45,431 nucleotides of DNA from a bacterium (lineage in GTDB: Bacteria; Latescibacterota; Latescibacteria; Latescibacterales; Latescibacteraceae), in assembly GCA_021372535.1 (NCBI GenBank), contig JAJFUH010000123.1:1-45431 (forward strand), given 5' to 3'. A model generated the notes under the pieces. That model ran no database searches. It worked only from the letters and a program-made list of their open reading frames with translations, and was not told the DNA's origin. Shown here piece after piece: positions 1 through 45,431 of this stretch (its first letter is position 1; every line of letters starts with the position of its first letter). Both the position numbers and the translations under genes were made by a program.

Positions 1-1
1 T

Positions 2-835
2 TATTATGCAGGAGTTAAATATGGTGAGTTTGATTTGGATAAAATACTTGAAAGTATTTCCTTTAAAAAATCTGAACGCTATTACATAGGAATCAAAGAG
101 GAAGGGGTATATGCAATTGAACAATATATACTTGCAAAACACCATATGAACGCACAGGTTTATCGACATAGAATAAGGGGTATTACCGACCAGATGATTA
201 TTCGAGGTATCGAATATGCAATTCAAGAGGGTGACAAAAAGTTAAAGCAGCTTTTTTCTTTTAAAAATGATGATTATTTTATTAAAGAATACATTAAATG
301 GGATGATTTTTCATTAATGAATTATCTACTTAAAAGCAAAATTACCAAAACGAAAGAAATATTTGATATGTTATCCCAAAGGAAACTATTCAAAAGAATA
401 TACAAAAAGTCAATATATGATATAGATGATGATGCCCTAAAACAAATTAAATTCCAGAGAATGCTTCAAAGCATCGATTTTGAACTTTTAAAAGAGAAAG
501 AAAAGAAAATTGGAAATATCAAATCGTTGAATTGTGATAAAGATTTTATTATTATTAATGTTGTGTCAATTAGTAATCCTTTATATAGGCTTCCTTCAAG
601 AATGACAAATGATGAAGAAATTATTGTTATTTCAGATGATAAAAAAAACAAATCAAATCATAATAAAACAATTAAGTTAATGGATATTCCGTGGTCGATA
701 ATGGGATCAATAGCTATAGAGGATAAACATCAATATTTAGAAGTATATGCTCTTTGTGATCCTTTTGAAATAATGAAAAATGATAAATATTTGGATAGAT
801 TAGAAAAAGATATTTCAGAAATTCTTCTTAATTGA
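2..835 (+). CDS. HD-domain phosphohydrolase, COG1078/YwfO-like (5' partial)
   Basis: This is the C-terminal part of a predicted nucleotide phosphohydrolase of the SAMHD1-related COG1078 family; the gene runs off the left edge. The reading frame is open from base 2, and its first visible residues (YYAGVKYGEFDLDKI) match the conserved segment that follows the HD core in this family (yytGvkyGefdldri). They are followed by the family-typical GVYAIEQYILAKHHMNAQVYRHR stretch. The catalytic H..HD..D residues would lie upstream and cannot be checked. The TTG at 35 is internal and not a credible start. The stop is 13 bases before the next gene, so the two are probably co-transcribed. The base composition is very AT-rich (15 of 60 bases are G or C at 541-600, against 35 of 60 at 1741-1800), unlike the rest of the window. 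The family assignment is from recognition; the substrate is unknown. Confidence 0.8.
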   Translation, partial: YYAGVKYGEFDLDKILESISFKKSERYYIGIKEEGVYAIEQYILAKHHMNAQVYRHRIRGITDQMIIRGIEYAIQEGDKKLKQLFSFKNDDYFIKEYIKWDDFSLMNYLLKSKITKTKEIFDMLSQRKLFKRIYKKSIYDIDDDALKQIKFQRMLQSIDFELLKEKEKKIGNIKSLNCDKDFIIINVVSISNPLYRLPSRMTNDEEIIVISDDKKNKSNHNKTIKLMDIPWSIMGSIAIEDKHQYLEVYALCDPFEIMKNDKYLDRLEKDISEILLN

Positions 836-848
836 AAAGAGCATACAT

Positions 849-1406
849 ATGGACACTCTTAGTATTATTCTTGCATATTTTGTGAATGAAAAAGACAATA
901 TTAATGTTGGTCGTACACTTTTACAGAAAAAAATATTTTTTCTCAACGAACTCATTGATGGACCTATCAAATATATTCCTTATTATTATGGCCCATATAG
1001 TTTTGAAGTAGCTCAAACAATAAATAATTTAGTATCATCAGGAGTTATAAAAGAAAAAAAAGAAATTTATGATACCAATACTACTCCATGGGGTGAAGCA
1101 ACACGATATTCATACTCAATTGACAGTGATTTAAAAGAGACAATTAATAGTTTTTTAAAACAAATTCTTGGAAATGAAGAATATGAAATATTGAAAGGAA
1201 AATTGTTCTTTATCAATTCAAAGAATGATTCGAATGATTATCAGGCTTTGTCAATAGCCGCAAAAGTATTTCAAATACTAAAAAATAAAAATACTATAAG
1301 AATTTCTGAATTTTCATCTGAAGCAAAAAAGCTTAATTGGAAGTTAAATTCTAAAGAAGTAGAGAAAGCTTTAAAATTTATAAAAGAAATTGATTTGATT
1401 CAATAA
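849..1406 (+). CDS. YwgA/Panacea-like small protein
   Basis: This 185-residue protein begins 13 bases after the HD phosphohydrolase stop and shares its extreme AT-richness. Residues about 20-70 (LLQKKIFFLNELIDG, then YYYGPYSFEVAQTINNLVSSG) resemble the fold shared by YwgA-like proteins and the Panacea/DUF4065 (SocA-like) domain: an N-terminal helix with a leucine-lysine pattern, then the characteristic YGP motif and a winged-helix-like segment. The C-terminal region (residues about 140-185) reads as another small helical, possibly helix-turn-helix, unit. As I recall, Bacillus subtilis has ywfO next to ywgA, so this pair appears conserved across phyla. Panacea domains act as antitoxins or adaptors to proteases in other systems, so a regulatory role on the HD enzyme is possible but is inference. 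There is no signal peptide or membrane segment. Confidence 0.6.
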   Translation: MDTLSIILAYFVNEKDNINVGRTLLQKKIFFLNELIDGPIKYIPYYYGPYSFEVAQTINNLVSSGVIKEKKEIYDTNTTPWGEATRYSYSIDSDLKETINSFLKQILGNEEYEILKGKLFFINSKNDSNDYQALSIAAKVFQILKNKNTIRISEFSSEAKKLNWKLNSKEVEKALKFIKEIDLIQ

Positions 1407-1470
1407 TCCAATATAACTTGCAGTAATATAGTATTATTTACAAGTTTTAATAAAACATATGATAATTCCG

Positions 1471-1520
1471 TCTTTATATAAAACATAGTGCTCCCGGAAC
1501 CTTTCCTCTCCGGGAGCACT
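1471..1520 (-). terminator. Hairpin terminator of the minus-strand sugar operon
   Basis: A perfect 12-bp inverted repeat (1487-1498 with 1509-1520; AGTGCTCCCGGA / TCCGGGAGCACT) with a 10-base loop. On the minus strand it is followed by ATGTTTTATAT, a moderately U-rich tail. It lies 87 bases beyond the permease stop at 1607. It also marks the boundary between the AT-rich left edge and the GC-richer remainder, and may stop readthrough from both sides. Confidence 0.7.
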
Positions 1521-1606
1521 GACCTGAAGCGTTCTCCTCTCCACTTCAATAATTCATTGCAACTGTCAATCGGTCATTATTTCAGCCTGTATCCCATCCT
1601 TCCCGG

Positions 1607-2743
1607 TCACACCCTGCCCATGATGATGGCGATGATGAAGAGAACGAACGCGGCGGCCATCCCGATCATGAGGCTCTTGCGGATGGTCATGCCCTTCGAG
1701 AAGGAGCCGATTGCCGCGGGGATGGTGGTTCCGCCGAGCAGGCCCACGGCGAAGATGATTCCGAACGCGCTGCCGTAGAGGGACGAGTCTATCTTAGAGA
1801 AGGTTACTCCCACGATGGTCGGGAACAGCGGCCCGAAGGCAAAACCGGTGATGAGAACGAACAGCGCCGCCGGCAGTTTAGATTTTGAGGCAACCATGAA
1901 TCCGATCGACACGGTCGCCACGAGAGCGAGCAGTGTAATAATCCATGCGCCGATCTCGGGGGTCACAATTGCCGAGTTGATGAGCCGGGCAGCGAGAAGA
2001 GCGATCCAGAAACCAGAGAGGACCATGTTCGCGGATTTTCCCTCGAATCCGACGCTTGTCAGGTATGTTGTAATGAATCCCCCCATCGATACCTCGAGCC
2101 CGATATAGCAGAACAGGGCAAGCGCGGACACGATGATCACCGGGTTCGACAGGAGCCCGAACGCGCTTGCTACCGCCTGTCCCAGCGTGACACCGGTCTT
2201 CTCGATTGACGGGTATCCGGCCGTTACAGCGAATATCACCGGGACGAGCATGATGAACGCTATCACCATGCCGGTTCCCTTGTACCCCATCTTACCGAGC
2301 AGCAGGCCAATGAGAAGCGGGGTGATGAACGCCCCGACACCGAAGAACACGTTCCCGAAATTCGAAGCGGCAGTGGGATTCTGTCCCCCGAACAGCACCA
2401 TCGGGATGAGCGTATTGCCGAGATTGAGGCACATGGCCCCGATGCCGAGCACGACACATGAAAAAACCGCCATGCCGTACGTTTTTGCCGAAATGAGCAT
2501 GAACACCGCTATGAAACCGAGCACAAAACCCATGATTGCGATGGGTTTATACCCGAACATGTCCACGAGCGGGCCGAAGGCCAGAACGACGAAGATACTC
2601 GTAAACATCAATGCGGAAATCAATTTACCGAACTGGGCGTCATCGATTTTCAGCACCTTGGTCAGCTCGAGCTTGAGCGCGCCAAGCACCGAAAACGCGA
2701 TGCCGAGTCCGAAAACACTGAGTAATGCAACGGTCTGGATCAT
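1607..2743 (-). CDS. MFS transporter, sugar permease-like
   Basis: A 378-residue inner-membrane major facilitator superfamily permease with about twelve hydrophobic segments. After the second transmembrane helix comes a loop of the MFS A-motif type (GPLVDMFGYKPIAIMG, near residues 57-72). It is the last gene of a minus-strand run that includes a sugar-isomerase-like TIM barrel and two Gfo/Idh/MocA oxidoreductases, so it probably imports the sugar or polyol substrate of that pathway. It looks closest to the fucose permease-like branch, but the substrate cannot be read from sequence. The start is an ATG preceded by GAGGAGAC, well spaced as a ribosome binding site. A hairpin terminator lies downstream at 1487-1520. 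Confidence 0.85.
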   Translation of the reverse strand: MIQTVALLSVFGLGIAFSVLGALKLELTKVLKIDDAQFGKLISALMFTSIFVVLAFGPLVDMFGYKPIAIMGFVLGFIAVFMLISAKTYGMAVFSCVVLGIGAMCLNLGNTLIPMVLFGGQNPTAASNFGNVFFGVGAFITPLLIGLLLGKMGYKGTGMVIAFIMLVPVIFAVTAGYPSIEKTGVTLGQAVASAFGLLSNPVIIVSALALFCYIGLEVSMGGFITTYLTSVGFEGKSANMVLSGFWIALLAARLINSAIVTPEIGAWIITLLALVATVSIGFMVASKSKLPAALFVLITGFAFGPLFPTIVGVTFSKIDSSLYGSAFGIIFAVGLLGGTTIPAAIGSFSKGMTIRKSLMIGMAAAFVLFIIAIIMGRV

Positions 2744-2852
2744 AATACAGTCTCCTCACCATGCCTGATTGTTGAGCTTCCGGCTCCCATTGCCTGCTCG
2801 AATTCAGGGAAACCGAAGGCTCCATTCCTGTCAACCGAACGCCGGCTGCATA

Positions 2853-3908
2853 TCACTGGAGCCCGAGAATCCTCCGGTTCATCGCCTCATCGGCGCCCGT
2901 TCCGGCGAAATCGTCGAACGCTTTCTCGGTGGTTCGTATGATATACTGGCTGATGAACTCGGCGCCTTCCACCGCACCCTGTTCGGGATGCTTGAGGGCG
3001 CACTCCCATTCGAGAACAGCCCATCCGGGGTAATCGTACTGGGCAAGTTTACTGAAAATTCCCATGAAATCCACCTGGCCGTCGCCGAGCGAACGGAACC
3101 GTCCCGGCCTGTCGACCCATGACTGGTAACCGCCGTACACGCCCGAGCGCCCGGTTGGATTGAACTCGGCATCCTTGACATGGAACGCTTTGATGAATTC
3201 ATGATAGATGTCGATGTAAGCCAGATAATCGAGCTGCTGGAGCACAAAATGGCTCGGGTCGTAGAGAAGGCATGCGCGCGGGTGGTTTCCGGCCGCCTCG
3301 CGGAACCGCTCGAACGTGACACCGTCATGGAGGTCCTCACCCGGGTGAATCTCGTAGCACACATCCACTCCCGCATCGTCGAAGGTATCGAGAATAGGTT
3401 TCCAGCGTTTCGCCAGTTCTCTGAAGCCCGTTTCGACAAGGCCCGCAGGACGCTGCGGCCAGGGATACATGGTGTGCCAGAGCAGCGCGCCCGAAAATGT
3501 CGGATGAGCGTTGAGCCCGAGGTTACGGCTTGCCTGCGCACAGAGCTTGAGCTGTTCGACCGCCCACTCGGTGCGGGCTTTCGGGTTACCGCGGACAGCT
3601 TCCGGCGCAAAACCGTCGAACAGGGCATCATATGCCGGATGTACCGCAACGAGCTGACCCTGAAGGTGCGAGGAAAGCTCGGTTATATCGACGCCAAGAG
3701 TTTTCAGCTTCCCTTTGAGCTCATCGCAGTACGTTTTACTTTCGGCCGCCTTACGGATATCGATGCAGCGGGTATCCCAGGCCGGGAGCTGTACTCCGAC
3801 ATAGCCGAGGTCCGCCGCCCACTTCACGATATGTTCGAGCGTGTCGAAGGGCGGTTTGTCCCCCATGAACTGCGCGAGGAAAATTCCGGGGCCTTTTATT
3901 GTTCTCAT
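2853..3908 (-). CDS. Sugar phosphate isomerase/epimerase-like TIM-barrel protein
   Basis: A 351-residue cytoplasmic protein of the xylose isomerase-like TIM-barrel (AP endonuclease 2/IolE/IolH) superfamily. The typical metal and catalytic residues are visible: E186 in YEIHPGE, D217 and H220 in YDPSHF, H243 and D246 in FHVKDAE, and E300 in VLEWE. Such proteins isomerise or epimerise keto sugars and inositol derivatives. It sits between a Gfo/Idh/MocA dehydrogenase upstream and an MFS permease downstream, the usual setting for a sugar or polyol catabolic step. The reading frame extends 29 codons further upstream, but I place the start at 3908 because AAGGAGAG lies just before this ATG and residues 1-10 begin the first beta strand. 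The exact substrate is unknown. Confidence 0.85.
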   Translation of the reverse strand: MRTIKGPGIFLAQFMGDKPPFDTLEHIVKWAADLGYVGVQLPAWDTRCIDIRKAAESKTYCDELKGKLKTLGVDITELSSHLQGQLVAVHPAYDALFDGFAPEAVRGNPKARTEWAVEQLKLCAQASRNLGLNAHPTFSGALLWHTMYPWPQRPAGLVETGFRELAKRWKPILDTFDDAGVDVCYEIHPGEDLHDGVTFERFREAAGNHPRACLLYDPSHFVLQQLDYLAYIDIYHEFIKAFHVKDAEFNPTGRSGVYGGYQSWVDRPGRFRSLGDGQVDFMGIFSKLAQYDYPGWAVLEWECALKHPEQGAVEGAEFISQYIIRTTEKAFDDFAGTGADEAMNRRILGLQ

Positions 3909-4004
3909 ATGTCTCTCCTTTCCTTGTTGGCATATTCCGGTGTAAAAAAACAGTCCGGATTCAGAGCGGGCGAAGGGCATAACCACCGACCGCAACAGCT
4001 TTCA

Positions 4005-5165
4005 TCACCAAGCCTTGAAGGGAACCCACTTCCTGTCGCTCCTGCCCGATTCCACGACGGTCTCGATGAATGCCATGCCGCGGACGCCGTCCTTTACCGA
4101 CGGGAAATCCATATGCTCCGGTTTCGGCTTTCCACCGTCAAGAATCGCCATGAGGGCAAGAATATAGTTACGGTAGATATTGGCAAACGCCTCGATGAAT
4201 CCTTCCGGGTGCCCGGCCGGAATCCGTGAATTTATCCTCGACCGTTCCGACAGGTACGGGTTGTTAGTCCGCAGCAGCTCGGCGGGTCGGTCCATCCATT
4301 TCGCGATGAGGACATTCGGGTCCATCTGAACCCATTCAAGGCCGCCTTTCTCGCCGTACACACGGATTCGCAGGCCGTTTTCCTCCCCAACGCTGATCTG
4401 GCTGGCGTAGAGGATTCCGCGGGCGCCGTTGTCGAAGTGCACCAGCACATTGCCATCGTCGTCGAGCACGCGGCCCTTGACGAAGGTGGTAAGGTCAGCG
4501 CAGAGCTCGGTTATTTTGAGGCCGGTGATGTACTCGGCCAGATTTTCGGCATGCGTTCCGATATCCCCCATGCAGTTGGCTATGCCCGAACGCTTCGGAT
4601 CGGCGCGCCATTCGGCCTGTTTATAGCCGGTGTCCTCGAGTTTCGTTGCGAGCCATCCCTGCGGATACTCGACCACGATCTTGCGGATTTTACCGAGCTT
4701 GCCCGTTCTCACCATCTCGCGCGCCTCTTTCACGAGCGGATAGCCGGTATAGTTATGGGTCAGGCCGAAGAGAAGGCCGGTTCTGTTGACAACCTCTTCG
4801 AGCTCCTTCGCCTCGGCAAGGCTGAATGTCATGGGTTTATCGCATATTACCGGAAACCCGTTTTCAAGCGCCATTTTTGCCGCCGGGAAATGGAGGTTGT
4901 TGGGGGTCACGATGGAGACGAAGTCCATGCGCTCGCCCGCAGGAAGCTTCTTTTCACGGTCGATCATCTCTTTGTAATCACCGTACACCCGTTCCGGCGG
5001 GAGGTACAGCGCCTTTCCCGATTCTTTCGACCGTTCGGGAGTGCTGCTGAAAGCCCCGCATACCAGTTCGCAGTGACCGTCCAGCGCGGCGGCCATACGG
5101 TGTACGGCTCCGATGAAGGCTCCCTTGCCGCCGCCGATCATTCCCATTCTGAGTTTTCTGTTCAT
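4005..5165 (-). CDS. Gfo/Idh/MocA family oxidoreductase (cytoplasmic)
   Basis: A 386-residue NAD(P)-dependent sugar dehydrogenase of the Gfo/Idh/MocA family. The N-terminal Rossmann motif is [17 protein letters not shown] (residues 7-23). The EKP-type motif appears as CDKPMTF, with aspartate in place of glutamate. The C-terminal alpha/beta domain contains [16 protein letters not shown], placing a histidine near the expected active-site helix. There is no signal peptide. The ATG at 5165 is chosen because AGGAGTG precedes it; an in-frame ATG eight codons upstream lacks such a site. It lies 96 bases upstream of the TIM-barrel gene and 67 bases downstream of a Tat-exported relative, so the three probably form one operon oxidising and isomerising a sugar or sugar derivative. 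The specific substrate is inference only. Confidence 0.88.
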
Positions 5166-5232
5166 AGCACACTCCTGATCATGATACATGAGCAGACAAT
5201 CCGTATACGTTTCAACCGGTTCAACCGGTCGG

Positions 5233-6549
5233 TCATGTCATATTGAGCGTCCAGGGACTCCTCATCGCCCGTGATAGCATCCTGTCCGCTTCCGGATCGT
5301 TGACAAAGCGCTCCGTGTCGGGATTCCATTTCACCTTTCGGCCAAGCTGCATGGATATGTTGCCGAGGTGACCGATCGTAATCGACCGGTGGGCGACCTC
5401 GATCGGAGTGATTGTCAGCTCACGCGAACGGACACAGTCGATGAAATTGGCATAATGATTCTCTGATTTATAAAGATGAATTTCATCCTTGCCGATTACC
5501 GTGGTAAGCAGCGATTTCGGCTCCGCATCGAATTCCGAACGGCTTACAAACACCCATCCGTCGGAGCCGATGAACTTGACTCCCTGCTTGTTGTCGGGAC
5601 GTGTGTTGTTACCGACATCCACGACGATCCCGTTCTTGTATGTGCAGACGAAGTGATACTCGGTAGCCGCGTTCCAGAGCCCGTCACGGGGGAAATTGCC
5701 CTCTCCCTCGACCTCGACAGGCCCGGTATATTCGGTACCCATTCCCCACTGGGCGATATCGCAGTGATGTGCCGCCCAGTCAGTGAGCTGTCCGCCCGAA
5801 TAGTCGAGTATCCAGCGGAAATTCCAGTGACACCGTTTCTCCGTATAGGGCGCCAGGGGAGCCTGACCGAGCCAGAAATCATAATCGAATCCCTCGGGCA
5901 CCGGCATTTCGGGCTGTGAGCCAATGGCGCTTCCGGTGGGCAGCCCCACATAGATTTTCTTGAGCTTGCCGATACGCTCGTTGCGGACAAGTTCACAGGC
6001 GGTCCGGAAATTGGCGACCGACCGCTGCCAGCTCCCCGTCTGCCACACGACGCCGTTGCGGCGTACCGCATCGGACATGGCGCGCCCCTCCGCTATGGTA
6101 AGGGCGAGCGGTTTTTCGGCGTAGATGTCCTTTCCGGCGTTCGCCGCCATGATGGCGGGTATCGCATGCCAGTGATCGGGCACCGCAATCGATATGAGGT
6201 CGATATCCTTACGATAGATGAGATCCCTGAAATCGTTGTAATGATCGCAGCCCTTATAACGGCCGGACAGCATTTTTTCGGCGTACTTCTGCTCGACGAT
6301 CTCCTTGGCGTTGAGACGGTGAAGCCGGTCGACATCGCAGACTGCAACGACCTGTACGTCCTCTCGCTCCAGAAAGTTCTTCATGTTTCCGGTACCCATG
6401 TTGCCCACACCGATGCATCCCATGGTAAACCGGTTGCTCGGAGTGTTCTGCCCGAACACCGTCGAAGGAACAATATACGGAGCACCGATGGCGGCAACCG
6501 AAGCGGCCTTTAAAAAATCACGGCGCTGTATGCCCTTTTTCCCGCTCAT
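5233..6549 (-). CDS. Tat-exported Gfo/Idh/MocA family oxidoreductase
   Basis: A 438-residue Gfo/Idh/MocA oxidoreductase with a twin-arginine signal: QRRDFLKAASVAA near residues 8-20, with a likely cleavage region after the hydrophobic stretch near residue 33 (FGQN). The mature part has the nucleotide motif GCIGVGNMGTGN, the motif YAEKPLALT and an active-site-like segment GGQLTDWAAHHCDIAQWG. Export through Tat with a prebound dinucleotide cofactor is established for glucose-fructose oxidoreductase, and this subfamily is abundant in Planctomycetes, Verrucomicrobia and FCB candidate phyla. The protein is therefore likely periplasmic and acts on an outer-compartment sugar before uptake. AGGAGG precedes the ATG. 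It is probably the first gene of the operon running to 1607, unless the HEAT-repeat gene upstream is co-transcribed. Confidence 0.9.
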   Translation of the reverse strand: MSGKKGIQRRDFLKAASVAAIGAPYIVPSTVFGQNTPSNRFTMGCIGVGNMGTGNMKNFLEREDVQVVAVCDVDRLHRLNAKEIVEQKYAEKMLSGRYKGCDHYNDFRDLIYRKDIDLISIAVPDHWHAIPAIMAANAGKDIYAEKPLALTIAEGRAMSDAVRRNGVVWQTGSWQRSVANFRTACELVRNERIGKLKKIYVGLPTGSAIGSQPEMPVPEGFDYDFWLGQAPLAPYTEKRCHWNFRWILDYSGGQLTDWAAHHCDIAQWGMGTEYTGPVEVEGEGNFPRDGLWNAATEYHFVCTYKNGIVVDVGNNTRPDNKQGVKFIGSDGWVFVSRSEFDAEPKSLLTTVIGKDEIHLYKSENHYANFIDCVRSRELTITPIEVAHRSITIGHLGNISMQLGRKVKWNPDTERFVNDPEADRMLSRAMRSPWTLNMT

Positions 6550-6647
6550 GTGTATCCTCCTGAAAATGATATATCACAATTAGTTATATTCCATCCATAT
6601 TGAACATGCTGCCATGTAACGCTCTGTTGACCGGTCGATATCGTTTG

Positions 6648-7385
6648 CTATTTTTTTGCGCCGAACGTATCCGCCCAGAGCAGAAGACCCTGGGTTGCCG
6701 CACGGTTGACATCGGGATCGGTGGTCTGCCTTGCCCGTGCAAGCGTTTCCTGCGATTTGCCGTCGCCGATTTTGGAGAGCGCATGGATTGCGGCAAGCGC
6801 CACCTGTTTTGCTTCTTTTTCCTTGTCCTTGTCCTCGAATTTCCTGTCGGAATAAAAAACGAGCTTGCCGATGGCATCGACGCTCTGACGGTCATCACGT
6901 TCACCGAGGGAGTTGATGATACCGATCAATGCCGCACCCTCGGCCGTTTTCAAGCCGTCGCGAAGGGCATTCGACGCTTCGGGGGCGGGATTAGTCTGGA
7001 GAGCGTAACGGGCCATGTCGGATGTTTCCTTCACAGTCAACAGTTTCGCAAGGGCGGGCACCGATTCTTTCGTGCCGATAATCTTGAGCTGACGGCAGAC
7101 AAAGTCCTTGCACTCCAGTGTCGCCTTTTCATTCCCGAGCTCCCTGATGAACGCCTTCTCGAGCTGTGACCGCCCGCCGGCATTGCCCGTCGATGCCCTG
7201 ACAGCATCTGCAACCTCGGTCAGGGCCTCGCGGCTGTCTCCGAACTTATATGTTTCGCATTTTTTCAGCGCAGCTTCCCAATCGGCTGCCGCAACCGGTA
7301 TAACCGCTGAAAACAGAAATACAACCGTCAGAATCAGTCCCGACGCCATCCCTGTCAGGGATGCACTTCTTCTGTTCATATCCAT
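6648..7385 (-). CDS. Secreted HEAT-repeat protein
   Basis: A 245-residue protein with an N-terminal signal sequence (positively charged start MDMNRRS, hydrophobic core about residues 15-30, likely cleavage after VAAA near 34). The rest is helical hairpins in HEAT-like repeats: ESVPALAKLLT, EASNALRDGLK, QSVDAIGKLVF and QVALAAIHALSKIGD are successive units. HEAT arrays are protein-protein scaffolds and no catalytic residues are seen. AAGGAGCGG sits seven bases before the ATG at 7385; the second ATG two codons later is less well spaced. It ends 98 bases before the Tat-exported oxidoreductase and may be co-transcribed with it. It resembles the 255-residue HEAT protein at 8391-9158 in size and layout, suggesting an old duplication. 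Function unknown. Confidence 0.75.
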   Translation of the reverse strand: MDMNRRSASLTGMASGLILTVVFLFSAVIPVAAADWEAALKKCETYKFGDSREALTEVADAVRASTGNAGGRSQLEKAFIRELGNEKATLECKDFVCRQLKIIGTKESVPALAKLLTVKETSDMARYALQTNPAPEASNALRDGLKTAEGAALIGIINSLGERDDRQSVDAIGKLVFYSDRKFEDKDKEKEAKQVALAAIHALSKIGDGKSQETLARARQTTDPDVNRAATQGLLLWADTFGAKK

Positions 7386-7652
7386 TCAACCGCTCCTTGA
7401 GAAATAAACCCGTATCATACATGAATTTCGCTCCAGTCAGCGATAACTCAATGAATTGAGCTCCATTCATCACGTATGAAAGGGAAATTGTTTATACAAC
7501 ACCTCGTTATGTTTTCTGAGCCTGTGGAGAGGAAACGACCGGTTTACATCTTTTCACAATCATGCTCCCTTATAATGGAAACAGGGGGACATAAAGTCAA
7601 TCAAAAACATCTGGCAATCCCTATTTTTTAAAAAACACTTTTTTAATAATAC

Positions 7653-7686
7653 GATACTTTCCTTTGCGCGCCCAAAGGAAAGTATC
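7653..7686. repeat. Perfect 14-bp inverted repeat
   Basis: GATACTTTCCTTTG (7653-7666) and its exact reverse complement CAAAGGAAAGTATC (7673-7686) are separated by six bases. The word CAAAGGAAAG occurs again immediately afterwards at about 7687-7696, so the hairpin merges into a larger repetitive element that continues to 7832. There is no U-tract on either side and it is not adjacent to a gene end, so it is more likely part of a repeat element than a terminator. Confidence 0.75.
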
Positions 7687-7700
7687 CAAAGGAAAGGGCG

Positions 7701-7832
7701 CCCGTGAAAAGCTTTTATCCTCATTCGCTTCACTGTTTTCGGGAAGCGCAAAACTTACACATCTTCGATGTGCTCGAACAGTTGCGCTTCTGTTTCCGAA
7801 AACCGCTCGTTCATTCGGGGCTTTTCAACGGG
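7701..7832. repeat. 132-bp nested imperfect palindrome
   Basis: The outer arms CCCGTGAAAAGC (7701-7712) and GCTTTTCAACGGG (7820-7832) are near-perfect inverted copies. Inside them GTTTTCGGGAAGCGCAA pairs imperfectly with TTGCGCTTCTGTTTCCGAAAAC, and the centre is a perfect 6-bp hairpin with a 3-base loop (CACATC TTC GATGTG, 7758-7772). The whole stretch could fold into one long interrupted stem. This resembles a REP/BIME-like or MITE-like palindromic element. No coding capacity was seen. Confidence 0.7.
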
Positions 7833-7889
7833 AATAATATTCACCAATCAATAGTATCCGGTTAAATTTCATTTCAATTTGCATAATGT

Positions 7890-7913
7890 ATTGAAAACAC
7901 TATGGTTTTCAAT
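7890..7913. repeat. Short hairpin with 9-bp perfect arms
   Basis: ATTGAAAAC (7890-7898) and GTTTTCAAT (7905-7913) form a perfect stem with a six-base loop. Related words (TTTTCAAT) recur at about 7927 and 8203, indicating a degenerate low-complexity repeat tract. No function is assigned. Confidence 0.5.
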
Positions 7914-7958
7914 GAATCTCCACAATTTTCAATGTACTATCTCTTATTCTTTACAACG

Positions 7959-8074
7959 GCCCCCTTCGGCGCTTACGCGCCTGTTTCCCCCGAAGGGAGC
8001 ACCATAGTGTGGTGCTTGCAGTTATGTCCTGCCCCCTTGAGGGGGAAGGATGTCACGAAGTGACAGAAAGGGGC
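7959..8074. repeat. Dispersed palindromic repeat, copy 1
   Basis: A 116-bp element bounded by inverted ends GCCCCCTT and AAGGGGC. Internally it has several small hairpins: the CGGCGCTTACGCGCC segment, GCACCA/TGGTGC, CCCCCTTGAGGGGG and TGTCACGAAGTGACA. The same ordered arrangement recurs at 34832-34976 (GCCCCCTTTCGGCGCTGACGCGCC at one end, a CCCCC/GGGGG hairpin then AAGGATGTC, and AAGGGGGC at the other end), so the two are copies of one dispersed family. Both are intergenic. Confidence 0.75.
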
Positions 8075-8308
8075 TTTTTAAAAAACTTGACCGTCAGTTC
8101 TGTTCACCAATATTAAAGGTCTATATTTTATTCATAATCAACGTATTGCAATACATAACAATACTATTGACTTTTCATGGTCACCAGAATCAAAAACATG
8201 GTGTTTTCAATACCATGGGGGTTTGGTAAAAAGAATACTGCGCAGGATATGGTGAATCGTGTCTGGAGATGATGGTTTTACGACATAAAAATACGAATCG
8301 GATTCGGT

Positions 8309-8357
8309 CAGAAAACAAAAAACCGGAATCCCATTACACTGTATGGGAATTCCGGTT
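8309..8357 (-). terminator. Rho-independent terminator of the HEAT-repeat gene
   Basis: A 14-bp stem (8321-8334 with 8343-8357, one bulged base) is followed on the minus strand by TTTTGTTTTCTG. It sits 34 bases beyond the stop of the 255-residue HEAT-repeat gene at 8391, so that gene is probably monocistronic. Confidence 0.85.
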
Positions 8358-8390
8358 CCATGTTCAATAGTGAACCGCTTCGGTAAACGG

Positions 8391-9158
8391 TTACTTCGAC
8401 TTTGTTTCACCCTTGAGCACTTTGAGCGTTTCCGTGGCTTCGAGCCTGACCTCGTAGGTTCCGCCTGAATCCTTGTGGGCATCGGTTTTTTCGATGTTCT
8501 CCAGGACAGGTATAACGGAAGCGTCGCCGAAGCTTCTCATCGCAACAACCGTATAGATTCTCACATTAACATCTTTGTCGGTGAGATTGGCTTTCAGACG
8601 GTCACGAATCATATCCCTGTCTTTCTGGGCAAAGATTTTTCCGGATTCGTCCAACTGGGACATTTTATGGAGTGTCAGAGCGGCCCGTCCCCGTGTATCG
8701 GCGCTCGCGCTCTTGAGCGAGTCGACTACCGCGGGTATCACCGATGGCCCGATAGCGAGCAGGCCCTGCGCAACAAACGGGTTGCCGCCGCCCCACATGA
8801 CGCTCATGATGGTGAGGAGCATCGGTTTTGTCCGCTCGTCGCCGGTCATGCTCAGAACCTTGATGATATCGACGATATTCCAGCGCTGATCCTCCGCGAG
8901 TTTCAGCTCTTTCTTTGCAGCCTCGATAAGCGCCGGAACAGCGGGTTTCAGCGCGGCTTTCCCCTTGGCTTCGTACATGTCGGAAAGCTTGTAGAGCACC
9001 TCGGCGACCGCATCGGGATTGTCGCCTTTCAGTTTCTGGGCATCGGCATCGGTGAATGTATCATTCTCCGCCGGGTAGACGGTTCCCGGAACAGCAGTAA
9101 AAACGCACATCACCAGTACAACCAGTAAAACACCTGCAAACGAAACGTTTTTTCTCAT
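8391..9158 (-). CDS. Secreted HEAT-repeat protein
   Basis: A 255-residue protein with a clear Sec signal peptide (MRKN, then a hydrophobic run to about residue 25, cleavage near YPA-E). It then carries HEAT-like helical repeats: AALKPAVPALIEAAKK, FVAQGLLAIGPSVIPAVVDSLK, TRGRAALTLHKM, VRIYTVVAMRSFG and DASVIPVLENIEK. These form a right-handed solenoid used for protein binding; no enzyme motif is seen. GGAG lies upstream of the ATG, and a strong terminator follows at 8309-8357, so it seems to be a single-gene unit. The start faces the divergent M20 peptidase cluster across 411 bases. It is a probable paralog of the protein at 6648-7385. Its periplasmic or outer-surface role is unknown. Confidence 0.78.
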   Translation of the reverse strand: MRKNVSFAGVLLVVLVMCVFTAVPGTVYPAENDTFTDADAQKLKGDNPDAVAEVLYKLSDMYEAKGKAALKPAVPALIEAAKKELKLAEDQRWNIVDIIKVLSMTGDERTKPMLLTIMSVMWGGGNPFVAQGLLAIGPSVIPAVVDSLKSASADTRGRAALTLHKMSQLDESGKIFAQKDRDMIRDRLKANLTDKDVNVRIYTVVAMRSFGDASVIPVLENIEKTDAHKDSGGTYEVRLEATETLKVLKGETKSK

Positions 9159-9569
9159 GGTACTACTCCACTCCTTTACAGACTTCTTTATCGTGCAATA
9201 TAATATGTCCGGAAATCATGAAAAACAGGAACACGGGCAAAAAGCGCCCTGTTCAAGGATACATAAGAAATGATTTAAAAAAACCGGTATAGATAATCAA
9301 TATATAGATTATTGTATCATGAATCAAGAAAAAAAGCCAAACCTGTGCCTTCCTCCCATATAAACCCTGACACCGTATCAACAGTATTCAGTTGTTCCGT
9401 TTCGGAACTCCGGTGAACTCTTTTAAATAAAGGTATGAACAGGTTTACAGAAACAGACGTTTTTTCTGTAAAGGTTATGCTTGTATTTCAAAACGCTCTG
9501 AATCATATTACGACATTTATAAATTTTCGCTGCAGATTGATCGTTACTATAAAAAAGGGGTAAAGCATT
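9159..9569. other. Divergent intergenic region
   Basis: 411 AT-rich bases between the start of a minus-strand HEAT-repeat gene and the start of the plus-strand M20 peptidase cluster, so promoters for both should lie here. I see a small inverted repeat near 9292-9313 (ATAATC / GATTAT) but no convincing -35/-10 pair and no supported gene. Confidence 0.4.
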
Positions 9570-10751
9570 ATGGCCGATAGAGATCGTCTTTTTGATCTTA
9601 TCGATGACGAGGAAGTAATCCAGGTGACCCATGACATGGTTGCCATACCATCGGTAACAACCCACGAGGGGCGGGGCATGCTCGGATTCATGGAACAGTG
9701 GTTCGATGATCTCGGCATCCCGTACCGTGAATATGAAACCGAAGACAGAAGAGCGAATTTCTTTGCCGATTTCGGTGCTGTAAGCGGCCCCGGCCGGTTT
9801 ATATTCAACGGTCACCAGGATACGAAACCGGTGGACGGCATGACAGTCGATCCGTTCGGCGGCGTGATCAGCGACGGGAAGATGTACGGCCGCGGCGCAT
9901 GCGACATGAAATGCGGCCTTGCGGCGATTCTCTGCGCTTTCAAGGCGCTCGTCCGTGGTGGTTTCAGACCCGCCCGGGGTATAACCTTTTACAGCGACAT
10001 CGAGGAGGAATTCGGCGGCCCCAATGGCATGACCCTCATGATCAGTCGCGGCCTGCTGGAGGGTTACGAAGGTTTGATCTCCTGCGAGCCGACAAACCTC
10101 GATGTTCAGATCGGGGACAAGGGAGGGCTCACGACCTGCTTCGAAACGATCGGGAAATCGGCCCATTCCGGGCTTGCCCACCTCGGAATCAACGCCATAC
10201 AGAACATGGCCCTGTTCATAGGGGAATTCCTCGAACTGCCCTACCTGAAAAAAAAGAATCCCTATTTCGGCATGAGCACCATCAATTTTGAAAAAATCGA
10301 CGGCGGACTCTACCTTTCCGCAGTACCAGACCGCTGCACCGTATGCGTCGATTCTCGTCTTATTCCGGAAACACCGATCGAGGAAGTGAATAAGGAAATC
10401 ACCGACCTCATGGAGCGGCTCAACCGCGAGCACGGCATCAATATCCGTGAAATCGACCCGCCAGCAAGCTGGCGTCCCCGCAGGGGAGGTATCTCATCAC
10501 AGCATATTTCTCCGGATCATGAGCTTACGAAACGGGTAATCCGCGCGGTCTCGGCGGTTACCGGAACGAAAGCAACCGTTTCCGGGTGTCCCGGCGCAAC
10601 AATTGCGAGCCAGATGATTGTGCGCGGCACACCGGCGATAATCTGCGGTCCGGGTGCAATCGAGCAGGCGCATACCGAAGACGAATGGGTCGACATAACG
10701 CAGATACCCAAAGCCGCCCGAATCTATGCACTTCTTATGGCTGACATGTGA
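9570..10751 (+). CDS. M20 family metallopeptidase/deacylase, paralog 1
   Basis: A 393-residue zinc enzyme of the M20 (ArgE/DapE/CPG2) family, which hydrolyses N-acyl amino acids or small peptides. All five expected metal ligands are present: H82 and D84 in GHQDTKPVDG, D112 in GRGACDMKCG, E146 after the catalytic E145 in DIEEEFGG, E173 in SCEPT and H368 in EQAHTEDEW. The dimerisation (lid) domain lies in between, with the conserved SAHSGLAHLGINAI. There is no signal peptide, so it is cytoplasmic. It is the first of three same-length tandem paralogs. AAAAGGGG precedes the ATG. The three may act on different acyl or peptide substrates, but sequence alone does not separate desuccinylase, deacetylase and dipeptidase. 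Confidence 0.9.
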   Translation: MADRDRLFDLIDDEEVIQVTHDMVAIPSVTTHEGRGMLGFMEQWFDDLGIPYREYETEDRRANFFADFGAVSGPGRFIFNGHQDTKPVDGMTVDPFGGVISDGKMYGRGACDMKCGLAAILCAFKALVRGGFRPARGITFYSDIEEEFGGPNGMTLMISRGLLEGYEGLISCEPTNLDVQIGDKGGLTTCFETIGKSAHSGLAHLGINAIQNMALFIGEFLELPYLKKKNPYFGMSTINFEKIDGGLYLSAVPDRCTVCVDSRLIPETPIEEVNKEITDLMERLNREHGINIREIDPPASWRPRRGGISSQHISPDHELTKRVIRAVSAVTGTKATVSGCPGATIASQMIVRGTPAIICGPGAIEQAHTEDEWVDITQIPKAARIYALLMADM

Positions 10752-10862
10752 AAACAGGATATTTTTTCACCGGATGACCGGGAACGTATTATATTGGAAT
10801 AAGTAACTGATTTCTGAAACTGGGATTCTCAATGTACATATCTCAAGAAGGATGCACCTGCC

Positions 10863-12044
10863 ATGCCCCACATTGATAAACTGCTTTCATTGCTCGATGA
10901 CGACGAAATCATCCAGGTCACCCGCGAGATGGTGGCCATACCCTCCATCACTCACCATGAGGGAATGGGGATGGTCAACTATCTCGTGAAATGGTTCAAG
11001 GACCTCGGCATCCCTGCCCGTCTCTATCCCTACGACGAGGACCGCTCGAACTTTTTCGCCGATTACGGTACAACGAGCGGGCCGGGCCGGTTCATGTTCA
11101 ACGGTCATCAGGATATCAAACCGGTGGACGGCATGACTGTCGATCCGTATGCAGGAGAAATCCGCGACGGCAGGATGTACGGGCGCGGAACCTGCGATAT
11201 GAAAGGCGGTATCGCAGGGGTGCTGTGTGCATTCAAAGCGCTCGTCCGGGCAGGAGTCAAACCGAAGGGCTGCATAACGCTGTTCAGCGATATCGAGGAG
11301 GAATACGGCGGTTTTGGCGGATATTACTGGGCACGGGACCGTGGATTGTTCGAAGGCTGCGAGGGACTGATTTCCTGTGAACCCACCGAGCTCCAGATCC
11401 AGATCGGCAACCGTGGCGCCTTCGCGACGAGCTTCGAAACAAAGGGCCGTTCCGCCCACTCCGGACTGGCGCATCTCGGAATCAACGCCATCCATAACAT
11501 GGCGCTGTTTATCAACGAGTACCTCAAGCTTCCATACCTCAAGGTCGAAAATCCGTACTTCGGCAGGCCAACGGTCAATTTTGAAAAAATCCAGGGAGGA
11601 CTGTATCTCTCCGCGGTGCCGGATCGCTGCCAGGTATGCGTCGATTCACGGCTCATCCCTGAAACCCCGCCGTCGCTCGTTCAGAAACAGGTGGACGAGC
11701 TCATGAGCCGTCTGAACCGTGAGCACGGCATCAACATCAGCGAGGTTCCCGAGCCCGAAGGCTGGCGCGCCAGAAGCGCCAAAAACGGCGCCGCATCCAT
11801 TTCACCCGATCATCCCTTTACGCAACGCGCGGTCAGGGCTTTCAAACATGCGCTCGGCGTCGATCCGGTTATCGGCGGCTGCCCCGCGGTCACCATCGCC
11901 ATGGTGCTCATCGAAATGGGTATTCCGGCCATCATCTGCGGCCCCGGCTCGATTTCCAAGGCGCATACCGCGGACGAGTTCATTCCGGTCGATGAACTCC
12001 TCAAAGCAGCCCGAATCTATACCGCTCTCATGGCCGAAATGTAA
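10863..12044 (+). CDS. M20 family metallopeptidase/deacylase, paralog 2
   Basis: The second 393-residue M20 enzyme of the tandem array. It keeps the same zinc and catalytic residues: HQD in FNGHQDIKPVDG, D in GRGTCDMKGG, EE in DIEEEYGG, E in SCEPTEL, and the C-terminal histidine in SKAHTADEF. It shares with paralog 3 a GYYWA stretch after the EE motif that paralog 1 lacks, so 2 and 3 look like the more recent duplication. It begins 111 bases after paralog 1, the last ten of which include AAGGATGCA as a possible ribosome binding site. Probably cytoplasmic and co-transcribed with its neighbours. Substrate unknown. Confidence 0.9.
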   Translation: MPHIDKLLSLLDDDEIIQVTREMVAIPSITHHEGMGMVNYLVKWFKDLGIPARLYPYDEDRSNFFADYGTTSGPGRFMFNGHQDIKPVDGMTVDPYAGEIRDGRMYGRGTCDMKGGIAGVLCAFKALVRAGVKPKGCITLFSDIEEEYGGFGGYYWARDRGLFEGCEGLISCEPTELQIQIGNRGAFATSFETKGRSAHSGLAHLGINAIHNMALFINEYLKLPYLKVENPYFGRPTVNFEKIQGGLYLSAVPDRCQVCVDSRLIPETPPSLVQKQVDELMSRLNREHGINISEVPEPEGWRARSAKNGAASISPDHPFTQRAVRAFKHALGVDPVIGGCPAVTIAMVLIEMGIPAIICGPGSISKAHTADEFIPVDELLKAARIYTALMAEM

Positions 12045-12065
12045 TCCGGAAGGGAGAAATTTTTC

Positions 12066-13247
12066 GTGGCGGATATCGAAAAACTGTTCAGCCTGCTCGA
12101 TGAAGACGAACTCGTACAGGTGACCCGCGATCTCGTGGCTATCCCGTCCATCACCCACCATGAGGGAATGGGGATGGTCGATTATTACGTGAAATGGTTT
12201 GGGGATCTCGGAATACCCGTACGCATCTATCCCTTCGATGACAACCGCGCGAACTTTTTTGCCGATTACGGCTCTGCTGACGGCCCCGGACGGTTCATGT
12301 TCAACGGTCATCAGGATATCAAACCGGTGGACGGCATGACTGTGGACCCCTACGCCGGAGAAATCCGCGACGGGAAGATGTACGGCCGCGGCACCTGCGA
12401 CATGAAAGCCGGGCTTGCTGCGATACTGTGCTCGCTTAAAGCACTTGTCCGCGCAGGAGTGAAACCGGCAGGCGGTATCACCTTTTTCAGCGATATCGAG
12501 GAAGAATACGGCGGAAAAGCCGGATACTACTGGGCGAAGGATCAGGGTCTCTACAACGGTTTCGAAGGAATGATCTCCTGCGAGCCGACCGAACTTGAAA
12601 TCCAGATCGGCAACCGGGGGTGTTTCGTCACAAGCTACGAAGCGAAGGGCAAATCAGCTCACTCCGGCCTGCCGCACCTCGGAATCAACGCAATCCACCA
12701 TATGGCCATGTTCATCTCCGAATTTCTCAAGCTGCCATACCTCCAGGTCAAAAATCCGCATTTCGGGAAACCGACGGTCAATTTCGAGAAAATCGACGGC
12801 GGCCTCTACCTTGCCGCCATTCCCGACCGGTGCCAGGTCTGTCTCGACTCACGGATCATTCCCGAAACACCGCCCGAGGTTGTACAGAATCAGGTGGACG
12901 ACCTTCTGGAACGACTCAGCCGCGAGCACGGTGTCACCATTACCGAGGTGCCGGAACCGGAAGGCTGGCGTGCAACAGGCGGCAAGCTCAAAGCGGAATT
13001 CATCCCGCATAATCATCCCCTTGCTCTCCGTGTGGCGGACGCCGAACGTAAAGCTCTCGGCCGTAAACCGGTCATCAGCGGCTGCCCGGGAGTCACCGCG
13101 GCGATGGTTTTCATCGCCATGGGCATTCCCGCTGTCATCTGCGGGCCGGGATCGGTCGCGCAGGCTCACACCGAGGACGAATACATCGAAGTGGAACAGA
13201 TACCGAAAGCCGCCCGTATCTATACCGCGCTCATGGCGGGCATGTAA
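12066..13247 (+). CDS. M20 family metallopeptidase/deacylase, paralog 3
   Basis: The third 393-residue M20 enzyme, starting at a GTG only 21 bases after paralog 2 with GAAGGGAG as ribosome binding site. The zinc ligands and the catalytic glutamate are intact (HQD; GRGTCDMKAG; DIEEEYGG; SCEPTEL; AQAHTEDEY). A 53-base tract at 12291-12343, covering the first zinc-binding motif, is identical to 11088-11140 in paralog 2, more conserved than the flanking sequence. This suggests gene conversion or recent duplication. The array then meets a convergent CYTH gene after 50 bases with no obvious terminator. Likely role: amide hydrolysis in amino-acid or peptide catabolism. Confidence 0.9.
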   Translation: MADIEKLFSLLDEDELVQVTRDLVAIPSITHHEGMGMVDYYVKWFGDLGIPVRIYPFDDNRANFFADYGSADGPGRFMFNGHQDIKPVDGMTVDPYAGEIRDGKMYGRGTCDMKAGLAAILCSLKALVRAGVKPAGGITFFSDIEEEYGGKAGYYWAKDQGLYNGFEGMISCEPTELEIQIGNRGCFVTSYEAKGKSAHSGLPHLGINAIHHMAMFISEFLKLPYLQVKNPHFGKPTVNFEKIDGGLYLAAIPDRCQVCLDSRIIPETPPEVVQNQVDDLLERLSREHGVTITEVPEPEGWRATGGKLKAEFIPHNHPLALRVADAERKALGRKPVISGCPGVTAAMVFIAMGIPAVICGPGSVAQAHTEDEYIEVEQIPKAARIYTALMAGM

Positions 13248-13297
13248 CCGGTGATTCGTTAAAGTCCGTTCGCAGGAAATGCGCTGTCCCGATGCTT

Positions 13298-13930
13298 TCA
13301 GTACATTCCGCCGACAAGCTCCATTCCGAGGATATACTTCGAGGGTCCCGCTTCTTTCAGATCGAACCGTTCATTGAGCCATTGTCCGATACGGTTAAGG
13401 CCGTTTTCCGCTCCGGCCAGCGATTCGACCTCCAGCTCCAGAACCGCTGCCTTCCCTTTCGCACCGCAGAAGGTGACATCATCGAGCACAAGTTCGTAGT
13501 CCGCTTTTTCACCGCCGCGGGCAAGAAGTATGACTCGCCGGTTGTTGACCGATTCGAGGCTCCTGAACAGGTTCACGATTCCGATACGGTCAAAAAGCGC
13601 ACTGACAGGCGGCAGGTCGGGAAGATGCCCGTGAACGATGTCCTCCGCTGTCGCCATGGTTTCGGCTTCGACCTCTATTCGGCGGAAAAAGCCCTCGCCG
13701 GAGGGAGCCTCGGCCTTGAGCGCAAGCACCGAGCCATGCCCGGTTGTCCGGAGCCTGAAGACGATTTTTTCGCGGCACATCCGGTAATCGACGGTGTCAA
13801 AGTAGGTATCGGTGTGACGGATTATTCCCTGATCCAGAGTCCGCCATGAGGCGATTTCATCGAGCGCCGCGATACGGTCGAATACAGTCCTGTCCGTCAC
13901 GGTGAATTTGATTTCGGATTCGATGGCCAT
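13298..13930 (-). CDS. CYTH-domain protein (triphosphate tunnel fold)
   Basis: A 210-residue CYTH family protein of the triphosphate tunnel metalloenzyme superfamily (class IV adenylate cyclase, thiamine triphosphatase, tripolyphosphatase). The signature ExExK is E4-E6-K8 in AIESEIKF. Tunnel-lining charged residues follow in order: FRLR, LALKAE, RRIEVEAE, YELVLDDV, VLELEVE and SKY. There is no membrane segment. I choose the ATG at 13930 because it directly precedes the ExExK strand, with GAGAGGGGAG 12 bases upstream; the frame extends another 18 codons upstream. It is transcribed toward the M20 array and away from the CotH locus. Whether it makes cAMP or hydrolyses a triphosphate cannot be told. 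Its closeness to a VTC-domain gene of the same fold is notable. Confidence 0.85.
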   Translation of the reverse strand: MAIESEIKFTVTDRTVFDRIAALDEIASWRTLDQGIIRHTDTYFDTVDYRMCREKIVFRLRTTGHGSVLALKAEAPSGEGFFRRIEVEAETMATAEDIVHGHLPDLPPVSALFDRIGIVNLFRSLESVNNRRVILLARGGEKADYELVLDDVTFCGAKGKAAVLELEVESLAGAENGLNRIGQWLNERFDLKEAGPSKYILGMELVGGMY

Positions 13931-14414
13931 ACAGCCGTTTTTCTCCCCTCTCCTTTTATTTCCTCTGTCCATCAGTTTGATCACCGGACAACACTTGTAT
14001 TCTATATATAGAGCGACTGCAGCGCAAGGTGTTTATACCTTTATGTCTGACAGGAGATGATGAGATGCTCGACATTGCTGCTATTACGAACTTATTTTAA
14101 TTCCTCAAAAATTCTCAATGCATATAATAAATATATTAAATACATACAGTTACGAATTAGTATAATTCAAGTATTACAAAAGTTAATATTCAGTGAAAAA
14201 AATGATAGAGAATCATTAAACCATTTTTATTAGTCGTGAGTCGAAATTAACGAGTGAGATTTACCACAGACAATGCCATGTACTGTAGTATCGGCATGAA
14301 CATCTTTGATCTTTTTCCAAAAAAAACCGATGATTGCATGGTATGTTTTTTTCGAATCCCCATGATTTGCCAGTGGATACATGAAATAAAATACCGTTTG
14401 GAAGGGTTGCTGTC
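13931..14414. other. AT-rich divergent intergenic region upstream of the CotH locus
   Basis: 484 bases between the divergently transcribed CYTH and CotH genes, noticeably more AT-rich than both. It should contain both promoters. A weak imperfect hairpin with A- and T-rich arms lies near 14320-14352. No supported gene or repeat family was found here. Confidence 0.4.
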
Positions 14415-16925
14415 ATGAACCGTATCAATCTTCTGTTATTGTTGATATCAGTATTGGTCTATCCATGCGCTGCGGATGCAAAGGATGGTGTATTTCTGGA
14501 ATACATGAATTTATCCGATGACGGCCTCATGACACTGCATGGTGGAGACACCGTATCGGGATTGTATCAGGAAACCGAGTTACGAACCATCTATCTTGAG
14601 TTCGCCCAGGCAAACTGGTGGCAGCTGCTCACATGGAACTATATAACCGATACCGATATTCCTGCCAATCTGATTTTTGAAGGGGTGACATATCCGGGCG
14701 TCGGTGTGAGATTCAGGGGAAACACATCGTACATGATGGTCATGAATTCGTTGAAAAAAAGCTTTAACATCACGATCGATTATACCGACCCCGATCAGAA
14801 GCTCATGGGTTACAAAACGCTCAATCTTCTCAATTCGAATGCCGATGCCTCTTTTCTCCATGAAGTTCTGTTTTTCACCATCGCCCGTAACTACATCCCA
14901 TGCCCCAAAGCCAATTTCGTCAAACTGGTCATCAACGGCGTAAATTGGGGAGTATATATAAACAGCCAGCAGGACAATTCCGACCTTATCGATGAATGGT
15001 TCCTGAGCGATGACGGCGATCGATGGAAAGCCGTTTCCGGCGGAGGTATAGCCATGAATCCGCAGATTCCGGATTCGTTGAGGACTAATCCGCAGATTTT
15101 CGGCTTGAATAAAGACGCCGAACGTCCCAATCAGGGCGGAGGGGGAAATCCGGGAGGCGGTTTTGCCAGCGGGGAAAAAGCGCTCATGTGGCTGGGCAGC
15201 AATACGTCGGCATATCAGGCGGCCTATGAACTCAAGACCGCACATTCCGCCGATCCGTGGGCATCTCTTATCAGAACCTGCGACATTCTCAACAATTATC
15301 CTCTCGAACAGCTTCCCGATTCGCTGGTCACCGTCATGGATGTCGACCGGTGGCTGTGGTTTCTTGCGGTCGAAAACGTATTTGCCGATGACGACGGTTA
15401 TCTGGTGAAGGGGGCCGATTATCTGCTGTACTTCGAGCCGGAATCGGGGCGGCTGCACCCCATTGAGCACGATGGCAATGAATCATTCCTGGCGCGCTCC
15501 GTCAATTTGAGTCCTTACGATGGTGAAACCAACGTCAACCGTCCCGTCATAAGCCGTCTTCTGGCAGTACCCGAATTCCGTCAGAGATATAACGCCCATG
15601 TGAGAACAATAATCAGCGATTTTCTCGACTGGGCGGTACTGGAACCGAAGATTTCGGCATACAGGGCATTGATCGAAGAGGAAGTAAAGGGGGATTCGAT
15701 AAAATTATATTCCGACAGAGAGTTCGAAAACAGCTTTACCCAATTGGAGAATTTTGTGACATCACGGCGCAGCTACCTGTTGAGTCTCAATGAAATCAAC
15801 AGGCAGGCGCCGGTAATTATTTCGGTAAGCTGCGAAAATGTCAACGGTAACAATAATTCCGCTCTCCCCCTGAATTCGGTGGCTGTGACAGCCACAATTG
15901 GCGGCGCGGTTGTGACGGGGGAAGTGAATCTCTATTACGCCTCAGGGCTTACGGGGCCATTCCTGCACAGCAGGATGTTCAATGATGGCGCTCATGGAGA
16001 CGGAAAAGCCGGAGACGGAACATGGGGCGGTTTCATCCCATCATCCTTAACGGGGGCTGCTGTCCGCTACTATATTGAAGCCCGTGCTTCCGATGATGCC
16101 GGGACAACCGCTTATTCACCATCTGGGGCCGAACACGATGTGTATTATTACTCAACAGCCGTAAAAGTCGCTGAGGACACACCGGTCGTGATCAATGAAT
16201 TCATGGCTTTGAACAAATCGACGATTCAGGATCCGCAGGGTGATTACGATGACTGGATCGAGCTCAAGAATGTCAGCACCCGGGAGGTCGATCTTACGGG
16301 AATGTACCTGAGCGACTCTCCCGGCAATCCCAGGAAATGGGCTTTCCCCGAAGGAACGACGATTTCTCCGGGAGCCTGGCTGATAATCTGGGCCGACGAG
16401 GACGGCGGCGACGAGCCCGGGCTTCACGCCAATTTCAAGCTCTCGGGTGACGGCGAATCGATTCTCCTGGTCGATACGGACGATCGGTCGAACCAGATTC
16501 TCGATTCGGTCGAATATGAAACTCAGGAAGCGGATATTTCATACGGCAGATATCCGGATGGCGGAGATGCGTTTATCACCCTGTCGGCTCCCACACCTGC
16601 ATCGGCAAACGAATCGAACCCGTCGGATATCGATGAATCGACACCGCAGGATTTCATTCTCAAACAGAACTTTCCCAATCCGTTCAACAACTCCACGATG
16701 ATAAGTTTTACGCTGCCTGAAAAAGAGTTTGTCGAACTGGACATATACAGTGTTTTAGGTCATAAAGTCGGTACAGCGGCCCGCGGTTACTATAATGCGG
16801 GAAGCCATAATGTTACCTGGGACGGAAGAGACGAACGGGGAAACGAGCTGGCAAGCGGGATATATTTCTACCGCCTCAAAGCGGGGATTTATACGAAAAC
16901 ATGCCGGATGATGTTCCTGAGGTAG
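14415..16925 (+). CDS. Secreted CotH-kinase-like protein with lamin-tail domain and C-terminal sorting domain
   Basis: An 836-residue secreted protein. Residues 1-22 are a signal peptide. Residues about 50-460 form a CotH kinase-like domain: VGVRFRGNTSYM, KKSFNI, KTLNLLNSNAD, and near residue 350 the HPIEHDGNESF segment that corresponds to the metal-binding WDxD-like motif of CotH. CotH kinases of Bacillus spores phosphorylate coat proteins. Residues about 590-700 are a lamin-tail (LTD) domain (VVINEFMALN, DWIELKNVS, GAWLIIWAD). Residues about 750-836 are an FCB-type sorting/FlgD-like domain (NFPNPFNNSTMISF, ASGIYFYRLKAG). The protein is therefore probably cell-surface or released. It heads a plus-strand run with HlyD-like, VTC and DUF4956 genes. 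GGAAGGGTTG precedes the ATG. Its kinase activity and target are inference from the family. Confidence 0.88.
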   Translation: MNRINLLLLLISVLVYPCAADAKDGVFLEYMNLSDDGLMTLHGGDTVSGLYQETELRTIYLEFAQANWWQLLTWNYITDTDIPANLIFEGVTYPGVGVRFRGNTSYMMVMNSLKKSFNITIDYTDPDQKLMGYKTLNLLNSNADASFLHEVLFFTIARNYIPCPKANFVKLVINGVNWGVYINSQQDNSDLIDEWFLSDDGDRWKAVSGGGIAMNPQIPDSLRTNPQIFGLNKDAERPNQGGGGNPGGGFASGEKALMWLGSNTSAYQAAYELKTAHSADPWASLIRTCDILNNYPLEQLPDSLVTVMDVDRWLWFLAVENVFADDDGYLVKGADYLLYFEPESGRLHPIEHDGNESFLARSVNLSPYDGETNVNRPVISRLLAVPEFRQRYNAHVRTIISDFLDWAVLEPKISAYRALIEEEVKGDSIKLYSDREFENSFTQLENFVTSRRSYLLSLNEINRQAPVIISVSCENVNGNNNSALPLNSVAVTATIGGAVVTGEVNLYYASGLTGPFLHSRMFNDGAHGDGKAGDGTWGGFIPSSLTGAAVRYYIEARASDDAGTTAYSPSGAEHDVYYYSTAVKVAEDTPVVINEFMALNKSTIQDPQGDYDDWIELKNVSTREVDLTGMYLSDSPGNPRKWAFPEGTTISPGAWLIIWADEDGGDEPGLHANFKLSGDGESILLVDTDDRSNQILDSVEYETQEADISYGRYPDGGDAFITLSAPTPASANESNPSDIDESTPQDFILKQNFPNPFNNSTMISFTLPEKEFVELDIYSVLGHKVGTAARGYYNAGSHNVTWDGRDERGNELASGIYFYRLKAGIYTKTCRMMFLR

Positions 16926-17039
16926 AACTTTTCCGGACGCTCCCTGATAACCTGCTCCGGCACCGTAACTTAAAGAACGGAAACAGCACCGGGTTCGTCA
17001 CGAACACCATTGTATCCGCCCGAACCCTGGAAAAAGAGA

Positions 17040-18095
17040 ATGATTATGCTGCGTTTTATAATAACCATAACAATTGTCGTGACCATTGCGGCGATTCTTT
17101 ATGCCGTACCGGTAAAAATTCCCTATTCCATCGAAGCCCCCGGAAAGATAGTCCCGCTGAAGGAATGGATACTCGTTCGGGGCGAGGATGGTCTTCTCTC
17201 GGCCACGCTTTATAACAATGTTCTCAATCTTCCCGAGAGTTACAGCATCACGCATGTCGAGAGAGGTGATCATGTCACCTTCAGGCTCAACGAAAAATTG
17301 ATGTCCTGCGAATCGGTAGCCGCAGGGGATACTGTCGGATTTGTCAATTCACATAATGTGGAACTCCAGTGGGCACAGCTCAGGGGAGAATTATCGACTG
17401 AACTTGCCACGCTCAAGCTCTATGAGACCGGAGACAAAGAATCTCTTGTCAGGGAAGCCCGATTCCAACTGGATTATGCTCAGAAGCAGGTGGAACACCA
17501 GAAGACAGAGATTTCACGTCTTGTCTCGCTGGCCGAGAAAAAAATGATACCCGAAGCGGACATGGAACGCGAGGAAACTACCCTGAGGCTGCTGGAAATC
17601 AATACCGATATAGCCAAAGCCCGGCTCATCACGGCTCAGACCGGTTCCAAAAAAGAGCAGAATGACCTGGTGCGTGCACGCATCACGGCTCTTCGGGACG
17701 AGATCGACGTTCTGGAAAAGCGGCTGCGCCTGTCAACGATAACATCGCCTATTTCCGGACGTCTCGTTCGCTTTTCACGGAGCGACACGCTGGCAGTCGT
17801 ACAGTGCGATACACGCTATGCGGTGGTTTTTCCTGCACGATGGGAGGATCGCACCGACATCGTTCCGCATCAGCGGGTCAGGTTGTCAGTGGAAGGTCTG
17901 GAAACTCAGCCCGAGGGTGAGATCGAGCATCTGTGTCAAAACGTATTTGTGGTTAACGGCCGCCAGCTCCTGCGTGTTGCCGCTGTCATCGAAGAAGGAA
18001 CAACGGAGCTCTCGCCGGGTGTGATAGCGAACTGTTCAGTTATATGCCCGCCGGTGAGACTGTATGAATATATATTGAGATATTTCGGACAATAA
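17040..18095 (+). CDS. HlyD-like membrane-anchored periplasmic adaptor
   Basis: A 351-residue protein with an N-terminal transmembrane anchor (residues about 3-21), then a beta segment (SIEAPGKIVPLKEW) typical of the start of HlyD/membrane fusion proteins. A long coiled coil follows (about 115-230, rich in Q, E, K and L heptads, including QKQVEHQKTEISRLVSLAEKK), then the returning lipoyl-like strand (STITSPISGRLVRFS) and a beta-barrel region. Such adaptors link inner-membrane exporters to outer-membrane components, but no ABC or RND partner is encoded nearby; its neighbours are CotH, VTC and DUF4956 genes. The start is set at ATG 17040 (ATG 17046 is equally possible); the TTG at 17010 lacks a binding site. 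It ends two bases before the VTC gene start, indicating tight translational coupling. Confidence 0.75.
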   Translation: MIMLRFIITITIVVTIAAILYAVPVKIPYSIEAPGKIVPLKEWILVRGEDGLLSATLYNNVLNLPESYSITHVERGDHVTFRLNEKLMSCESVAAGDTVGFVNSHNVELQWAQLRGELSTELATLKLYETGDKESLVREARFQLDYAQKQVEHQKTEISRLVSLAEKKMIPEADMEREETTLRLLEINTDIAKARLITAQTGSKKEQNDLVRARITALRDEIDVLEKRLRLSTITSPISGRLVRFSRSDTLAVVQCDTRYAVVFPARWEDRTDIVPHQRVRLSVEGLETQPEGEIEHLCQNVFVVNGRQLLRVAAVIEEGTTELSPGVIANCSVICPPVRLYEYILRYFGQ

Positions 18096-18097
18096 CA

Positions 18098-18868
18098 ATG
18101 GGCCGTCTTGAATATAAATACCTCGTTCCGGTTGAAAAACTACCGGAACTTCGCCGCGCATTCTTACCTTTTATCGAGATGGATGAATATATGCCGAGTG
18201 AAACCGGTGAATACAGTGTTCACAGTATATACTTCGATACCCTCTCCCTCAATTGCTATTACGAAAAGCTTGCAGACATTCAACATCGTAAAAAAATCCG
18301 TGTCCGGGGATATAACAACCAGTCCGGGGATTCGCTCATTTTCCTCGAAATAAAGCATAAAAAAAACAAATCCGTGACTAAAAACAGGGCGTCGTTCCTG
18401 TTCAGGAATATGGAAGCCCTGTTCAACAGCAGGGATATCGGGAGATTCATAAAAAACGGTGACGGAACATCACGTGCATACGAAGACGCCAGGCTGTTCT
18501 TTTACCAGATCGGCAGACATTCCCTGTTCCCGGTCATCAATATCCATTATGAGCGCGAAGCCTATTTCTGCAGATTCAACAAATCGCTGCGGATTACATT
18601 CGATAAAAACATCAGGAGCACAGCTTATCCGGATATTAAGGATTTATTCAAAGAAGACAGAATTCTCTATTCCAAGCGGGGTTTTTGTGTTCTTGAAGTG
18701 AAATTTCATGACTTTTCCGGAGATGTGCCCGGATGGATCGGAGAGATACTTGAACGTTTCGATCTGAAGAAGACATCCGTTTCGAAGTATACAATAAGCC
18801 TGGACACCCATCAGATACCTAAATGCTCTGCCTCATATTTAATTTCAAAGTTCGTTTATACCGGCTAA
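18098..18868 (+). CDS. VTC-domain polyphosphate polymerase-like protein
   Basis: A 256-residue protein with a complete VTC domain, the tunnel-shaped catalytic domain that makes inorganic polyphosphate from ATP in the yeast VTC complex. Expected charged tunnel residues are present in order: E5 and K7 in LEYKY, R68 and R70 in IRVRGY, E84 and K86 in FLEIKH, K95 and R97, R153 in HYEREAY, R165 in LRITFD, E200 and K202 in VLEVKFH, and S229-K230-Y231. There is no membrane segment, so it is cytoplasmic or peripheral. It starts two bases after the HlyD-like stop and ends 25 bases before the DUF4956 gene. VTC and DUF4956 genes are frequent neighbours and often occur with CotH. Polyphosphate synthesis here is inference from motif conservation. 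Confidence 0.88.
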   Translation: MGRLEYKYLVPVEKLPELRRAFLPFIEMDEYMPSETGEYSVHSIYFDTLSLNCYYEKLADIQHRKKIRVRGYNNQSGDSLIFLEIKHKKNKSVTKNRASFLFRNMEALFNSRDIGRFIKNGDGTSRAYEDARLFFYQIGRHSLFPVINIHYEREAYFCRFNKSLRITFDKNIRSTAYPDIKDLFKEDRILYSKRGFCVLEVKFHDFSGDVPGWIGEILERFDLKKTSVSKYTISLDTHQIPKCSASYLISKFVYTG

Positions 18869-18893
18869 TTCGAAACAAAGGAATTATGTATCC

Positions 18894-19568
18894 ATGAACG
18901 GAATCCAGGACTTGAACAACCTTATTCAATTTTCGCTTAATCCGGGCCAGTTTATCAGGAATCTCCTCATAGCGCTGATATGCGGTTTTCTTATTTCCCG
19001 TTTTTACCGCTGGACCTCGAAACCGTCGAATAACGCGAAAACGTTTGTAAATTCATTGATTACCCTGACCATGATCACAGCCGTGGTCATCATTGTTATC
19101 GGGAACAATCTTGCCCGCGCATTCGGCCTGGTGGGCGCCATGTCGATAATCCGCTTCCGGACAGCGGTGAAGGACGTTCAGGATATCGTGTTCATTTTCT
19201 TCAGTCTTGCTATCGGAATGGCTTCGGGCATCGGTTTGCTGATGATATCTCTTGTCGGCACGGTCACTATCGGTATGGTAATGCTCGGAATTGCCCATGT
19301 ACAATCATACACGCACATGAAAAGGAACTATCTGCTTCAGTTTTCCATACCCGCACAAGCCGACAATGATGCACCGTATCTCAAGATATTCGAAAAATTC
19401 TGCGCCAAACATCATCTCATCAATATGAAATTCTCCGAATACGACGATCATTTCGATCTCTCATTCTATATCAAGTTAAAAAACCAGAATGAACGGGACA
19501 GTTTTATCGTGGAGCTATCCCATATCGATGGAATGAAAAACGTCAATCTCCTGTTCGAAGAAGAATAA
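18894..19568 (+). CDS. DUF4956 membrane protein
   Basis: A 224-residue inner-membrane protein of the DUF4956 family. Four hydrophobic helices lie in residues about 20-140. The most conserved stretch is GLVGAMSIIRFRTAVKD (about 74-90), where two arginines sit next to a glycine-rich membrane segment reminiscent of the MgtC/SapB pattern. The last 75 residues are a soluble domain with alternating strands and helices (YLKIFEKFCAKHH, DHFDLSFYIKLKN, GMKNVNLLFEEE), ACT-like in appearance. AAAGGA precedes the ATG. It is the last gene of the CotH-HlyD-VTC run. Its biochemical role is unknown; the association with VTC suggests transport or regulation linked to polyphosphate, which is inference. Confidence 0.85.
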   Translation: MNGIQDLNNLIQFSLNPGQFIRNLLIALICGFLISRFYRWTSKPSNNAKTFVNSLITLTMITAVVIIVIGNNLARAFGLVGAMSIIRFRTAVKDVQDIVFIFFSLAIGMASGIGLLMISLVGTVTIGMVMLGIAHVQSYTHMKRNYLLQFSIPAQADNDAPYLKIFEKFCAKHHLINMKFSEYDDHFDLSFYIKLKNQNERDSFIVELSHIDGMKNVNLLFEEE

Positions 19569-19590
19569 AGCGGCACAGAAGGACTAATTT

Positions 19591-19620
19591 CGATAAAAAA
19601 CCCCCGATGTCTGCACCGGG
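19591..19620 (-). terminator. Rho-independent terminator of the purC-murD gene run
   Basis: On the minus strand CCCCGGTG CAGA CATCGGGG forms an 8-bp stem (one G-U pair) with a 4-base loop, followed by GTTTTTTATC. It lies 135 bases past the murD stop and 23 bases past the convergent DUF4956 stop, so it closes the minus-strand operon. On the plus strand no U-tract follows. Confidence 0.85.
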
Positions 19621-19754
19621 GTGAATGTACATTCTACTGAAACTTTTCCGGCATCTTGCCTTCTGACATGCCGCCTGCTGCACGGGATACAAAAACTCAC
19701 CAGGTTGTGCCCGAATTCAGTTTTTGGCAGTTTGCCACCTATCTGCTTCTGTCA

Positions 19755-21143
19755 CTATGAAATTCCGTCAATATAATGTCTCACAAGCTCCCTGAAAGCA
19801 TCGCCCCGCTCGACGTAGTTGTTGAACATGTCGTACGATGCACACCCCGGTGTCAGCACGACGATATCCCCGGCGCCCGCCCGCACGACGCAGGCATCGA
19901 ATGCGTCCCCGAGGGTCGGATATATGTCAGATTCCACACCGGCGTCTTCGAGCGCCCGCGCAATCATCGGGGCTGTGACTCCGATGAGCGCTGCCCGGAG
20001 GACATGCCCCGACACACGGCGCGCCATTTCCCCGAACGAAACTCCCTTGTCATAACCGCCGAGAATGGGAATGACCGGACGGTCGAAGGATGTTATCGCC
20101 GCTGCCGCCGCTTCGGGAGTGGTCGCTTTGGAATCGTTGTAGAACAGCACCCCCGAACGTTCCCCGATAAACTCGATCCGGTGGGGCACTCCCCGGAAAG
20201 CGGTCAGACCCCGTACTATCGAGGCGTCGTCAACGCCCAGCTCGAGCGCGCATGACGTTGCGGCCATCGCGTTGAGGATGTTGTGCCTGCCGGGAACGAG
20301 AAGCTTCGATGTGTCGAGGATACGGCGGTCCTGCACGCCTGTGCGAACCACAATCCAACCGTCGAGCAGGGTCACACCGTCCCCTTCAAGCGCCGTGCCA
20401 ATCCTGATGAGCTTTCCTTTCACATGGCCGCGGAGCGAAGCCGAGCCGGGGTCGTCGCTTACGAGAATGGCGCAGTCGTCAGGTGTCTGGTGATCGAGGA
20501 TGACCGCCTTTGCCGCGCGATAGTCATCGAAGGTGGCGTGACGGTCGAGGTGGTTGGGCATGACATTGAGCACTGCGGCAATATGGGGACTCCATGACAT
20601 CTCGTCGAGCCATTCGAGTTGAAAAGACGATATCTCGAGAACGACACGGTCTCCGGGTTCGATGCGTTCTATGTCGGACAGAAGGGAGCCGCCGATATTG
20701 CCGCCAATCCAGAACCGTTCCTCACACTGTTCGAGAATCGACTGTATCATGGATACGGTGGTGGTTTTACCGTTCGAGCCGGTGACGCCGCATACCGGTG
20801 CGGGACACTGTTCCACGAAAAGATTCAGCTCCGTTGTGAGGATGGCTCCCGCATTCCGGGCGGCGGTAACATATGCGGAATCTCTCCGGACGGCGGGGCT
20901 TGCCACGACGATGTCGGCGCCGGTGAAGTCGTTCATCTCGTGCCTGCCGAGCACAAACCGCACTCCGAGATCGTCGAGAGCTTTAACCGAATCGCCAAGA
21001 TTTTCAGCGGTCTTCAGATCGGTAACCGTGACACGGGCGCCCCGGAGCGCCAGATATCGGGCAGCACCGATACCGCCGCCGAAACTCCCGAGTCCCATGA
21101 CGGTCACCCGCTTATTCCTGAGATCGTCCGATGTTTTTTTCAT
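19755..21143 (-). CDS. murD: UDP-N-acetylmuramoyl-L-alanine--D-glutamate ligase
   Basis: A 462-residue Mur ligase that adds D-glutamate to UDP-MurNAc-L-Ala in the cytoplasm during peptidoglycan precursor synthesis. The N-terminal Rossmann-like domain begins with VTVMGLGSFGGG (13-24). The ATP-binding P-loop is GVTGSNGKTTT (119-129), followed by the central-domain motifs GNIGGSL, LEISSFQLEWLD and NVMPNHLDRH. The C-terminal domain contains FYNDSKATTPEAAAAAI and ILGGYDKG. The length is normal for MurD. No strong Shine-Dalgarno sequence precedes the ATG. It is the last gene of the operon, 33 bases after the HDOD gene; the usual dcw-cluster neighbours (mraY, ftsW, murG) are absent here. Confidence 0.95.
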   Translation of the reverse strand: MKKTSDDLRNKRVTVMGLGSFGGGIGAARYLALRGARVTVTDLKTAENLGDSVKALDDLGVRFVLGRHEMNDFTGADIVVASPAVRRDSAYVTAARNAGAILTTELNLFVEQCPAPVCGVTGSNGKTTTVSMIQSILEQCEERFWIGGNIGGSLLSDIERIEPGDRVVLEISSFQLEWLDEMSWSPHIAAVLNVMPNHLDRHATFDDYRAAKAVILDHQTPDDCAILVSDDPGSASLRGHVKGKLIRIGTALEGDGVTLLDGWIVVRTGVQDRRILDTSKLLVPGRHNILNAMAATSCALELGVDDASIVRGLTAFRGVPHRIEFIGERSGVLFYNDSKATTPEAAAAAITSFDRPVIPILGGYDKGVSFGEMARRVSGHVLRAALIGVTAPMIARALEDAGVESDIYPTLGDAFDACVVRAGAGDIVVLTPGCASYDMFNNYVERGDAFRELVRHYIDGIS

Positions 21144-21176
21144 TGGACCAGCACCGTGACAGGAAAAACCATGATT

Positions 21177-22013
21177 TCATATGATGAGCGGTTTTAATTT
21201 CATGTTCATGATGGTAAGCACCATGTCACGCAGTTCGGTATTCGTAAAACCGAGTATATCGAGCGCCTTTTCCGACATTCCGTGTATTTTCTCCCATGGC
21301 GGTCCCGAATAGTTGACCGCCAGCGCGAGTACATCCGCGACATGGATGACCGCGGTCTTACGGGCATGATAATGGGCCGGATCGAACCGGTGGTGTTTAG
21401 CCACCGAGTCTGAAATGTTTTCGGGAAGCTTCCATTCCTCGAGTGTCCAGCCGCCCACATCGGCGTGGTCGATATCGAAAAGCTCCCGCTCCCCGACGAA
21501 GATGGGTACACTGTGGTCGATGGCATACTGGCGGGCTTTAAGGTATTCGTTGGGGAAGTACATCTCGAGAATAAAGGCGCCGATGTCATGAAGGAGGCCG
21601 ACAACGGCGATTTCCTCAATCTTGTAGAAATTCGCCTCCTGAGCGAGAAACCGGGCAATCTGCGCAGTCTGCGTGCAGTGGCTGAACAGCCGGTGGTTCC
21701 GTGTGCTCATCTGCGAAAGAATCGTGGAACCGAGCGCGAGCATCTTTATGGCGTTCCAGCCGAGAAGGACAACGGCGTGGGAAATCGAGGTGATTTTCCG
21801 CCGGAATCCGTAAGCGCTCGAATTGGCAATTTCAAGAATCCGCGCCGAAAATTCGGGGTCCATCTCGATAAGCTTCGCAAGATCGGTGAGCGATGTTCTG
21901 TCATCATTGGCCATCGTGATGATCGGAACGGCGAGCTTCGGGACGCTGGCAAAGCCCGGGTGGGAAGCGATGGTATCTTTCAGCGTTTCCCGTGTGATAA
22001 ACGGTCTATCCAC
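21177..22013 (-). CDS. HDOD-domain signalling protein
   Basis: A 278-residue protein that is essentially one HDOD domain. The N-terminal half has LTDLAKLIEMDPEFSARILEIANS and ISHAVVLLGW, the HDOD hallmark. The HD-type residues look largely intact: H112, H142-D143 (GLLHDIGAFIL), H183 (DHADVGGW), H207-H208 and D227. HDOD proteins often lack catalysis and act in signalling or regulation, but the retained residues leave a metal-dependent activity possible. It starts at a GTG that overlaps the end of the preceding 101-residue gene by eight bases, implying translational coupling. It lies between lgt and murD in a cell-envelope operon, so it may adjust envelope synthesis; that role is inference. Confidence 0.85.
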   Translation of the reverse strand: MDRPFITRETLKDTIASHPGFASVPKLAVPIITMANDDRTSLTDLAKLIEMDPEFSARILEIANSSAYGFRRKITSISHAVVLLGWNAIKMLALGSTILSQMSTRNHRLFSHCTQTAQIARFLAQEANFYKIEEIAVVGLLHDIGAFILEMYFPNEYLKARQYAIDHSVPIFVGERELFDIDHADVGGWTLEEWKLPENISDSVAKHHRFDPAHYHARKTAVIHVADVLALAVNYSGPPWEKIHGMSEKALDILGFTNTELRDMVLTIMNMKLKPLII

Positions 22014-22311
22014 GGTCGGGTGTGCTTTCTTTCAGAATGTCTTTTATCCACGTTTTGATAGTCATCATGAACGGATCGTCCTGAACATAACTGAAGCGTT
22101 CGTCTATATTTCCGAATGTCGCTTCAAGCGTGTCATACCCGGCGATGGTTCTGCTTTCCACGGACAGCGTCGGGACTTTCAGGGTTTTCAGAATGTCGAG
22201 TATCTGTCGTGTGACAACCGTTCCCGCAGAAAACAGGGTAACCTTGTTGACAACAATATCATCTGTCAGAATATCACCTACAACAACGGAATCGAGTGTA
22301 ATGACCGACAC
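22006..22311 (-). CDS. Stand-alone HD-GYP N-terminal-like module
   Basis: A 101-residue protein starting at GTG (GGGAG nine bases upstream) and overlapping the HDOD gene by eight bases. Residues 5-52 (VVVGDILTDDIVVNKVTLFSAGTVVTR and following) match the pattern lkpGmvLaeDv...Ll.aGtvlt..., which usually precedes HD-GYP phosphodiesterase domains. Residues 70-95 (ERFSYVQDDPFMMTIK) match the linker RF..v.dDplM..lk that follows it. Here that module is a separate polypeptide placed directly before an HDOD protein, so the two may work as a split version of a fused architecture. There is no membrane or signal segment. No catalytic residues are expected in this piece. Confidence 0.65.
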   Translation of the reverse strand: MSVITLDSVVVGDILTDDIVVNKVTLFSAGTVVTRQILDILKTLKVPTLSVESRTIAGYDTLEATFGNIDERFSYVQDDPFMMTIKTWIKDILKESTPDRG

Positions 22312-22334
22312 TGAACGATACTCCCTGTTTTGAT

Positions 22335-23171
22335 TTATATGATGGTACGATTTCTGAACCTGACAGAAAAATACACCAGCAGAATTGCGGAAACCACGAA
22401 AACACCGAGACTCAGAATCTGGCTGTGCGATAATCCCAGAAAAGTCATGGATGATTCGTAGTACCGGAAATAATCAATGATAAACCGGCCGGTCGCATAC
22501 AATACAAAGTACAGCAGCGCCGTAAACCCGTAAAATTTCCTGTACCGCTCGAACGTGATGAGAAGGACGAAAATGGCCAGCCCCGCAAAGGAATTGTAGA
22601 GCTGGGCAGGATGAATAGGAGTTCCGGGATAGAAATAGCCAGCGGCGGAGTTCCCGGGGAATATCATACCAAAGACAGAGTCTGTCGGATGGCCGAAGCA
22701 GCATCCATTGAGAAAACATCCGATCCTCGTGAAAAACTCACCGAGCCCGAGCGAGGGAGCCAGGATATCCATGTATTTCATTATGCTCAGGTCATGTTTT
22801 TTAAGGTAGAAGGCGGTCGCTGCGGTGGCGCAAATAAGACCGCCATAGAGCACCAGCCCGCTGATCCCGACCTGACCGTCCGGTCCGATGGGCCAGAAGA
22901 TATTTTTCATCACGATAAACAAGCCCGTAAAAAACGAGACACCACTCTCTGCGCGGAACTCATCGAAATGTGAGAAAACGTAATAAAGGCGGGCGCCGAT
23001 AAGCGAAGATATAACGATCCAGACAGCAAGATTATAGATGTTATCGGGGTTCTCTCCCAATTTTTGTGCTCTCCGCGCAGCAACAATTATCCCTGTCAGA
23101 AAACCGATTGCGAGCATGAGTCCGTAACCGCGAATTGCCAGCGGACCGAGGGATATAATTGTCGGGTGCAT
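22335..23171 (-). CDS. lgt: Prolipoprotein diacylglyceryl transferase
   Basis: A 278-residue polytopic inner-membrane enzyme that moves diacylglyceryl from phosphatidylglycerol to the lipobox cysteine of prolipoproteins. About seven membrane helices are visible. The signature region is FFTRIGCFLNGCCFG (146-160), including the essential arginine R149, and the N-terminal RGYGLMLAIGFLTG is typical. I place the start at ATG 23171, with AAGGA upstream; the frame extends 30 more codons, but these overlap rodA and are not like Lgt. It lies ten bases after rodA and 23 bases before the 101-residue gene, inside the shape operon. Lgt within an elongasome operon is uncommon but has a clear envelope logic. 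Confidence 0.94.
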   Translation of the reverse strand: MHPTIISLGPLAIRGYGLMLAIGFLTGIIVAARRAQKLGENPDNIYNLAVWIVISSLIGARLYYVFSHFDEFRAESGVSFFTGLFIVMKNIFWPIGPDGQVGISGLVLYGGLICATAATAFYLKKHDLSIMKYMDILAPSLGLGEFFTRIGCFLNGCCFGHPTDSVFGMIFPGNSAAGYFYPGTPIHPAQLYNSFAGLAIFVLLITFERYRKFYGFTALLYFVLYATGRFIIDYFRYYESSMTFLGLSHSQILSLGVFVVSAILLVYFSVRFRNRTII

Positions 23172-23181
23172 ATAAATCCTT

Positions 23182-24420
23182 TCAATATTCGTGACGATTG
23201 ACTGAAAAATTGAGGAGCAGCCCCACCATAAGAGCGCTGTTAAGACAGGATGATCCCCCATAAGAGAGAAAAAGCAGGGGAAGACCGGTAACCGGCATGA
23301 TTCCTATCGCCATCCCCACATTTACAAACATATGGAACATGAACACGGTCGATATGCCGATAGCGGCAATGGATATAAACGGGTTCTTGACCGAGGAGGC
23401 AAGCATTATGCCCCTGTATACAATATAAAAAACGATGCCGAGAATAACAACCGCTCCTATGAAACCGACTTCCTCGCCAACAACGCTGAATATGAAATCG
23501 GTATGCGAATGAGGCAGAAATCCCAGTCCCGTATATTTCCCCTGGCCGATTCCTTTTCCGAACAAACCTCCCGACCCGATGGCTATCTTTGAATTGATCA
23601 ACTGGTATCCCGAATCCAGAGGATCGGCATCAGGATTGAATAAGGTCGTGATACGTTTCTGCTGGTAGGGTTTGATCTTACCGAAGATATACGGGGTTGC
23701 GATTCCGGCGACAATGTTGATGAATATGTTGAATCCCATGCTGTAGAGCGTATACCGGGCCTGGTACAGAACCCAGAGAAGCAGAAACATGAATATCACC
23801 CAGGTTACCCAGTTGAAAAAAGGGATAAACGGCGCGCTGAAGATCGCCGAAAGAATGGGAGCGACGAGAAAGAACAACCGCACCGTATCGAGTCCCGCCC
23901 AGTAGAGCATGGGAAAAATAATGGCAAAGAAAACGAGCGAGGTGCCAAGGTCCGGCTGTTTTGAAATGAGCCCCATCGGAATGAACACGATGATAATGGG
24001 AATAATGACTTTTTTATAGGTGGTCGGCCTGTTCTTTTTAATGGAAAGATACCGTGCCAGCGCGAGGATGGTGGCGATTTTCATGAATTCGGAAGGCTGA
24101 AACCGGACAGGACCGATATTCAGCCAGCGTTCGGAGCCTCCTCCCACCGAGCCGTGAATCTCGGTTAAGATGAGAAGCATCAGAAACAGGCCGTACATCA
24201 GGTACGAAAACACATACAGTACTTTCAACGGTATCATCACGACGGCGAGCATGACAGCGACCGACAGTACAGCCCATACGACCTGCTTCTGCCAGATATT
24301 GTATACATCGGTGTTCTGTCCGGTGCTCGCGCTGTGGATCATGACGATACCGGCGATGAGGAGAACCAGAACGGCGAAAATGATACCGTAGTCTACGTTC
24401 CTGTCAATCAGCTTTAACAT
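23182..24420 (-). CDS. rodA: Rod shape-determining SEDS glycosyltransferase RodA
   Basis: A 412-residue SEDS-family peptidoglycan polymerase with ten membrane helices, the partner of PBP2 in the elongasome. Characteristic segments are WLNIGPVRFQPSEFMKIA, SKQPDLGTSLVF, GIGQGKYTGLGFLPHSHTDF (with the essential aspartate) and FSVVGEEVGFIGA. The SYGGSS motif is near the C terminus. The true start is ATG 24420, overlapping the end of the PBP2 gene by 17 bases; the frame is open 20 codons further but those lie wholly within PBP2. The overlap implies translational coupling of the polymerase and transpeptidase pair. Confidence 0.94.
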   Translation of the reverse strand: MLKLIDRNVDYGIIFAVLVLLIAGIVMIHSASTGQNTDVYNIWQKQVVWAVLSVAVMLAVVMIPLKVLYVFSYLMYGLFLMLLILTEIHGSVGGGSERWLNIGPVRFQPSEFMKIATILALARYLSIKKNRPTTYKKVIIPIIIVFIPMGLISKQPDLGTSLVFFAIIFPMLYWAGLDTVRLFFLVAPILSAIFSAPFIPFFNWVTWVIFMFLLLWVLYQARYTLYSMGFNIFINIVAGIATPYIFGKIKPYQQKRITTLFNPDADPLDSGYQLINSKIAIGSGGLFGKGIGQGKYTGLGFLPHSHTDFIFSVVGEEVGFIGAVVILGIVFYIVYRGIMLASSVKNPFISIAAIGISTVFMFHMFVNVGMAIGIMPVTGLPLLFLSYGGSSCLNSALMVGLLLNFSVNRHEY

Positions 24421-26191
24421 TTTCCACCGCCGTCCGATCCGGATAATAGATGAAGTACTCTTCAAGAACCCGTTTGACAATCCTTATGGCCATCGAGCCG
24501 GTATAGTTCCCTGTATTTTCGGCAACGCAGGCTATGGCTATGGTCGGATCGTCAAAGGGTGCAAATGCAAGAAACACTTTATGATCTGCTCCATGAGGAT
24601 TCTGGGCAGTCCCGGTTTTTCCCGCTATCACATGCCCCGGAATACGCACCGATTTTGCCGTTCCGGATTCGCTGTTCACCACTCCCCGCATTCCCTCCCT
24701 GACCACATCGAAGGAATGGGGAGAAATCTCAATGATCTGCGCGGCTTTTTCGTACTGCGACCTGTTGAGATGAGGTGTTGTCTTTAAACCCTTTGACGCA
24801 ATTATCCCCGCATAACGGGCCAACTGGAGCACGGTTACCACGACTTCGCCCTGGCCTATGGCAAGGTTCAGCATCATTCCCGGGGAATAATCCACCCCCG
24901 TGCGTTCATAATAGTCAAGCCCGGGCAGAATCCCGGTTACCTCACCACCCAGGTCGATCCCCGTGACCTGCCCCATACCGAGCAGCTTGCCGGTTGTCTC
25001 CCACCGCTCGATCCCGACTTTCCGTCCGAGCTGGTAGAAATATATGTTGCACGACTGGGTGATAGCTCCGATCATGTCAAGGGTACCGTGTTTTCGTCCC
25101 TGATAACAATGGTAGGGTCTGCCGAAATAATACACACCGTTGCACGGCGAAAAAGTCGTACGCTCGCTGAGGCCGCTCTCGAGGCCGGAAATCGCGGTGA
25201 GCATCTTGAAGGTCGATCCCGGCGGGTATGTTGCCTGGATGGCGCGGTTGAACATCGGCTTGTCGGGATTGTTCCAGAGCTCCCTCGATCGCGTTTCCGA
25301 CATCACGCTTGCAAACTCGTTGGGATCGAAGGACGGCGACGAGCACATGACGAGTATTTCCCCGTTCCTCGGGTCCAGCGCCACAAGCGAGCCGAGGATG
25401 GAATCCCCGAACGCTTCTTCAGCCGCGACCTGGAGGCGGACATCGAGGGTCAGGTTCACATTTTCGCCCGGAACCGGGGGATCGGGCTTATATTCGTTTG
25501 AAATGCCAAGCGTCCGGTTCAGGTAGTTACGTTCCTCGAACTTGAAACCGTTTTTTCCCTTGAGGGTGCCCTCATAATACTTTTCGACACCGTACCGGCC
25601 GATAGCCTGCCCGAAGTAATAACCTGTGTCACGGAGTTTCTGATGCTCCTCGGGCGTCAGCTCTCCCATGTATCCGAGCACATGGCAGGCCAGCTCTCCG
25701 AGGGGATAATTGCGCCGCTGGTCAAACACGCATTCCACACCGGCAAGCTCACGGTTATGTTCCTCGATGACCGACGCCAGACGAAAATCGGCGTCTCGTA
25801 CAAGTTTTTGAGGATTCCGGTATTTGGAAGTAATTGTATTGACCGTCCCGGTAAGCTTCTGAACATCTTCACCAAGAAAAGATGCAAGCCGGGGAATGGT
25901 CCGGTCGAATTTTTCACGCTCGATGGGGTCGATCGTTATAGAATAGCTCATACGGTTTTCAGCCAGAACAATGCCGTTTCTGTCGTAGATATATCCCCGT
26001 CCGGCTTCGATGACCTGGCGTTTTAGCCGTTTATCGTTCGATACCTCAACATATAATCTCCACTGAACGACCTGGAGCTGGAACAGACGAAGAATCAGAA
26101 CAGCCATGAAAATGCCCGAGATAAAAAGCAGCGCCCACGGCTTTCTTCCTACTGGCCTATCTTCGGTATCCCATGAGTTGTTTGAAAACAA
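24404..26191 (-). CDS. mrdA: Penicillin-binding protein 2 (transpeptidase)
   Basis: A 595-residue class B penicillin-binding protein of the elongasome, anchored by one N-terminal membrane helix, with the transpeptidase in the periplasm. The three active-site motifs are present: SxxK in PPGSTFKMLTA (about residue 325), SCN in TQSCNIYFYQLG (about 390) and KTG in IAGKTGTAQN (about 520). The pedestal domain contains RGYIYDRNG and the PBP2-typical IGRYGVEKYYEG. I set the start at TTG 26191 because AAGGAGG lies eight bases before it; another in-frame TTG at 26212 overlaps that site and is less likely. The start lies inside mreD (35-base overlap) and the end overlaps rodA. Confidence 0.93.
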   Translation of the reverse strand: MFSNNSWDTEDRPVGRKPWALLFISGIFMAVLILRLFQLQVVQWRLYVEVSNDKRLKRQVIEAGRGYIYDRNGIVLAENRMSYSITIDPIEREKFDRTIPRLASFLGEDVQKLTGTVNTITSKYRNPQKLVRDADFRLASVIEEHNRELAGVECVFDQRRNYPLGELACHVLGYMGELTPEEHQKLRDTGYYFGQAIGRYGVEKYYEGTLKGKNGFKFEERNYLNRTLGISNEYKPDPPVPGENVNLTLDVRLQVAAEEAFGDSILGSLVALDPRNGEILVMCSSPSFDPNEFASVMSETRSRELWNNPDKPMFNRAIQATYPPGSTFKMLTAISGLESGLSERTTFSPCNGVYYFGRPYHCYQGRKHGTLDMIGAITQSCNIYFYQLGRKVGIERWETTGKLLGMGQVTGIDLGGEVTGILPGLDYYERTGVDYSPGMMLNLAIGQGEVVVTVLQLARYAGIIASKGLKTTPHLNRSQYEKAAQIIEISPHSFDVVREGMRGVVNSESGTAKSVRIPGHVIAGKTGTAQNPHGADHKVFLAFAPFDDPTIAIACVAENTGNYTGSMAIRIVKRVLEEYFIYYPDRTAVENVKAD

Positions 26192-26672
26192 AGAGCAATC
26201 CTCCTTCTTCAATCCACTCCCAGACGGTCATCAACACCACTGACAGCACCGAGGTAAAGAGCGCTCCCGCAATACTCCACCTGAGAAACAGACTTAACAT
26301 CATCGAAAGATCAAGGTGCGAGTAAAAGGTGAGATAGAGTAAATCATGTGCAAGACAGGCAAGCAATGTCATAAACAGGCGGACCGCTCCCCTCTCGACC
26401 GTAATCCGCTCCCTGATAAATCCCAGTGCGAAACCGACCAGGGACATGACCAGAGAGTTATACCCCAGGTATTCGGGAGAATAAACATCCTGCAGAAATC
26501 CGATTAAAAAACCATAGAGGGTGATTTCAAACGATTCGGAAGTACTTGCCAGATAGAGCAGGACGAGCATAGCCAGATCAGGCCGTACGCCAAATATGGT
26601 GAAACGGCCGATTACGGTCGACTGGACAAGAAGCGCAAGGGCTATAATAAGTATGTTTTTAATAACATTCAT
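26157..26672 (-). CDS. mreD: Rod shape-determining membrane protein MreD
   Basis: A 171-residue polytopic inner-membrane protein with about five hydrophobic helices. Its size and sequence pattern (ALALLVQSTVIGRFTIFGVRPDL, then GFLIGFLQDVYSPEYLGYNSL) are typical of MreD, which links MreC, PBP2 and RodA. It is followed by, and overlaps, the PBP2 gene. A gap of 176 bases separates it from mreC, the only sizeable gap in this operon; I found no gene in that gap. Confidence 0.92.
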   Translation of the reverse strand: MNVIKNILIIALALLVQSTVIGRFTIFGVRPDLAMLVLLYLASTSESFEITLYGFLIGFLQDVYSPEYLGYNSLVMSLVGFALGFIRERITVERGAVRLFMTLLACLAHDLLYLTFYSHLDLSMMLSLFLRWSIAGALFTSVLSVVLMTVWEWIEEGGLLFVFKQLMGYRR

Positions 26673-26848
26673 GCCAATACCGGCTTACATGAGAGAGTGC
26701 AGTACCGGAAAAACATCTGAATTCATTCCGTCCCGATACCTGTATACTTATCACCGATTACCATGGCACCATGAGACACGCTGTTATCTCGCGTTCTCTG
26801 CCGGATATAAACGGAATACGGAAAATAAACTCTACCCAACAACTGGCA

Positions 26849-27703
26849 TCATTGTGTTTCCGGCCTTGTGAATTGTTCCGAACCGCCGGCTCCTTCCCAC
26901 ACATCGGTGCGCTCGGACCCCCTGAGAACGAATACTTCCTGGAGATGCGAGAAATCAACGGCGGGTTTGACAAGAACGCTGGCATACAGCTCGACTTCAC
27001 TGATCGATTCTTCCGCGACTGTCCCGATAAGCAGACCCGCAGGGAATATACCGCCGAACCCTGTCGTATAGACCTTTGCCCCCACTTCGGGAGTTTTCTG
27101 GCGCAGGAGACCATACATGACAAGGCTGGGACCGCCGCGCCAGCTTATAATGCCATATGCATCGCTGTTTTCCACAACGGCCGAGACTTTTGAATTAACG
27201 TCAACGACAATCTGGACACTCGATGAGGAGCGGTAGCTTTCGAAGACTTTCCCGACAAGACCTTCCGCCGTGATAACCGCCATGTTCTTACGGACACCAT
27301 CGGCTGTACCGGCATCGATGATGATGGTATTGACCACGCGGTCGACGTCACGGCCAACGACGGTCGCTGCGACGACGGAATCCCCGAAGGAGAGATGCTG
27401 GCGGAGACCAAGGAGCTGCCTGAGGCGCTCGTTTTCACGGATGGCGGTATTACTGTAACTGATCTGGTCTGAAAGTATCAGGTTCTGGAGCCTGAGGCGT
27501 TTGTTCTCACGCCACAGGTCAAGCATGTAAATGCCCCATGAGAAGGTAAAACGGCCGGTATTGAAAACGGCGGTTGTAACCGACCGAGCGAAGCGTGCTT
27601 TTGAACTGTCCTCCAGGATCATCATGGAAAAGGACAACAGAACAGTCACGAACAGGCTGACTACCCGCCTGTGCTCTGTGATGAACTGGATAGCCCTTCT
27701 CAT
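26849..27703 (-). CDS. mreC: Cell shape-determining protein MreC
   Basis: A 284-residue bitopic protein with an N-terminal membrane helix (about 13-30), a coiled coil (about 62-97, LWRENKRLRLQNLILSDQ and following) and two beta-barrel-like periplasmic domains (ATVVGRDVDRVVNTIIIDAG, GLVGKVFES, TTGFGGIFPAGLLIGTV). MreC forms periplasmic filaments that activate PBP2-RodA. It starts three bases after mreB ends, with no separate strong ribosome binding site, so coupling to mreB is likely. Residues after about 265 are polar and probably disordered. Confidence 0.94.
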   Translation of the reverse strand: MRRAIQFITEHRRVVSLFVTVLLSFSMMILEDSSKARFARSVTTAVFNTGRFTFSWGIYMLDLWRENKRLRLQNLILSDQISYSNTAIRENERLRQLLGLRQHLSFGDSVVAATVVGRDVDRVVNTIIIDAGTADGVRKNMAVITAEGLVGKVFESYRSSSSVQIVVDVNSKVSAVVENSDAYGIISWRGGPSLVMYGLLRQKTPEVGAKVYTTGFGGIFPAGLLIGTVAEESISEVELYASVLVKPAVDFSHLQEVFVLRGSERTDVWEGAGGSEQFTRPETQ

Positions 27704-27706
27704 CCG

Positions 27707-28726
27707 TTAAAAAAGAACCTTTCTGTAGGCGGAGATATTTTCGAGAATCTTCCCGGTTCCGCGAACAACACAGGTCAGCGGGTCCTCGGCAACGTGGACG
27801 GGCAGATTGGTTTCATTGCGGATCCGGCGGTCCATACCGCGGAGAAGCGCACCACCGCCGGTAAGGATAATGCCCCTGTCCAGAATGTCCGCTGCAACCT
27901 CGGGCGGTGTGCGTTCGAGGGAGAGCATGACGGCATCGGTAATGGCATTGAGCGGCTCGGCAAGCGCTTCACGGATTTCGACCGAGCTAATGGTTATGGT
28001 TCTGGGGATGGCCGCCACGAGATCACGTCCCCTGATCTGGGTTTCAAGTTCTTCTTCAAGCTCGCAGGCGCTTCCGATCTCTTTTTTAATTTCCTCGGCT
28101 GTCCGCTCGCCTATGAGAAGATTATAATTCTTTTTGAGATACTGAACGATTGCATCGTCGTGCTTGTCACCGCCGATACGAATCGATGTGGCGCCGTTGA
28201 CGATACCGGAAAGCGCAATGACCGCGATTTCCGATGTTCCGCCGCCGATATCGATGACCATCGAGCCGACGGGCTCATGAACGTTGATACCAACGCCGAT
28301 AGCGCCGGCCATGGGTTCCGACACGAGATAAACCTCACGGGCGTTCACCCGTTCCGCCGAGAGCCGCACCGCCCGTTTCTCGACTTCCGTAATGCCGGAC
28401 GGTACACCGATCACAATTCTCGGCCTGACGAGAAACCGGTTTTTAATAACACGCTTGAGCAGAATGCGAAGCATCTCCTCAGTTACTTCAAAATCCGCAA
28501 TGACACCCTCGCGGAGCGGCCGGACCGTCATGATTTCACCGGGAGTCCGTCCGACCATTTCTTTTGCCTGGTGACCGACAGCGAGAACGCGCCGTGATTT
28601 CGATTCGATAGCAACAATCGACGGTTCGTTGACAACGATGCCTTCACCGCGGACACAAATAAGAATGTTGGCTGTACCGAGATCGATTCCGATATCGCTC
28701 GACAGGAAACCGCTCATCAAACCCAT
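27707..28726 (-). CDS. mreB: Rod shape-determining actin MreB
   Basis: A 339-residue bacterial actin that organises lateral peptidoglycan synthesis at the inner face of the membrane. Actin-family motifs are clear: phosphate 1 DIGIDLGTANILI, the connect segment VGHQAKEMVGRTPGEI, phosphate 2 VIDIGGGTSEIAV and adenosine motif ILTGGGALLRGMD. The length is normal. The N-terminal MGLMSGFLSSD could act as an amphipathic membrane-contacting segment, as in other Gram-negative MreBs. GGAG precedes the ATG. It lies 28 bases downstream of purH, so shape genes seem to be co-transcribed with purine genes. Confidence 0.96.
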   Translation of the reverse strand: MGLMSGFLSSDIGIDLGTANILICVRGEGIVVNEPSIVAIESKSRRVLAVGHQAKEMVGRTPGEIMTVRPLREGVIADFEVTEEMLRILLKRVIKNRFLVRPRIVIGVPSGITEVEKRAVRLSAERVNAREVYLVSEPMAGAIGVGINVHEPVGSMVIDIGGGTSEIAVIALSGIVNGATSIRIGGDKHDDAIVQYLKKNYNLLIGERTAEEIKKEIGSACELEEELETQIRGRDLVAAIPRTITISSVEIREALAEPLNAITDAVMLSLERTPPEVAADILDRGIILTGGGALLRGMDRRIRNETNLPVHVAEDPLTCVVRGTGKILENISAYRKVLF

Positions 28727-28754
28727 ATGTACAACTCCATGAAAACATGTTATG

Positions 28755-30368
28755 TTAATGGAGGAAATGTCTCATTCCGGTAAATACCATAGCCACGCCG
28801 AGCTCATCGGCAGCGGCAATAACCTCATCATCCCTGACAGACCCGCCGGGCTGGATAATATAGCGGACGCCGAGGGCAGCCGCCTCGCGTACGGTGTCAT
28901 CAAAGGGGAAAAACGCATCTGAAGCCAGCACCGATGCTGCCAGCCTGGCCTGAATCCACTGTTCGCGGTCGCCTCCCGGAGCCTGTTCATCGAACGCGTG
29001 CTCGAGGTTTTCCCGGGCTTTTGTAGCGGCGAGTTTACGCAGGCTGTCGACACGGTTCGGCTGTCCCGCACCCATGCCGAGCACATGATAAAAGCCCGGC
29101 TCATATTCCTCGCACAGGACAATCGCATTCGATTTCGTGTTCTTGCAGGCGATCATGGAAAATTTTGCAAGCTCTTGCAATGAACCGGGGAAACCGGCTT
29201 TTGTCACCACTTCCCACTTTTCCCACAGCTCACGGTCGGGGTCCTGCCGGAGCATGCCGCCAAGCACCTGCCTTAATGCCGGTGTATCCGGATTTCCGAT
29301 TCCGGCGACATCGAGCCTGACCAGCATGATGTTCTTCTTCCTGCGGAGCTCATCGAGCGCCTCGGGGGTAAAATCCGGGGCAATGATGCTCTCGACCATC
29401 TTACCCTTCAGGAAACCGGCCGCTTCCGCATCGAACGGTACGGTACAGGCGATGACCGATCCGAACGCGCTTATACGGTCGCCGTCCCACGCCGCGCTGA
29501 GCGCCGATGCAACCGTTCTCCCCGTGGCGAGACCGCAGGGATTGGTATGCTTGATAACCGAGACCGCAGGGGCCGGAGCGCAATCCTTGACCGCCATGAC
29601 CGCACCGGTCATGTCGACATAGTTATTGTACGAGAGCTGCTTGCCCCAAACCTGCTCGGCATCGGCAAGGGTCGGACAGGTTAATCCCTCCTCCCTGAAA
29701 AACATGGCTTTCTGGTGCCAGTTTTCACCGTAACGGAGCGCTGTCCCGCCGGTGTACTTCAACCTGAGTATATGTTCGCCCAGGAAACGCTCCGAAAGGA
29801 AACGATCGATCGCCGCATCATAATCGGCGGTATGACGGAACACCTTTGCCGCAAGATACTGCCGCGTTTTATCCGACAGTTCCCCCTGCGCTTTCAATTC
29901 ATCGAGCACGAGCCCGTAATCGCGGGGATCGGTCACCGCGCCCACATAGCGGTTGTTTTTGGCGGCGCTCCGCAGCATGGTCGGCCCGCCTATATCGATA
30001 TTCTCGATGGCATCATCGATGGTGACATCATCACGGGCCACGGTTTTTTCAAACGGGTAGAGATTGACGACCACGAGATCGATGAAACCGATGCCGTTCT
30101 CTTTGAGCTGGCGAATATGATCCTCGGAGTCACGGACAGCGAGCAGGGCGCCGTGAACCTTCGGATGAAGCGTTTTCACACGGCCGTCGAGGATTTCGGG
30201 AAACCCCGTCACCTGGTCGATAGCCGTCACCGATACTCCCGCCTCGCGGAGTGTCCGGGCGGTGCCGCCGGTCGATATGATCTCCACGCCGAGACCGGCC
30301 AGCGTCTGAGCAAATTCCACGATACCTGTTTTATCCGATACGCTGACAAGCGCTCGTTTCACTTTCAT
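28755..30368 (-). CDS. purH: Bifunctional AICAR transformylase/IMP cyclohydrolase
   Basis: A 537-residue bifunctional enzyme catalysing the last two steps of IMP synthesis. The N-terminal MGS-like cyclohydrolase domain (1 to about 200) starts with [17 protein letters not shown] and has [27 protein letters not shown] and [10 protein letters not shown]. The C-terminal transformylase domain has [20 protein letters not shown] and [12 protein letters not shown], ending with [14 protein letters not shown]. The length is close to typical. AGGGGGGC is the ribosome binding site. It begins 38 bases after purC. Confidence 0.96.
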
Positions 30369-30406
30369 TGCAAATGCCCCCCTGGTGCTGTTTCATACAT
30401 CCGCAT

Positions 30407-31288
30407 TCAGTCATTTAACAGGAGATTCCGTACCTCGCGGTACTTCTCGATAGTCTTTTCAACAATATTTTCGGGAAGCGGCGGAGCAGGCGGAGTCTTG
30501 TCCCAGTCGAGACCTTCCAGATAATCCCTCACAAACTGCTTGTCGAACGACCGCTGCGATCTGCCGGGCTCGTATTCAAGTGCCGGCCAGAACCGTGACG
30601 AATCAGGTGACAGAATCTCGTCGATCAGTATCGTGCGGCCGTCCACGCTCCCGAACTCGAATTTCGTGTCGGCGATTATGATGTTTTTCGTCGCAGCATA
30701 CGCCCGTGCTTTTTCATACACCCCGAGGGTCAGATCGCGGATTTCATCCGCCTGCTTTCGACCTATCATGCCTGCTATGACATCGAAGCTCACATTGATA
30801 TCATGTCCCGATTCGGCCTTGGTCGACGGAGTGAAGATATTTTCGGGGAGTTTTTCCGACTCCCTGAGCCCTGAGGGAAGCTTGATACCGCAGATTGCCT
30901 GCGTTTCACGGTACTCCTTCCATCCGCTGCCCGACAGGTATCCCCGGACGATACATTCCACATCGAAACGCTGTGCCTTTCTGACGAGCATGGAACGTCC
31001 CTCGAGCTGGTCGCGATAGGGTTCGAGAACACCGGGAAAATCCCCGAACCGGGCGCTTACGAGATGATTGGGAACCACATCGCTTACATAATCGAACCAG
31101 AAAAGAGACATCTCGGTGAGTATCTTTCCCTTGCCGGGGATTCCGTTGGGCATGATGCAGTCAAATGCGCTGATCCGGTCGGTTGCCACGATAAGCAGCT
31201 CGTCACCCAGATCATACACATCACGAACCTTGCCGTGGGCATAGAGAGGTACAACGGGGATATCGGTGGTTATGAGCGCTCTTTCCAA
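30407..31288 (-). CDS. purC: SAICAR synthetase
   Basis: A 293-residue phosphoribosylaminoimidazole-succinocarboxamide synthase, the step joining CAIR and aspartate in purine synthesis. Family motifs are [55 protein letters not shown] and [15 protein letters not shown]. The length fits the longer bacterial/fungal-like form. The start is TTG 31288 with GGGAGG four bases upstream; no ATG is suitably placed. It is the first gene of the run to murD and has a long structured leader. Confidence 0.95.
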
Positions 31289-31359
31289 AACACCTCCCGA
31301 AACACTACCGGTTTTCTCTGTAAGTACGTTGAAGAGGACGGAGAATAAGTATCTTTTTC

Positions 31360-31401
31360 ACGCCCCGACGACAAAAAAGTGAGCTTTTTTATTGTCGGCG
31401 T
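31360..31401 (-). promoter_or_regulatory. Stem-loop in the purC leader
   Basis: An interrupted palindrome: outer arms ACGCC/GGCGT, then GAC/GTC and GACAAAAAAG / CTTTTTTATTGTC with a 4-base loop (TGAG). It lies 72 bases upstream of the purC start, so it would be transcribed as part of the leader. The internal U-run could make it an attenuator-like structure, but no purine aptamer is recognised. Confidence 0.35.
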
Positions 31402-31506
31402 AATATTTCATTACTGCGTGATGACTCCCGACAATGTATACCCATATTATCAGTAATTTTTATCATGCATGTAAATGATTACTACACAAGATACTGTCAT
31501 TTTGCC

Positions 31507-31525
31507 GTATAATACCACATTATAC
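31507..31525 (-). promoter_or_regulatory. Possible purC promoter with palindromic -10 region
   Basis: GTATAAT / ATTATAC, a 7-bp inverted repeat with a 5-base spacer, covers a possible -10 element (TATTAT on the minus strand) placed 17 bases from a weak -35-like TTGCGC. It lies about 220 bases upstream of purC. It may be a promoter, an operator, or both; the assignment is weak. Confidence 0.3.
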
Positions 31526-31675
31526 TGCTGAGCGCAATAAAAATGCCGATTTTTCAAGCGCTTTTTCAATATTTTTTCTCATACGTATTCACGAAACGGA
31601 ACCGACAGGGCGGGAATAATAATAAATATTTGTAATACAATAAGTTATATCAGAAGTGGCTATTTCCGGCATTTT

Positions 31676-32113
31676 TCACTTATCAAGCAGTCGCCGCAGA
31701 GCCTCTATTCCGAGAATGTACGAAAAGGGGCCGAAACCGCTTATCTGTCCGGCGCACACGGGAGCAATCACCGAAATGCGGCGGAATTCCTCACGGTTAT
31801 GGATGTTTGACAGGTGAACCTCGACAAAGGGAATGGCAACAGCCGCGATGGCGTCCCGGACCGCGATGCTGTAGTGGGTGAACGCGCCCGGGTTGATCAC
31901 TACCCCCTCAAACCGTGAGGGAGCATGGTGAACAGCATCGATAAGAGCGCCTTCACTGTTGGACTGAAAGGCTTCCACCTCGAATCCGATGGAGCTTCCA
32001 AACCGTACTGCCTCGCTCGTGATCGCTTCAAGGGTCGTATCGCCGTATACCGAGCGTTCGCGTGTTCCGAGGAGATTGAGATTCGGCCCGTTGATGATGA
32101 GGATTCTGTGCAT
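31676..32113 (-). CDS. aroQ: 3-dehydroquinate dehydratase, type II
   Basis: A 145-residue type II dehydroquinase of the shikimate pathway, forming dodecamers in the cytoplasm. The active-site residues are visible: [17 protein letters not shown] (residues 8-24, with R18 and catalytic Y23), [18 protein letters not shown] with the conserved histidine, and [14 protein letters not shown]. The length is normal. The start is ATG 32113 with GAGGT upstream; the frame extends eight more codons. It is preceded, 239 bases upstream, by prs on the same strand, with a short dispersed repeat in between. Confidence 0.95.
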
Positions 32114-32164
32114 GTGATTGTACCTCGATTTGGGCATCCGTTTAACCCGATCACAGTATACATT

Positions 32165-32200
32165 TAATAGAAGGCGGATTTACGCGGATCGGGCGGATTT
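32165..32200. repeat. GCGGATTTACGCGGAT-type dispersed repeat, copy 1
   Basis: The sequence around AATAGAAGGCGGATTTACGC continues with GGATCGGGCGGATTT. Two related copies occur at 33352-33389 and 34742-34772. All three are intergenic within 2.6 kb, with the shared core (A)TAGAA..CGGATTT(A)CGCGGAT. Coding function is excluded by position and length. Confidence 0.7.
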
Positions 32201-32352
32201 GTATTTAAGTGTATGAATTATATAGAATAGCTGATTGCCTGATACATATAATCTTTATCTGACTATTCAATTACACCGGATTATCCCCAAAAACAGCTGC
32301 CGAAACGGTATCGTTCGCGGCGTTCGGGAAAAGGGTAACGGTTCCCCTGCCG

Positions 32353-33294
32353 CTACAGAAAGAGCTTCGATACCGATGTGCCCATGTGTATGGCCGCAAT
32401 AGCGTCGCCGAACAGCCGGGCAACACTCAACACATGAATTTTCTTGTAATTACAGAACCGGGTCTGATCAATGGTGTTCGTGGTGACAAACTCCTTGATA
32501 TCGGATTCATCGATCCGCTCGCATGCGTTGTCGCAGAGAACACCATGAGTGCAGCCGGCATAGATGTCATTCGCCCCGTTCTCCTTGAGCGTCCGGCATG
32601 CTTCGATCATCGAGCCTCCGGTGCTGACCTCGTCATCGATAAGGAAACAATCCCTGTTATCGACCTCCCCGATGATACGGAGCACCTTGGCTTTTTCATT
32701 ATCGCTGTACCGCCGCTTATCGAGAATAACCATGGGCACATCGAGACGGCGTGCATATCCCTCGGCGCGTTTTGCCGATCCCACATCGGGTGCGGTTATC
32801 ACGTAATTTTTGAGTTTTTTGGAACTTATGTAATTACACATCATGTGTTTTATCTGAAGCTGGTCGACAGGGATACGACCGAATCCGCCGATCTGGGGCG
32901 CATGAAGGTCCATGCTCAGGATACGGTTGGCGCCGGCGGTTTCGAGCAGATCGGCGACGAGACGCGCGGTTATGGAAATACGGGGCTCGTCCTTTTTATC
33001 GGAGCGGACATAGGGATAGTACGGCATCACCGCGGTAATCCGTGAGGCGGACGCATACTTCAGCGCATCGATGATGATGAGGAGTTCCATGAGCGCTTCG
33101 TTCGTATCGGGGTAACCGGACTGAATAACAAAAACATCGTCCTCGCGGACGCTTTCTTCAATCCGCACCTTGATATTATCGTTCGTAAATTTTTTATAGC
33201 TCATCTTGCCGAGATCGATGGAGAGACAGGAACAGATCTCTTTTGCAAGTCCCTGATTCGAAAGACCGGCAAAAATCTTGAGCCGCCGTTTCAC
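32353..33294 (-). CDS. prs: Ribose-phosphate pyrophosphokinase
   Basis: A 313-residue PRPP synthase, which supplies PRPP to purine, pyrimidine, histidine, tryptophan and NAD synthesis. Motifs are FVIQSGYPDTNEALMELL (55-72), PYYPYVRSDKKDEPRISITA (91-110), the flexible-loop histidine H131 in SMDLHAPQIGGF, and the PRPP loop LIDDEVSTGGSM (218-229). That loop departs from the usual VDDxxDTAGT form but keeps the double aspartate and TG. The start is GTG 33294, with AAGGGGGG upstream. It is near purC-purH but separated by aroQ and gaps, so it is probably a separate transcript. Confidence 0.93.
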   Translation of the reverse strand: MKRRLKIFAGLSNQGLAKEICSCLSIDLGKMSYKKFTNDNIKVRIEESVREDDVFVIQSGYPDTNEALMELLIIIDALKYASASRITAVMPYYPYVRSDKKDEPRISITARLVADLLETAGANRILSMDLHAPQIGGFGRIPVDQLQIKHMMCNYISSKKLKNYVITAPDVGSAKRAEGYARRLDVPMVILDKRRYSDNEKAKVLRIIGEVDNRDCFLIDDEVSTGGSMIEACRTLKENGANDIYAGCTHGVLCDNACERIDESDIKEFVTTNTIDQTRFCNYKKIHVLSVARLFGDAIAAIHMGTSVSKLFL

Positions 33295-33745
33295 TGCACA
33301 CCCCCCTTGCAGAATAGCTGTGGTTTATCGACCGTATCTATTCGCACGATTCAATAGAACACGGATTTACGCGGATTGAGCGGATTCACATGGATAAATT
33401 TGAAAATGTGAAGTTCTGAGTGTCACTTACTGTTTAATAAATAATATATTATTAATTTTATTAACTTCGCGGAAAAATTATCGATACATCATTCATAATA
33501 ATTCCCCGACAGAAAATTTACACAATTTCCGGGGTGATTTCAACTGATAGTTAAGCAGTCGACGAAAAAGAATATTATTACACGTCGCCCTTGATGACCG
33601 GTTCTGCATGCACCTTTTTTACGGCCTGTATCAATAAAAATGTACCGTCAGGTCATATACCCGTTATATTTATGACACCACCGTCACCATGAACAATGCA
33701 TACTGGAACAAAAGACAAGCTCACCGGAAAAGGCGCCTTTGAACA
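33295..33745. other. Divergent prs/methyltransferase intergenic region
   Basis: 451 AT-rich bases between divergent genes. It contains the second GCGGATTTACGCGGAT-type repeat (33352-33389) and otherwise nothing I can support as a gene or RNA. The promoters of prs and of the methyltransferase gene should lie here. Confidence 0.4.
33352..33389. repeat. GCGGATTTACGCGGAT-type dispersed repeat, copy 2
   Basis: CAATAGAACACGGATTTACG continues with CGGATTGAGCGGATTCAC. It aligns with the copies at 32165 and 34742. Confidence 0.7.
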
Positions 33746-34720
33746 ATGGGTACGGAAACAATAAAAGAACATCCCGGATGCCCGATATGCGGGGAGACAG
33801 TTTTTTCGCGGCCGATCATGGAAAACACCGTCTTCGGGCAACCGTTCGACGTTTACTTCTGCGTTTCATGCGAGCTGTATTTTCTTCCCAGCCAGCCTTC
33901 CGGGGAGCTTATCCGTGACTATTACGCGAAGGAATATTATTCGACACAGCAGAGAAGCGCCGTTTCCTATGCGCTCCGTTCATGGTTTTCAAAAATGCGG
34001 GCATTGAGCCAGTACCAGTATATCGGGCGCCATACCGGCCCGGCCGGCGGGAAAGAAATGATGGAAATCGGCAGTTCCGATGGCTCGCTCATCGCGCTCT
34101 ACAAACAAAACGGCTGGAAGGTAAAGGGGCTGGAATACAGCGAGTTTTCAATAAAGAAGGCGCGTGAAAAATATCGGATCGAACTCGAACCGAAAGACAT
34201 CTTTGAAATACATCCGGATCGCTGTCGATTCGATCTTATTATATTTTCGCACGTTCTCGAACACATGCCCGACCCGCTCAGGGTACTGGAGCACTGCAAA
34301 ACACTCCTGAAACCGGGCGGGATCGTGTTCATTGAGCTTCCCCAGGCGCCGCTGGGCAGCGAATGCAGAAAGGAAGAGCTGTTTCAGTACCTTAATACAA
34401 CCCATCTCTTCGATTTCAGGACACAATCGCTGGCAAAACTGATAGAGAAAGCTCACCTGTCGGTGGAGTCAATGGACCGGTATTTCTACCATGTCCCGCG
34501 GCTCTTTAAGAAGTATGAGGGCATGTTCGGCAGGATACTGATGACAAGCGAGGTACAGTCGAGGAATCCGTTCACACTGCTGATGCTTCTTTTCTGCCTG
34601 ATCAATATCAATATCAGGTTCGTGTGCGGTATCGACCCCATGATGAAAATCCGGCCCGATTCTTCCTGGACTGGTTTCGGCGACATGATACGGGCGCTGG
34701 CAAAGAATACCGATGCCTGA
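33746..34720 (+). CDS. Class I SAM-dependent methyltransferase with N-terminal zinc ribbon
   Basis: A 324-residue cytoplasmic protein. Residues 12-42 hold a CPIC...CVSC pair (C12, C15, C39, C42), a zinc-ribbon common at the N terminus of methyltransferases acting on nucleotide sugars or in surface-polysaccharide loci. The SAM-binding motif I is MMEIGSSDGSL (105-115), followed by GLEYSEFSIKKAREK (motif II acidic region), DLIIFSHVLEHMPDP and LLKPGGIVFIELPQ, typical of methyltransferase type 11/23 folds. The C-terminal part (about 230-300) contains a hydrophobic stretch. It stands alone between divergent and convergent neighbours, with no glycosyltransferases nearby, so the substrate is unknown. 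Confidence 0.85.
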   Translation: MGTETIKEHPGCPICGETVFSRPIMENTVFGQPFDVYFCVSCELYFLPSQPSGELIRDYYAKEYYSTQQRSAVSYALRSWFSKMRALSQYQYIGRHTGPAGGKEMMEIGSSDGSLIALYKQNGWKVKGLEYSEFSIKKAREKYRIELEPKDIFEIHPDRCRFDLIIFSHVLEHMPDPLRVLEHCKTLLKPGGIVFIELPQAPLGSECRKEELFQYLNTTHLFDFRTQSLAKLIEKAHLSVESMDRYFYHVPRLFKKYEGMFGRILMTSEVQSRNPFTLLMLLFCLININIRFVCGIDPMMKIRPDSSWTGFGDMIRALAKNTDA

Positions 34721-34741
34721 TACATACCATCTGATCATGAA

Positions 34742-34772
34742 ATTGATAGAACGCGGATTTTCGCGGATTTGA
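34742..34772. repeat. GCGGATTTACGCGGAT-type dispersed repeat, copy 3
   Basis: ATTGATAGAACGCGGATTTT continues with CGCGGATTTGA. A shortened copy of the family at 32165 and 33352, 21 bases after the methyltransferase stop. Confidence 0.65.
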
Positions 34773-34831
34773 ATTTTATATTGTTCCGGTGATTAAACAG
34801 TGACATCATTTATTACTGTTTTGTTTGGGAA

Positions 34832-34976
34832 GCCCCCTTTCGGCGCTGACGCGCCACTTTCGCTTCGCGGCTCTCCGCTTCTCTCCGTGTCCCCCATTGG
34901 GGGCAAGCGCCCATTCTACCGTGCTTTTTTCCTGCCCCCAGTTGGGGGAAGGATGTCCGCAGGACAGGAAGGGGGC
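34832..34976. repeat. Dispersed palindromic repeat, copy 2
   Basis: A 145-bp element with inverted ends GCCCCCTT / AAGGGGGC and internal hairpins CGGCGCTGACGCGCC, CCCCCATTGGGGG, CCCCCAGTTGGGGG and TGTCCGCAGGACA. Order and sequence match copy 1 at 7959-8074. It fills most of the 365-base gap between the convergent methyltransferase and FG-GAP genes, where no other feature is seen. Confidence 0.75.
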
Positions 34977-35085
34977 ATCTTTAAAAATCCACAGGATTAT
35001 AATATTTATTCGCCGACGCAATATATCATTTTTATGTCAAAGATAGTAATAATCCGGGATATATGACCACGCCCGTGCACCGATG

Positions 35086-38000
35086 CTATTTCACGAGCAT
35101 CATCCTTTTTATGTCAACATTGTTCCCCGCGATGAGCCTGCAGAAATATATCCCGCTCGCATATTGACCGGCGTCCCACTTAAGTGAGTGGATTCCGGCC
35201 GAATAATAACCATCAGCCAGTTCGGCGATTTCTTCGCCCACGGCATTGTACACTTTGAGCGAGATTCCGCACTCTCCGGGGAGAGAAAAGGTTATCGTCG
35301 TGACCGGATTGAACGGATTCGGGTAATTCTGGAACAGGGAGAACTGCTTGGGATTCACGGATTCATCCACCGCCGTTATTTCTCCGGCCGCGAATATGCC
35401 TATGACCGAGATTCCGTTCGGATTGTATGTACCGTTTCCCGAAGTGAAAGAAGTGTAAACGTCATATGTTTCCCCGGAAGACTTATCCCAGAAAACGAAC
35501 TGGCAGGTTTCCCCCGGAATGATCCCGTCTTTCACCGTTGTCTGGTCATTATCGCCCCAGACGGTAATCGCAAGATTGTTGTTCTCATTCCAGACCCCCA
35601 CGCCCACACAGATTCCATCGGGAGAAAACACCCCGATTTCATCGCCGGTGGATAACGGCTGTCCGTTTACGACCGGATTGGTATCGTGCCTGAGCAGAAT
35701 TGTCGCGTTATTCCCCGTATTCTCGACAGGAACGAAGTACGCGGGAGCCAGAAATTCGCTCTTCTGCTTTTCTCCGGCGTTACTGTACGTGAATACTGCG
35801 GGTTTCTGGACATATACCCAGTATCCTTCCCCGCTGTGCATCGTGCCGATCTGATCGATGGCGAATTCAGGCCAGAATACTTTTCCGGAGCCGTTTTTAA
35901 CGATAATCTTGGTGTCATTGAGCGAGCTGAACGCAATCGATGGATTAAGCCCGTCCGATCCGACATAGCTGATAAGGTTCCAGTTTTTCGTGAGATTATA
36001 GGCCACATCCGGTGTAAAAACTTCCCATCCGGATAAAACAAGCTCGCCGCTTTCTTTCATAAACACCTGGTAACCGTCGGAGATAACACATTCACCGATC
36101 TGATCGATGGCATATGAAGGAAGATACGCCTGCCCTTTTCCGTTTTTAACACAAACCACATTATCCGAGACATTTTCAAAAATCTTTTTCACATTTTTCT
36201 CGTTCAAAATGACCGGAAAAGAAACGAGATTCCACCCATCGGAAAGCTGAATCGTGCATTGCGCAACAGTCGTTTCGAGGGATTTCAGAACGGAAATCCC
36301 ATCGACCTGGTAGGTTTCAGGGCCGCTTTCGAATACCGGAGTAACGACATACTCTTTTTTCTCCGAGACATCCCAGATTTTAAAACGATAGAGTTCCCCG
36401 ACCATGAATCCGTTGACACCTTCGGCATACCCGTCATCACCCCAGACAGTGACCGCAAGATTATCACCGGACCAGATTCCCGCGCCGGCGCATAAACCAC
36501 CCGGAGTGAATACACCGATTTCATCGCCGTTACCAATCGGAGTTCCGTTCACTACAGGTATTCTGTCAGACGGAATCAACACCAGCGCATTGTTTCCCGT
36601 GTTTGCCATAAATGCGAAATGGGACGTCGATTCGCTATTACCCTGTGATACCCACTTATTTCTTCCCCAGACAATATATGCCTTGCCCGCATACTCTCTT
36701 CCATAGGGGCATGCCATGTGTGCGCCCGTAAAAGCATCGGCAAAGCCATCGCCATTCAAATCACCGCATCCTGTCCTGAATCCGACATACTCGCTTGGAC
36801 TTTCGGTATAAATTTTTATTACATCCCGCCGGGAATCCGTAACACTGATATGCTGAACCGTATGTAAATCCGTACTGCCAAAAATAATATACAATGCTCC
36901 TCCGGCTCCGGCCCACGCGGCGCCCATGACAATATCATCTATACTGTCTCCATTCATGTCACCTATGGAGGGACATAAACTGGTGCCGATCCCTTCTCCG
37001 TAAACCGTTGTGAAAGCGGTAACCAAAGGATCGAGTGGAATTTTTTCATGCGAGGAAATATTTAGCTCCCCATAAACTATATACAGTTTCCCGCTGCCGA
37101 TGGCGCTGATGATAACATCATCATACCCGTCATGGTTGACATCGCCGGAAATCACGATATTCCCGGCCTGATCATCGGAATGTGCCCCGGGAATCCGCAG
37201 CATCCCCGTGACAGGATCACGGAGGTCGATCTCGTGCACTGTCGAAATGGTTGACGAGCCAAAGATCACATACGTTTCCCCGGCCCCCTGCATGCCATCG
37301 GGGTCTGCCACACGGGAACCGATGAGCAGCTCGTCGAAGCCGTCGCCGTTCAAATCCCCCGAACCTGTAGCCCATGGTGCGCTGTCGCTGTAATTATCGA
37401 TAGAACCGATTCCAAAGACTTTCAATACCCCGTCAGGAGTTCCGACCAGGTCAATATCGCTGTGATCCGGAAGGTCTTTCGAACCGAAGACGACATATGT
37501 AGTACCGGCATCGACCCTCCCCAGAGGATCGGCAAGATAGGCTTTGAGGATGGCATCCTCGAAGCCGTCGCCATTCAAATCGCCCTTCGAACCCAGAAAT
37601 CCCAGGTTATCCCCATCCGCTTCTCCCGAAACGACAACCATTGGACCATTATAAGAGGACACATTGATCTTACTTAATGCAGAAATCTGCGCCGAGCCGA
37701 AAATGATATATACTTTCCCCGCACTGTTGCGACCAATCGGGTCGGCCTGCATCGCCGGAATAATAAGATCATCATACCCGTCGTTGTTCATGTCGGCTGC
37801 CTGAACCCAGCTTCCCAGCAGGTCCCCCTCGTTCGCTCCCTCGATTGTCAACACTCCGGAGGGATTTTCCGCGAGATCGAGAATCGTCTTTGATGACATG
37901 TTGTTCGAACCAAAAATGACATACGTTTCCCCGGCTTTATACTTCGTGCCGATTGAAACTTCCGTTGCCCCGATTATAGCATCGTCGAAGCCATCACCGT

Positions 38001-38187
38001 TGATATCCCCCGACGCCACGGAAAGCCCGATCTTGTCGTCCGCCTTTTTTCCCGCCACCATCATGATATTACCGGGTGACAGATTGCTCAGAAATATATC
38101 GGCCGATACTTCGGCCTGTTCCGCGGCCAGAGAAGCGGATAAGGAAATGAATACCATCGTTAGTGTAAGAGAATAAAATTTACTCAT
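35086..38187 (-). CDS. Secreted FG-GAP beta-propeller surface protein with C-terminal sorting domain
   Basis: A 1033-residue exported protein. Residues 1-21 are a signal peptide. Seven FG-GAP/integrin-alpha-like repeats, each with a calcium-binding DxNxDGxxD loop (GDINGDGFDDAIIGA is the first, GDLNGDGFADAFTGA the last), cover about residues 56-490 and fit one seven-bladed propeller. One loop (GDMNGDSIDD) is degenerate. Then come two copies of a module of about 110 residues (ANTGNNALVLIPSDRIPVVNG near 530; ENTGNNATILLRHDTNPVVNG near 825). These flank a duplicated GWNLVSF/NWNLISY module (about 650-810). Residues about 948-1033 form the FCB sorting domain (NYPNPFNPVTTITF, ASGIYFCRL). AAAGGAAGG precedes the ATG. 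Likely a calcium-binding adhesin or cell-surface scaffold; ligand unknown. Confidence 0.9.
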   Translation of the reverse strand: MSKFYSLTLTMVFISLSASLAAEQAEVSADIFLSNLSPGNIMMVAGKKADDKIGLSVASGDINGDGFDDAIIGATEVSIGTKYKAGETYVIFGSNNMSSKTILDLAENPSGVLTIEGANEGDLLGSWVQAADMNNDGYDDLIIPAMQADPIGRNSAGKVYIIFGSAQISALSKINVSSYNGPMVVVSGEADGDNLGFLGSKGDLNGDGFEDAILKAYLADPLGRVDAGTTYVVFGSKDLPDHSDIDLVGTPDGVLKVFGIGSIDNYSDSAPWATGSGDLNGDGFDELLIGSRVADPDGMQGAGETYVIFGSSTISTVHEIDLRDPVTGMLRIPGAHSDDQAGNIVISGDVNHDGYDDVIISAIGSGKLYIVYGELNISSHEKIPLDPLVTAFTTVYGEGIGTSLCPSIGDMNGDSIDDIVMGAAWAGAGGALYIIFGSTDLHTVQHISVTDSRRDVIKIYTESPSEYVGFRTGCGDLNGDGFADAFTGAHMACPYGREYAGKAYIVWGRNKWVSQGNSESTSHFAFMANTGNNALVLIPSDRIPVVNGTPIGNGDEIGVFTPGGLCAGAGIWSGDNLAVTVWGDDGYAEGVNGFMVGELYRFKIWDVSEKKEYVVTPVFESGPETYQVDGISVLKSLETTVAQCTIQLSDGWNLVSFPVILNEKNVKKIFENVSDNVVCVKNGKGQAYLPSYAIDQIGECVISDGYQVFMKESGELVLSGWEVFTPDVAYNLTKNWNLISYVGSDGLNPSIAFSSLNDTKIIVKNGSGKVFWPEFAIDQIGTMHSGEGYWVYVQKPAVFTYSNAGEKQKSEFLAPAYFVPVENTGNNATILLRHDTNPVVNGQPLSTGDEIGVFSPDGICVGVGVWNENNNLAITVWGDNDQTTVKDGIIPGETCQFVFWDKSSGETYDVYTSFTSGNGTYNPNGISVIGIFAAGEITAVDESVNPKQFSLFQNYPNPFNPVTTITFSLPGECGISLKVYNAVGEEIAELADGYYSAGIHSLKWDAGQYASGIYFCRLIAGNNVDIKRMMLVK

Positions 38188-38794
38188 GACCAGCCTTCCT
38201 TTCTGAGAAACCTTATTACATATTCATCCATAATAAAAATATAACATACTTAATAAAAAAAACAATGATAATTTGACCATAATTTACGACGGTAATCTTT
38301 CTTACTCTGACAATGAACATAAAAAATCGTTCCAAAATTAATAATTTATTTGAAAATAAGCATATAGACTAATCGCACATAAAGTGCCGGTTACTTTTTA
38401 CTGTCCGTTTCCGAAACAATAGATGTGCGATTACGGACAGTGATATTAATAAGCCGACTACTCCTGAACTGTATTTCACACCATGATTGACATGATGTAT
38501 TTTTAAAAGAATAAAAATCATGCAAATCCTGTTTTGTATACTCTTTCCTTTTTACCTGTATTCCTTTATCGAACATATGAACTATGAAGTGAAGCGAAGC
38601 GAAAAGCAGACAGAAAATTCTTGTAAAAAGAAATTGGAGTACGTAATATTTATTCATACAGGGATTACAGGAATTTATGTGCTCCCATGATTTTAATTTG
38701 GAGAATATCGATTATTTGGAAAAGTGCATACAACGTTCGAAGAAATCACATAATCCTTATATGAACATCAATAGTTAATAATAAGGGAGAAGGT
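38188..38794. other. AT-rich intergenic region between FG-GAP and asnS genes
   Basis: 607 bases between divergent genes, with an inverted-repeat cluster at 38370-38441. A minus-strand frame at 38391-38657 (88 codons) lacks a ribosome binding site and recognisable sequence, so I do not call it. Promoters for both flanking genes are expected here but none is clear. Confidence 0.45.
38370..38441. repeat. Interleaved inverted repeats
   Basis: TAATCGCACAT (38370-38380) has an exact inverted copy at 38423-38433 (ATGTGCGATTA). ACTGTCCG (38400-38407) pairs with CGGACAGT (38434-38441). The two stems cannot both form as simple nested hairpins, giving mutually exclusive or pseudoknot-like folds. Function unknown. 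Confidence 0.5.
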
Positions 38795-40099
38795 ATGAGC
38801 ATACCATGGGTATATATCAGTTCCGTGGGACGATATTCCGGGCAAACAGTATGTATTAAAGGTTGGTTATACACTAAGCGCTCTTCAGGTAAAATTCATT
38901 TTTTACAATTGCGTGACGGCACCGGATTTATTCAGGGAGTGTTGTCCAGGAATGATGTAGATGAAGAGACATTTTCTGCAGCCGATAGAATAACTCAGGA
39001 ATCATCATTGATAGTAACCGGCATAGTTCGTGAAGATAAACGAGCCCCATCGGGATATGAACTTGCAGTGGTATCTCTGGAACAGGTACAGAATGCTGCC
39101 GATTACCCGATAACGCCCAAAGAACACGGCACCGCATTTTTAATGGAGAACCGTCATCTATGGCTCCGGTCCAGCAAACAGAGGGCATTGCATCGTATCC
39201 GGAATATGGCGGAAAAAGCCGTAGTGGATTTTTTCTTCGATAATAACTTTATTCGCACCGATACTCCTATCTTAACGGCTACTGCTGCTGAGGGAGCATC
39301 AAATTTATTTGCGACGCAGTATTATGATTTAGGAACGGCATATCTGGCTCAAACCGGGCAGCTCTATCTGGAAGCAGCAATATTTTCCCATGGACTGGTG
39401 TATAATTTCGGCCCGACTTTCCGTGCTGAGAAATCTAAAACACGCCGCCATCTTTCAGAGTTTTGGATGGCTGAAGCCGAAGAAGCTTATTATGATAATG
39501 ATGACAACATTGCCCTGCAGGAACGGCTTGTTCAATATATTATCGGCAGTTGTCTTGAGAATTGCAGGGAAGAATTAAAAGTACTTGAGCGCGATACCGC
39601 CGGATTGGAACAGGTGGTTAACGCTCCGTTTGCCCGAACCATGTATGATGATGCAATCAAAATACTGCAAGGGATGGGAAATCCCATTCAGATGGGCGAT
39701 GATATCGGTGGAGACGAGGAAACGTCCATCAGCCAGCATTTCGGTAAGCCGGTATTTGTAATGAACTATCCCAAAAAGATCAAAGCTTTTTATATGAAAG
39801 AAGACCCTCAGAATCCGGAACGGGTCAAATGCGCGGACTTAATTGCTTCCGAAGGTTATGGAGAGATAATAGGGGGCAGTCAGCGTGAGGATGATTATGA
39901 TAAACTGTTAGAGAGAATGGAACAATTCAATATACCAATAGAACCTTACCGCTGGTATGTGGACCTCCGGAAATACGGTTCGGTGCCTCATTCGGGATTT
40001 GGGATTGGGATAGAACGGACTGTAAGCTGGATAGCAGGAATATCTCATGTAAGAGAGGCTATTTTATTCCCCAGAATGCTCTATAGAATATATCCCTGA
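38795..40099 (+). CDS. asnS: Asparaginyl-tRNA synthetase
   Basis: A 434-residue class IIb aminoacyl-tRNA synthetase. An N-terminal OB-fold anticodon-binding domain (residues about 18-105, VCIKGWLYTKRSSGKIHFLQLRDG is its core) precedes the catalytic domain. Motif 2 is FRAEKSKTRRHLSEFWM and motif 3 is GFGIGIERTVSWIAG. ENRHLWLRS and TPILTATAAEGASNLF are typical of AsnRS rather than AspRS. The N-terminal domain and length fit a full enzyme, not the truncated AsnRS-like amidotransferase paralogs. GGGAGAAGGT precedes the ATG. It is followed by a terminator-like hairpin and then asnA, pairing asparagine charging with asparagine synthesis. It is more AT-rich than the neighbouring nifJ. Confidence 0.94.
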   Translation: MSIPWVYISSVGRYSGQTVCIKGWLYTKRSSGKIHFLQLRDGTGFIQGVLSRNDVDEETFSAADRITQESSLIVTGIVREDKRAPSGYELAVVSLEQVQNAADYPITPKEHGTAFLMENRHLWLRSSKQRALHRIRNMAEKAVVDFFFDNNFIRTDTPILTATAAEGASNLFATQYYDLGTAYLAQTGQLYLEAAIFSHGLVYNFGPTFRAEKSKTRRHLSEFWMAEAEEAYYDNDDNIALQERLVQYIIGSCLENCREELKVLERDTAGLEQVVNAPFARTMYDDAIKILQGMGNPIQMGDDIGGDEETSISQHFGKPVFVMNYPKKIKAFYMKEDPQNPERVKCADLIASEGYGEIIGGSQREDDYDKLLERMEQFNIPIEPYRWYVDLRKYGSVPHSGFGIGIERTVSWIAGISHVREAILFPRMLYRIYP

Positions 40100-40199
40100 T
40101 AATCGAAACCTAAAGATAATCACATTTTCAGGGTCAGTGCCTTCACATGCGGCACCGCTTTACACATAATATTACGCCAGTTGACATACAGTGAACATC

Positions 40200-40236
40200 A
40201 TGCCGAACTCGTTTCGGCATCTATTTATTTTCTTTG
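40200..40236 (+). terminator. Terminator or attenuator between asnS and asnA
   Basis: ATGCCGAA (40200-40207) and TTCGGCAT (40213-40220) form a perfect 8-bp stem with a 5-base loop, followed by CTATTTATTTTCTTT. It lies 100 bases after asnS and 50 bases before the asnA start. It can therefore end the asnS transcript or partly reduce readthrough into asnA. Confidence 0.75.
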
Positions 40237-40285
40237 TATCATTATCTATTCGCCGAAGTAATAATATCCACAACACAGGAGGTAT

Positions 40286-41419
40286 ATGTTGGCTGACAAG
40301 AAAATGGATCTGGCAGGACCGGGCATCAGCACTTATGAAGAGGTGGATAAAATTCTGCCTCACAATTATGAGGCGTTGTTGGGCCCCAAGGAGAGAATGA
40401 AGGCACTATACAAGATAAAAAATTTTATTGAAGAGAACCTGTGCAGAGAACTCAACCTTTTTATGGTTCAGGTACCGCTCATCGTAACCAAGGAGAGCGG
40501 TGTCAATGATTACCTTGACCGTGATGGATCACGCACGCCTGTTGAATTTCCTTGTGGGCTCGGTCTTGAAAAAAGAATCGAGACTCAGGTGGTCCAGGCG
40601 GCCACAAAATGGAAACGGATGGCCCTGAAACAGTTCGGCTGTGAAGTGGGCGAAGGAATCTGCACGGATATGAGGGCAGTCAGAAAGGACTATTTCCTGG
40701 ACCATGACCATAGCGCCTATGTTGATCAATGGGATTGGGAACGGGTTATCACTAAGGATATGCGTAATCTGGATTTTCTGCGGGATGTCGTCGAGAGAAT
40801 CTGGATGGTTATCTATGAGGCAGGTCAGATGGTCAAGAAAGACTTCCCCGGACTCAATACCGATAAATATCCGGATATACCAAAAAAGTTGAAATTTTTT
40901 CATGCGGAGGAAATCCTGGAACGCTATCCGGACTTTACCCGCAAACAGCGGGAGTCAAAAATGATCCAGGAGGTGCATCCGGCAATCTTTATCATCGGCA
41001 TCGGCTATGTCCTGGAAGACGGATATCCCCATGAGATGCGAGCAGCGGATTATGATGACTGGATCACCCCAACGATTAAAAAGAACGGAAGGCAGCTTCA
41101 TGGACTCAACGGCGATATCCTGGTCTGGAATCCGGTGACGAAACGTCGTCATGAACTGACATCCATGGGTATCCGTGTGACGAAAGAGACCATGGTGCAG
41201 CAGCTCAAAGAGGCCGGACAGGAAGATTTTTTAAAGTTGCCCTACCACCAGGCGATACTCAATGATGAGATACCAATAAGTATTGGAGGCGGCATCGGTC
41301 AGTCACGTACATTCATGTATCTGTTAAGGACCGCTCACATCGGCGAGGTGAGCACCACAGTCTGGCCTGATGTCCTCAAGTCGATTTGTAAAAGAAAAAA
41401 CATCCATGTATTGGAATAA
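40286..41419 (+). CDS. asnA: Aspartate--ammonia ligase (AsnA-type asparagine synthetase)
   Basis: A 377-residue ammonia-dependent asparagine synthetase, structurally related to class II aminoacyl-tRNA synthetase catalytic domains. Recognisable regions are LFMVQVPLIVTKESGVNDYLD, VEFPCGLGLEKRIETQVVQA, KQFGCEVGEGICTDMRAVRKD, LDHDHSAYVDQWDWE and the C-terminal ISIGGGIGQSRTFMYLLR that contains the motif-3 arginine. It is longer than the E. coli enzyme (330 residues), with extra length around residues 185-260. CAGGAGG lies six bases before the ATG. Its position after asnS suggests coordinated asparagine supply. Confidence 0.93.
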   Translation: MLADKKMDLAGPGISTYEEVDKILPHNYEALLGPKERMKALYKIKNFIEENLCRELNLFMVQVPLIVTKESGVNDYLDRDGSRTPVEFPCGLGLEKRIETQVVQAATKWKRMALKQFGCEVGEGICTDMRAVRKDYFLDHDHSAYVDQWDWERVITKDMRNLDFLRDVVERIWMVIYEAGQMVKKDFPGLNTDKYPDIPKKLKFFHAEEILERYPDFTRKQRESKMIQEVHPAIFIIGIGYVLEDGYPHEMRAADYDDWITPTIKKNGRQLHGLNGDILVWNPVTKRRHELTSMGIRVTKETMVQQLKEAGQEDFLKLPYHQAILNDEIPISIGGGIGQSRTFMYLLRTAHIGEVSTTVWPDVLKSICKRKNIHVLE

Positions 41420-41452
41420 ATATTGACCTGTTCCTCACACTCTTTTTATTTT

Positions 41453-41517
41453 TGACATGATTTACAGGATTAAATAATAAAAAAACAATCTTGTCAATCT
41501 TGTTAATCCTGTCTCAT
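41453..41517. repeat. GACATGATTTACAGGATT-type dispersed repeat, copy 1
   Basis: TGACATGATTTACAGGATTA at the left end and TTAATCCTGTCTCAT at the right end are largely inverted copies, with AT-rich filler between. A second copy lies at 41578-41643 (GACATGATTTACATGATTAA ... ATCCTGTCAATCCTGTCTCAT). The two flank a terminator. Confidence 0.7.
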
Positions 41518-41532
41518 ATTCTTTTCTTTTTA

Positions 41533-41576
41533 AACAAAAACGGGAAGCTCTGTTCAGCCTCCCGTTCTTTTTATTT
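41533..41576. terminator. Bidirectional terminator between asnA and nifJ
   Basis: AACGGGA (41539-41545) and TCCCGTT (41560-41566) form a stem extended by GCT/AGC after a mismatch. The plus strand continues with CTTTTTATTT and the minus strand with TTTGTTTAAAAAG, so it can terminate both convergent genes. Confidence 0.8.
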
Positions 41577-41577
41577 A

Positions 41578-41643
41578 GACATGATTTACATGATTAACAA
41601 GATAAAACAAATAATAAAAAACATCCTGTCAATCCTGTCTCAT
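41578..41643. repeat. GACATGATTTACAGGATT-type dispersed repeat, copy 2
   Basis: GACATGATTTACATGATTAA at the left and ATCCTGTCAATCCTGTCTCA at the right. It matches copy 1 in both ends and filler character, and stops 12 bases before the end of nifJ. Confidence 0.7.
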
Positions 41644-41654
41644 GATTTTTTGTG

Positions 41655-44600
41655 TTACTCCTTTTTCTCGTACGGAACCGCCGCAAGACTGCGATACATA
41701 CGCTGTGACTGGTCGACATCCTTCTGTGCGAGTTTCGAAAGTTCCTCTGCATGAGCGGGATTCATCTTCTTGAGCACCATGTAACGGTTCTCGCCGAACG
41801 CATAGTCAGCAAAGGAAATCGTCGGTTCCTTGGAATCTATCTGGAGCGGATTCTTCCCTTCATCGGCAAGACGCGGGTCGAACCGGTAAAGCGGCCAGTG
41901 ACCTGATGCCACCGCTTTCTTCTGCTCGTTGAGTCCTTCGGTCATGTTGATGCCATGGTTGATACAGTGCGAGTAGGCAATGATGAGCGACGGGCCGTCA
42001 TAGGAATCAGCTTCTGCGAACGCCCGCACCACCTGGTTGGGATTGGCGCCCATGGATACCTTGGCTACATAGACATTGCCGTATATCATGGCCATCATGC
42101 CCAAGTCCTTCTTAGCCATCGGCTTTCCTGATGCGGCAAACTTTGCGGTTGCTCCACGCGGTGTTGATTTGGACATCTGTCCGCCGGTATTGGAGTACAC
42201 CTCGGTATCGAGCACGAGGATGTTCACATTGCGGCCGCTTGCCACCACGTGATCGAGTCCGCCATACCCGATATCGTATGCCCAGCCGTCTCCACCGAGT
42301 ACCCATACCGATTTCCTCACGAGGTAATCTGCGAGGTTCGTGAGCTGAGCGGCGGTGGAACTGCTGTCCTTTTTCGGTTCGAGGGCCTTACGGAGCTCAT
42401 CGACATGGGCACGCTGGGCTTCGATACCCTCCTGAGAGGACTGATCCTGTCCGGTAATCCTGTCCGCGATTGCCTTGTCGACCAGACCTTCCTCGACCGC
42501 TTTCTGGAGATATTCACCAGCCTGTTCTTTGAATTTGTCGAGTGTGAGACGGTAGCCGAAACCGAACTCGGCGTTGTCCTCGAAGAGTGAGTTCGACCAT
42601 GCCGGTCCTCTTCCGTCCGCGCGTTTTGCATAAGGCGTCGTGGGAAGATTGCCGCCGTAAATCGACGAGCACCCCGTTGCGTTGGCAATGATAACGTGAT
42701 CGCCGAATAACTGGGACATGAGCTTGACATACGGTGTCTCACCGCATCCCGCACAGGCTCCTGAAAACTCGAAGAGCGGACGAATAAGCTGGCTTCCCTT
42801 GACCGTATCGCGTTTGTAGTGGGACGGGTCGGTTTCGGGAATATCGAGGAAGAAATCGAAATTATCGGCCTCGCGTTTTCTGATTTCGAACTGACTGACC
42901 ATGTTGATTGCCTTACGGTCGGTTTTGTTGCCATCGGCATCCTTCTGGGCAGCCGGGCAGTTCCATACGCACAGACCGCAGCCAGTACAGTCCTCGGGCG
43001 CCACCTGCACGGTGAATTTCATGCCTTTGAACTGCGGCCCCTTTGCTTCGGCGGACTTGAAATCAGCCGGGGCTTTTGAAAGTACTGCCGGATCATATGC
43101 CTTGATCCTGATAGCGGCGTGAGGACAGACAAGCGAACACTGTCCGCACTGAATACAGGTGTCGACATCCCACTCGGGAATCTGCACGGCAATGTTGCGC
43201 TTTTCGTACTGTGTTGTTGCCGTGGGGAATGTGCCATCCACCGGCATTGCACTGACCGGAAGGGTATCCCCGTTGCCGCTGATGATTGCCGCGGTAACCT
43301 TCTGGACGAATTCCGGAGCATGGAGCGGTACAATCGGCGGTCTTTTGACCGTCGAGGTTACCTTGTCGGGATACTTGACACGGAAAACGTTTTCCTTTGC
43401 CGTATCGACCGCCTTATAGTTCATCTGGACGACTTTTTCACCCTTTTTACCGTAGGTCTTCTTGATGGCTTCCTTGATCAACGTAATGGCTTCCTCTTCG
43501 GGAATAACCTGGGAAATCACAAAGAAAGCCGTCTGCATGATCATATTGATACGGGCGCCGAGACCGAGCTTCATACCGAGATCAACACCGTCCACCACCC
43601 AGAATTTGAGTTTCTTCCCGATGATCTTCTGCTGGACCTCGACAGGCAGCTTGTCCCATACCTCATCGGGACCATACGGGCTGTTGAGGAGGAACGTACC
43701 GCCCTCGACGATAGTATCGAGCATTTCATATTTTTCGAGGAAAGAAAAGTTGTGACATGCCACAAAGTTTGCATGGTCGATCAGGTAAGGCTTGCGGATG
43801 ATCATCGGACCGAACCGGACATGGGATGTCGTGATGGTTCCCGCTTTCCTGGAGTCATACACGAAGTATCCCTGTGCATAATTGTTGGTGCTTTCACCGA
43901 TGATCTTGATGGTATTCTTGTTTGCCCCGACTGTGCCATCCGCGCCGAGGCCATAAAACATGGCATTAAAACCCTTTTCCACGATACTGAAGGAGGGATC
44001 GTAATCGAGGCTCGTACCCGTGACATCATCGGTGATACCGACCGTGAAGTGGTTTTTCGGCTTTTCGAGCGAGAGGTTGTCGAATACCGCCTTTACCATC
44101 GACGGGGTGAAATCCTTCGATCCGAGGCCATAGCGGCCGCCGACAATCTTCGGATATTTCTTGATGTGACATTCGCCTGTGCTCATAACCTCGCCCAGCG
44201 CGGTCCGTACATCGATGTAGAGCGGTTCGCCGATGGCGCCGGGCTCCTTGGTCCTGTCGAGGCAGGCGATTGACTTGACTGTAGCCGGAAGCGCATCCAC
44301 AAGCGCTTTCGAGTCAAAGGGCCGGTAAAGCCGTGCCTTGATGAGCCCGACTTTTTCGCCTTTTGAAACGAGGTAGTCGACGGTCTCGTGCACGGTTTCG
44401 GTCGAGGATGCCATGGTGATAATCACCCGCTCGGCATCCGGGGCGCCATAATATTCGAATAATTTATACTGACGGCCTGTCAGTTTGGCGAATTTATCCA
44501 TGCATTTCTGAACGATTGCAGGTGCGGCATTGTAGTATTTATTGCCTGTTTCACGGCCCTGGAAGAAAACATCGGGGTTCTGGGCGGTACCCTTCATGGT

Positions 44601-45239
44601 GGGTCTGTCGGGTGTCAGCGCACGGCCCCGGTGTTCCATGACAAACCTGTCATCGATCATGGCCCGCATGTCATCAAAGGTAAGCTCTTCGATCTTTGCA
44701 ACTTCGTGTGTGGTACGGAACCCATCGAAGAAATGGATAAAAGGAATACGTGATTCGAGCGTCGCAGCCTGGGTGATGAGAGCGAAATCATGCGCCTCCT
44801 GAACACTCCCCGAAGCAATCAGACCGAAACCGGTGGAGCGGACCGCCATGACATCGGAATGGTCGCCGAAAATGGACAACGCATGACTCGCAAGGGCGCG
44901 GGCGGACACATGGAAGACAGTCGGGGTAAGCTCTCCCGCAATTTTAAACATATTCGGAATCATGAGGAGCAGCCCCTGGGAGGCAGTGAATGTCGTGCTC
45001 AGCGCACCGGTTGAAAGGGCGCCATGCACAGCTCCAGCAGCTCCGCCTTCGGACTGCATTTCCGCAACATGGGGTATAGTGCCCCAGATGTTTTTCAGCC
45101 CTTTTGCGCTCCGTTCATCAGACTCCTCCCCCATGCCGGACGAGGGAGTGATGGGGTAAATGGCAATGACCTCATTGGTTGCGTGGGCAACATTTGCCAC
45201 GGCAGTATTACCGTCTATGGTTATCATTCTGCGACTCAT
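41655..45239 (-). CDS. nifJ: Pyruvate:ferredoxin (flavodoxin) oxidoreductase
   Basis: A 1194-residue single-chain PFOR that oxidatively decarboxylates pyruvate to acetyl-CoA and reduces ferredoxin; reversible and oxygen-sensitive. Domains in order: the N-terminal pyrimidine-binding domain (ITIDGNTAVANVAHATNE, AIYPITPSSGMGE), domain II and the gamma-like domain, an insert with two 4Fe-4S clusters (CIQCGQCSLVCP about 694 and CTGCGLCVWNCP about 750), a further cysteine-rich site CAGCGETPY, and the TPP-binding GDGWAYDIGYGGLDH (about 983). SNTGGQMSKSTPRGA follows. The length matches the family. The start is ATG 45239 with AAGGAG upstream; the frame extends 13 codons further. It is monocistronic, with a terminator at 41533-41576. 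It indicates fermentative or other anaerobic carbon metabolism. Confidence 0.97.
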   Translation of the reverse strand: MSRRMITIDGNTAVANVAHATNEVIAIYPITPSSGMGEESDERSAKGLKNIWGTIPHVAEMQSEGGAAGAVHGALSTGALSTTFTASQGLLLMIPNMFKIAGELTPTVFHVSARALASHALSIFGDHSDVMAVRSTGFGLIASGSVQEAHDFALITQAATLESRIPFIHFFDGFRTTHEVAKIEELTFDDMRAMIDDRFVMEHRGRALTPDRPTMKGTAQNPDVFFQGRETGNKYYNAAPAIVQKCMDKFAKLTGRQYKLFEYYGAPDAERVIITMASSTETVHETVDYLVSKGEKVGLIKARLYRPFDSKALVDALPATVKSIACLDRTKEPGAIGEPLYIDVRTALGEVMSTGECHIKKYPKIVGGRYGLGSKDFTPSMVKAVFDNLSLEKPKNHFTVGITDDVTGTSLDYDPSFSIVEKGFNAMFYGLGADGTVGANKNTIKIIGESTNNYAQGYFVYDSRKAGTITTSHVRFGPMIIRKPYLIDHANFVACHNFSFLEKYEMLDTIVEGGTFLLNSPYGPDEVWDKLPVEVQQKIIGKKLKFWVVDGVDLGMKLGLGARINMIMQTAFFVISQVIPEEEAITLIKEAIKKTYGKKGEKVVQMNYKAVDTAKENVFRVKYPDKVTSTVKRPPIVPLHAPEFVQKVTAAIISGNGDTLPVSAMPVDGTFPTATTQYEKRNIAVQIPEWDVDTCIQCGQCSLVCPHAAIRIKAYDPAVLSKAPADFKSAEAKGPQFKGMKFTVQVAPEDCTGCGLCVWNCPAAQKDADGNKTDRKAINMVSQFEIRKREADNFDFFLDIPETDPSHYKRDTVKGSQLIRPLFEFSGACAGCGETPYVKLMSQLFGDHVIIANATGCSSIYGGNLPTTPYAKRADGRGPAWSNSLFEDNAEFGFGYRLTLDKFKEQAGEYLQKAVEEGLVDKAIADRITGQDQSSQEGIEAQRAHVDELRKALEPKKDSSSTAAQLTNLADYLVRKSVWVLGGDGWAYDIGYGGLDHVVASGRNVNILVLDTEVYSNTGGQMSKSTPRGATAKFAASGKPMAKKDLGMMAMIYGNVYVAKVSMGANPNQVVRAFAEADSYDGPSLIIAYSHCINHGINMTEGLNEQKKAVASGHWPLYRFDPRLADEGKNPLQIDSKEPTISFADYAFGENRYMVLKKMNPAHAEELSKLAQKDVDQSQRMYRSLAAVPYEKKE

Positions 45240-45431
45240 GCTTACTCCTTGTTTATACGTGTATGAAAGGTTAAACAATATAGTTTCAACAGGTTCAACG
45301 ATAATATAACATTATGTTCACTATATTTTTTCAGGACTTTCCCCATGAAAATTCTCATCATAAATAAGATATATAATTTACAATAAAAATAATTTGAAGT
45401 CAAGAATGGTATTCACACTTTTCAATATCCG
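45240..45431. other. nifJ upstream region
   Basis: 192 AT-rich bases to the right edge. It holds a candidate nifJ promoter (45375-45403), leaving an untranslated leader of about 130 bases. No gene is seen on either strand. Confidence 0.4.
45375..45403 (-). promoter_or_regulatory. Candidate nifJ promoter
   Basis: On the minus strand TTGACT (45403-45398) is followed after 17 bases by TAAATT (45380-45375), a good -35 and a fair -10 of the primary sigma type. An AT-rich leader continues to the AAGGAG ribosome binding site of nifJ. Confidence 0.4.

Follow-up and report, generated by a model that had tools for sequence, protein, structure and literature searches.

A periplasmic adaptor gene conserved beside VTC and DUF4956 genes suggests a candidate polyphosphate export machine in double-membrane bacteria

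Results

Genes of the locus

Four open genes lie on the plus strand of the window, by which we mean the whole stretch of 45,431 nucleotides analysed. They encode a secreted CotH-kinase-like protein, a HlyD-like periplasmic adaptor, a VTC domain and a DUF4956 membrane protein (Table 1). The coordinates and strand given in the first-pass annotation were reproduced, as were its gaps of 2 bases between adaptor and VTC and 25 bases between VTC and DUF4956. The gap between CotH and the adaptor is 114 bases. The core unit is the adaptor-VTC-DUF4956 triad (H-V-D). No ABC, RND or MFS inner-membrane transporter is encoded together with the adaptor in the operon of the window.

Table 1. Positions of the genes and key residues of the locus within the window
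Feature	Position	Strand	Description
CotH-kinase-like secreted protein, 836 aa	14415..16925	+	Signal peptide, CotH domain, Lamin Tail Domain, FlgD_ig/T9SS C-terminal sorting tail
CotH Asp327	15393..15395	+	Aligns with B. cereus CotH Asp224 (5jd9); presumed counterpart of catalytic B. subtilis Asp228
CotH Asp353	15471..15473	+	Aligns with B. cereus CotH Asp247 (5jd9); presumed counterpart of catalytic B. subtilis Asp251
Periplasmic adaptor, HlyD/MacA-like	17040..18095 (start ATG 17040 or 17046)	+	N-terminal membrane anchor, beta domains, long alpha-hairpin
Adaptor hairpin tip, RLS motif R158-x3-L162-x6-(S/P)169	17517..17552	+	TolC-docking; Pro in place of Ser here
VTC domain, polyphosphate polymerase-like	18098..18868	+	All Vtc4 active-site residues checked are kept
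DUF4956	18894..19568	+	Four membrane helices and ACT-like domain; conserved Arg75, Arg87 and Arg89 in NNLARAFGLVGAMSIIRFRTAVKD segment

The VTC protein matches PF09359 at 2.5e-43 over residues 3-235 of 256. Its residues align one-to-one with K200, Y241, D243, R264, R266, E279, K281, K294, Y359, R361, R373, D377, E426, K428, S457 and K458 of yeast Vtc4, and all these 16 positions are invariant in 47 VTC sequences. An earlier claim that the tunnel residues are conserved is thereby borne out. From its sequence, VTC probably has polyphosphate polymerase activity and polyphosphate as its product. The gene is present in a single copy in the genome, which also encodes a normal polyphosphate kinase PPK1. 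A storage polymer thus does not require VTC, whose product could be a different one.

The adaptor alone had no match in Pfam and weak HlyD matches in NCBIfam (3e-8). The profile of its family matched MacA (6e-15), EmrA (9e-10) and AcrA (2e-8), and the structural model, with a pLDDT of 92.6, found MacA as its best Foldseek fold (1.7e-15). With confidence, the model assigns the adaptor to the canonical MacA/EmrA-type hairpin proteins, with a membrane anchor, beta domains and an alpha-hairpin. The modelled hairpin tip, residues 165-169, coincides with the RLS motif, which was defined as the TolC-docking motif (PMC3391258). Within the family the motif residues are kept in 72/73 (R), 64/73 (L) and 50/73 (S) sequences. 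Alignment A3 of the adaptors includes a MacA-like neighbour, L041:9365-10621, that is not a triad adaptor; the counts are not materially affected by it. The window adaptor keeps R and L. About 15 TolC-family genes are found in the genome of the window, all located outside the module.

DUF4956 matches PF16316 at 8e-15 (55.4 bits against a cut-off of 30.6). The ACT-like domain is C-terminal to the four membrane helices, and the protein bears a weak similarity to MgtC. Its structure was predicted from an alignment built without rows from plasmid records. The transmembrane part matched no solved structure, so a pore in DUF4956 is a guess.

The CotH protein matches the Pfam CotH domain (PF08757, 1.1e-39), the Lamin Tail Domain (1.8e-16) and FlgD_ig (1.6e-8), and its C-terminal tail scores 33 bits in TIGR04183 against a cut-off of 23. 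The T9SS translocon SprA is encoded in the genome, where CotH is a single-copy gene. In B. subtilis CotH, mutants of Asp228 and Asp251 are inactive (PMC7821199). The equivalence of Asp327 and Asp353 of the window protein to these residues was deduced from the 23-residue spacing, and the alignment indicates that both catalytic aspartates are kept. In the HNY motif, Asp replaces Asn.

Conservation of the triad

The adaptor had been thought not to be a described partner of VTC and DUF4956, and a literature search for an adaptor with either one found no report. Is it then a constant member of the locus or a chance neighbour? Among the 80 informative loci, those with room upstream of VTC, the same adaptor lies directly upstream of VTC in 74, in one order, on one strand and with gaps mostly below 20 nt; the loci were collected as the nearest DUF4956 relatives and are therefore not independent samples. 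Two further loci of the 80 carry another HlyD-like adaptor together with a TolC-type channel. By record titles, seven phyla are represented among the H-V-D loci; the cultured, non-pathogenic hosts include Belliella buryatensis 5C (L047) and Alkalitalea saponilacus DSM 24412 (L054). The background is 4 HlyD-type adaptor genes in 604 flanking ORFs, and the adjacency in 74/80 loci is far above chance. Conservation of the adaptor next to VTC-DUF4956 in related genomes, on which the first-pass annotation had staked its proposal, is thus clearly found.

Other properties of the adaptor point in the same direction. Each genome has a single member of the family, scoring 323-541 bits, and the next best match reaches at most 112. 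Protein distances co-vary, with r of 0.67 for H-V, 0.68 for H-D and 0.80 for V-D against a permutation maximum of 0.16. The association also recurs separately in other gene orders, DUF4956-HlyD-TolC-VTC in L014, L015 and L166 (which have the TolC-type channel gene inside the module) and VTC-DUF4956-HlyD in L164 and L165, and three separate adaptor types are joined to VTC-DUF4956. In Bacteroidota, 16/17 loci of this VTC-DUF4956 subtype have an adaptor, of three types. Families outside the module do not recur to this extent, none being found in more than 9/87 loci. ABC ATPase motifs, the transporter signature covered by the count in relatives, were present in 1/74 loci and absent in 73/74 when the same strand was scanned up to 4.5 kb away.

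The adaptor was found in 0/27 VTC loci examined in single-membrane bacteria. Among double-membrane bacteria, it is absent beside VTC-DUF4956 in WOR-3, in Rokubacteria, in L167 and in a divergent Bacteroidota VTC-DUF4956 subtype. In Planococcus, a protein of 308 aa encoded upstream of VTC was considered as an adaptor and rejected as not adaptor-like. The first-pass annotation had included neither the absence in single-membrane bacteria nor the TolC-type channel gene that joins the module in some variants.

CotH behaves differently from the adaptor. A profile limited to the kinase domain placed CotH within 4.5 kb in 25/87 loci, and in 13 loci it is directly downstream of DUF4956 with a gap below 60 nt. 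A count of 41/87 from a profile of full-length ORFs was dropped; that profile picked up Lamin Tail/T9SS tails and arylsulfotransferases as well. Most triads have no CotH beside them. CotH often lies nearby but need not, and is hence at best a frequent client, not part of the core.

Discussion

Surface and extracellular polyphosphate has been reported in bacteria, and we know of no dedicated bacterial polyphosphate exporter. The recurrence of the adaptor pairing across seven phyla suggests that an as yet undescribed machine both synthesises a phosphate polymer and delivers it to the cell surface, and the triad is a concrete candidate for such an exporter. In the mechanism we propose, VTC would use cytoplasmic ATP to build inorganic polyphosphate or a chain of similar chemistry. 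As the chain grows, DUF4956, with its conserved arginines, would pass it across the inner membrane in the manner of the yeast Vtc membrane domains, and the adaptor and a TolC-type channel would carry the polymer to the cell surface. CotH, sent there through the type IX system, would be a frequent surface partner. We infer every export step, including passage through DUF4956 and assembly of the adaptor with TolC, as well as any use by CotH.

The conservation of the adaptor in 74/80 loci, the TolC-docking tip and the VTC catalytic residues make trans-envelope delivery the best reading. That the three proteins of the triad work as a single machine across the envelope, making and exporting polyphosphate, is, in our judgement, evenly balanced between true and false. 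The presence of PPK1, the Pro at the third RLS position of the window adaptor, the double-membrane lineages that have no adaptor and the other roles of adaptors in Gram-positives (PMC4446572) count against it. Somewhat more tentatively, the triad may form a class of its own, new among the tripartite export machines of double-membrane bacteria, in which VTC and DUF4956 replace the ABC, RND or MFS transporter and polymerisation drives polyphosphate through the adaptor and a TolC-type channel. If true, adaptor/TolC assemblies would gain an inner-membrane partner of a new type, and DUF4956 would gain a role. The triad predicts that the adaptor occurs only where an outer membrane exists.

A trans-envelope complex could also form with the adaptor as a regulating scaffold, coupling VTC-DUF4956 to the export of a surface polysaccharide or protein, with the phosphate chemistry controlling or decorating that other polymer. 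Streptococcal VTC-DUF4956-CotH genes lie in Pel operons, where loss of DUF4956 or CotH lowers Pel and aggregation (PMC7112168, PMC12345266); the ACT-like domain of DUF4956 is of a regulator type, the protein weakly resembles MgtC, and sugar-transferase genes surround L167 and L098. However, most H-V-D loci, including that of the window, share no polysaccharide genes, and the RLS tip suggests a conduit rather than a scaffold alone. We consider the scaffold unlikely.

The first-pass annotation had proposed trans-envelope delivery for the purpose of feeding CotH. Delivery is the best reading of the evidence above; the purpose is not supported, CotH being found in only 25/87 loci. An export of polyphosphate, or of some other phosphate donor, dedicated to letting the secreted CotH phosphorylate surface proteins outside the cell would agree with the tight downstream position of CotH in 13 loci, and with a sole CotH that keeps its catalytic aspartates and carries a surface-sorting tail matched by a T9SS. 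Against it, known CotH uses ATP, to our knowledge no protein kinase of the CotH fold uses polyphosphate, and the window protein has Asp at the Asn position of HNY. Such a dedicated purpose is improbable, and polyphosphate as the phosphate donor of CotH is speculation.

Just as doubtful is that the adaptor stays adjacent by operon inertia, serving a separate efflux pump with its transporter encoded elsewhere, and that VTC-DUF4956 acts at the inner membrane by itself. Adaptors usually require ABC, RND or MFS transporters (PMC8277102), and single-membrane bacteria have VTC-DUF4956 without an adaptor, but the adjacency with tight gaps in seven phyla, the co-varying distances, the three adaptor types and the lack of an ABC transporter beside the adaptor speak against inertia. 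Least probable of all is that VTC has shifted to a different reaction of triphosphate or polyphosphate, such as hydrolysis or sensing, with the complex sensing or pumping something else: the wider CYTH/TTM superfamily, of which VTC is a member, has several activities, and PPK1 is in the genome, but the Vtc4 catalytic residues checked, including the equivalents of E426, S457 and K458, are invariant.

How does the proposed export machine compare with known systems? VTC-DUF4956-CotH clusters are already known in Gram-positives. The accessory genes of Pel operons in streptococci, clostridia and bifidobacteria (PMC7112168, PMC12345266) and C. perfringens NELoc-2 (PMC2879425) likewise have VTC and DUF4956 adjacent and CotH nearby. 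Unlike H-V-D, these clusters lack the adaptor, belong to single-membrane hosts and are tied to Pel genes. Whereas VTC-DUF4956-CotH synteny was not found outside Pel in PMC12345266, here a three-gene synteny is present in many phyla outside the Pel context, and its constant third member is the adaptor.

The yeast VTC complex has the same catalytic domain, with every tunnel residue that was checked, and its synthesis is thought to go together with passage through the membrane, as proposed here. In the bacterial module, however, DUF4956 replaces the Vtc1-type membrane domain, there is no SPX domain, and an adaptor and, in the proposed machine, an outer-membrane channel are added. With MacAB-TolC, EmrAB-TolC and HlyBD-TolC the module has in common the adaptor fold, the hairpin and the RLS tip, as well as a TolC-type channel in some loci; it differs in having no ABC transporter alongside, VTC-DUF4956 apparently taking the inner-membrane place. 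The CotH spore-coat kinase (5jd9/5jda) and the window CotH share the fold family and the two catalytic aspartates, but the window protein is secreted, carries Lamin Tail and T9SS domains and has Asp for Asn in HNY.

Conservation of the adaptor beside VTC and DUF4956

The first-pass annotation had made its reading depend on the HlyD-like adaptor being conserved beside VTC-DUF4956 in other genomes, and we ran that comparison. Six DUF4956 sequences scanned against 84,980 species genomes gave 80 loci; with own-phylum relatives added and duplicates dropped, 87 loci were readable, of which 7 end before the gene upstream of VTC. In 74 of the 80 informative loci the adaptor lies immediately upstream of VTC on the same strand, and the adaptor-VTC and VTC-DUF4956 gaps are mostly below 20 nt. 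Judged by record titles, this triad occurs in Latescibacterota, Neomarinimicrobiota, Ignavibacteriota, Calditrichota, Zixibacteria, KSB1 and Bacteroidota. The same flanks held 4 further adaptor matches beside 604 other ORFs. Ten named genomes were scored as well: the triad adaptor, where present, reached 323-436 bits, and the second-best match at most 112. The pairwise protein distances of the triad co-vary (r 0.67, 0.68 and 0.80; permutation maximum 0.16), which shows joint inheritance of the three proteins by a statistic that ignores species phylogeny.

In the window, the four plus-strand genes lie where they had been placed, with the intergenic gaps of 2 and 25 bases correctly reported. The HlyD-like protein by itself had zero Pfam matches and weak NCBIfam matches. 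The draft genome (5.35 Mb, 95.9% complete) carries one VTC, one CotH, about 15 TolC-family genes and a single strong triad-type adaptor match (541 bits; runner-up 30 bits).

Features of the window and of two surveyed WOR-3 loci
Feature	Location	Strand	Remarks
M20-family peptidases	9570-13247	+	three genes in tandem; 393 aa each; mutual identity 61-73%
CYTH-domain protein	13298-13984	-	PF01928 2.3e-13; just upstream of CotH, opposite strand; same enzyme superfamily as VTC
CotH	14415-16925	+	CotH domain 1.1e-39, Lamin Tail, FlgD_ig/T9SS tail (domain searches)
HlyD-like adaptor	17040/17046-18095	+	
VTC	18098-18868	+	domain match 2.5e-43 (domain search)
DUF4956	18894-19568	+	domain match 8e-15 (domain search)
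FG-GAP repeat protein	35086-38187	-	1033 aa; weak T9SS sorting tail; likely surface protein
Porin_O_P ('phosphate-selective porin')	L040:8695-9744		in place of adaptor
Porin_O_P ('phosphate-selective porin')	L187:850-1839		in place of adaptor

Structural features of the triad proteins

The 73-sequence profile of the adaptor family matches MacA (6e-15), EmrA, AcrA and HlyD, and the AlphaFold2 model of the adaptor (mean pLDDT 92.6) places a membrane helix at 2-20, followed by beta domains, and a long hairpin formed by helices 103-164 and 170-229 with its tip at 165-169; the nearest solved folds are MacA and EmrA. The tip carries R-x3-L-x6-S in the family (Arg 72/73, Leu 64/73, Ser 50/73), which is the RLS motif by which MacA, AcrA and MexA bind the TolC tip (PMC3391258). 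The window adaptor keeps the Arg and Leu; its third residue is Pro, at the position where published mutants tolerate change best (PMC3391258). A search for ABC ATPase motifs found them near the triad, on the same strand, in 1 of 74 loci, so the usual inner-membrane transporter, as far as the ABC type goes, appears to be missing.

The VTC family profile matches yeast Vtc4 (6e-23). Vtc4 K200, R264, R266, K281, K294, Y359, R361, R373, E426, K428, S457, K458 and others, which are tunnel residues in the Vtc4 structure, are identical in the window VTC; the mapped residues are invariant in 47 VTC sequences, Gram-positive ones included, in agreement with the conserved charged tunnel first noticed. The DUF4956 model (pLDDT 88.5) likewise has the expected four membrane helices, with a C-terminal ACT-like domain; structure comparison of the model returned zero similar solved structures for the membrane part. 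R75, R87 and R89 within NNLARAFGLVGAMSIIRFRTAVKD are almost invariant, and it is an attractive conjecture that such basic residues line a polyanion path.

A possible trans-envelope conduit

Other adaptors are joined to VTC-DUF4956 as well. Two loci of the window's own phylum (L014, L015) and one of Bacteroidota (L166) are arranged as DUF4956-HlyD-TolC-VTC, where Pfam assigns the two middle genes to HlyD_D23/HlyD_3 and OEP (PF02321); L164 and L165 have VTC-DUF4956-HlyD with an adaptor of another type. At least three adaptor types are thus wired to the pair, one with an outer membrane channel inside the module. No other observation speaks as strongly for a trans-envelope conduit. What the analysis shows directly is the genes with their order, conservation and distribution, the predicted fold, the tip motif and the VTC active site. 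We infer the VTC product, direction, coupling, channel identity and client: cytoplasmic VTC would make a phosphate chain, DUF4956 would pass it, and the adaptor with a TolC-type channel would carry it out. Because the genome also encodes one copy of PPK1, the ordinary polyphosphate kinase, the VTC product is probably meant for a special place and not for storage.

Unlike a tripartite efflux pump, the system had no defining inner-membrane transporter beside the triad when an ABC transporter was sought, and we do not class it as such a pump. The VTC and adaptor genes are filed as members of their known families; in the strong form of the reading, the system would be a new class. A link of the adaptor to VTC or DUF4956 was not found in the open literature, subscription papers and preprints lying outside that search.

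Envelope type and distribution

The phylum of L037, an Anaerolineae locus that we therefore assign to Chloroflexota, is single-membrane. An adaptor was absent at 21/21 VTC places there (19 of 201 genomes), five of which have DUF4956 of the same subtype, and at 6/6 VTC loci from Bacillota and Actinomycetota plasmid records. Of the 27 VTC places in 118 Bacteroidota genomes, 13 are triads, two read VTC-DUF4956-HlyD, one reads DUF4956-HlyD-TolC-VTC and one (L167) DUF4956-CotH-VTC with no adaptor; contig ends cut off two more, and the other eight belong to a separate subtype that has a distant DUF4956 and lacks an adaptor. For the shared subtype, an adaptor is present at 16/17 places in Bacteroidota versus 0/10 in the comparison (Fisher p 1e-6, relatedness ignored). 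The second Bacteroidota subtype, with the distant DUF4956 and the adaptor not adjoining, is seen at L152-L159, L168 and L169.

The association of the adaptor with an outer membrane is not absolute. WOR-3 and Rokubacteria are double-membrane lineages, and the adaptor was not found beside VTC-DUF4956 in their loci; a porin gene replaces it in two WOR-3 clusters (table).

CotH and other neighbors

CotH, searched with a profile limited to the kinase domain, lies within 4.5 kb in 25 of 87 loci, in 13 of them immediately after DUF4956. VTC-DUF4956-CotH clusters are known in Gram-positive Pel operons (PMC7112168; PMC12345266) and in C. perfringens (PMC2879425), and S. intermedius deletions tie DUF4956 and CotH to Pel-dependent aggregation (PMC12345266). 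Synteny outside Pel was not found in PMC12345266, whereas the present survey finds it. B. subtilis CotH is inactivated by mutation of D228 or D251 (PMC7821199); alignment to 5jd9 and residue spacing indicate that the window CotH retains both aspartates, and it has Asp at the place of the HNY Asn of that template. With its signal peptide and T9SS tail, and with the T9SS translocon SprA encoded in the genome, the window CotH is probably a surface protein. The use of polyphosphate by CotH, as had been proposed, is not supported by any of these results.

In WOR-3 loci L185, L186, L187 and L188, VTC-DUF4956 is clustered with several T9SS-tailed proteins (CotH, arylsulfotransferase-like, SBBP beta-propellers), and at L184 an unassigned gene for 339 aa immediately follows DUF4956. 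A secreted SdiA-regulated/Phytase-like beta-propeller, a possible further partner, is encoded near or directly downstream of DUF4956 at nine loci in several phyla (L014, L016, L031, L033, L060, L069, L073, L087 and L094).
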